Positions 1 through 37,938 of a stretch of 37,938 nucleotides of DNA are shown one piece after another. This DNA is from Candidatus Binatia bacterium (lineage in GTDB: Bacteria > Vulcanimicrobiota > Vulcanimicrobiia > Vulcanimicrobiales > Vulcanimicrobiaceae): NCBI GenBank assembly GCA_035541935.1, contig DATKMJ010000065.1:1-37938 (forward strand). The letters run 5' to 3'. Below the pieces are notes generated by a model, which worked only from the letters and a program-made list of their open reading frames with translations, was not told the origin of the DNA and did not search any database. The position numbers and the translations under genes were made by a program. The stretch's first letter is position 1. The number at the start of each line of letters is the position of its first letter.

Positions 1-1443
1 GTGCGCGCCGCGTTGATCGGCGCGTCGCAGCCGCATCCGGCACAGCGGGCCGTGCTCGAGCGCGTGAACGCCGGGAAGCGCACGCTCGCGGTGCTCGGCA
101 CCGGGCGCGGCAAGTCGTTCTGCTTCCAGTTCTCTGCCGCGATGCGCGCCTTTGCCGGCGGCGGGAAGACGCTGGTCGTCTATCCGCTGCGCGCGCTTGC
201 CAACGATCAATACGAGGCGCTGCGCCGAACGCTCGATCCGCTCGGGCTGCGTTTCTATCGCGCGAACGGCTCGATCGACAACCAGGAGCGCGAGGAGCTC
301 TTTGAGGTCTTGCGCGAGGGCGCGTGGGACGTCGTGCTCGCGACGCCCGAGTTTCTCGAGTTTCACAGAGACGCGCTGCGCGGCAAGAGCGCGCCCTCGT
401 TTGCGGTCGTGGACGAAGCGCATCACCTCCACGAGTCGCGGCACCGTCCCGCGTACGCGCGGCTGGCGGAGACGCTCGTCTCGCTCGGCAACCCGCAGGT
501 GCTCGCGCTGACGGCGACCGCGGGCGACGACGCATTCCGCCGCATCGTGGACGAGTTGGAGATCGAGGCGTGGGTCATCGACCCGACCGTGCGCGAGAAC
601 CTCAACGTCGTCGACGCGCGCGGAACGCGCGACAAAATCGGCTATCTCACCGATCTCTTCGGCCCCCGCGCTTCCGAGCGCGAGAAGGGCATCGTGTACT
701 GCAACTCTCGCAACGAGGTGACGAAGGTAGCGCGGCGCCTGCGTGCGTCGCTTGGCAACGAGGTGATGTTCTACCACGGAAGGATGCCCAATCCCGAACG
801 GCTCGAAGTCGAGCGGCTCTTTCGCGAGGGCGCGCTGCGCGTCGTCGTCGCGACATCGGCGTTCGGCGAGGGCATCGACCTGCCCGACGTATCGAACGTC
901 GTGCTCTACCACCTCAACTTCGACTTCGGCGAGTTCAATCAGCAAGCCGGGCGGGCCGGCCGCGACGGCGCGCCGGCGCGGATTCACCTGCTCTACAGCC
1001 AGCAAGACAAAGGGCTCAACGAGTGGCTCATCGACATTGACGCGCCGCCGCTGCACGTCTTGCGCGAGATCTACCGCGGGCTCAAAGGCCTCTCGCGCTC
1101 TTCGACGGGCTCGGGGCAGGCCGTCGTGCGCGGCGGCGATTCCGAGATCGCCGGCATCCTCGATCTCGATCGCGTCCGCGATCGAACGATCGCGGCGGCC
1201 CTGCGCATCTTCCGCGACTCGGGCCTCGTCGAGGTGGACGAAGACGACGAAGGCCGCTACGCGCGCCTGTTGCCGGTGAGCGGCCGAGTCGAGATGGAGG
1301 CGAACGAACGCTACGCGGAAGGCGAGGCGATACGCGACGCCTTCGAACGCTTCGCCGAGATCGCGCTCACGTCGCAGGCTGCGACGCTCGAGCGGATTAT
1401 CAACCGGCCGATCTATCCGTCGGGCATTCCGCTCACGCGGTAG
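1..1443 (+). CDS. RecQ-like superfamily 2 DNA helicase, possibly 5'-truncated
   Basis: ATP-dependent DNA helicase of the DEAD/DEAH (RecQ-like) type. Visible motifs: Walker A GTGRGKS at residues 33-39, DEAH at 138-141, motif III TAT near 171, and motif VI QQAGRAGR at 314-321. The two RecA-like lobes span about 10-200 and 210-345; a probable winged-helix region with acidic stretches follows (about 380-430). The reading frame is open from base 1, where a GTG happens to lie, and the N-terminus begins only about ten residues before a degenerate Q-motif (QPHPAQR). The true start may therefore lie upstream, with another domain attached. RecJ-RecQ fusions exist in some bacteria and recJ often lies near apt and rel, which occur at 9283 and 10322; a fusion here is only a guess. 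Helicase identity is secure, exact role is not. Confidence 0.88.
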   Translation: MRAALIGASQPHPAQRAVLERVNAGKRTLAVLGTGRGKSFCFQFSAAMRAFAGGGKTLVVYPLRALANDQYEALRRTLDPLGLRFYRANGSIDNQEREELFEVLREGAWDVVLATPEFLEFHRDALRGKSAPSFAVVDEAHHLHESRHRPAYARLAETLVSLGNPQVLALTATAGDDAFRRIVDELEIEAWVIDPTVRENLNVVDARGTRDKIGYLTDLFGPRASEREKGIVYCNSRNEVTKVARRLRASLGNEVMFYHGRMPNPERLEVERLFREGALRVVVATSAFGEGIDLPDVSNVVLYHLNFDFGEFNQQAGRAGRDGAPARIHLLYSQQDKGLNEWLIDIDAPPLHVLREIYRGLKGLSRSSTGSGQAVVRGGDSEIAGILDLDRVRDRTIAAALRIFRDSGLVEVDEDDEGRYARLLPVSGRVEMEANERYAEGEAIRDAFERFAEIALTSQAATLERIINRPIYPSGIPLTR

Positions 1444-1597
1444 CGAGGGAAGCCCTGATTGAGCCGGGCTCGTCGTCGCCGACGGCCTCATTTACCGTAG
1501 TAAACTGCCCTCGGCTCCTAGACCCGGACTAAATCAGCCTACGGTGAGGGCGCAAGCGGCAGCTTGCAAAGCCACGACCGTTCATGCGGCAGCCGCC

Positions 1598-2113
1598 CTA
1601 TTCCAGCAGCGATTCGAAATCGACGTCGAAATCCGGCGGCGGCGTGCCGTCGGTCCAAATCGCGGCGCGGTACGGGTCGACGAGGACGACGTACGACGTG
1701 CCGCATCGGCGCAGGCGTTCGAGTTTAGCGCGCAGATCGGTTGGGTTGTCCGAGTGCGAGCAGAGCTCGACGGCAACCGCCGGAGCTCCCGGGAACAGGC
1801 CCTCGCGCTGCTTCGCCGTCAGGTTGCACCAGGCTGCATTCGTGATGAGCGCCGCATCGGGAGCGACGACCGACGTGTCGGGTAAGCGAAATCCGCCATT
1901 GGAATCGAACGAGACGTAACCGTGCGCTTCGGCCCATTCATCGAAGAGGCGAGTTAACCGAGCGTTGCGCCGAGAGGTCTGGCCGCCGGTGGGAGGCGTC
2001 ATGAGCAACTCGCCGCCGGCATCGCGTTCGATCCGCCATCCGGGGTTTTCGGCCGAAATCCGCAGCAAGTCCGCGTCGCTCGCGAACAGCGGCACGCGCG
2101 CTATCACCGCCAC
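1598..2113 (-). CDS. Uma2 family (DUF820) putative restriction-endonuclease-fold protein
   Basis: 171-residue protein with the layout of the Uma2/DUF820 family, which has a PD-(D/E)xK nuclease fold and no settled cellular function. The candidate catalytic residues are visible: the segment ending PDAALI (Asp86), VELCSHSD (Glu116) and LRAKLERL (Lys130), followed by the typical YVVLVDP strand. The start is GTG; no alternative ATG precedes it. It lies 25 bases downstream of the clostripain-like gene on the same strand, so the two may be co-transcribed, although nothing else links them. Such genes occur as many scattered paralogues in cyanobacteria and Chloroflexi. Family assignment is good; nuclease activity is inferred from the family. 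Confidence 0.85.
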   Translation of the reverse strand: MAVIARVPLFASDADLLRISAENPGWRIERDAGGELLMTPPTGGQTSRRNARLTRLFDEWAEAHGYVSFDSNGGFRLPDTSVVAPDAALITNAAWCNLTAKQREGLFPGAPAVAVELCSHSDNPTDLRAKLERLRRCGTSYVVLVDPYRAAIWTDGTPPPDFDVDFESLLE

Positions 2114-2138
2114 AGCATAGCACCAGCCCGGACCGGCC

Positions 2139-3350
2139 TCAAGCGAGCGTGCGCGTCATCTCCGCTTCGTCGACGTTGCGATAGAAGGCGTTGTCGGTCT
2201 CGGTGACGCCCGCCGCCGCCCACGGATCGATTTCGCCGCGATTCGTCGGCAGATGAACGGTCGGACCGGCCGCGTCGGAGTAGTCCGCGTCGCCGAAAGG
2301 CTCGAAGTCGTCGCGTTCGCGGTGTGCGACGACGAGCGATTCGACGCCGTCGCGAGCCGCGGCGGCATCGTTACGCAGCGTCGTGTCGAGGCGCCCGTCG
2401 GTCGCGAGCGTGTCGTAGAACGCGATGGCGGGGCGGTCGGCGTGCCACGGCATGTCGTTCGGCGCGCCCGGAAAGCGAACCATGCCGTCGATCGCGCGGG
2501 CGTCCTCCCGCACGACGGCCCGCACGCCCGGCCGCTGGGCCTCGCCGGCGACGTCGTCGTTCAGTTGCTTGATCGCGCTTTCGGCGCGTTGGATCTTTTC
2601 GGGCGCGAGGTCGAGCACGTCGAACGCCGCAGCCGCGGTCTTTGCGCGCATGACGTCGTTGACGACGGCTTTGCCCATCGCATTCGGATCGCTTTCGTGT
2701 CGTGCGATCGCGTGCGCGACGTCGCTGGGAACGCCCGGCGCGAGCATCGTTTCGGGGCTCGCTGCGAGATATCGCACTCCCGCTCGAGAGAGCGCGTCGG
2801 CGAAGCCCATCGTGTCCATCAAGCATTGATTGGCGACGACGCCGTCGACGTTCCGCGCGGCGTCTTCCGGATGCTCCCTTGCGTGAAGCGCGACGCCGTC
2901 TGCGATCGCCTGCGCGATCTGCGGCATCGACATGACGCGGCCGTCGGCGGTCTCCAGTCCGCCGCCGTCGCCCCCGCCGTGATCGACGAGATCGATCCAC
3001 GTCTGCTTGGCGCCCGCGGCCGCGGCGTTATCGAGCGTGCGCGCGACGAAGCGTGCGAGGCTTGCCTCGTCGCTCATCGCGTCGGCCCTCCCGACGTGGA
3101 CGCCGGCGACGTTGCCGTCGGCGATCGTGTACCGCTCGGTATGGAGGGTTCCGCGCTCGATGCCGTCGCCATCGGAGCGCAGATGCGTCGTGTCCTCGAC
3201 CGTGAACTCGATGGACGAATCCCGTTCGCTCGTCTGCAGCGCCTGCGAGAGCGTCGTCTCCTGAACGGCATCGAGGTTGTTATCGCCGTCGCGGTAGATC
3301 CCGAACTCGAGCGAACGGCGCGACGGCGTGACGGAAACGTTCTGCAGCAT
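2139..3350 (-). CDS. Clostripain-like cysteine peptidase (family C11), no signal peptide
   Basis: 403 residues. The N-terminal strand ends in YRDGDNNLD (19-27), matching the 'Y.D.DNNL' opening of family C11 (clan CD, caspase-like fold). The catalytic dyad is visible as His124 in LVDHGGGDGG and Cys176 in NQCLMD. ATG at 3348-3350 is preceded by GGAGG about seven bases upstream, which fixes the start. Secreted C11 enzymes normally carry a signal peptide and propeptide; this one starts directly with the catalytic domain and has no hydrophobic leader, so it is predicted to be cytoplasmic. The C-terminal ~130 residues are acidic and unrecognised. Substrate unknown; C11 enzymes usually cleave after Arg or Lys. 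Confidence 0.8.
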   Translation of the reverse strand: MLQNVSVTPSRRSLEFGIYRDGDNNLDAVQETTLSQALQTSERDSSIEFTVEDTTHLRSDGDGIERGTLHTERYTIADGNVAGVHVGRADAMSDEASLARFVARTLDNAAAAGAKQTWIDLVDHGGGDGGGLETADGRVMSMPQIAQAIADGVALHAREHPEDAARNVDGVVANQCLMDTMGFADALSRAGVRYLAASPETMLAPGVPSDVAHAIARHESDPNAMGKAVVNDVMRAKTAAAAFDVLDLAPEKIQRAESAIKQLNDDVAGEAQRPGVRAVVREDARAIDGMVRFPGAPNDMPWHADRPAIAFYDTLATDGRLDTTLRNDAAAARDGVESLVVAHRERDDFEPFGDADYSDAAGPTVHLPTNRGEIDPWAAAGVTETDNAFYRNVDEAEMTRTLA

Positions 3351-3399
3351 GATAGCCTCCTGACGTGGTAAGTCGGGAGGCTACTGCGACGAGGTTCCG

Positions 3400-3417
3400 C
3401 GCCGGAAAGATCCGGCG
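3400..3417 (-). terminator. Short GC hairpin after the amidohydrolase gene
   Basis: Seven-base-pair stem with an AAGA/TCTT tetraloop, six bases past the stop at 3424 in the minus-strand direction. There is no following T-run, so it is a weak candidate terminator or a 3' stabilising hairpin. Confidence 0.3.
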
Positions 3418-3423
3418 GCCGGA

Positions 3424-5543
3424 TTATACTGCGGGCGCGGTTACGCCGGCGGTTGCGTAGAGGGCGCGCGTGTCGTACATTACTCCGCCTTTGATCGTCG
3501 TGCCGACGTTGCGCAGCTGCGCCATGTTCTCCAGCGGGTTGCCGTGCACGACGATCGCGTCGGCCAGCTTTCCCGGGCGCAGCGAGCCGAGCGAATCGTC
3601 CATCTTCATCACGCGCGCCGGCACGATCGTCGCCGCCTGCAACGCCGCAGCCGGCGGAATTCCGGCCTGCGCGTACATTTCGAGTTCGCGCACGAGATCG
3701 AAGCCGGGGAGCACGTCATCGGTCCCCGCGACGATGCGGATGCCGCTGGTGTGGAGCAGCGCGACCATGTTCAAAAAGGCCTGCGCGGACGCGCGGTACT
3801 TCGCGTCGAGTCCCGGCCCGAGCGGCAGGCCGCCGGTCGTCAGCGTCCGCCGCACCTGCGCCGGCAGCCAGAGCCGGCGATCTCCGCGAAGCCCGTCGAC
3901 TCGATATCTCCCTTGCGCGTCATGCAATCGGTGTAGAAGATCGTGACGGTCGGATCGCTGACGATCCCCTTCTCTTTGAGCAACGCGACGAAATCTTGCA
4001 CCGGCTTGCTGGTAAGGTCGAGCGTTCCGGCGCGCTCCGCCGGCGCGGTCAAGCGAACCGGCGTCTGCGTGCGATCCGTTACGTCGGGCATGAAGTTCAA
4101 GAAGAGGAAGTTGACGTGCTGGATCTCGTCGTAGCCCTGCTCGACCGCCTGCTGGGCGATCATTCCCGCCGGAATGTGGCCGCTCACGCGCATGCCCAGG
4201 CCGTGCGCCTCCTTCGCGATCACCGGCACGAGCGCGGGATCCATCGAGCTGTAGATCTTGATCTGCACCGCGCCGAGCTTCTTCCAAGCCTGCACCTGCG
4301 CGATCGCCTCGCTCGGCGTCGCGGTCGTCGTGCCGATCGGCGCCGTGTACTTTCCGGTGCCGTCCATGAGGCCGGCGATGATGACGCGCGGCCCGACCAG
4401 CTCGCCGCTCTCGAACTGCGCCTGCGTCTTCGCGATGTACTCGGGTGCGTTGCCGGGATCGCGGATCGTCGTCACGCCCTCGGCGAGCAGCCGCGGGCCG
4501 AAATCGGCGGCGAGGTGCATGTGCATGTTCCAAAGGCCCGGCAGCAGCGTCTTGCCGGTGCCGTCTATCCGGCGCGCGTCGCCGGGAATCGTCAACTCCG
4601 AGCCGCCGACGGCAGCCACGCGGTCGCCGTGGAGCAGCACGCTCGCGTTTGGCACGATCGCCCCCGCCTCGGAGTCGAAGAGCGCGACGTTGGTAATTGC
4701 GATGGCGGACGCGCCGCGCTGCGGCAGGCTTTGCGCGATCGCGCGGCCCCGCTCGACGACGCGCTCGTCCTGCGCGTCGAGCAGTTGCTGTAAGACGCCG
4801 CGCCAGCCTTTGGGGATCACCGCGCCCCAGGTGCTCCCCGCCATGAAGAGCTCGCCGCTCTCGTCGAGCCAGAGCGGGGTCGGCGAGAAGTCGAGGCCCG
4901 TCGCTTCATACATCGTCACGCGCCGGCTCGACGTGCCGTTGCCGACGGTCAGGGTTCGAACGGCCGCAACCTTTGAAACGCCGCTCGGCCAGAGTGCGAG
5001 CGAGCCGTTCGGCGTGCGCAGCGCCGCTCGGACGAGCATGGCGCCCTCCTCGGGCGATCCGTCCATGCTGGCGTAGAAGCGAGGCGACGCGCTGCGGGCG
5101 GTCTCGTCTTCGGCGGCGTTCGTCCAGGTCGCGCCGCCGGCCCGGGCGGTGAAGCGCTCGTTGACGGTGACCTTCAGATAGTTGTAGCCGGTCGTCTGCA
5201 GCTTCGAGATCAGGCCCGAAGCGTCGAGGGCGATCACGCTGCGCAGCTTCGGACCGCGTCCGCGATCGGTGTACTCGAAGCGGACGTCAAACGAGCCGTC
5301 GGGCATGCGCAGCGTCGTCTGCGAGCCCTTGACGACGCCCGACGTAACGTAATCGTACTCGACCGCGCTGCCGTAGAGCTTCGCGGCGGCGAGCGCCGGC
5401 GACGCCCAGATGAAGGCGGCCGCCGAACCGACGGCCGAGAGCCAGTCGCGCCGAGCGATCGGCGCATCTCCGGCCATGCACGAGTGCGCGCCGGCGGCTG
5501 CGGGAAGTCCGAAGAGCGAGCGATGGTGATGTAGACGGCACAT
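3424..5543 (-). pseudogene. TAT-exported metal-dependent amidohydrolase, interrupted by one frameshift
   Basis: Two overlapping minus-strand frames together make one amidohydrolase. The upstream frame (5543 to 3840) holds a leader, an uncharacterised N-terminal domain of roughly 230 residues, then the amidohydrolase barrel: LLPGLWNMHMHL (HxH metal site), QIKIYSS (lysine position), VSGHIPAG and IQHVNF (His ligands). The downstream frame (to 3424) supplies GIRIVAGTDD (Asp ligand) and the closing GKLADAIVV strand. The frames switch at about 3870-3876; one additional C after GCCGGC would join them as IAGLWLPAQ, so this looks like a single-base deletion or assembly error. The likely start is ATG at 5475-5477, giving MAGDAPIARRDWLS and a twin-arginine-like leader ending ASPALAAA; ATG at 5541-5543 is an alternative. 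Family members include imidazolonepropionase-like hydrolases and prolidases; substrate unknown. Confidence 0.85.
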
Positions 5544-5632
5544 TTTCGGAGAGTTCGCGGGCTACGAAACGCATATCTCCGTCCGGCCCGCCGTACTATG
5601 CTAAACGTGCGATGATGACCCTCATAGCGCAT

Positions 5633-5646
5633 CGAACAGGCGTTCG
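5633..5646. promoter_or_regulatory. LexA/SOS-box-like palindrome upstream of sdhA
   Basis: The 14-mer CGAACAGGCGTTCG is a CGAAC-N4-GTTCG palindrome and fits the Bacillus-type LexA consensus CGAACRNRYGTTYG at every position. It lies 36 bases before the sdhA start, in the divergent region between the amidohydrolase and sdhA. SDH genes are not usual SOS targets, so the regulator is uncertain. Confidence 0.3.
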
Positions 5647-5682
5647 GAATGTAGCGCTGCCTTTCCGGGAAAGTACCGGCTC

Positions 5683-7365
5683 GTGACGCACGACCACGAC
5701 GTTATCGTCCTCGGCGCCGGTCTCGCCGGCATGCGTGCCGCGCTCGAGGCCGCCCGCTGCGGCGCCGACGTGGCCATCGTCACGAAGGTCCACCCGATCC
5801 GCAGCCACTCGAGCGCCGCGCAAGGCGGCATCAACGCCGCGATCGGCGAGCTCGATAGTTGGGAGTCGCACGCCTTCGACACGATCAAGGGCAGCGATTA
5901 CCTCGCCGACCAAGACGCGGTCGAGGTGATGTGCCGCGAGGCCCCGAGCGACATCATCGAGTTCGAGCACATGGGCGTGATCTTCTATCGCGGCCCCGAC
6001 GGCAAGCTCGGCACGCGCGCGTTCGGCGGCGCCTCGCAGGCCCGCACCTATTTCGTCGGCGATATCACCGGTCAGGCGCTGCTCGTCACGCTCTACGATC
6101 AAATTCTCAAGGCCGGCGTCAAGGTCTACGAAGAGTGGTTCGCCACGAAACTCTTCATGGAAGGCGGCGCGTGTCGCGGCCTCGTGGCGCTCGAGATGAT
6201 CACCGGCGAGCTGCACCTGCTGCGCTCGAAGGCGGTCGTCGTGGCGAGCGGCGGACTCGGCCGGCTCTACGAGCCGAGCACGAACGCGCTGATCTGCACC
6301 GGCGACGGCTACTCGCTGGCCTATCGCACGGGCGCGCCGCTCATGGATATGGCGATGGTCCAATACCATCCGACGACGCTCGCCGGCAGCGGTTTCCTCA
6401 TGACCGAAGCGGCCCGCGGCGAGGGCGCGTATCTGCTCAACTCCGAGGGCGAGCGCTTCATGAAGCGTTACGCACCGAACAAGATGGAACTCGCCGCGCG
6501 CGACGTCACCTCGCGCGCCGAGGCGACGGAGATCGCGGAAGGCCGCGGCATCGACGGCAACGTGCTGCTCGACCTGCGCCATCTCGGCCCCGAGGTCATT
6601 CTCAAGAAGCTTCCGCAGATTCACGAGATGGCGCTCGACTATCTCGGCATCGACATGATCAAAGAGCCGGTGCCCGTGCGCCCCGGCATGCATTATCAGA
6701 TGGGCGGCATCAAGACCGACGTCGAGGGCGCGACGGTCATCGCCGGGCTCTACGCCGCCGGCGAAGTCGCGTGCGTCAGCGTCCACGGCGGGAATCGCCT
6801 CGGCGCGAACTCGCTGCTCGACACGATCATCTTCGGGCGCCGCTCGGGACGCGCGTCGGCCGGCTACGCGAAGGGCACGCCGGCGAGCGCCGGCGGCGAG
6901 GATCTCTTGCGCGCCGAGCAGCAGCGCCTCGAAGCGCTGCTCGCGCGGCCGTATACCGGCGAGACCTGTGCCGGATTGCGGCTCGAGCTCGCCGTGATGA
7001 TGGATAAGAAGGTCGGGCTCTATCGCAGCGATGCCGGCTTGCACGAAGCGCTCGACGAGATCCTGAAGATGCGCAAGCGCTACGACAACGTCGCCGTCGG
7101 CGACAAGGGTCGCGTCTTCAACCAGGCGCTGACGTTCGTTCTCGAGCTCGGCTTCCTGTTCGACTGCGGCGAGGCCATCATTCGCGACGCGCTCGTCCGC
7201 AAGGAGAGCCGCGGCGCGCACACCCACGTGGATTATCCCGAGCGCAACGACGCCGATTGGCTGAAGCACACGCTGCTCACGCTCAAGGCCGAGGGGCAGG
7301 AACCGGAGATCTCGCACGTCCCCGTAACGATCACTCGCTGGAAACCCGAGGTGCGCAGCTACTGA
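5683..7365 (+). CDS. sdhA: Succinate dehydrogenase/fumarate reductase flavoprotein subunit
   Basis: Catalytic FAD subunit that interconverts succinate and fumarate. Visible: dinucleotide-binding GAGLAG (11-16), the flavin-attachment segment SHSSAAQGG with His42 for covalent FAD, YHPTTLAG (His229), TEAARGEG (Arg245), AARDVTSR (Arg273), MHYQMGG (His337) and NRLGANSLLD. All expected active-site residues are present and length (560) is normal. The start is GTG at 5683; a weak purine-rich GGGAAAG lies upstream. The stop TGA overlaps the sdhB ATG by one base. No TAT leader is seen, so the catalytic side should face the cytoplasm, unlike the periplasmic MfrA of Campylobacter. It is the first gene of a tight run reaching at least sdhE. 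Confidence 0.97.
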   Translation: MTHDHDVIVLGAGLAGMRAALEAARCGADVAIVTKVHPIRSHSSAAQGGINAAIGELDSWESHAFDTIKGSDYLADQDAVEVMCREAPSDIIEFEHMGVIFYRGPDGKLGTRAFGGASQARTYFVGDITGQALLVTLYDQILKAGVKVYEEWFATKLFMEGGACRGLVALEMITGELHLLRSKAVVVASGGLGRLYEPSTNALICTGDGYSLAYRTGAPLMDMAMVQYHPTTLAGSGFLMTEAARGEGAYLLNSEGERFMKRYAPNKMELAARDVTSRAEATEIAEGRGIDGNVLLDLRHLGPEVILKKLPQIHEMALDYLGIDMIKEPVPVRPGMHYQMGGIKTDVEGATVIAGLYAAGEVACVSVHGGNRLGANSLLDTIIFGRRSGRASAGYAKGTPASAGGEDLLRAEQQRLEALLARPYTGETCAGLRLELAVMMDKKVGLYRSDAGLHEALDEILKMRKRYDNVAVGDKGRVFNQALTFVLELGFLFDCGEAIIRDALVRKESRGAHTHVDYPERNDADWLKHTLLTLKAEGQEPEISHVPVTITRWKPEVRSY

Positions 7366-8375
7366 TGCGATTTACGATCGAAGTCGGGCGCTACAACACC
7401 GAGGGACGCTACGACGCGGGCGCCGTCGCCGGGCAGCCGTTTCCGGCGCCGTGGAGCGCCTCGCCGGTCCGGCGCTACCAGACCTATACGGTCGAGCTGC
7501 CCGAGCACGCGGTCGTACTCGACGCGCTGATCGCGATTCGCGAGTATCAAGATCAGTCGCTCGCCGTTCGCTGCGCCTGCCGCAGCGCGATCTGCGGGTC
7601 GTGCGCGATGTGGATCAACGGACACGCGAATCTCGCCTGCAAGAGCAAGCTCTCCGCGTTTACGAAGGACGGCAAGACGCGCGTCGAGTCGCCTCCCTCG
7701 ATGCCGATCATTCGCGATCTCGTCTGCGACATGAAACCCTTCTGGGAGAAGCATCTCGCGGTGCGGCCGTGGCTCGAGAACAAAGAGCCGGTGCCGCCGC
7801 CCGACAAAGAGTACGTCGTCCCCAACGTCTCGATGGAAGAGTTGATCCAGGAAGTCAGCTGCATTAGCTGCAGCGCCTGTCTCATGGATTGCGAGTCGTT
7901 CGCGGTCAACCCGGAGTTTCTCGGGCCGCAGGCGCTCGCGCAGGCGTATCGTTACGTCGGCGATCCGCGCGACGCCGAGACGCAAGAGCGGCTCGGCGAG
8001 TTGAGCAAGCCGGGCGGCATCTGGGATTGCACGCACTGCTTCGAGTGCGTCTCGCAGTGCCCGAAGGGCGTCGCGCCGCTCGAGCAGATCCTCAAGCTGC
8101 GCAAGCTGGCCGTCGACGCGGGCTACACGCACAATCCGGGCACGCGCCACGCCGACGCCTTCGCGGAGTCGGTGAAGCACAGCGGCCGCCTCAACGAGCT
8201 GACGCTGATGCCGAAATCCGTCGGTTTCTTCAACATCAAGGGTCAACTGAAGACGATTCCCAGCGCGTTCAACCTGATTCGCGCCGGAAAGTTCCCCCCG
8301 CTCATCCACAAAACGATCCCCGGCATCAGCCGCATCCGGGCGATTTTCGAACGTGTCGGAGGACGGTTTAAGTGA
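7365..8375 (+). CDS. sdhB: Succinate dehydrogenase/fumarate reductase iron-sulfur subunit, type E
   Basis: 336 residues from the ATG that overlaps the sdhA stop (TGATG). The [2Fe-2S] ligands are Cys72, 77, 80 and 92 (CRSAICGSC). The [4Fe-4S] ligands are Cys166, 169, 172, 176 (CISCSACLMDC). The third centre reads CTHCFECVSQCP (Cys222, 225, 228, 232). Ordinary SdhB has three cysteines here for [3Fe-4S]; the extra Cys225 would make a second [4Fe-4S], a change described for type E enzymes of Sulfolobales. About 100 residues follow the last cluster, longer than classic SdhB. The gene transfers electrons from SdhA to the CCG-domain subunit encoded next. Confidence 0.96.
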   Translation: MRFTIEVGRYNTEGRYDAGAVAGQPFPAPWSASPVRRYQTYTVELPEHAVVLDALIAIREYQDQSLAVRCACRSAICGSCAMWINGHANLACKSKLSAFTKDGKTRVESPPSMPIIRDLVCDMKPFWEKHLAVRPWLENKEPVPPPDKEYVVPNVSMEELIQEVSCISCSACLMDCESFAVNPEFLGPQALAQAYRYVGDPRDAETQERLGELSKPGGIWDCTHCFECVSQCPKGVAPLEQILKLRKLAVDAGYTHNPGTRHADAFAESVKHSGRLNELTLMPKSVGFFNIKGQLKTIPSAFNLIRAGKFPPLIHKTIPGISRIRAIFERVGGRFK

Positions 8376-9256
8376 AGGTTGCGTTCTATCCCGGGTGCGT
8401 CTCGAAGGGCGCCTGCCCCGAATTGTACGTTGCGACGAAGGCGATCGCCGAGCCGCTCGGCCTCGAGCTGCACGAGTTGGAATCGGCGCCGTGCACCGGC
8501 GCCGGCGTGCTCAGCGAGCAGAACCGCGACCTCGCCGACGCGCTCAATGGCCTGACGCTTGCGATGGCCGAGGCGCAGGATGCCGATCTCATGACGATCT
8601 GCAGCACCTGTCAGGGCGTCCTCTCCGACCACAACTATCATCTGAAGAACGACGCCGAGCGGATGGAGCGCGCGAACGCGACGATTGCGGATCAAGGTTT
8701 CCAATACCGCGGCAAGACGAAGGTCAAGCATCTGCTCTGGATGCTCTTCGAAGACATCGGCATCGACCGCATCGCCTCGAAGATCAAGCGCAAACTCACC
8801 GGCTTGAAGATCGCGCCGTTCTACGGCTGCTACATCCTGCGTCCGGAGGAGGCGCTGGGCTTGCGCGAGCGTCCCGAGCGCAAGGGCTACCTCGAGAAGC
8901 TGATCGCGCTGCTCGGCGCAGAGCCCGTGGAGTACCGGGGCTCGACGAAGTGCTGCGGCTTTCCGATGATCACGTTCAACCGCGATAAGGCGCTCTCGAT
9001 GGGCGGCAACCACATCATGGAGGCGAAGGAGAAGGGCGCCGACCTGCTTGTTACTCCCTGCCCGCTCTGCCACCTCAATCTCGACGGCCAACAGCCCGAT
9101 GCGGCGCGCGTGCTGAAGAAAGACATCGGCGTTCCGATCTTCCATCTGCCGCAGCTCCTCGGATTGGCGTTCGGCTACGATCCGGCGGAGCTGCGCCTCA
9201 ACCATCACGTCGTCTCGACAAAGGGCGCGCTCGAGAAAGTCGAGCTAAAGGTCTAG
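8372..9256 (+). CDS. SdhE-type CCG-domain subunit (type E SDH; HdrB-like)
   Basis: 294 residues with two cysteine-rich CCG-type domains. The first has Cys9, Cys41 and CSTC (77-80); the second has Cys153, STKCCGFPM (Cys194-Cys195) and TPCPLC (230-233). This is the HdrB/SdhE architecture that replaces membrane anchors SdhC/SdhD in type E succinate:quinone oxidoreductases. It probably carries an unusual iron-sulfur cluster and passes electrons to quinone or a thiol/disulfide partner. No transmembrane segment is present; attachment is expected to be peripheral. The GTG start overlaps the sdhB stop (GTGA), with GGAGG about ten bases upstream. The name SdhE is also used for an unrelated flavinylation factor, so no symbol is given. 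Confidence 0.93.
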   Translation: MKVAFYPGCVSKGACPELYVATKAIAEPLGLELHELESAPCTGAGVLSEQNRDLADALNGLTLAMAEAQDADLMTICSTCQGVLSDHNYHLKNDAERMERANATIADQGFQYRGKTKVKHLLWMLFEDIGIDRIASKIKRKLTGLKIAPFYGCYILRPEEALGLRERPERKGYLEKLIALLGAEPVEYRGSTKCCGFPMITFNRDKALSMGGNHIMEAKEKGADLLVTPCPLCHLNLDGQQPDAARVLKKDIGVPIFHLPQLLGLAFGYDPAELRLNHHVVSTKGALEKVELKV

Positions 9257-9282
9257 CGGCCCGCGGGCTCAAACCGAGCCTC

Positions 9283-9795
9283 GTGGAAATCGACGCTTTA
9301 ATACGGGCGATCCCGGATTTTCCGATTCCCGGGATTCTCTTTCGCGACATCACCCCGCTGCTGAAGGACAAGCACGGCTTCCGCGCCGCGGTCGACCTCT
9401 TCGTCGAACGCTTCATCGCGCGCGGCATAGATCACGTCGTCGGCATCGAGGCCCGCGGTTACATTCTCGGCGCGCCGATCGCCTATGCAATCGGCGCCGG
9501 CTTCATTCCGGTGCGCAAGCCGGGCAAGTTGCCGTACGACACGTTGACCGAAGAGTACGCGCTCGAGTACGGCACGAACTCGCTCGAGATTCATTCCGAT
9601 GCGATCTCGAAGGGCGAGCGCGTCCTGGTCGTGGACGATCTCCTCGCGACCGGCGGCACCGCCGCCGCGACGGGCCGGCTGCTCGCGCGTCTCGGCGCGA
9701 ACGTCGACGCGTATGCGTTTCTCGTCGAACTCAAGGCGCTCGACGGCCGCAAGCAGCTCGGCGACGCCGAAATCGTCTCGATCGTGACCTACTGA
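9283..9795 (+). CDS. apt: Adenine phosphoribosyltransferase
   Basis: 170 residues, normal for Apt, which salvages adenine with PRPP to give AMP. Diagnostic segments are IPDFPIPGILFRDITPLL at the N-terminus and the PRPP loop VVDDLLATGGTAAA. The start is GTG. It begins 26 bases after the SdhE-like gene and its TGA overlaps the ATG of the next gene, so it is likely translated as part of the same run. The short distance to the RelA/SpoT gene resembles the common recJ-apt-rel neighbourhood. Confidence 0.96.
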   Translation: MEIDALIRAIPDFPIPGILFRDITPLLKDKHGFRAAVDLFVERFIARGIDHVVGIEARGYILGAPIAYAIGAGFIPVRKPGKLPYDTLTEEYALEYGTNSLEIHSDAISKGERVLVVDDLLATGGTAAATGRLLARLGANVDAYAFLVELKALDGRKQLGDAEIVSIVTY

Positions 9796-10307
9796 TGCGG
9801 ATCGCAGGCGCGTTCGCGATCGCAATCGCGATCTTGCTGGCGGTGCTGGCGCCCGCGCCCGGTTCGGCGCGACCGCACGCGACGCCGACGCCCTCGCCGA
9901 CGCCCGCTCCCGTTGCGGATCCGGCCGTGACGAAGATCGCGCGCACGCAGTTCGTGCAGTGGCAAGCCGGCACGGTCAACAAGAGCCTCTACGCGGATAA
10001 AGTGCTGCCGCAGCTCACCGATCAGAAGATCGCCGACACGTCGAAGGCGCTCGGCGAGCTCGGCGCGCTCACCGATACCACCTATATCGGGCGCTGGATC
10101 AACCCGGAGTTCCCGCCTGGCGCGACCGGCTACATCTACCAGATGCACTGCATCAGCGGCAACATCTACCTCTGGCTCGCGCTCGACGCCGAGGGGAAGA
10201 TCGCGACGATATTCTTCAAGAGCCGCCTCGACGTCGAGACGATCACGCCGGCGCCGTCGGCGACGCCGGCCGAGCCGCCGGGCACGCTCCGGCGGAAGGG
10301 GTTATAA
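9795..10307 (+). CDS. Small secreted protein of unknown function
   Basis: 170 residues. A hydrophobic signal peptide (1 to about 25, ending GSA) is followed by a Thr/Pro-rich spacer (TPTPSPTPAP) and a compact domain of about 100 residues rich in aromatic residues (YIGRWINPEFPPGATGY, NIYLWLALD). Its strand pattern recalls small DUF3887-like or beta-sheet export domains, but I do not recognise a family. A second Pro-rich tail precedes the basic C-terminus. The start ATG overlaps the apt stop, and the stop is 14 bases before the RelA/SpoT gene, so expression is probably linked to both. Confidence 0.85.
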   Translation: MRIAGAFAIAIAILLAVLAPAPGSARPHATPTPSPTPAPVADPAVTKIARTQFVQWQAGTVNKSLYADKVLPQLTDQKIADTSKALGELGALTDTTYIGRWINPEFPPGATGYIYQMHCISGNIYLWLALDAEGKIATIFFKSRLDVETITPAPSATPAEPPGTLRRKGL

Positions 10308-10321
10308 TAGACGGATAGCCC

Positions 10322-12484
10322 ATGACCATCGCCGAGCTCATCGAACGCGTTCGCCACTACGACCCCACCGCCGACCCGGGGTGGCTGACGCGCGTCTACG
10401 AGGTTGCCGACGCCGCCCACGCGGGCCAGCGGCGCGCCTCGGGCGAGTCGTACATCGAGCACCCCTTGGCCGTCGCCGGGATCCTCGCCGAGCTCGAGAT
10501 GGACCCCCAGACGATCGCCGCCGCGTTGCTCCACGACGTCGTGGAAGACACGTCGGTTACGAGCGAGCAGGTCGGCGAGCAGTTCGGGGAAGACGTGGCG
10601 CGCCTCGTCGACGGCGTCACGAAGCTGACGCGCATCCCGTATCAATCGAAGGAAGACGCGCAGGTCGAAAACCTCCGCAAGATGTTCCTCGCGATGGCGA
10701 AAGACATACGCGTCATCATCATCAAGCTCGCCGACCGCCTGCACAACATGCGCACGCTCGCGAGCCTCCCCGAGCCGAAGCGCCAGGCGATCGCGCGCGA
10801 GACGCTCGACATCTACGCGCCGATCGCCCACCGCCTGGGGATCTGGAAGATCAAGTGGGAGATCGAGGACGAGTGCCTGCGCTATCTCGAGCCGTCGTCG
10901 TTCGGCGAGATCGTCGAGCGCGTCGCCAAGACGCGCCGCGAGCGCGAAGCCGACGTGGACAAAGCGATCGGGCGGCTGCGCGACGAGTTCGAGGAGATGA
11001 AGATCAACGCCGAGATCCAGGGGCGGCCGAAGCACTTCTACTCGATCTACTCCAAGATCAGCAAAGGGCGCGACTTCTCGACGATCTACGATCTCACGGC
11101 GATTCGCATCATCGTCGACAGCGTCAAGGATTGTTACGCGGCGCTCGGTGCCGTTCACGCGATGTGGACGCCGCTGCCCGGACGCTTCAAAGACTACATC
11201 GCGATGCCGAAGCCGAACATGTATCAATCGCTCCATACGACCGTCGTCGGGCCGAGCGGCGATCCGCTGGAGATTCAGATCCGCACCTGGGAGATGCACC
11301 GCACGAGCGAGTACGGAATCGCGGCGCATTGGCGCTACAAAGAGGGCGGCAAGGCCGACCAGTTCGAGAACAAGCTCTCCTGGCTGCGGGCGCTCCTCGA
11401 GTGGCAGAAGGACATGCGCGATTCGCGCGTCTTCATGGAGAACCTCAAACTCGATCTCTTCGATTCGCAGGTCTTCGTCTTTTCGCCGCGCGGCGACGTC
11501 TACTCGATGCCCGCCGGCGGCACGCCGCTCGATTTCGCCTATCAGGTGCACACCGACGTCGGCAACCACTGCGTCGGCGCGAAGACGAACGGGCGCATCG
11601 TGCCGCTCGACTACCAGATGCAGAACGGCGACATCTGCGAGATCCTCGTCAATAAGTCGAGCGGCCGGCCGTCGCTGGACTGGCTCTCGATCGTCAAGAC
11701 GTCGAGCGCGAAGCACAAGATCAAGCAGTGGTTCCGCAAGGAACGACGCGAGGAGAACGTCCTCGCCGGGCAAGAGTCGCTCGAGCAAGAGCTGGCGCGC
11801 GCGGGTCTGCGAACGGATCTCGCCCGCGGCGCGTTGATCGAGCGCATCGCGACGCGGCTCAACTACGCGACGCCGGCCGACCTCTACGCCGCGATCGGTT
11901 TCGGCGACGCCTCCGCGCAGAGCGTCGTCAACCGTCTGCGCGACGAGGTCAAGCACGATAACGTCGTCGATTTCACGCGGATCGAGCGCAAGCCCGCCGC
12001 GCGGCGCGGCGTGCGCCGCTCGAGCGGCGTGCGAATCGCGGGCGTCGACGACGTCTTAGTGAGGCTCTCGAAGTGTTGCTCGCCGGTCCCCGGCGATCCG
12101 ATCATCGGCTACGTCACGATCGGCCGCGGCGTCAGCGTCCACCGCGCCGACTGCCCCAACGTCGCTTACATGAACGCCACGCCGGAACGGATTCTGCAGG
12201 CGCAATGGCTCGAATCGGCCGGATTGACCCACGGCGTCGACGTCGAGGTCGAGGCCGACGACCGCTCGCAACTCCTCCAAGACATCATGGCCGTCTTCGC
12301 CGAGTTGAAGACGCAGGTCAGTTCGGTGAACGCGCGCGTCCGCCGCGACGGCGTCGCCGTCGCCAGCCTCACGGTGCAGATTCGCGATCTCGACCACCTT
12401 CACAAGCTGCTGACGAAGATCGAGACGCTGAAGAACGTCCGTCGCGTCTATCGCGTAACCAAGCGCGAGCGCACCGCGCTCTAA
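10322..12484 (+). CDS. relA: Bifunctional (p)ppGpp synthetase/hydrolase (RelA/SpoT family)
   Basis: 720 residues, full-length Rel. Order of domains: HD hydrolase with IEHPLAVAG (His47), LLHDVVEDT (His71-Asp72), about 25-180; synthetase with GRPKHFYSIY, RFKDYIAMPKPNMYQSLHTT and EIQIRT, about 230-340; TGS domain about 383-445; zinc-finger/helical region with KCCSPVPGD; C-terminal ACT domain about 640-715. Both catalytic centres look intact, so it should make and degrade (p)ppGpp, which controls growth and stress responses. It is a single-copy Rel-like type rather than a RelA/SpoT pair as far as the window shows. The ATG lies 14 bases after the preceding gene with no clear ribosome-binding site. 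Confidence 0.97.
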   Translation: MTIAELIERVRHYDPTADPGWLTRVYEVADAAHAGQRRASGESYIEHPLAVAGILAELEMDPQTIAAALLHDVVEDTSVTSEQVGEQFGEDVARLVDGVTKLTRIPYQSKEDAQVENLRKMFLAMAKDIRVIIIKLADRLHNMRTLASLPEPKRQAIARETLDIYAPIAHRLGIWKIKWEIEDECLRYLEPSSFGEIVERVAKTRREREADVDKAIGRLRDEFEEMKINAEIQGRPKHFYSIYSKISKGRDFSTIYDLTAIRIIVDSVKDCYAALGAVHAMWTPLPGRFKDYIAMPKPNMYQSLHTTVVGPSGDPLEIQIRTWEMHRTSEYGIAAHWRYKEGGKADQFENKLSWLRALLEWQKDMRDSRVFMENLKLDLFDSQVFVFSPRGDVYSMPAGGTPLDFAYQVHTDVGNHCVGAKTNGRIVPLDYQMQNGDICEILVNKSSGRPSLDWLSIVKTSSAKHKIKQWFRKERREENVLAGQESLEQELARAGLRTDLARGALIERIATRLNYATPADLYAAIGFGDASAQSVVNRLRDEVKHDNVVDFTRIERKPAARRGVRRSSGVRIAGVDDVLVRLSKCCSPVPGDPIIGYVTIGRGVSVHRADCPNVAYMNATPERILQAQWLESAGLTHGVDVEVEADDRSQLLQDIMAVFAELKTQVSSVNARVRRDGVAVASLTVQIRDLDHLHKLLTKIETLKNVRRVYRVTKRERTAL

Positions 12485-12499
12485 CTCTCTTCCGAACGC

Positions 12500-13249
12500 G
12501 TGCCGAGCGAGCATCTCGCGGTTCTCGCGCTCGCAACGTTCGTCGCCGGCGCGATGAACAGCGTTGCGGGCGGCGGCAGCTTCCTCTCGTTCCCCGCGCT
12601 GCTCTTGGCGGGCGTCGCGCCGATATCGGCCAACGCAACGAACAACGCCGCGATGTGGGTGGGCACGCTCGGAAGCGCGCGCGGCTACCGCGAGGAGATC
12701 GCGGAGCATCGTGCGCTCTTGCTCCCGATCGTCGCCGCGAGCGTCGCCGGCTCGCTGATCGGCGCGCTGCTGCTGCTCGCAACGCCGCCCGCGCTCTTCG
12801 TGCGCATCATACCCTGGCTGCTGCTCTTCGCGACGGTCGTCTTTGCCGCAAGCCCACTGCTCGGACGCGAGAGCGGCGCGCCGCCGCGCCACGCACCGTG
12901 GCAGATCGCCGCGCAGTTCGCGGTCGCCGTCTACGGCGGCTACTTCGGCGCCGGCATGGGCATCCTAATGCTCGCGCTGCTTGCGTTCTCCGGCTTGCCG
13001 AGCCTCAACGCGCAGAACGCGATCAAGAACGTGCTGGCCGTCGCGATCAACGGCATCGCGCTCGTGCCGTTCGCGATCGCGCGCATCGTAGACTGGCGCT
13101 TCGCGGTTCCGATGGCCCTGATCGCGTTACTCGGGGGATACTTCGGCGCGCGCTTCTTTCGGCGCGTGCCGCAGCCGCTATCGCGCGCGCTCGTCGTCGT
13201 CATCGGTGCGGCGATGACTACGGTATTTTTTGTTAAAACTTTTCGCTGA
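12500..13249 (+). CDS. TauE/SafE (TSUP) family membrane permease
   Basis: 249 residues with about seven or eight hydrophobic segments. The family signature is visible twice: VAGGGSFLSFPALLLAG near the N-terminus and YFGAGMGILMLALL in the second half, each followed by a short Asn-containing helix (NATNNAA; NAQNAIKN), which reflects the internal duplication of the TSUP family. Members export or import sulfite, sulfoacetate or other organosulfur anions; the substrate here cannot be told. GTG start 15 bases after the RelA/SpoT stop, probably the last gene of the operon. Confidence 0.92.
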   Translation: MPSEHLAVLALATFVAGAMNSVAGGGSFLSFPALLLAGVAPISANATNNAAMWVGTLGSARGYREEIAEHRALLLPIVAASVAGSLIGALLLLATPPALFVRIIPWLLLFATVVFAASPLLGRESGAPPRHAPWQIAAQFAVAVYGGYFGAGMGILMLALLAFSGLPSLNAQNAIKNVLAVAINGIALVPFAIARIVDWRFAVPMALIALLGGYFGARFFRRVPQPLSRALVVVIGAAMTTVFFVKTFR

Positions 13250-13342
13250 AAGGTGACGGCGGTTGCTTGTTCTTGCAGGGCGAGCAAAAAGGCGATACGA
13301 AAAGCGGCGAATCCACCGCTCCACGATCAATGAGGTTTTTAG

Positions 13343-14491
13343 ATGTCACTTAAGATGAATCGTGCCGTTTTGTTGGCCGCCGGGGTCCTTCTGGCGACGT
13401 CGGCCTGCGGCGGCAACGCGGCCGTTCCGGGGAGCTCGGCCGGCGCGGGCAACGCGGGGCAGTTTCTCTCCCGCATAACGGACGACGCATCGCCCGCCGA
13501 CACGACGTCGATCCTGAAGAAGCTAACCAAGAACGTCGTTATCGGCTCGACGGTCGATCCGAAGAACGGCGACATGGGTCCGCACGGGCTCAGCGTCGTG
13601 AAGTCCACGTTCGGCCTCAAGAAGGGCCAACTCGTCACCTGCAACTTCGCCGATTCGACCGGCGCGGCAGGCAAAGGCACGACGATCGAGGTTCTCAACC
13701 CGTCGCCGGGCTCGAGTCCGGCGAATTTCGTGACGAGCACGAAGATCCAGGGATGCGACTCCGACACCGTGACGACGAACGACAGCGTCGTCGCCGCGGG
13801 TCAGACGAGCGGTCTGCTCGTCGAGTTCAACCATAACGGGAAGCTGACACAAACGTGGGGCTCGCCGTTCGCGCAGCCGTTCGGCGCGGTCGACGCCTCG
13901 AATCCGGGACTCTACTCCGCCGAATACATCTTCGGCAGCGATTCGAAGACCGGCGGCATCGTCAGCTTCAGCATCAACTACTACGGCAATCCCAAGCCGA
14001 TCGAAGTCGCTAACGGCTTCGCCGTCAACAAGAAGACGGGCTGGAGCACGCTCGGGCCTTCCGGCGTCCAGTATTTTCCGAAGAAGGACGAGCTCTTCAT
14101 CGCCGACGGCGTGACGAACACCGTCGTCTACTTCACGCACGCGGGCGAACTGCTCGTGAAGGACGAGATCACCGTCAATCCCGACGGCAAGACCTTCAGC
14201 TGCAAGTATCCGAAGACAACCTGCGGCAAGCTGGTCTTGGCGGGAAGCCCGCTCAACGCGCCGGTCGCGATGACGCTGCTTCCGAACGGAAATCTCATCG
14301 TCGCGAATACGAAGGGCGGCAACACGCTCGTCGAGATGACGCCCACCGGCCAGGTGCTCGACACCGAGGTCGTCGACAAGAGCAAGACGGCCGGCATCTT
14401 CGGCATCGCCGCGACCGGCAAGACCGACGACAACACCGTCCTCTTCTACACCGACGCAAACGATAACAGCATCCACGAACTCGAGCCGTAA
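13343..14491 (+). CDS. Secreted lipoprotein with NHL/beta-propeller-like repeats
   Basis: 382 residues. Lipoprotein signal peptide with lipobox ATSAC (Cys22), then a low-complexity Gly/Ser/Ala linker. The body contains repeated propeller-like strands of the NHL/SMP-30 style, for example PSGVQYFPKKDELFIADG and LLPNGNLIVANTKGGN, in which a 'potential-info' pattern (NGNLIVAN) recurs. Function unknown; such proteins are often scaffold or ligand-binding domains on the cell surface. The ATG at 13343 is preceded by GAGG; Met5 is an alternative start. It converges with the phosphoesterase gene and ends at a strong shared terminator. The 93 bases upstream are A/T-richer than the surroundings and probably hold its promoter, but no clear -35/-10 pair was found. 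Confidence 0.85.
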   Translation: MSLKMNRAVLLAAGVLLATSACGGNAAVPGSSAGAGNAGQFLSRITDDASPADTTSILKKLTKNVVIGSTVDPKNGDMGPHGLSVVKSTFGLKKGQLVTCNFADSTGAAGKGTTIEVLNPSPGSSPANFVTSTKIQGCDSDTVTTNDSVVAAGQTSGLLVEFNHNGKLTQTWGSPFAQPFGAVDASNPGLYSAEYIFGSDSKTGGIVSFSINYYGNPKPIEVANGFAVNKKTGWSTLGPSGVQYFPKKDELFIADGVTNTVVYFTHAGELLVKDEITVNPDGKTFSCKYPKTTCGKLVLAGSPLNAPVAMTLLPNGNLIVANTKGGNTLVEMTPTGQVLDTEVVDKSKTAGIFGIAATGKTDDNTVLFYTDANDNSIHELEP

Positions 14492-14508
14492 CCGAACGCA
14501 CGGCCGAA

Positions 14509-14546
14509 AAAGCAAAGGGACCTCGGATTCGAGGTCCCTTTGCTTT
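14509..14546. terminator. Strong bidirectional rho-independent terminator
   Basis: A perfect 17-bp inverted repeat (5' arm 14509-14525, loop GATT, 3' arm 14530-14546). In the minus direction it is followed by a run of five T; in the plus direction the 3' arm itself ends TTTGCTTTATT. It lies between two convergent genes and overlaps the last bases of the phosphoesterase stop codon, so it can serve both. Confidence 0.9.
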
Positions 14547-15993
14547 ATTGCGTGTCTACCGGTTCGTCGGACGGCGGTTCGTTGATGAAGTGCGACATCG
14601 GATACTTCGAGCTGATCGGCGTAAACGAGCGTGGCTTCTGCGTGAAGTCGAAGGCGTCGTCGAGGCTCGCCGCACGCCCGTCGGTGTAGCCCTTCGCAGT
14701 CGGCCCGATCGCGCCGGCCGGAATGCCGTTGACCTCTTCGATGAAGCGCAAGATGCTGCCGAACTCGTACTGCGTGTGCGCGACGTAGCCTTGCTTCGCA
14801 TACGGCGAGATGATCAGGCACGGGACGCGAACGCCGAGACCGCGGTAATCGAGCTGCGGCGGCGCGGCGTTATCGTAGAATCCGCCCCAATCGTCCCAGA
14901 CGATGATGATCGCGCTCGTCGGCCAGTACGAACTTTCCCCGATCGCGTTGACGACCGATGCAACCCACGACGGCCCCTCGTCCCCGTGATAGCCAGGATG
15001 GTCGGAGTCGGCGTGGCTCGGCGTGACCCAGCTGACCTTCGCGAGCTGACCGTAGCCGGGATCGGTGAGGATCTTCGTCTGCGGCGCGATGATCACGTTC
15101 GGATTCCAGTCCGGGCCGTAGCGAACGTATTTGATCGCCTCGAACGGCTCCCAGAAGCCCGCGTCGAGGAACTTCGTCGCGTAGTACTTCCACGAGACGC
15201 CCGCGTTGTCGAGCACCTCGGCCATCGTGTTGAACTGATCGAAGCACGGGAAGGGTCCTTTGAAACGGTGCATCTTCCGGTACGGCGACTGCGTGATGTA
15301 CGAGGTCTTCGTTCCGCTCGGCGAGTCGCAGTCGTCGGGCGCCTTGCTCGGAAAATCCACCTCGGCCTCGCCCGGCAACTTGATGTCGTCGGTTCCGGCG
15401 ACGAGCGTCAGATGCGCGGTGAAGCTGCCGCCGAACTCGGTCGGAAACATCTCGTCGGCGAGCACGTACTGCTGCGCCATCGTCCAATACGGCTGAATCT
15501 CCGACTGCTCGATATACGTGTACGCCTGATACTGGCCGTGCTTCGTGCCCCACTTCGAGAAGCCGTCCATCTGGCCGTTGTTCCAATCCACCAGCGACGA
15601 GTCCCAATCGTGGCGCAGATCCGGATTGTTCTTGAACGTATCTTGGTGCAGCGTCACTTGCGAGTCGCCCGGCGGACATCCCGAGCTCGACCCGCGCCGG
15701 ATCGCACCGAACGGTCGCGGCGGCAGCGTCCGAACGCCGTCCTTCGGCGAAGGCGAGGCGCAGCCGGTCATCGGCGCGTTCGCGCCGGGATACCCGGCGA
15801 AAAAGTTTTCGAAGCTGCGGTTCTCTTGAACGATCACGACGACGTTGGAGAGGTATTGGCTCGCCGAACCGCCCGCGGGGTGCGTCGCCGGCGCGGCGAT
15901 CGGGGGCTGCGAGCCAAGCGAGCCGCCGCCTCCGGCGCAGGCCGCGAGGGCAACGCCGAGCAGCGCGATCGTGAGGAACGCCCTTGAGCGCAT
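14545..15993 (-). CDS. Phosphoesterase family lipoprotein (phospholipase C/acid phosphatase-like)
   Basis: 482 residues. Lipobox ALAAC (Cys19) predicts an exported, lipid-anchored enzyme. The family hallmark ENRSFENFFAGYPG follows VVVIVQ, and the metal-binding C-terminal part shows IIIVWDDWGGFYDN and VRVPCLIISPYAK. This is the PF04185 fold shared by phospholipase C and AcpA-type acid phosphatases. The substrate could be a phospholipid head group or a phosphomonoester; it cannot be read from sequence alone. ATG at 15991-15993 has AGGAG seven bases upstream. The gene is transcribed divergently from rpsF, with 82 bases between them. Confidence 0.93.
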   Translation of the reverse strand: MRSRAFLTIALLGVALAACAGGGGSLGSQPPIAAPATHPAGGSASQYLSNVVVIVQENRSFENFFAGYPGANAPMTGCASPSPKDGVRTLPPRPFGAIRRGSSSGCPPGDSQVTLHQDTFKNNPDLRHDWDSSLVDWNNGQMDGFSKWGTKHGQYQAYTYIEQSEIQPYWTMAQQYVLADEMFPTEFGGSFTAHLTLVAGTDDIKLPGEAEVDFPSKAPDDCDSPSGTKTSYITQSPYRKMHRFKGPFPCFDQFNTMAEVLDNAGVSWKYYATKFLDAGFWEPFEAIKYVRYGPDWNPNVIIAPQTKILTDPGYGQLAKVSWVTPSHADSDHPGYHGDEGPSWVASVVNAIGESSYWPTSAIIIVWDDWGGFYDNAAPPQLDYRGLGVRVPCLIISPYAKQGYVAHTQYEFGSILRFIEEVNGIPAGAIGPTAKGYTDGRAASLDDAFDFTQKPRSFTPISSKYPMSHFINEPPSDEPVDTQ

Positions 15994-16075
15994 CGTTGCT
16001 CCTATATCCCCGGCGGCGGGTCTCTCCTGCCCCGGCCCGGAATAGGCGGGCTTCCAACAACTACAGGGGAGACGG

Positions 16076-16426
16076 ATGACCGACTACGAGGTAACCTACA
16101 TTTTGCGCCCGTCGCTCGAGGAGAGCGAGGTCGAAGCGCGCGCGAACGCCATCGCCGAGATCGTGAAGGGTCAAGGCGGCGAGGTCGGCGCGATCGAGCG
16201 GCTGGGCAAAAAGCGGCTCGCTTACGAGATCAAGGACGTGCGCGAAGGCACCTACGTCGTGATGCAGTTCAAGAGCGGCGCCGCCGCGTCGAAGGAGCTC
16301 GAGCGCCAGCTCAAGCTGCACGAAGACGTGCTGCGCGCGCTCGTCGTGCGGCTCGACGGGAAGATGCTCACGCACATGGCGGCGCTCGCCGCCGCCGCGC
16401 CGCCCCAGGCGCCGCCCGCCGCGTAA
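16076..16426 (+). CDS. rpsF: 30S ribosomal protein S6
   Basis: 116 residues. S6 binds S18 on the platform of the 30S subunit. The diagnostic strands are YEVTYILRPSLEE, GKKRLAYEIKDVREGTYVVMQF and a C-terminal Ala/Pro-rich tail. GGGGAGACGG just before the ATG is a good ribosome-binding site. It precedes ssb by 88 bases. The usual partner rpsR is not next but lies 6.9 kb downstream, after an inserted block. Confidence 0.96.
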   Translation: MTDYEVTYILRPSLEESEVEARANAIAEIVKGQGGEVGAIERLGKKRLAYEIKDVREGTYVVMQFKSGAAASKELERQLKLHEDVLRALVVRLDGKMLTHMAALAAAAPPQAPPAA

Positions 16427-16444
16427 CCGCGAGCCGGCCACATC

Positions 16445-16464
16445 TGTGCCACACTGCTGACACT
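16445..16464. promoter_or_regulatory. Dyad upstream of ssb resembling one upstream of dnaB
   Basis: TGTGCCA, six bases, TGACACT: an imperfect inverted repeat (one mismatch within TGTGCCA/TGRCACA). A closely similar, perfect dyad sits before dnaB at 25953-25973. Either a shared operator or unrelated hairpins. Confidence 0.3.
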
Positions 16465-16514
16465 CGGGGACGATAGCCTCGTAGGAAGTGCGTTTTAGCG
16501 AAAGAGAGTAGAGT

Positions 16515-16979
16515 ATGGCAGCTTCGTTCAACAAGGTGATTCTCGTCGGCAACCTCACGCGCGATCCGGAGATCCGTTACGTGACGTCCGGCTCCGCCGT
16601 GACCAAGTTCCGCATCGCCGTCAATCCCAACAAGCGCGACGCGAAACCGGAGGACACGATGTACGTGGACATCGTCGCTTGGGAACGGTTGGCCGAGACC
16701 TGCAACACCTACCTTAAGAAGGGCAGCCCCGTGCTCGTCGAGGGGCGCCTTGCGATCCGCTCGTACGACGACGCCAAGCTGCGCGACGAGAGCGGCCAAC
16801 CGATTCGCCGCCAGGCGACCGAGGTCGTGATCTCCGGCATGCAGATGCTCTCCTCGCGCCGCGACGACGGCGACGGGCCGGATCGCGGCTTCAACGGCGG
16901 CCGCAGCGGCGCTCACTCACCCGCACCATCCGGCGGCGATCGTCTCCCCGACGAACTCGAGGACGAGATACCCTTCTAG
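16515..16979 (+). CDS. ssb: Single-stranded DNA-binding protein
   Basis: 154 residues. OB-fold from FNKVILVGNLTRDPEIRY through YVDIVAWERLAE and LVEGRLAIRSY, then a Gly/Arg/Ser linker and the conserved acidic tip ending DEIPF, which recruits replication and repair partners. Length is close to that of other bacterial SSBs. It is preceded by rpsF and would normally be followed by rpsR; here a 246-base gap leads to glnA instead. The purine-rich AGAGAG upstream of the ATG may act as ribosome-binding site. Confidence 0.96.
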   Translation: MAASFNKVILVGNLTRDPEIRYVTSGSAVTKFRIAVNPNKRDAKPEDTMYVDIVAWERLAETCNTYLKKGSPVLVEGRLAIRSYDDAKLRDESGQPIRRQATEVVISGMQMLSSRRDDGDGPDRGFNGGRSGAHSPAPSGGDRLPDELEDEIPF

Positions 16980-17225
16980 CCGTTCTCGGTGGGTCATCGG
17001 CCGCAGGCAGACGAACGGGCCGTCGGACTTACCCGGCCGTTCGCGCGATTCAGGCCGGCTATAAGCTGACGCCGCGGAGAGTGGACTCCGCCGCCCGTCA
17101 TTCGTCTGTCGCGCCGCTTGGACGGTTGACGCACGCGCTTTAACCATCTGGACAAAGGCGATCGCCGCGGCTCCGGCAACCCTTCGATCAACGTACTCGT
17201 CTATGACGCTCGAAGGAGAAGGACG

Positions 17226-18677
17226 ATGAATTCGACGGACGTGCCGACCAGCGCCGAGTTGCGCGACTTTCTCACGCTGCCCTACGCCGCTTTAGAGGAG
17301 CTCAACCTCCGCGCGAAGGCGCAGCGCCAAGAGCGCGTGCCGATGCACGCGCTGCAAGAGGAGCGGCTGCGCTACCTCGCCGACGAGCCCCGGATCAAGG
17401 CGCTCACCGTGCTCTTCAGCGATCTCGAAGGGCGCCTCCACATGCTCGATTACGACAAGAAGTTCTTGCTGCGATCGCACGACAATCTCACGTTCGACGG
17501 TTCGTCGATTCGCGGCTTCACGCCGCAGCGCGAGAGCGACTTGCGTCTATCGCTCGACTGGAGCGCCTTTTACTGGGGCCCGGCCGACATCTTCGGACCC
17601 GGCAAGGTGCTCGCTTTTGCCGACGTCTTCGACCGCGAAGGCAAGCCCTTCACCGGCGACGTTCGCGGATCGCTCAAGAAGCTCGCCAACGAGTGCTACG
17701 CAAAGGAAGGCTACGCGCTCAACGCCGCCAACGAGATCGAGGGCTTCCTCTTCAAAGGCCTCGACGCCGAGCGCCGCTACCACGAGACCGGCAAGTTCGA
17801 GTACGTCAACACCGGCGGCTACTATCACTCTCTGCCGGGCGATCCGCTGCGCGACTTCATCGATACCGTCGCCGAGGTCCAGCGCGCGATGGGCTTCCAG
17901 AACGAGAAGGATCACCCCGAGGTCGCGCCTTCGCAGTTCGAGATCAACTACAACTACGGCGAGGTCGTCGCCGCCGCCGATCAGATCCAACTCTACAAGC
18001 TGATCTGCCGCCAGGTCGCCACGAAGCTCGGCATGACCGCGAGCTTCCTGCCCAAGCCGGTCGTCGGCGTCAATGGAAGCGGCATGCACACGAACGTCTC
18101 CGTCAGCAAGAACGGCAAGAACCTTTTCTGGGATCCGAAGGGACAGGAGCAACTCAGCGCGTTCGGCTGGAAGTTCGTCGATCGCATCCTGACGCATGGC
18201 AACGAGATCTGTTTGATGCTCAACGCGAGCGTGAACTCGTATCGGCGACTCGATCCGCACTTCGAAGCGCCCAACCAACTCAAGGCCTCGGCGATCGACC
18301 GCGGCTCGATGGTGCGCATCCCGATCGGCAACCAGCGTTCGATGCGCACCGAGGACCGCTCGGTCGCGCCCGACGCGAATCCCTACATGGTGATGCTCGC
18401 CGTCTTCAAGACCGGCCTCGAAGGGAGCGTCAGCAGCATGCGCAACCTGCGCCAAGCCGATCGTTATCTGCCCGACAACATCTACGATGCGCTCGCGGCG
18501 TTCCGCGAGTCGGAGTGGACGAGCAAACTACTCGGCGAGGACGTAAAGCAGCGCTATGCGGATCTCAAACAGGCCAGCGCCGATCGCTGTCCGCGCCTGC
18601 TCGGGACGTTCGTCAAGGCGCAAGAGGTGCAGTACCACCACGAAGTCTACAACCAGTACCTCTGGAATTTGTTCTAG
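17226..18677 (+). CDS. glnA: Glutamine synthetase, class I-like
   Basis: 483 residues; makes glutamine from glutamate, ammonia and ATP. Visible core motifs: LTFDGSSIRGF, NEIEGFLF (metal Glu pair), HPEVAPSQFEINYNYGE, VVGVNGSGMHTNVSVSKNG, and MVRIPIGNQRSMR with DANPYMV. The usual GQHE segment reads SQFE, and GMHxH reads GMHTN, so two histidines are replaced while the metal-binding glutamates and the GMH histidine remain. No obvious NLYDLPP adenylylation site is present. A ligase for another amine (PuuA-like) cannot be excluded. GAAGGAGAAGGA precedes the ATG. The 246-base upstream region holds a 6-bp hairpin at 17074-17091 but no identified promoter. It ends 7 bases before the convergent pqqB stop. 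Confidence 0.9.
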   Translation: MNSTDVPTSAELRDFLTLPYAALEELNLRAKAQRQERVPMHALQEERLRYLADEPRIKALTVLFSDLEGRLHMLDYDKKFLLRSHDNLTFDGSSIRGFTPQRESDLRLSLDWSAFYWGPADIFGPGKVLAFADVFDREGKPFTGDVRGSLKKLANECYAKEGYALNAANEIEGFLFKGLDAERRYHETGKFEYVNTGGYYHSLPGDPLRDFIDTVAEVQRAMGFQNEKDHPEVAPSQFEINYNYGEVVAAADQIQLYKLICRQVATKLGMTASFLPKPVVGVNGSGMHTNVSVSKNGKNLFWDPKGQEQLSAFGWKFVDRILTHGNEICLMLNASVNSYRRLDPHFEAPNQLKASAIDRGSMVRIPIGNQRSMRTEDRSVAPDANPYMVMLAVFKTGLEGSVSSMRNLRQADRYLPDNIYDALAAFRESEWTSKLLGEDVKQRYADLKQASADRCPRLLGTFVKAQEVQYHHEVYNQYLWNLF

Positions 18678-18684
18678 GAGCCTC

Positions 18685-19587
18685 TTAGAGCCGCAACTCC
18701 ATTCCATCGTGGGCGATCTCGGCGCCCGCCTCGCGCACCCGCGCGAAGGCGGGCGTCGTCTCGTCGAGCATCGGGTTCGAGTTGTTGAGATGCGTGAAGA
18801 TGACGCGCGTCCGCACGCCGCGCAGCGCGGCCAGCGTTCCGTCCTCTCCGCCGACGGGCTGGTGGCCGAGCGCGCGCGCCCGTTTATCCATCAGTCCCGC
18901 CGCGATCATCTCGTCGTCGCCGTAGAAGGTACCGTCGAGAACGGCGACGCGCGCGCGTGCGATCGCGGCGGCGAGTCCCGCATCGACCGCGCTGAAGACC
19001 GGTGCGAAGAGCAGACGATCCTCGCTCCCGCGCCGCGCGATCTCATAGGCGACGACGGCGCCGCGCAGCTCGCGCCGTCCGTCGTACCCCGGCGTCGTGC
19101 CCGGTACCGCGAGCGCGCGCACGGATAACGAACTTCCGGCGAGATCGCCGTCGCCGGCCGGCTCGCACTCGGCGTCGAGCGGCACGTCGAGCCAGCGATG
19201 CGGAGGCTGCGCGAAGGGAGCGAAGGCCGGCTGCGCCGTCGCGATGTCGCGCACGACCGCGCTCGAGCGTATGACGAACGCAGGCCCGCGCTGACGCAGC
19301 ACGGCGAGGCCGCCGATGTGATCCACGTTCGCGTCGGTGAAAAGCATTCCCGAGATCGGCGTCGCGCGCGGCGGCCGCGGGTGGAGCGGTGCAAACGCTT
19401 CGATCTGCGCCGCGACGTCCGGCGAGCAGTTCAGCAGCAGCCAGCGCTCGCCGTCGGCGCTGACGGCGAGGCTCGACTCCGTCCTGCGCGGCATCGCGCC
19501 GGCGCGTGCCGCGCTGCAGTTCGCGCAGGCGCAGTTCCATTGCGGCACGCCGCCGCCGGCCGCCGAACCAAGAACGCGAACGATCAC
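18685..19587 (-). CDS. pqqB: PQQ biosynthesis protein PqqB
   Basis: 300 residues from GTG at 19585-19587; the frame is open further upstream but that part overlaps pqqE and is not conserved. Typical N-terminus VRVLGSAAGGGVPQWNC with the Cys-rich CACANC zinc site, then the metallo-beta-lactamase-fold segment LFTDANVDHIGG and C-terminal VIFTHLNNSNPML. PqqB is thought to hydroxylate the tyrosine-derived ring of the PqqA-derived intermediate. Its GTG overlaps the pqqE TGA, so it is translationally coupled as the last gene of the cluster; in most bacteria pqqB follows pqqA directly. Confidence 0.95.
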   Translation of the reverse strand: MIVRVLGSAAGGGVPQWNCACANCSAARAGAMPRRTESSLAVSADGERWLLLNCSPDVAAQIEAFAPLHPRPPRATPISGMLFTDANVDHIGGLAVLRQRGPAFVIRSSAVVRDIATAQPAFAPFAQPPHRWLDVPLDAECEPAGDGDLAGSSLSVRALAVPGTTPGYDGRRELRGAVVAYEIARRGSEDRLLFAPVFSAVDAGLAAAIARARVAVLDGTFYGDDEMIAAGLMDKRARALGHQPVGGEDGTLAALRGVRTRVIFTHLNNSNPMLDETTPAFARVREAGAEIAHDGMELRL

Positions 19588-20648
19588 GCGCGGCGAGCGA
19601 CCGGCTCGAGGTTCTCTGCGCCCTCGCGCAGCGCGACGACGACGTCGTGCGCGGGGCTCAACGAGCAGGCGGGATCGGTCGCGCCCGCGTCGCCGGTCAG
19701 CAGGTACGCCTGGCACCGGCAACCGCCCCAATCTATTTCGCGCCGATCGCACGACCGGCAGGGCTCGGGCATCCACTCCGTGCCGCGATACCGCTCGAAG
19801 GCCGGCGACTCGTTCCAGATCTGCGCGAGCGTGCGATCGCGAACGTTTTCGAAGTGCAGGCTCTCGATCGCGGCCGCCGCCGGGCAGGGCAAGACGCTCC
19901 CGTTCGGCGTCACCGTGAGGAACTGGTTCCCCCAGCCGTTCATGCACGGCTTCGGATACTCACCGAAGTAATCGGGGAGCACGTAGACGATCTCCATTCG
20001 GCCGCGCAGACGTTCGCGCGCTGCGGCGACGATCGCTTCGCCGCGGCGCACCTGCTCGAGCGTCGGCATCAGCGCCGCGCGATTGCGGTAGGCCCAGCCG
20101 TAGAACTGCACGTTGGCGAGCTCGAGCCGCGCGATGCCTTCGCGTTCGGCAAACGCGATCGCGTCGGCGATCGTGTCGTGATTCAGACGGTGGAGGACGC
20201 AGTTGAGCGTGAGCGCGACCTCGCGCTGTCGCACGCGCGCGATCGCCTCGACCTTCTTTTCGTGCGCCTCGGTGCCGGCGATGCGGTCGGCGAGCTCCGC
20301 CTCCGGCGCCTGAATGCTGATCTGCACGTGATCGAGTCCCTTCTCGAGCAGCGCGTCGAGCAGCGCATCGTCGAGGAACGTGCCCTGCGTGATCAGATTC
20401 GAGTAGAGGCCGAAGCGAGCCGCGGCGGCCACGAGCGACGGAAGATCGCGGCGCAGCGTCGGTTCGCCGCCCGAGAAGTGCGCCTGCACGACGCCGAGTT
20501 CGGCGGCTTGCCGCAAGACGCGCTCCCATTCGTCGCTCGAAAGCTCGTCGCGGTACGCCTGCAGCGCGAGCGGGTTGTAGCAGTAGGGGCACTGCAGGTT
20601 GCAGCGATACGTCAGCTCGCAGAGGAGCGAGAGCGGGCGCGGCGTCAT
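19584..20648 (-). CDS. pqqE: Radical SAM enzyme PqqE (PqqA peptide cyclase)
   Basis: 354 residues. Radical SAM cluster ligands Cys16, Cys20, Cys23 in YRCNLQCPYC, and a SPASM-type C-terminal region with cysteines in GSVLPCP, PCRSCDRR and GGCRC. PqqE forms the C-C bond between the Glu and Tyr side chains of PqqA, using PqqD as peptide chaperone. ATG at 20646-20648 overlaps the pqqD stop (ATGA), and its own stop overlaps the pqqB GTG. All expected motifs are intact. Confidence 0.97.
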   Translation of the reverse strand: MTPRPLSLLCELTYRCNLQCPYCYNPLALQAYRDELSSDEWERVLRQAAELGVVQAHFSGGEPTLRRDLPSLVAAAARFGLYSNLITQGTFLDDALLDALLEKGLDHVQISIQAPEAELADRIAGTEAHEKKVEAIARVRQREVALTLNCVLHRLNHDTIADAIAFAEREGIARLELANVQFYGWAYRNRAALMPTLEQVRRGEAIVAAARERLRGRMEIVYVLPDYFGEYPKPCMNGWGNQFLTVTPNGSVLPCPAAAAIESLHFENVRDRTLAQIWNESPAFERYRGTEWMPEPCRSCDRREIDWGGCRCQAYLLTGDAGATDPACSLSPAHDVVVALREGAENLEPVARRA

Positions 20649-20908
20649 CGCAGAAAGCCGCGCTCCGCGAGCCGGTCGAAGAGTTCGTCGATCTCGCGCT
20701 GCGCCTGCGCCGGCGCGACCTCGAAGCGCTCGACGACTGCCTCGACGATCTGCGCGAGCGTGCGTTCGCCGTCGACGAGTTCGAGCGCGGCCGCGGCCGG
20801 CGCGTTCAACTCGAGCGCTCCTTCGGGAACGAGGAGCATCGCGGCGCCGCCGGGATCGTGCCGGAGCTTGACGCCCTTACCGAATCGCGGTCGCTGCGAG
20901 GCGTCCAT
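20645..20908 (-). CDS. pqqD: PQQ biosynthesis peptide chaperone PqqD
   Basis: 87 residues, normal size. RiPP-recognition-element fold: KGVKLRHDPGGAAMLLVPEG, LELNAPAAAALELVDG, and TLAQIVEAVVERFEV are the PqqD hallmarks. PqqD binds the PqqA peptide and presents it to PqqE. Its ATG directly abuts the pqqC stop without a gap and its stop overlaps the pqqE start. Confidence 0.95.
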   Translation of the reverse strand: MDASQRPRFGKGVKLRHDPGGAAMLLVPEGALELNAPAAAALELVDGERTLAQIVEAVVERFEVAPAQAQREIDELFDRLAERGFLR

Positions 20909-21589
20909 TCAAAGCGCGCCGCTCGCCAGCGCGGTCGCATCGAGCATGCACCAGAGCACGTCGCACTTAAAGCGCAGCGCCTCGACGCAGCGCTCCTCGA
21001 TCTCCGGCGTGCGCGCCTCCTCGAGCACCCAGGCGAGCGCGCAATCGGCGTCGCGCCTCGCCAGCGGAATGCGCTTCTCGAAGTAGGCGAGCCCGGCCGG
21101 ATCGATCCAGGGATACTTCTCGAGAATCGCGGCGATGCGGCGCTCCATGACCGGCGGCCCGAAGAGCTCGGTCAGCGACGATGCCACCGCCTCGATCCAC
21201 GGGCGCGTCCGGGCGAACGTGACGTAGGCATCCACGGCGAACCGGGTGCCCGGCGCCACCGCGCGCTCGGAGAGCACGCCGGCTTCGTCGAGACCCGCGG
21301 CGCGCGCGAGCGCGAGCCACGATGCGGTGCCGCCGGGATCTCGTTCGTTGCCATCGTGATCGACGATGCGCGATATCCAAGCGCGCCGATGTCCCGCCGT
21401 CGGTAAGTTGGCGAGAATGGCGGCGTCTTTCACGGGGATCTGTTTCTGGTAGTAGTAGCGATTCGCGATCCAGGCTTGGACCTGATCGCGCGTCAGCGTT
21501 CCGGCAACGAGCCGTCGGTGAAAGGGATGCTTGTCGTGATACCGCTCCTCGCCGACGGCGTTCAGCCGCGCGACGAGGCCCGGCTCCAC
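20909..21589 (-). CDS. pqqC: Pyrroloquinoline-quinone synthase PqqC
   Basis: 226 residues. Catalyses the final ring closure and eight-electron oxidation to PQQ. The family signatures RYHDKHPFHRRLVAGTL, ANRYYYQKQIPVKDA and RIVDHDGNE are clear. GTG start at 21587-21589 lies only nine bases after the pqqA stop, without a visible Shine-Dalgarno sequence, suggesting coupling to pqqA translation. Confidence 0.96.
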   Translation of the reverse strand: MEPGLVARLNAVGEERYHDKHPFHRRLVAGTLTRDQVQAWIANRYYYQKQIPVKDAAILANLPTAGHRRAWISRIVDHDGNERDPGGTASWLALARAAGLDEAGVLSERAVAPGTRFAVDAYVTFARTRPWIEAVASSLTELFGPPVMERRIAAILEKYPWIDPAGLAYFEKRIPLARRDADCALAWVLEEARTPEIEERCVEALRFKCDVLWCMLDATALASGAL

Positions 21590-21598
21590 GATTGCGAT

Positions 21599-21697
21599 TT
21601 AGAGTTTGGGCTTGCGGACCGGCGCCGTGAGGTACGCGGTGACCTCGGCGCCGAGCGGGCGTTCTTGAAAGTCTGGGCGCTCCCAGCGTGCCTTCAT
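21599..21697 (-). CDS. pqqA: PQQ precursor peptide PqqA (32 aa)
   Basis: A 32-codon gene: begins MKARWERPDF and contains GAEVTAYLTAP. Glu18 and Tyr22 form the E-x3-Y pair whose carbons become PQQ; the flanking EVTxY core is diagnostic of PqqA. AAGGAG lies about eight bases upstream of ATG 21695-21697. That ATG overlaps the stop codon of the desaturase (ATGA), so the ribosome-binding site is inside the desaturase reading frame. The stop is nine bases before pqqC. Too short for standard ORF cut-offs and easily missed. Confidence 0.93.
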   Translation of the reverse strand: MKARWERPDFQERPLGAEVTAYLTAPVRKPKL

Positions 21698-22605
21698 GCC
21701 GTACTCCTTGGAGAGATAGGTGCCGCTTTAGTATACACCGCCGCCGGGCGCGCGCGCATCTCACCCGAACGTACGTTTGACCAGGCAAGCCGGCTCAGCA
21801 TCTCCCTGCTCGGAATCCGGATGCGATCGGCGAGCCGCAGGAAGGCGAGCAGCCGCACGTGCCACCACGTCATGTCCACCTCGAACCAGCGCAGGCCGTG
21901 CCGCGCCGAGAACGGGAAGGCGTGATGGTTGTTGTGCCAGCCCTCGCCGAAAGCGAGGAGCGCGACCCACCAGCAGTTCGTCGACTCGTCGCCGGTGCGG
22001 TAGGTTCTGTAGCCGAGCATGTGCGCCGCGCTGTTGACGAACCACGTGGAGTGATAGCTGAAGACGAGGCGGACGAAGATGCCCCAGACGACCCACGGCA
22101 ACCCGCCGAGTAAGAAGAGCGCGATCGCGAGCGCGAGCTGCATCGGCAGAGCCAGATACTGCAGCGCGCGATAGAACGGGTCGGCGTAGAGATCGGGAAC
22201 ATACCGCGCGATCTCTTCGTCGCTCGGATAGGCGACGTTATGGCGGTAGAGCCAATCCACGTGCGCCCAGCGAAAGCCCAGGCCGATCGTGTGCGGGTCG
22301 TCGCTGGTGTCGGCGTGCGCGTGGTGCTTGCGATGCACCGCAACCCAGCGGATCGGATCGCCCTGCAGAGCGAGCGTTCCAAGAAACGCCAAGAGATACT
22401 CGAGCGGTTTTCGCAGGCGCAGGCTGCGGTGCGTCAGCACGCGATGGTAACAGAGCGTCACGCCGAGCACGCCCGTGGCGTACGCGATGATCGCGAAGAC
22501 GAAGAGGTCGGATAGGCGAAAGAGCGCCGGCACAAACGCGGCAAGCGCCCCGATATGGATAGCGGCGAGTCCGACGCCCGTCCCATACTTGGCAACTCGG
22601 TTCAT
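21694..22605 (-). CDS. Membrane fatty-acid (acyl-CoA type, delta-9-like) desaturase
   Basis: 303 residues. The three histidine boxes of the membrane di-iron desaturases are present: HRVLTH (54-59), HRKHH (91-95) and HNNHH (224-228), plus His in the HSTWFVNSAAH segment. Four hydrophobic segments flank them. It would introduce a cis double bond into saturated acyl chains using O2 and a ferredoxin or cytochrome. ATG at 22603-22605 has no obvious ribosome-binding site. Its stop overlaps the pqqA start, so it heads a desaturase-pqqACDEB transcript. Whether the link is functional is unknown; both need oxygen. Confidence 0.95.
   Translation of the reverse strand: MNRVAKYGTGVGLAAIHIGALAAFVPALFRLSDLFVFAIIAYATGVLGVTLCYHRVLTHRSLRLRKPLEYLLAFLGTLALQGDPIRWVAVHRKHHAHADTSDDPHTIGLGFRWAHVDWLYRHNVAYPSDEEIARYVPDLYADPFYRALQYLALPMQLALAIALFLLGGLPWVVWGIFVRLVFSYHSTWFVNSAAHMLGYRTYRTGDESTNCWWVALLAFGEGWHNNHHAFPFSARHGLRWFEVDMTWWHVRLLAFLRLADRIRIPSREMLSRLAWSNVRSGEMRARPAAVYTKAAPISPRSTA
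21730..21779 (-). promoter_or_regulatory. Possible internal pqq promoter with SOS-box-like palindrome
   Basis: Reading the minus strand, TATACT (21735-21730) could be a -10 element, giving a leader of about 25 bases to pqqA. No good -35 is seen. Just upstream, CGAACGTACGTTTG (21766-21779 on the plus strand) fits the LexA-like consensus CGAACRNRYGTTYG. Both lie inside the 3' end of the desaturase gene, so chance occurrence is possible. Confidence 0.22.
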
Positions 22606-22636
22606 TAGCGCGGCAGTTTTTCTCCGCCGATGAAAA

Positions 22637-22658
22637 GAGCCTGCCTTCCGGCAGGCTC
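22637..22658 (-). terminator. Rho-independent terminator of the zinc-ribbon gene
   Basis: Nine-bp perfect stem GAGCCTGCC/GGCAGGCTC with a four-base loop; in the minus direction it is followed by TTTTCA. It lies between the zinc-ribbon stop (22696) and the desaturase start (22605), so the desaturase needs its own promoter just downstream. Confidence 0.8.
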
Positions 22659-22695
22659 CCCAGCGATGTTCGATCGCATCGCGACCGAGGCTAGC

Positions 22696-22995
22696 CTAAT
22701 ACGCCCGGCGACTTGCGAAGCAGTCCCGGCAGTAAACCGGCTTATCTCCGCGCGGCTGAAACGGCACCTCCGCGACGCCGCCGCACTGGCTGCACGTGGC
22801 TTTGAACATCTCGCGCGGGCCGCCGCGGCTGCCGCCGCCGTTGGGCGAACGCCCGGCCTTGCGGGCCGAACGGCACTCCGAGCAGCGGCTGGGCTTGTTC
22901 GTGAAGCCCTTCATTGCGAAAAACTCTTGTTCGCCCGACGTGAATGGGAACGGCTGTCCGCAATCAACGCAGGTGAGCGTTTCGTCTGTATACAT
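22696..22995 (-). CDS. Two-domain zinc-ribbon protein (zf-trcl plus CxxC-x17-CxxC)
   Basis: 99 residues from ATG at 22993-22995. The first ribbon is CVDCG ... FFAMKGFTNKPSRCSECR, matching the 'probable zinc-ribbon' family; the second is CSQCG, exactly 17 residues, CRDC, a recurrent small domain named for that spacing. A Gly/Arg-rich linker (GGGSRGGP) joins them, a composition typical of RNA-binding proteins. Function unknown. AGGAG lies about 13 bases upstream, rather far. The longer open frame upstream has no conservation and is not used. Transcribed away from rpsR. Confidence 0.85.
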   Translation of the reverse strand: MYTDETLTCVDCGQPFPFTSGEQEFFAMKGFTNKPSRCSECRSARKAGRSPNGGGSRGGPREMFKATCSQCGGVAEVPFQPRGDKPVYCRDCFASRRAY

Positions 22996-23103
22996 AAAAA
23001 GAGCGAATCTCCTAAGTCTTAAATGGTTGGCTATGTTCTCCGGATCCGATTCGCTCGATGCCTCAGAACCGCGCGGGGGTCGAAACCTGGGTAACCAAAT
23101 CAC

Positions 23104-23298
23104 TATACACCATCCCGGCCCTGCCCGCCACGGGCGCTTGGCAGGACCCTCCCAGCCCCAAGCGAACATACGTTCCGCAATCTGGCCCTGCTATGCAGGC
23201 CGGTGGTGGCGCGAGTCTGTCGCGTCACCTGGCTAGGGTTCCGCCGGCCCTCCCGGGCGCTGCGGAGCCGTCACCCACCTAGTCGAGAGGAATCTATT
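23104..23298 (+). ncRNA. Structured 5' leader of rpsR (candidate regulatory RNA)
   Basis: The 303 bases between the zinc-ribbon gene and rpsR contain no gene. TATACA at 23104-23109 may be a -10 (with TCGAAA at 23080-23085). Downstream are successive hairpins: GCCCG-CCA-CGGGC (23123-23135), CGCTTGG/CCAAGCG (23135-23141 with 23158-23164), a GGC-CTGC/GCAG-GCC hairpin (23184-23201) and CGCGA/TCGCG (23210-23224). This could be a ribosomal-protein leader controlling rpsR. It does not match tRNA, SRP RNA or tmRNA hallmarks that I know. A GAAC-N4-GTTC palindrome lies at 23164-23175. Confidence 0.35.
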
Positions 23299-23553
23299 AT
23301 GCCAACGAAGCCCAAGCGCGCTTCCCGCGCCGTCAAGGAACGGCGTACCAAGCGCAAACCCTGCTCCTTCTGCACCGAGCGGGCCATCGCGGTCAGCTAC
23401 CGCGACGTCGGCCGCCTGCGAAAGTACGTCTCCGAGCGCGGCAAGATCGTCCCGCGGCGGATCTCGGGCAACTGTGCCAAGCACCAGCGCATGCTCACCG
23501 TGGCGGTCAAGCGGGCTCGCCTCATCGCGTTTCTGCCCTTCGGCTCGGAGTAG
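23299..23553 (+). CDS. rpsR: 30S ribosomal protein S18, zinc-binding type
   Basis: 84 residues from ATG at 23299, with GAGAGG eight bases upstream; the longer frame upstream is leader. Typical S18 core: [24 protein letters not shown] and [21 protein letters not shown] together with the C..H of NCAKHQ gives a C+ (zinc-binding) S18. S18 pairs with S6, whose gene is far upstream at 16076. rplI starts four bases after the stop. Confidence 0.96.
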
Positions 23554-23557
23554 CCGC

Positions 23558-24004
23558 GTGCGGCTGATTCTCTTGGCCGACGTCAAGGCGCTCGGTAAAC
23601 GCGGCGACCTCGTCGACGTCTCCGACGGCTACGCCCGCAACTTCTTGCTGCCGCGCAAGCTCGCCGGCGAGGCCGACAAAGGCGCGCTCGCGCAACTCGA
23701 CGCGCAGCACAAAGCGCAGCGGCGCCGCGAGCAGCAGGAGCTCGACGAAGCGAAAGCGCTCGCAGCGCGGATCGAATCGGCGAAGCTCGCGATCAAAGCG
23801 AAGGCCGGCGAGAACGGCAAACTCTTCGGCGCGGTGACCAACGCCGACGTCGCCGGCGCGATCGCCGCAGCGCTCTCCGTCGCGATAGACAAGCACAAGG
23901 TAGATATCGACGGGCAGATCAAAGCGCTCGGCACGTATCCCGTCGAGATCAAGCTCCACAAGAGCGTCCTCGCCAAGACGACGGTGGACGTCGTACCGGC
24001 GTAA
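23558..24004 (+). CDS. rplI: 50S ribosomal protein L9
   Basis: 148 residues from GTG at 23558, four bases after rpsR. N-terminal domain RLILLADVKALGKRGDLVDVSDGYARNFLLPRKLA is the L9 signature; a long charged helix connects to the C-terminal domain with GKLFGAVTNADVAGAI and KALGTYPVEIKLH. Normal full length. The frame is open upstream within rpsR, but that part is not L9. The Lon-like gene starts seven bases downstream. Confidence 0.96.
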   Translation: MRLILLADVKALGKRGDLVDVSDGYARNFLLPRKLAGEADKGALAQLDAQHKAQRRREQQELDEAKALAARIESAKLAIKAKAGENGKLFGAVTNADVAGAIAAALSVAIDKHKVDIDGQIKALGTYPVEIKLHKSVLAKTTVDVVPA

Positions 24005-24011
24005 CGCGGCG

Positions 24012-25946
24012 TTGCCAAGCGCACAGCAAACCTACGCGACGCGTTTCCGGCGCAAGTTCGGCGTCGAAGACGAGTTGAGCCGCTACGTCACCGCACTCTA
24101 CGAGATGCTCGCCTCGGTTCTCGGTCAAGATAAGCTCGTGCTCCGGGCCGGCAAGGTCAACGCGCTCAAGATGATGCGCTCGCAGAACCTGCCCGATCGG
24201 CTCTGCGGCCTGCAGCGTCTCGTTCTTGAAGATCCGACGCTCGAGCGCGCCACGACGCGCGCGCAGCAGCGCAGGGTGCTCGGCGAGATCGAAGAGGCGA
24301 TGGCCGACGTCATCGCGCAGCGCCACGCTTCGGATTCGATCGAGCGGCGCGTCAACGAGAAGATGACCGAGCGCCACCAAGAGTACGTCAAGGATCTCAA
24401 GCTCGAGGCGCTGCGCGAGAGCGGCGGCCCCGAGACGCCCGCCTCTCAAGCAAAGCTCGAAGAGCTGCAGGCGCTCTCGCAGCGCCACCTCGCGGCATCG
24501 GCGCTGCAGCAGCTTCGTCCGCAGACGCTGCGCGACGTCGTCGGCCAGGAGGCCGCGATCGGAGCGCTGCTCGCAAAGATCAGCTCGCCCTATCCGCAGC
24601 ACGCGATCCTCTACGGACCGCCCGGCGTCGGCAAGACGACCGTCGCGCGGCTCGCGCTCGAGGTTGCGAAGGGCCGGCCCTACTCGCCGTTTGCAAAAGA
24701 CGCTCCCTTCGTCGAAGCGAGCGGGACGACGCTGCGCTGGGATCCGCGCGAGACCACCGATCCGCTGCTCGGCAGCGTCCACGATCCGATCTATCAAGGC
24801 AGCCGCCGCGAGTTTGCCGAGGCGGGCGTTCCCGAGCCGAAACTCGGCCTGGTGACGCGCGCGCACGGCGGCGTGCTCTTCATCGACGAGATCGGCGAGA
24901 TGGACCCCGCGCTCCAATCGCGGCTGCTGAAGGTGCTGGAAGATAAACGCGTGACGTTCGAGTCGTCCTACTACGACGAGAGCGCGCCGAACGTGCCGGA
25001 GTATATCAAGCGACTCTTCCGCGAGGGCGCCCCGGCGGATTTCATTCTGATCGGCGCGACGACGCGCGAGCCCGACGAGATCGACGCGGCGGTGCGCTCG
25101 CGCTGCGCGGAGATCTTCTTCGCGCCGCTGACGCAGCACCAGATCCTGACGATCGTCCAGGGCGCCGCCAAGCGTCTGGGAGCGAAGATGGCGCGCGGCG
25201 TCGCGCGGCTCATCGCCTCGTACACGATCGAAGGGCGCAAGGCGGTGCAGATCGTCGCCGACGCCTACGGACAGGTGCTCTACCGGCTCCATCCGGGCCG
25301 GCGCTCGGAGACGCGGAAGGTGCCGACGATTCTCGAGGACGACGTCCGCGCCGTGGTGCAGGCGAGCCGGCTCGTCCAGCACACGCTCGTGAAAGGGCGC
25401 GCGACGCTCGAGGTCGGCAAGACCTTCGGTCTCGGCGTGCTCCACCATCTGGGGAGCATCATCGAGATCGAAGCCGTCGCCTTTCCCGCGGCGCAGGCCG
25501 GAAAGGGAACGATCCGCTTCAACGACACCGCCGGCACGATGGCGAAAGACTCCGTCTTCAACGCGACGAGCGTCCTGCGTTCGACGACCGGCATCGACAT
25601 CGGCGATTTCGATCTCCACATCAACGTCGTCGGAGGCGGCAACATCGACGGACCGTCGGCGGGTCTGGCGATCTTTCTCGCGCTCTACTCGGCGGTAACG
25701 AAGACGCCGCTGCCGCAGGACGTCGCGGTTACCGGCGAGCTTTCGATTCAAGGGAAGGTGCGCGCGGTCGGCGGCATCGTCGAGAAGCTCTACGCGGCGC
25801 GGCAGGCAGGCATGCGCCGCGTGTTCTTGCCGAGGGAGAACGTACGCGAGGTTGACGCCCCGCTCGCGGGAGTCGAGGTCGTTCCGGTCGCCGGCGTCGC
25901 CCAAGCCTTGCGCGGCCTTCGCGAAAGGCGGCGCAAAGGCCGGTAG
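24012..25946 (+). CDS. Lon-family ATP-dependent protease (LonB/LonC-like, lacks classic N domain)
   Basis: 644 residues. A helical N-terminal region (1-160, KFGVEDELSRYVTALYEML) replaces the classic Lon substrate domain. AAA+ core: Walker A GPPGVGKT (202-209), Walker B VLFIDE (288-293), sensor GATTRE, arginine finger region RSRC. Lon protease domain with catalytic Ser549 in IDGPSAGLA and Lys592 in GGIVEKL, both intact. The AAA part recalls LonB and the spore-former Lon family described from Firmicutes; I see no membrane segments. TTG at 24012 is the start in frame, seven bases after rplI, without a clear ribosome-binding site, so coupling to rplI is likely. Which proteins it degrades is unknown. 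Confidence 0.92.
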   Translation: MPSAQQTYATRFRRKFGVEDELSRYVTALYEMLASVLGQDKLVLRAGKVNALKMMRSQNLPDRLCGLQRLVLEDPTLERATTRAQQRRVLGEIEEAMADVIAQRHASDSIERRVNEKMTERHQEYVKDLKLEALRESGGPETPASQAKLEELQALSQRHLAASALQQLRPQTLRDVVGQEAAIGALLAKISSPYPQHAILYGPPGVGKTTVARLALEVAKGRPYSPFAKDAPFVEASGTTLRWDPRETTDPLLGSVHDPIYQGSRREFAEAGVPEPKLGLVTRAHGGVLFIDEIGEMDPALQSRLLKVLEDKRVTFESSYYDESAPNVPEYIKRLFREGAPADFILIGATTREPDEIDAAVRSRCAEIFFAPLTQHQILTIVQGAAKRLGAKMARGVARLIASYTIEGRKAVQIVADAYGQVLYRLHPGRRSETRKVPTILEDDVRAVVQASRLVQHTLVKGRATLEVGKTFGLGVLHHLGSIIEIEAVAFPAAQAGKGTIRFNDTAGTMAKDSVFNATSVLRSTTGIDIGDFDLHINVVGGGNIDGPSAGLAIFLALYSAVTKTPLPQDVAVTGELSIQGKVRAVGGIVEKLYAARQAGMRRVFLPRENVREVDAPLAGVEVVPVAGVAQALRGLRERRRKGR

Positions 25947-25952
25947 CCGCAG

Positions 25953-25973
25953 TGTGCCACCACGTCTGGCACA
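25953..25973. promoter_or_regulatory. Perfect dyad between lon-like gene and dnaB
   Basis: GTGTGCCA, seven-base loop, TGGCACAC (perfect 8-bp arms over 25952-25974). No T-run follows, so a classical terminator is unlikely. It shares the TGTGCCA half-site with the dyad before ssb, making a common operator for the two replication genes possible. Confidence 0.4.
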
Positions 25974-26033
25974 CCTTACACGCAGATTTCTGCTATCTAT
26001 GCACAAGCGGCCCACAAGGCGTTCGCAAACGGC

Positions 26034-27431
26034 GTGCCGGACAGCGGTTCGACGCCCATGACCGCACACCCGATGCCGACGACGATCGACCGCATTCCGC
26101 CGAATAATCTCGAGGCGGAGATGGCCGTCATCGGCTGCGTGCTCGTGGACAAGGAGATGTTCGCCGAGATCGGCGAGATCGTCCGCCCGAGCGACTTCTA
26201 CGCGCACGTCCACGAGACGATCTTCGGCGTGCTGCTCGAACTCTACGAGCGCGGCGAGCCGCTCGACAAGATCTCCGCTTCCGAAGAGCTGCGCCGCCGA
26301 GGCGTGCTCGAACGCGTCGGCGGCCTTTCCTACATCAGCGCGCTCATGGAGACGGTGCAGACCGCAGCCTCGGCCCGATACTACGCGACGATCGTGCGCG
26401 AGAAGTCCGTGCTGCGCTCGCTGATCCACGCGGGCACCGAGATCACGCAACTCGGTTACGAGGGCGAGGAAGACGTCCCCGGCGCGCTCGACCGGTCGGA
26501 GCAGCTCGTCTACACGATCGGCGAGCGCCGCGGCGTCACCGAGTTCATGCCGGTCAGCCGTCTGATGAAGAGCGTCTTCGATCACATCGACGACCTCTAC
26601 CACCGGCGCGGCGACCGGACCGGCCTCACGTCGGGATACCGCGACATCGATGCGATGACGACCGGCTTCGCGCCGGGGAACTTCGTGATCATCGCCGGCC
26701 GGCCGGGCATGGGCAAGACCTCGTTCGCGCTCAACATGGCGGTCGCGGCCGCGCGCGAAGAGGATGGGCCGATCGCGTTCTTCTCGCTCGAGATGTCGAA
26801 CAGCGAGTTGATCCAGCGGCTGATCTGCTCCGAGGCGCGGATCTCGATGAACGACATGCGGCGCGGCAACATCAAGCCGCACCAGTGGGAGGAGATCTCG
26901 CGCGCGATGGGCGCGATCAACGATCTCCCGATCTACCTCGACGACCTCGGTGCGTTGACCGTCGGCGACGTGCGCAGTCGCTGCCGAAAATTGAAGTCCA
27001 CCGTGGGTCTCGCGGCGATCTTCATCGATTATCTGCAGTTGGTGCGGCCGGGCGTGCTCGCGCGCGGCGCCAACCGCAACGAAGAACTCTCGGAGATCTG
27101 CCGGACGCTGAAGATGACCGCGAAAGACCTCAACGTGCCGATCATCGCGCTCGCGCAACTCAATCGCGGCGTCGAAGGGCGCGCGAGCGATGCGAAGCGC
27201 CCGCTGCTCTCCGATCTGCGCGACTCCGGTTCGATCGAACAGGAGTCCGACGTCGTCGCGTTTCTCTATCGCGACGGCTACTACAACCCGGAGTGCGCCG
27301 AGCCCGATCTCACCGAGTTCATCATCGCCAAGCACCGCAACGGACCGACCGGAACCGCCCGGCTGCGCTTCCAGCGCGAATACACGCTCTTTTTGCCGTA
27401 CGGCGACGAATCACACTTCCCCGCCGCCTAA
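26034..27431 (+). CDS. dnaB: Replicative DNA helicase DnaB
   Basis: 465 residues. N-terminal helical domain opening with RIPPNNLEAEMAVIGCVLVD, linker, and RecA-like motor with Walker A GRPGMGKT (222-229), FFSLEMSN, IFIDYLQLV, LAQLNRGVEGR and a C-terminal TGTARLRF strand. No intein or insertion. It unwinds DNA at the replication fork and binds the primase. GTG at 26034 is the longest start; ATG at 26058 or 26073 is equally possible, since conservation begins near residue 19 and none has a good ribosome-binding site. Preceded by the dyad at 25953. The 215 bases between dnaB and mntR contain no recognised gene; their end carries the mntR operators. Confidence 0.96.
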   Translation: MPDSGSTPMTAHPMPTTIDRIPPNNLEAEMAVIGCVLVDKEMFAEIGEIVRPSDFYAHVHETIFGVLLELYERGEPLDKISASEELRRRGVLERVGGLSYISALMETVQTAASARYYATIVREKSVLRSLIHAGTEITQLGYEGEEDVPGALDRSEQLVYTIGERRGVTEFMPVSRLMKSVFDHIDDLYHRRGDRTGLTSGYRDIDAMTTGFAPGNFVIIAGRPGMGKTSFALNMAVAAAREEDGPIAFFSLEMSNSELIQRLICSEARISMNDMRRGNIKPHQWEEISRAMGAINDLPIYLDDLGALTVGDVRSRCRKLKSTVGLAAIFIDYLQLVRPGVLARGANRNEELSEICRTLKMTAKDLNVPIIALAQLNRGVEGRASDAKRPLLSDLRDSGSIEQESDVVAFLYRDGYYNPECAEPDLTEFIIAKHRNGPTGTARLRFQREYTLFLPYGDESHFPAA

Positions 27432-27623
27432 GGGCGAGGCTTGCTACGCACCGTGTCGGAGTCGCTCGTCGCTCCACATCCGTGTTCCGCTCCTGCTGCG
27501 CTGCGCTCGCGCCACCTGCTGAGGACAATCATCACATCCTGTGAATGGCGCTCGCGTCAGAGCCTCCTCCACGGTCCGTAACAACCTGCGCCCCTAGGAA
27601 AGGCGGCGGCAGTGCGCTAAAGT

Positions 27624-27655
27624 GTTAACCATGGTTTGCGTTACCCATGGCTAAC
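27624..27655. promoter_or_regulatory. Tandem 16-bp palindromes overlapping the mntR start (candidate MntR operators)
   Basis: Two adjoining 16-mers: GTTAACCATGGTTTGC (27624-27639) and GTTACCCATGGCTAAC (27640-27655). The second is a palindrome of form GTTA-N-CCATGG-N-TAAC; the first keeps the left arm and the CCATGG core. The ATG of mntR lies inside the core of the second site, so binding would block transcription of the mntR-mntH pair. TAAAGT at 27619-27624 could be the -10. The palindrome differs from the published MntR boxes I know. Confidence 0.6.
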
Positions 27656-28342
27656 AGGACGCCGTCCGGACTGCTTGCGGTTGGATCGGACAGATCGCCG
27701 GCGCGGGCTCGCGAGGATTACGTCAAGGCGATCTATCAGCTGAGCGCCGACGGGCCGGTTCGCGCGGCGGCGCTCGCGCGCTACCTGCACGTAAGCCGCG
27801 TCTCGGTGAGCAAGGCGAAACGGCTGCTCGAGGGCGAGGGATTGCTCGAGCGTGCGGCCTCGCCGTCGGAGCCGCTGCATCTGAGCCGGCGCGGTCGCGA
27901 TCTCGCTGTCGCGGTGGTGCGGCGCCATCGTCTGCTCGAAACCTTTCTCCATCGTTCGCTGCGCGTGCCGCTCGAGCGCGTGCACGCCGAGGCGGAGCGC
28001 ATCGAGCACGTCATCTCCGACGACGTCGCGTCGCGCATCGCCGATCTGCTCGGAAGGCCGCGCACCGATCCGCACGGCCATCCGATTCCGTACGGCGACG
28101 CTGCGGCGGGCCGGCGATCGCTGCCGACGCTGGCGGAACTCGGCGCGGGAAGCAGAGCGCGGGTTGCGAGCCTCGACGACCGCGACGAAGAGGCGGTCGC
28201 GGCGCTCGCGCGAGCGGGCGTGCTGCCGGGGGCGACGCTGCGCGTCGAGAGCAACGAGCGCGGGAAGGTCGTCGTGCGCTGCGGGAAGCGCGCGATCGCG
28301 CTGCAGCGGCGTCACGCCGAGAAGGTGCGCGTTGGAGCGTAG
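27647..28342 (+). CDS. mntR: DtxR/MntR family metal-dependent repressor
   Basis: 231 residues. Winged helix-turn-helix (REDYVKAIYQLSADGPVRAAALARYL with VSRVSVSKAKRLLE), dimerisation/metal domain with HRLLETFLH, EAERIEHVIS and GRPRTDPHGHPIP, and a C-terminal SH3-like (FeoA-type) domain from about 150. Presence of mntH directly downstream, overlapping by 11 bases, makes manganese the likely co-repressor; iron is possible. The start ATG is within its own candidate operator. An ATG at 27631 is out of frame and soon stops. Confidence 0.93.
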   Translation: MANRTPSGLLAVGSDRSPARAREDYVKAIYQLSADGPVRAAALARYLHVSRVSVSKAKRLLEGEGLLERAASPSEPLHLSRRGRDLAVAVVRRHRLLETFLHRSLRVPLERVHAEAERIEHVISDDVASRIADLLGRPRTDPHGHPIPYGDAAAGRRSLPTLAELGAGSRARVASLDDRDEEAVAALARAGVLPGATLRVESNERGKVVVRCGKRAIALQRRHAEKVRVGA

Positions 28343-29621
28343 TTACGGCGTCGGCGCGGCGAGCCCGCGCGTCGTCGCGGCGGCGCAGGAGGCGCTCGCC
28401 GGAAACCGGCGCGGCTGGCGCGCGCTGCTTCCGTTCGCCGGGCCCGCGTTCGTCGCGTCGGTCGCCTACATGGACCCCGGCAACTTCGCGACCAACATCG
28501 CGGGCGGCGCGGCGTTTGGTTATCGGCTGCTCTGGGTGGTCGTCCTTGCAAATCTCATGGCGATGCTCTTTCAGGGACTCTCCGCGAAGCTCGGCATCGC
28601 AACCGGAAAGAACCTCGCCGAACTATCGCGCGACGCGACGCCGAGGCCGGTCGCGCTCGGCATGTGGGCGGTCAGCGAGGTGGGCGCGATGGCGACCGAC
28701 CTCGCGGAATTCCTCGGCGCGATCGTCGCGCTCAATCTGCTCTTCCACGTTCCGATGCTCGCCGGCGCGCTCGTGACCGGCGTCGTAACCTACGCGATGC
28801 TCGCGCTCCATCGCTACGGCTTTCGCACGATGGAGGCGCTCATCGGCTCTCTCGTCGGCGTCATCGCGGTCTGCTACGTCGTCGAGACGTTGCTCTCGCG
28901 GCCGAGATGGGACGCGGTGCTCTACCATTCCGTCGTGCCGTGGATCGGCGGCCCGTCGAGCCTCTTTCTCGCCGTCGGGATCGTCGGGGCCACGGTGATG
29001 CCGCACGCGATCTACCTGCACTCGGCGCTCACGCAGGACCGGATCGTGCCGCGCGACCGCGGGCAGCTCGCCGCGATCGTCAAGTTCTCCTACGTGGACG
29101 TCGTCGTCGCGCTGACGATCGCGGGCGTCGTCAACCTCGCGATGATGTACATGTCGGCGGCGGTCTTTCACGCGACCGGACACGCCGGCGTCGCCGATAT
29201 CGCGACCGCCTATCGAACGCTGATGCCGCTGCTCGGCAATCTCGCCGCGGTCGTCTTTCTCATCGCGCTCTTGGCCTCGGGCATCTCGAGTTCCGCGGTC
29301 GGAACGATGGCCGGCCAGGTGATCATGCAGAGTTTCGTCGGCTTCACCGTGCCGCTCTGGGTGCGAAGAGTCGTCACCATGCTGCCCGCGATCGCCGTCG
29401 TGGCGCTCGGCCTCAACGTGACGCAGACGCTGGTCGTCAGTCAGGTGATCTTGAGTTTCGTGTTGCCGGTGCCGGTCGTCGCGCTCGTTGTCCTAACCGC
29501 GCGCGAGAAGACGATGGGTCCGATGGTCAACGCGCGCTGGGTCACGGCGCTGGCCGCGACCGCCGGCGCGGCAATCCTCGCGCTCAACGTCCTCTTGATT
29601 TGGACGGCGTTGCCCCGCTAG
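28332..29621 (+). CDS. mntH: Nramp-type Mn2+/metal transporter
   Basis: 429 residues from TTG at 28332, which overlaps the mntR end; GAGAAGG lies just upstream and no ATG or GTG exists nearer in frame. Eleven or so hydrophobic segments. Nramp signatures are YMDPGNFATNIAGG (DPGN, helix 1) and GATVMPHAIYLHSALTQ (MPH, helix 6), the metal-binding unwound helices. Proton-coupled uptake of Mn2+ (possibly Fe2+) across the cytoplasmic membrane. Controlled with mntR. Its TAG shares bases with the stop of the convergent gene at 29618. Confidence 0.95.
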   Translation: MERSYGVGAASPRVVAAAQEALAGNRRGWRALLPFAGPAFVASVAYMDPGNFATNIAGGAAFGYRLLWVVVLANLMAMLFQGLSAKLGIATGKNLAELSRDATPRPVALGMWAVSEVGAMATDLAEFLGAIVALNLLFHVPMLAGALVTGVVTYAMLALHRYGFRTMEALIGSLVGVIAVCYVVETLLSRPRWDAVLYHSVVPWIGGPSSLFLAVGIVGATVMPHAIYLHSALTQDRIVPRDRGQLAAIVKFSYVDVVVALTIAGVVNLAMMYMSAAVFHATGHAGVADIATAYRTLMPLLGNLAAVVFLIALLASGISSSAVGTMAGQVIMQSFVGFTVPLWVRRVVTMLPAIAVVALGLNVTQTLVVSQVILSFVLPVPVVALVVLTAREKTMGPMVNARWVTALAATAGAAILALNVLLIWTALPR

Positions 29622-30160
29622 ATTCTCGACTCTTGATCCTCGACGGCGCCGATGCTCTGCGCTAAGTAGAGTCGCGAGAGTTTCACGTACTCGTCGGCCG
29701 CGTGGTCGATCCACGCCGCCGCCTCGCCCGCGAGCGGCTTCTTTACGGCCGCCGGCGCGCCGGCCGCGAGCGTTCGCGCGGGGATCGCGGCGCGCTCCGC
29801 GACGACGCTGCCCGCGCCGATCAGTGCGCCCTCGCCGATCGTGCATCCGTTGAGCAGCGTCGCGTTGCTGCCGATCAGCGCGCGGCGCTCGATGCGGCAA
29901 TCCTCCATGATCGCGCCGTGACCGACGGTCACCTCGTCGCCGACGAACGTGCCGCCGCGTTCGCTGACGTGCACGACGGAGTTGTCCTGAATGGAGGTGC
30001 GCGCGCCGATTCGAATCGGACCGTTGTCGCCGCGCAAGACCGCGCCGAACCAGATGCTCGACTCCGCGCCGACCTCGACGTCGCCGATCAGCACGGCCGT
30101 CGGCGCGACGAACGCCGACGGGTGGATCTTCGGCCGCTTCCCTCGATACTCGATGATCAT
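29618..30160 (-). CDS. Gamma-carbonic anhydrase-like left-handed beta-helix protein
   Basis: 180 residues of hexapeptide repeats (IHPSAFVAPTAVLIGDVEVG ... TIGEGALIGAGSVV), then a C-terminal helix. Gamma-CA metal ligands normally come from a VxHV segment and from GHxAxxHGC. Here the first two histidines are present (SVVHVSE; VGHGAIMEDC), but the third position is Glu instead of His. It may use a changed metal site, or lack carbonic anhydrase activity like several paralogues (PaaY/YrdA group). ATG at 30158-30160; it converges with mntH and their stop codons share three bases. Confidence 0.9.
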   Translation of the reverse strand: MIIEYRGKRPKIHPSAFVAPTAVLIGDVEVGAESSIWFGAVLRGDNGPIRIGARTSIQDNSVVHVSERGGTFVGDEVTVGHGAIMEDCRIERRALIGSNATLLNGCTIGEGALIGAGSVVAERAAIPARTLAAGAPAAVKKPLAGEAAAWIDHAADEYVKLSRLYLAQSIGAVEDQESRI

Positions 30161-30201
30161 TGGGCGATGCTTCGCAGGCCGCCGCGTCGAACCTCGCCGC
30201 C

Positions 30202-30459
30202 ATGCACCGACACCGGACGCCGCTGCGGGGCGTGAAGGCGACGCCGCATCCCAAGCCCGGCGACCCGAGCTATACGGCCGTCAATTACTCGTACGCGGGG
30301 CAGACCGGTCGCGTGCACGAGGTGGTCGAGATCGGCGGGCGCTCCCTGGCCAAAGTCGGATTCGACGACCGCAAAATCGTCTACTACTTTCTCGACGACC
30401 TCGAGCTCGACCATGGCGGCGGGCGGCGGACCTTTCACGACGAGGAGCCTCAGGGCTAG
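30202..30459 (+). CDS. Small conserved-looking hypothetical protein
   Basis: 85 residues from ATG at 30202 (a TTG at 30160 would add 14 residues but overlaps the antisense start codon). Basic N-terminus, then strands YTAVNYSYAGQTGRV, VVEIGGRSLAKVGFDDRK and IVYYFLDDLELD, suggesting a small beta-barrel (SH3- or tudor-like) domain, and an acidic tail. No signal peptide or family recognised. Divergent from the carbonic anhydrase-like gene and 45 bases before the tRNA. Confidence 0.65.
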   Translation: MHRHRTPLRGVKATPHPKPGDPSYTAVNYSYAGQTGRVHEVVEIGGRSLAKVGFDDRKIVYYFLDDLELDHGGGRRTFHDEEPQG

Positions 30460-30504
30460 CAGAGAAGGACCGGCGGCTCGGGCGCCCTGGCGCGCCGCAC
30501 CGGC

Positions 30505-30576
30505 GCCGACGTAGCTCAACGGTAGAGCAATCGCTTCGTAAGCGATAGGTTATCGGTTCAAATCCGATCGTCGGCT
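30505..30576 (+). tRNA. tRNA-Thr (anticodon CGT)
   Basis: Complete cloverleaf: acceptor GCCGACG/CGTCGGC, D-arm GCTC...GAGC, anticodon arm ATCGC/GCGAT with loop TTCGTAA (anticodon CGT at 30537-30539, reads ACG), T-arm ATCGG/CCGAT with loop TTCAAAT. Discriminator base is T; the 3' CCA is not encoded. Its last 19 bases overlap the end of the antisense acetyltransferase gene. Confidence 0.96.
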
Positions 30577-31046
30577 TGCTCTTCTATTCGCAGCTCCATG
30601 AACGTCGGGCATTCGTAGCTCACCGGGGCGATCGGTTCGCACTCTTCGAAGCCGAGCGAGCGATACAACCGGTATGCCGCGACGAGCTGCCCCTTATGCG
30701 TATCGAGCACGATGCGCCGGTCGCCGCGCCCGCGCGCGAACGATATCGCGGCGTTGACGAGAGCGCGCGCCGCGCCGATGCCGCGAGCGGAGGGAAGGAC
30801 GAAGAGCCGCATCAGGACCGCGCTCGAGGCGTCGAAACGTCCGGCCGCGACGCAGCCGATCGGCACGCCGTCCCGCCTCGCCACGAACGCGGCGTTCTCT
30901 CCGGCGTAGACCTGCGCGATCGCATCGAGCTCGGGCACCGCGCCGTGACGCAGCTCCGGCGGCAGATCCGCCTCGTAAGCGGCGAGAAGCTCCCGCAACT
31001 CCGCGAACTCCGGCGCATCCTCGACCCGGCGAACCTCGACTGCCAT
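30558..31046 (-). CDS. GNAT family N-acetyltransferase
   Basis: 162 residues. GNAT core: VYAGENAAFVARRDGVPIGC, MRLFVLPSARGIGAARALV (acetyl-CoA-binding R-x-x-G-x-G/A loop), VLDTHKGQLVAAYRLYRSLGF. The acceptor substrate is not predictable. ATG at 31044-31046. The last six codons (EQADDRI to stop) are read from the strand opposite the tRNA-Thr 3' half, so the coding end is constrained by the tRNA. Divergent from the lipoprotein gene at 31139, 92 bases away. Confidence 0.92.
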   Translation of the reverse strand: MAVEVRRVEDAPEFAELRELLAAYEADLPPELRHGAVPELDAIAQVYAGENAAFVARRDGVPIGCVAAGRFDASSAVLMRLFVLPSARGIGAARALVNAAISFARGRGDRRIVLDTHKGQLVAAYRLYRSLGFEECEPIAPVSYECPTFMELRIEEQADDRI

Positions 31047-31138
31047 CCTCGCCGGATTCGCGCCGCCGCAGGCCGGTCACTTGAAGGTCGAACGTTTGCG
31101 GCCGCGCAAGCGTTCACGAGTAAAAAGGGGCAAGACAC

Positions 31139-32104
31139 GTGATACTTCTCGGTTGGGGACGCCGCGCGTTGGGAGTTTGCGCGCTGGCGAGCGCGATCGC
31201 CGGCTGCGGCGGAATGCCGACGATGCCGCGCGCGCAGGCGCCCGCGGTTCTCGCGAACGGCTCTTGGATGGCTCCCGGCGCCGGCAAGGGCGCGCTGGTC
31301 TACGCGCCCGGCGACGAGGCTTCGTACGTGTTAACCTACCCGACCGGGCGGTTGGTCGGGAAGATCGCGATGACGGGATTCGGCTCGTGCTCCGACGCCG
31401 GCGGCAACGTCTTCTTTGGACGCGCCGGTGAAGTCGTCGAGTTCGCGCACGCGGGCACGACGCCGATCGCGACGTACGCCGTGCCCGGCTCGGCCTATTC
31501 GTGTTCGGTGGATCCGGCAAACGGAAATCTTGCCGTCGTCGTACTCTGTTTCACCGGCTGCGGCAACGAGGTCGTGGTCTTTTCGAAGAGAGCCGCCGCG
31601 ATTTCGCAGTCGGCGTATCACGTGCACTCGATCGGATCGCTGCTCTTCTGTGCCTACGACGATAAGGGAAACCTCTTCGTCGACGGCTTCACCGGCTCGA
31701 AGTTCGGTCTCGCGAGGCTGGGCCGTGGTAAGAAAAAGTTCACCGCCATCACGCTCGACCGCAACATTCAGTTCGCGACGCAGATTCAATGGGACGGCAA
31801 GTACCTGGCCGTGCAGACGCGCATCCGGCCCGCGATCTACCAGTTGCAGTTCCAGGACTCCGTCGCGAGGGTCGCCCACATCGTGCGGTTCGACGGCATC
31901 GGACAGCGCGCGATGCAGTCGTGGATTCAGAAGGGGAAGATCGCCTTTCCGACATCGCCCTCAAGCGGCCGCAGGCGCGCGATCGAGATTCGCGTCTGGG
32001 CGTATCCGAAGGGCGGTCCCGCGATCGACACGATCGATGGATTCATCGGCGGCGGACATCAGATGCTCGACAGCGTCACCTTCAGCGTCGCTCCGAACCG
32101 GTAG
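31139..32104 (+). CDS. Secreted lipoprotein, propeller-like, unknown function
   Basis: 321 residues. Signal peptide with lipobox AIAGC (Cys23). The body is built of short strands with recurrent aromatic/Gly turns (TGFGSCSDAGGNVFFG, CAYDDKGNLFVDGF), like the propeller-type lipoprotein at 13343, but the repeats are weaker. Four internal cysteines (SGSCSD, SCSVD, CFTGC, LFC) could form disulfides outside the cell. GTG start with AAGGGG about ten bases upstream. Its stop is two bases from the convergent penicillin acylase stop. Confidence 0.85.
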   Translation: MILLGWGRRALGVCALASAIAGCGGMPTMPRAQAPAVLANGSWMAPGAGKGALVYAPGDEASYVLTYPTGRLVGKIAMTGFGSCSDAGGNVFFGRAGEVVEFAHAGTTPIATYAVPGSAYSCSVDPANGNLAVVVLCFTGCGNEVVVFSKRAAAISQSAYHVHSIGSLLFCAYDDKGNLFVDGFTGSKFGLARLGRGKKKFTAITLDRNIQFATQIQWDGKYLAVQTRIRPAIYQLQFQDSVARVAHIVRFDGIGQRAMQSWIQKGKIAFPTSPSSGRRRAIEIRVWAYPKGGPAIDTIDGFIGGGHQMLDSVTFSVAPNR

Positions 32105-32105
32105 G

Positions 32106-34250
32106 TTACGGCAACAGCGTCTCGCGCCGTAGCGTCGTTCGGGCGACCGCGGCGTCGCTGAACGGCAGCGGCCAGAGGCGGCCCGAGACCCACGCATCGG
32201 CTTCGTCGGTGTAATGACCCGAGCCGGGTTCGCCCGACTCGCCCTGCGGCAGCGTGATGCCGCCCGCGTCCCAGTTCCCGACCTCCCAGACCGCGCGGAA
32301 ACTCTGCGAGTAGCCGGAATACTGCACGTGCAGCGTCAGCGCGTCGCCGTTGCCCGGAAGCGTCGTTCCGTCGAGCAAGTTGATGCCGAGCGACGAGAAT
32401 GCATGGAGCACCGGGACGGCGCCGGCAATTCGCCACGGAGCGGGCGACGGCGGCACGATCCCGCGCAACGCGTCGCCGGTCACGCCGGCCGAGAGCAGCG
32501 CCGGCATTCTGCCGGTGTGCCGATCGGTCAGTTGCAGGCGCAATCCGTTGATTACGGTCGCGGTCGTCGAGTCGCCGGTCATCTCTCCGTCCCAACCCGC
32601 GAGCGCTGCGCCGATCGCGGCGTCGCTGCGGCCCATCGCGGGCGCGAGATCGCGCGCCAACTCCCGCTCGGCGAGCGAGAGCACGTCGAGCTGCATGCGC
32701 TCGAAATACGCGACGTCGTAGACGCGTCGCGCTCGCAGCAACTGCGCGATGCGGTAGGCGCGATAGGGCGGGGCGAACTGCGGGCTGAGTTCCAGCCGAT
32801 AGCCGCTGCCGTACATCTTGTTGTTCGCCGTCCACACGACGGCGCTCGTCGAGGGCGCGACCTTCGGCAGCCGCGCGAACGGGAACGCCGGATAGTTCTT
32901 CTGTAGATCGGCCGCCGGATGGAACCAGCGTCCGCGCGCGGGATCGTCGGGAATCTGTCCGGCAAGCGCGTAGGCGGTTCGCCCGCTCGTGTCGGCGAGC
33001 ACGAAATTCTGCGTCGGGCCGGGAAACGCGGCGAGCGCGGCCGTCGCCTGTTCGATCGTCGCCGCGGCGTTGAGGCGAAGGAACGTCACCGCCGGCGAGA
33101 CCGGATCGTCGTACGCGCTCCAGCGCACGAGCACGAATCGCCCGTTCTTCGTCGTGACGCCGAACGCGTGCGCCGCTCGATAGTAGCGCTTCGTCTCGTC
33201 CGCACGGAAGCGCACGTGGAATCGTTCGGTCTGCCACGCGTTTGCATCGAGGGAGGCGGGCGGGTTGAAGACCGAGAGCGAGGTGACGGTGCCGTCGGTC
33301 GCACCCCACGCGAGGTTCTCGTTGTGACCGAGCACGATCGAGGGCGTGCCGGGTAACGTCGCGCCCGCAACGTGAAAGCCCGGAGCGCGCAAATCGATGA
33401 GATACCAGACGCCCGGAATCTGCAGCGCGAGATGCGGATCGTTTGCGAGCAGCGCTCGATGGTGCGCGGTGCGATCCGCGCCGGCGGCCCACTCGTTGCT
33501 GCCGACCGGCGGCCGCGCGTCGGCGAGGACGCGCAGCAGCGCGGCGACGTTACGCTTGCAGGAGGGTCCCGGCGCGATCGCGCCGAGGCCCGCCATGACG
33601 GGCGCGTCGTAACAGGGGTCGGTGAAGGGAAACCGCGCGCGCAGCAACGCCAAGCCGCCGGCTCGATAGGCCGTGTCGCGCGCCTCGACGGAGTTCCAAT
33701 CATCGATGAGATCGAGCACGGTCACCATCGCGACGGCGAGCGAATCCTGCGGCGTCCACGGGCGCGGCCGGTAGGCGAGAATGCGAAACTCCACCGGCAG
33801 CGGCTCGCGCGCGATCGCCGCGTTCACGCCGTCGCTGAACGCTCCGAAAATTTCGCGCGAGGCAAAGTCGAGGCCCAGCCACTGCTTCTGCACCATCGCG
33901 GCGACGGGAACCGCGCGCTCCTTCTCGTCGCTCGCAAGCGCCGCCGCGCCGTAGACCTCGGACAAGTCGCCGAGAATGTAGCGGCGCAAAAGGTCCATCT
34001 GAAAGAGCCGGTCCGAACCTTCGGCGTATCCCTGCGCGAAGAAGAGATCGTGCAGGTTGCCCGCCAGCACGTGCGGCACGCCGCGGTCGTCGCGCGCGAT
34101 CGTGACGGGGGAGTGCACGCGAAGCCCCGAGACGATGCCGACGTCGCGGGCGTGGGCGCGCATCCCGATCGCGACGTAGGCGGCAAAGGCGAGCACGCCG
34201 ATTGCGGCGAGCGCGACCGCGACGACCACCAATCGGAGGAAGAGTCTCAC
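32106..34250 (-). CDS. Penicillin acylase family (Ntn-hydrolase) protein
   Basis: 714 residues; precursor layout of signal/anchor (hydrophobic 3-28), alpha chain, linker and beta chain. Nucleophile Ser251 follows PPVG in GSNEWAAG, the expected autocleavage site. Further family landmarks are DDRGVPHVLAGN, FAQGYAEGSDRLFQMDLLRR, LLANDPHLAL and TANNKMYG. Members hydrolyse N-acyl groups such as penicillins, acyl-homoserine lactones (quorum quenching) or aculeacin; substrate unknown. GTG start, six bases after the Rieske gene, last in the sufB operon. The hydrophobic N-terminus predicts export. Confidence 0.95.
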   Translation of the reverse strand: MRLFLRLVVVAVALAAIGVLAFAAYVAIGMRAHARDVGIVSGLRVHSPVTIARDDRGVPHVLAGNLHDLFFAQGYAEGSDRLFQMDLLRRYILGDLSEVYGAAALASDEKERAVPVAAMVQKQWLGLDFASREIFGAFSDGVNAAIAREPLPVEFRILAYRPRPWTPQDSLAVAMVTVLDLIDDWNSVEARDTAYRAGGLALLRARFPFTDPCYDAPVMAGLGAIAPGPSCKRNVAALLRVLADARPPVGSNEWAAGADRTAHHRALLANDPHLALQIPGVWYLIDLRAPGFHVAGATLPGTPSIVLGHNENLAWGATDGTVTSLSVFNPPASLDANAWQTERFHVRFRADETKRYYRAAHAFGVTTKNGRFVLVRWSAYDDPVSPAVTFLRLNAAATIEQATAALAAFPGPTQNFVLADTSGRTAYALAGQIPDDPARGRWFHPAADLQKNYPAFPFARLPKVAPSTSAVVWTANNKMYGSGYRLELSPQFAPPYRAYRIAQLLRARRVYDVAYFERMQLDVLSLAERELARDLAPAMGRSDAAIGAALAGWDGEMTGDSTTATVINGLRLQLTDRHTGRMPALLSAGVTGDALRGIVPPSPAPWRIAGAVPVLHAFSSLGINLLDGTTLPGNGDALTLHVQYSGYSQSFRAVWEVGNWDAGGITLPQGESGEPGSGHYTDEADAWVSGRLWPLPFSDAAVARTTLRRETLLP

Positions 34251-34256
34251 CGCGGC

Positions 34257-34562
34257 TCAGAGATCGACGAAGACGTCGTCGCCCTCGACGCTCACGTCGT
34301 ACGTCATCAGCGGGAGCACCGCCGGCAGCGTCAGCGCGTCGCCGGTCCGGACGTCGAACGTCGCGCCGTGGCGCGGGCAGACGACGTGCTCGCCCTCGAG
34401 TTCGCCCTGGTCGAGCGGGCCGCCGTCGTGGGTGCAGACGTCCTCGATCGCATAGACCTTCCCGCCGACGTTGCAGAGCAGGAGCTCCGTCGAACCGACG
34501 ACGACGCGCCGCGTCGTGCCCGACGCGATCTCCGAAAGTTTCGCTACGCGATGCTTGGCCAC
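34257..34562 (-). CDS. Rieske [2Fe-2S] ferredoxin
   Basis: 101 residues. Both Rieske boxes: CTHDGGPL and CPRHGATFD (Cys-x-His and Cys-x2-His). Small, soluble, like the ferredoxin components of dioxygenases and the Rieske proteins found in suf operons. It lies ten bases after the sulfotransferase gene and six before the acylase gene. GTG start. Role probably electron transfer or a companion of SUF assembly; partner unknown. Confidence 0.94.
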   Translation of the reverse strand: MAKHRVAKLSEIASGTTRRVVVGSTELLLCNVGGKVYAIEDVCTHDGGPLDQGELEGEHVVCPRHGATFDVRTGDALTLPAVLPLMTYDVSVEGDDVFVDL

Positions 34563-34572
34563 GAAGGCGGTG

Positions 34573-35409
34573 TTACGCGCCCGCCGCTATACTCCCGTTC
34601 CACTGCGACCAAAAAGCATCGTCGGGCTCGCGTTCGCCGGCGGCGAGAGCCAGCAGCAGGCCGTACGCGTCTCGCGTCTGCCGGCCCAGCGGGGTGCTCG
34701 CGTCGATCTCGTCGGGCGAGAAGAGCGTGTGACGCAGCCCCTCGTTGAGAAACTCGCTCGCGAACCGCTCGATCTCGCCGGCGGCGCTCTCGGGAACGGG
34801 TATCCGCAGTTTGCGCGCGATGCGCTCGAGCTGCGCGCGCGGATCGCTCATGAAGAGGTCGTAATCCACGACGGCGATCGGCCTCCCCCGCAGGTCTTCG
34901 AGAAACGGAACGACGTGTGCGAGCCAGAGGCGCTGCGCGGTCTCGACATCCATCTGCTGGCGCGCGAAGAGCGACGCGGCGACGCTCGCGGGATTGCGGA
35001 TCGCGAGCAGGTAGGCGTCGTCCACGCCCGCGTCGCCGAGCGTTCTGCGCCAGAACGGCAAGAGACGAATCGTGCGCGGGTCTTTGAAACCCCAGAGCGC
35101 GTGCGTGGTGAAATGCCGGCGTAGATAGTCAATCGCCTCGCGTCGCAGCCGCCACATGCGCCAGCCGGAGAAGCGGCCGCGCTCGATCGGCTCGACGTCG
35201 TCCCAGCGCAAACGCAGCGCCTTGAGCACGCGCTCGTTGAGTTCGACGATCCCCTTGTCTTCCCAGTAGCCGGTCGGGTTCTCGGGCTGCGCGTCGAGGA
35301 AGTCGTCGCCGAGATAGACGCCGAGCGCGGCGAGCCCGCGCGCGATCGCGCTCGTGCCGCTGCGGTGCATCCCGACGACCGCGATCGCCCGCGAGCTCTC
35401 CGTTCTCAC
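34573..35409 (-). CDS. Sulfotransferase family protein
   Basis: 278 residues. N-terminal PAPS-binding loop VGMHRSGTSAIARGLAALGV (5'-phosphosulfate motif) and downstream WGFKDPRT with a later AIRNPASVAASL (3'-phosphate motif). Typical of bacterial family-3-type sulfotransferases acting on carbohydrate, lipid or peptide acceptors. GTG start, 14 bases after sufB. No signal peptide. Placement between sufB and a Rieske gene is unusual; acceptor unknown. Confidence 0.93.
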   Translation of the reverse strand: MRTESSRAIAVVGMHRSGTSAIARGLAALGVYLGDDFLDAQPENPTGYWEDKGIVELNERVLKALRLRWDDVEPIERGRFSGWRMWRLRREAIDYLRRHFTTHALWGFKDPRTIRLLPFWRRTLGDAGVDDAYLLAIRNPASVAASLFARQQMDVETAQRLWLAHVVPFLEDLRGRPIAVVDYDLFMSDPRAQLERIARKLRIPVPESAAGEIERFASEFLNEGLRHTLFSPDEIDASTPLGRQTRDAYGLLLALAAGEREPDDAFWSQWNGSIAAGA

Positions 35410-35423
35410 CGCGAGCGGGTTCT

Positions 35424-36848
35424 TTAGCCTACGGCGCCTTCCATCTCCATCTTGACGAGACGGTTGAGCTCGACCGCGTACTCCATCGGGAGCTCCTTGA
35501 CGAAGAAATCGAAGAACCCGTTGACGATCATCGCCGTGGCGTCGGCTTCGGACAGGCCGCGCGACATCGCGTAGAAGAGCTGCTCTTCGCCGATCTTCGA
35601 GACGCTCGCTTCGTGCTCTACCGTCGAGCGTTGCTCGTGGATCTTCATCGTCGGCTTCGTATCGCTCGACGACTCCTCGTCCATGATCAGCGCGTCGCAG
35701 CGCACGCGCGTCTTCGCGCCGACCGCTCCCGGATGCACCTCGACGAGCCCGCGATAGGTGGTCTTGCCGCCGTGCGCGCTCACGCTCTTGTTCGTCACGA
35801 CTGAGGTCGTGCGCGGGGCGGCGTGGATCACCTTCGCGCCCGCGTCCTGATGCTGGCCCTCGCCGGCGAACGCCATCGAGAGAACCTCGCCGCGCGCGCC
35901 TTCGCCCATCAGATAGATGGCCGGATACTTCATGGTCAAGCGCGAGCCGATGTTTCCGTCAACCCACTCGACCGTCGCGTTGGCGTGCGCTACCGCGCGC
36001 TTCGTCACGAGGTTGAAGATGTTGCGGTACCAGTTCTGGATCGTCGTATACCGGATCGACGCGCCCTCGAGCGCGATCAGCTCGACGACTGCGGAGTGGA
36101 GCGAGGACGTCGAGAACTTCGGGGCGGTGCAGCCCTCGATGTAGTGCACCTTCGCGCCCTTGTCCGCGATGATCAGCGTGCGCTCGAACTGGCCCATGTT
36201 CTCTGCGTTGATGCGGAAGTAGGCCTGCAGCGGCATCGCGACCGAGACGCCCGGCGGCACGTAGATGAACGACCCGCCCGACCAAACCGCGGAGTTGAGC
36301 GCGGCGAACTTGTTGTCGCCCGGCGGAATCACCGTGGCGAAATACTTGCGCACGATCTCGGGGTATTGCTTGACGGCGGTGTCCATGTCGCAGAAGAGCA
36401 CGCCTTGCTCGTCGAGCGCCTTGGTGGTGCTGTGATAGACGACCTCGGACTCGTACTGCGCGGAGACGCCGGAGAGAAACTTTCGCTCCGCCTCGGGGAT
36501 GCCCAAGCGATCGAAGGTCCGCTTGATATCCTCGGGGACGTCGTCCCACGACCGCTCGGTCTGGTCGGTGGACTTCACGAAGTAGTGGATGTTGCCGAAG
36601 TCGATCTCGTTGAGCAGCGCGGTATCGCCCCACGCCGGCATCGGCTTGCGGGCGAAGAGCTCGAGCGCTTTGAGGCGGAACTCGCGCATCCAGGCCGGCT
36701 CGTCCTTCATCGAGCTGATCCGCTCGACGATCTCGCGCGTCAGCCCCTTATCGGACTTGAAGACGTAGTTTTCGGGGTCGTGAAAGCCGTGGCGGTACTC
36801 CTCGATGAGGGCCGAGGGTGCCGCCGGAGCGTCGAGCTTGATTGCCAT
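35424..36848 (-). CDS. sufB: Fe-S cluster assembly scaffold protein SufB
   Basis: 474 residues, full length. SufB hallmarks: WAxxxF-like N-terminus ([15 protein letters not shown]), [35 protein letters not shown], and [18 protein letters not shown] with [15 protein letters not shown] near the C-terminus, including the conserved cysteine of the scaffold site. SufC and SufD, its obligate partners, are not in this window. ATG at 36846-36848, with GAGATGG upstream. Transcribed away from speD; the upstream region carries TTGACT on the minus strand but no convincing -10. Confidence 0.97.
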
Positions 36849-36939
36849 GATTCCATCTCAGCGTACCCCTTGCGGGCCGACATAGTCAAGATAGTGCAGT
36901 GCGAGCTTAAATTTCATCGCCGCCGCCGGTGGAAAACTC

Positions 36940-36968
36940 TTTACAGCGGGGGGGCTAGGGGGTATGAT
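36940..36968 (+). promoter_or_regulatory. Near-consensus housekeeping-type promoter for the speD leader
   Basis: TTTACA (36940-36945), exactly 17 bases, TATGAT (36963-36968): each hexamer matches the consensus in five of six positions. Predicted transcription start near 36975, about 220 bases before the speD start. The G-rich spacer is unusual. Confidence 0.75.
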
Positions 36969-36969
36969 T

Positions 36970-37194
36970 TCCCCCGGCCCTTCCGTTAAGAGGAGTCCTG
37001 AGCAGGTCATACGGGAGGAGTCACGGTTTGGGGGAGGGCGCGCCCATTCGCGCCATCGCGGCGAGTCGCCCGCGCACCGCTCAAAAGCGCCGGCAGGAGC
37101 TAGCCGATAGGTCGGGGACGTGTCTGCACCGCAGCCGCCAGCCGACGAAGTCCGGAGGTGGGATTCCTCAAAGGTCAGGGAGACCTAAAATAAA
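36970..37194 (+). ncRNA. Structured 5' leader of speD (candidate riboswitch or leader RNA)
   Basis: No gene lies in the 346 bases between sufB and speD. The transcribed part folds into many visible helices: TCCCCC/GGGGGA (36970-36975 with 37030-37035) enclosing TTCCGT/ACGGGA (36981-36986 with 37011-37016); GGCGCG/CGCGCC (37037-37054); a GC hairpin near 37057-37074; CGGC/GCCG (37091-37106); GTCGG/CCGAC (37111-37146) enclosing CTGC/GCAG; and AGGTC/GACCT (37172-37186), whose loop contains most of the GGGAG ribosome-binding site. This arrangement suggests regulated translation. It does not match SAM-I, SAM-II, SAM-IV, SAH, cobalamin or TPP riboswitch cores that I could check by eye. Confidence 0.45.
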
Positions 37195-37605
37195 TTGAAG
37201 GCACTGGGCCGGCACATCGTGTGCGAGCTTTCGGGCTGTCACCCCTCCTTGTTATCGGATATCAATGCCATCGCGGCGATGATGATCTCGGCTGCGAAAG
37301 CCGCGCGCGCCACGATCATGGAGAGCGCGTTTCACCGCTTCGAACCCCAAGGCGTCTCCGGGACGGTCATCTTGGCCGAGTCCCATCTTTCGATCCACAC
37401 GTGGCCCGAGAAGGGCTACGCGGCGATGGATTTTTACACGTGCGGCGACCACACCGACCCCTGGCTCGCTTGCGAACATGCAGCCCAAGCGCTCTGCGCG
37501 AGCAGCGTGCTCGCCACCGAGTTAAAGCGCGGGATCGAGAAGAGCGACGGCGAGTTCACGCACGTTTTGAGCCGCAACCACGACGTTCGCGTGCTCACGG
37601 CATAA
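37195..37605 (+). CDS. speD: S-adenosylmethionine decarboxylase proenzyme (prokaryotic class 1B type)
   Basis: 136 residues from TTG at 37195; the conserved opening KALGRHI directly follows, so this start is likely. Self-cleavage between Glu62 and Ser63 in LAESHLSIHTWPE makes the pyruvoyl cofactor; His68 and Cys83 (FYTCGDH) are the expected catalytic residues. Product is decarboxylated AdoMet for spermidine synthesis. No speE in the window. Ribosome-binding GGGAG is about 12 bases upstream inside the leader's last hairpin. Confidence 0.95.
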   Translation: MKALGRHIVCELSGCHPSLLSDINAIAAMMISAAKAARATIMESAFHRFEPQGVSGTVILAESHLSIHTWPEKGYAAMDFYTCGDHTDPWLACEHAAQALCASSVLATELKRGIEKSDGEFTHVLSRNHDVRVLTA

Positions 37606-37666
37606 GTCGCAACGAATTAATTTAACCGCCATCATCAGCAATTATCAGCTTTCTCGCGCCTAAAGT

Positions 37667-37689
37667 CGGCAGGCTTGGCGTGCCTGCCG
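37667..37689 (+). terminator. Probable terminator after speD
   Basis: Eight-bp perfect stem CGGCAGGC/GCCTGCCG with a seven-base loop, followed by a pyrimidine-rich TCCAATTCTTT. Located 61 bases after the speD stop. Confidence 0.65.
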
Positions 37690-37747
37690 TCCAATTCTTT
37701 CACACCAACGGTTACTGTACTGTCGAGTGAGGTCAATACAAAACTCC

Positions 37748-37938
37748 ATGCGTTTATCATTCGTTCGAGCCTGCATCGCCGCGAGTGCCGGCGCCTTCGC
37801 GATCGCGCTGGCCGCCTGCGCGGGTCACGGCGTCGTTCCGACGGCGCAGAGCCCGATGGCGCAACTTGCGACCGGCGGCGCTATGGCGCCGCTCGCGCTG
37901 AAGACCTGCGCGACCAGCCCGCCGCAATACGAGTGGAT
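37748..37938 (+). CDS. Secreted lipoprotein, 3' end outside the window
   Basis: Open from ATG at 37748 to the window edge (63 codons seen). N-terminus MRLSFVRACIAASAG then a hydrophobic core and lipobox ALAAC (Cys24), followed by a Gly/Ala/Pro-rich linker and KTCATSPPQYEW. It is similar in style to the lipoproteins at 13343 and 31139, but too little is present to name a family. The region before it is relatively A/T-rich, consistent with a promoter; no clear hexamers. Confidence 0.75.
   Translation, partial: MRLSFVRACIAASAGAFAIALAACAGHGVVPTAQSPMAQLATGGAMAPLALKTCATSPPQYEW

Follow-up and report, generated by a model that had tools for sequence, protein, structure and literature searches.

A conserved, covarying RNA domain in the speD leader of an order of Vulcanimicrobiota, a candidate riboswitch

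Among riboswitches, SAM-II and SAM-V are of the H-type pseudoknot type, and validated polyamine riboswitches are few. The spermidine riboswitch is a close SAM-I variant with a four-stem architecture and a terminator, occurring in Gram-positive genera, and the paper on this class describes 13 rare variants of SAM-I (PMC10853860). In this study, we analyzed the leader of speD in a stretch of 37,938 nucleotides (hereafter the window; contig DATKMJ010000065.1, assembly GCA_035541935.1) from Candidatus Binatia bacterium, assigned by GTDB to the Vulcanimicrobiaceae. An earlier note on this DNA had called for an Rfam scan, having seen no known AdoMet, SAH, cobalamin or TPP riboswitch by eye; this observation stands, as Rfam 15 (4227 families, gathering score) gave no match in the whole window, the leader, or 15 loci, mostly from diverse relatives, and permissive thresholds returned only chance matches, below threshold, at the leader. 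RF00162 (SAM-I) was without a match in nine genomes of the group, while control genomes did match. A literature search, with subscription papers and preprints outside its scope, found no described RNA in the phylum.

The leader is flanked by two genes, both confirmed by Pfam, sufB (35424-36848, minus strand) and speD (37195-37605, plus strand), the latter rightly identified in the earlier note. The features of the region are as follows.

36940-36968, plus strand: sigma-70-type promoter TTTACA-N17-TATGAT (TTTACA 36940-36945, TATGAT 36963-36968) with a G-rich spacer
36976-37022, plus strand: P0, a variable 5' hairpin with a CACGG-type strand at its end, from fold and comparison only
37030-37169, plus strand: conserved RNA domain, model R1 of 143 positions (covariance model match 37029-37171, 158 bits, E 1.9e-36; covariation)
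37032-37045, plus strand: PK, GGG 37032-37034 with loop CCC 37043-37045 (case-by-case pair swaps)
37037-37054, plus strand: P2, 37037-37042 with 37049-37054 (4 double events vs 0.09 simulated)
37059-37106, plus strand: P3, 37059-37065 with 37100-37106 (12 double events vs 1.6 simulated)
37068-37094, plus strand: P4a, 37068-37070 with 37092-37094, and P4b, 37072-37075 with 37087-37090 (3 + 3 double events vs 0.2 + 0.3)
37111-37146, plus strand: P5a, 37111-37115 with 37142-37146; P5b, 37117 and 37119-37120 with 37136-37137 and 37139; P5c, 37124-37127 with 37131-37134 (2 + 2 + 4 double events vs <0.1 each simulated)
37154-37169, plus strand: P6, GGAGGUGGGAUUCCUC, with an invariant GGAGGU partly paired with its own pyrimidine 3' strand
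37172-37186, plus strand: hairpin AGGTC-AGGGA-GACCT with the SD (37177-37182) in its loop (16/61 family leaders)
37195-37605, plus strand: speD, S-adenosylmethionine decarboxylase, UUG (TTG) start at 37195 (AdoMet_dc, PF02675, E 1.4e-39)

The near-consensus promoter claimed for speD is present, its pattern being found once against 0.4 expected in shuffles. Because TTTACA-N17-YANNNT is kept in 68 of 72 complete leaders of relatives, with a spacing of 17 nt without exception, a transcript start near 36975 and an untranslated leader of ~220 nt, also as claimed, are credible predictions; in family relatives the predicted length is 185-250 nt. The accompanying statement that gene junctions are otherwise tiny failed, since 10 of 31 junctions exceeded 150 nt in a rough ORF tiling, and the 346-nt sufB-speD junction is not exceptional because speD is divergent from sufB, as it is in most relatives. 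The promoter spacer (window 36946-36962; relatives L001-L085) is rich in G runs, GGGGGG..AGGGGG, family-wide, and sister lineages carry another conserved spacer motif, CAAATGNCC, which may mark an operator or a promoter type.

Searches with the SpeD protein yielded 110 loci, mostly from Candidatus Eremiobacterota / Vulcanimicrobiota MAGs, and the pre-speD alignment revealed a conserved block at 37030-37169, with flanks that vary sharply; P0 differs strongly in both sequence and length among relatives. The fold to be tested was drawn up by visual inspection of the alignment. PK and P2 are interleaved as an H-type pseudoknot, P3 (with one G-A mismatch in the window genome) encloses the P4a/P4b arm and its A-rich loop, and the unpaired junctions (AAGAG, GAUAGG, GGAGGUGGGA) hardly vary, a trait of aptamers. 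PK is GGG/CCC in most leaders, AGG/CCU in L015 (assigned by eye), L016 and L061, and GGU/ACC in L142, the exceptions being a mismatch in L006 and a G-U pair in L085. L142 (1231-1354), which lacks the P4 arm, is the smallest homologue and marks the core.

Across 48 sequences, 96.9% of cells were paired, compared with 28-49% when partners were slid, and two-sided cells numbered 89, compared with 20 in shuffles. Since kinship among sequences can inflate pairing counts, the changes in 66 leaders were also placed on a FastTree tree, on which independent columns were then simulated. The homologous leaders, on which a covariation check had been suggested, carried 30 compensatory double events, whereas the 200 structure-free simulations gave 2.5 +/- 1.5 and never more than 6; these counts are limited by the tree having been built from the same alignment as was tested. 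Each helix but PK lay above all simulations, and PK did not reach significance because its 1-2 nt linker misaligns. A fold-independent scan of 11,172 column pairs placed 28 of 114 double events within the 35 proposed pairs and showed no rival helix, and under a stricter all-pairs G-test only 2 pairs, each belonging to the fold, had E <0.05, and clade effects occurred among the others. G-U cells outnumber A-C cells (123 vs 15), which assigns the RNA to the plus (speD) strand. The single-sequence MFE of the leader is ordinary (z = -0.02) and its fold differs in part from the conserved one; the complementary helices noted earlier are real, with the full set visible only by comparison.

Model R1 was searched in 149 genomes of the phylum Vulcanimicrobiota (Eremiobacterota), counting matches at E <=0.1, and 88 genomes had one, 87 of them strong (E <1e-11) and the exception, G039, at E 0.02. 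Strong matches were confined to two families of the order, the window's own and a sister family, and the domain was absent from sister lineages, where only P6 was kept; family genomes without a match were mostly incomplete, with exceptions that include G074 and G086 at 90-91%. Strong copies occurred once per genome, except for two in G052, and second matches within genomes were weak (E 0.02-1). The two copies in G052 (L143, L144) each precede their own speD-like gene and, with a MAG contamination of 7%, represent a paralogue or a mixed bin. A plasmid collection held nothing beyond a 30-nt match. The RNA lay just upstream of speD in every locus read in which speD was present, with speD 36-51 nt after the P6 start in 49 of 50 loci; L141 has a contig edge just inside speD. 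In most loci speE comes after speD in the same orientation, in many of them at a distance of 430-550 nt. In the window genome, contig C65 shares an overlap of at least 127 nt with C24, and the joined order is speD, a lipoprotein-like ORF, speE, a 4HBT thioesterase, and gcvT-like and gcvH-like ORFs, the last two judged by sequence without a domain scan. The lipoprotein-like ORF (window 37751-37938; L183:1-652), which has no Pfam match, lies between speD and speE in the window's genus. Overall, the stretch 37030-37169 keeps one defined fold across an order, on the plus strand, and always with speD where checked.

P6 is the conserved 3' element of the leader, with a pattern unique in each genome tested, and its invariant 5' strand accounts for a pairing without compensatory changes. 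Its GGAGGU matches the 16S rRNA anti-SD in its general form. The ordinary SD of speD is AGGAG, some 9-13 nt before the UUG, so that P6, ~40 nt from the start, is not an ordinary SD. In sister lineages of the class, whose leaders are short or different, and in two more distant loci, GGAGGUSGG-pyrimidine hairpins stand before speD without the domain. Since sister lineages keep P6 alone and P6 is not the ordinary SD, we propose from these comparisons that P6, as a site of docking or regulation, may be older than the rest of the domain, the aptamer being a later addition in the order. Four distant speD leaders (L086, L087, L214, L215) are predicted to form other large structures (MFE -56 to -67) ahead of the same P6 motif, to which another leader domain may thus be attached. 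The UUG of speD (window 37195-37197) is a conserved weak start, found in 56 of 61 family leaders. The last hairpin of the leader, which had been described as holding the SD in its loop, does exist here, while its conservation ends with the genus or close relatives; its arms never vary, and it therefore has no covariation support. As a general expression platform it was rejected, being found only in close relatives.

We conclude that the leader is almost certainly a conserved cis-regulatory RNA, that it is quite likely a metabolite riboswitch, and that it probably represents a new class, most likely a riboswitch acting on speD-speE translation. Of the earlier proposal, the structured regulatory leader is supported (by conservation, covariation, speD-only association and the Rfam negatives) and the SD-loop platform is not, while the leader may sense AdoMet or a polyamine. 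Near-invariant junctions, a fixed pathway context and a single copy fit an orphan riboswitch, and translational control is suggested over termination because no terminator-like site was found in the leader. Spermidine is favored as the ligand, a tentative choice made because the RNA occurs only at speD-speE and not at other SAM genes. In such a mechanism, the domain would serve as aptamer for a metabolite of the polyamine pathway, with spermidine, the end product of speD-speE, as foremost candidate, and would work as an OFF switch. Ligand binding would lock the domain together with P6, whose GGAGGU offers a perfect anti-SD match ~40 nt before the UUG start, and would thereby deprive 30S subunits of the docking place from which they reach the weak AGGAG/UUG start. 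Docking at P6 is a more doubtful component, and the complete picture (a spermidine aptamer of a fold unrelated to SAM-I, acting by sequestration of a hairpin on which ribosomes dock and which, older than the aptamer, survives alone in sister lineages) is less likely still. That sister lineages manage without the domain counts against a riboswitch. P6 and the SD are adjacent, but no alternative pairing of either (anti-SD, anti-P6) proved to be conserved, so that the switch between two states did not come to light; this and the lack of compensatory changes in P6 also count against it. By eye, and in one MFE fold, the pyrimidine strand of P6 could also pair with GGGGA of P5 or with the GGG of PK; this was discarded, as the divergent group does not keep it.

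The domain could instead be an aptamer for SAM (or SAH, MTA, dcSAM) and not for a polyamine, in which case high SAM could switch speD on. The gene catalyzes the SAM-consuming step, and with no SAM-I riboswitch in the nine genomes of the group this niche is left free, but copies at met or SAM-cycle genes would be expected too, whereas the model finds only the speD copy genome-wide, which makes a SAM sensor rather unlikely. Less probable again is that a protein (SpeD/SpeE or a regulator) binds the leader, as in autoregulated ribosomal-protein leaders; the large fold, single target, invariant single-stranded positions and the retention of P6 alone in sister lineages would agree with this; nothing direct speaks against it, and sequence cannot tell a protein site from an aptamer. 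We consider it improbable that the fold is constitutive, i.e. that it only shields the mRNA or gives the ribosome a standby site (P6) without sensing: the strong anti-SD match of GGAGGU, kept phylum-wide, and the UUG start in 56/61 leaders would be accounted for, but near-invariant junction nucleotides over 140 nt would be left unexplained.

Control of speD by a short upstream ORF or leader peptide, for which GUG or AUU triplets after GGAGG in P6 could serve as starts, is very improbable, because all three frames occur among the distances to the speD start, neither a stop nor a peptide is conserved, and loop indels are not multiples of three; this candidate was rejected, having no frame conservation. 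Even further from likely is a conserved DNA element of a divergent sufB-speD promoter region, suggested by the divergent sufB of most relatives, since the compensatory changes and the G-U bias require an RNA on the speD strand.

As a riboswitch fixed to speD-speE, unrelated to SAM-I and from a little-studied phylum, this RNA would be either the second one to sense spermidine or a novel sensor for the SAM cycle. Vulcanimicrobium alpinum, the phylum's only cultured species, placed in Vulcanimicrobiaceae by NCBI, carries the RNA at 613422-613569 of genome G041, which we infer to be that of strain WC8-2, with a chromosome of 3,508,363 bp (PMC9758169). The ligand question is therefore testable at once, and the covariation is sufficient for a firm structural model.

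Like orphan riboswitch candidates, the speD leader RNA has conserved sequence, covarying structure, a fixed gene context and a single copy, and it shows what is generically asked of a riboswitch, namely a leader RNA that is conserved, covaries and stays with genes of related function; unlike those candidates, it is confined, within the searched genomes, to one order and one gene. It has the H-type pseudoknot in common with SAM-II and SAM-V, but is much larger, with P3/P4 and P5 arms, and without an Rfam match. With the spermidine riboswitch (PMC10853860) it shares its position in leaders of polyamine synthesis genes including speD/speE, in cis, as judged by leader comparison, whereas its architecture is a linear pseudoknot-plus-arms, lacking both a terminator and a SAM-I match. 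By the tests made, the RNA is not a member of the SAM-I/spermidine-variant group, although it may work alike.
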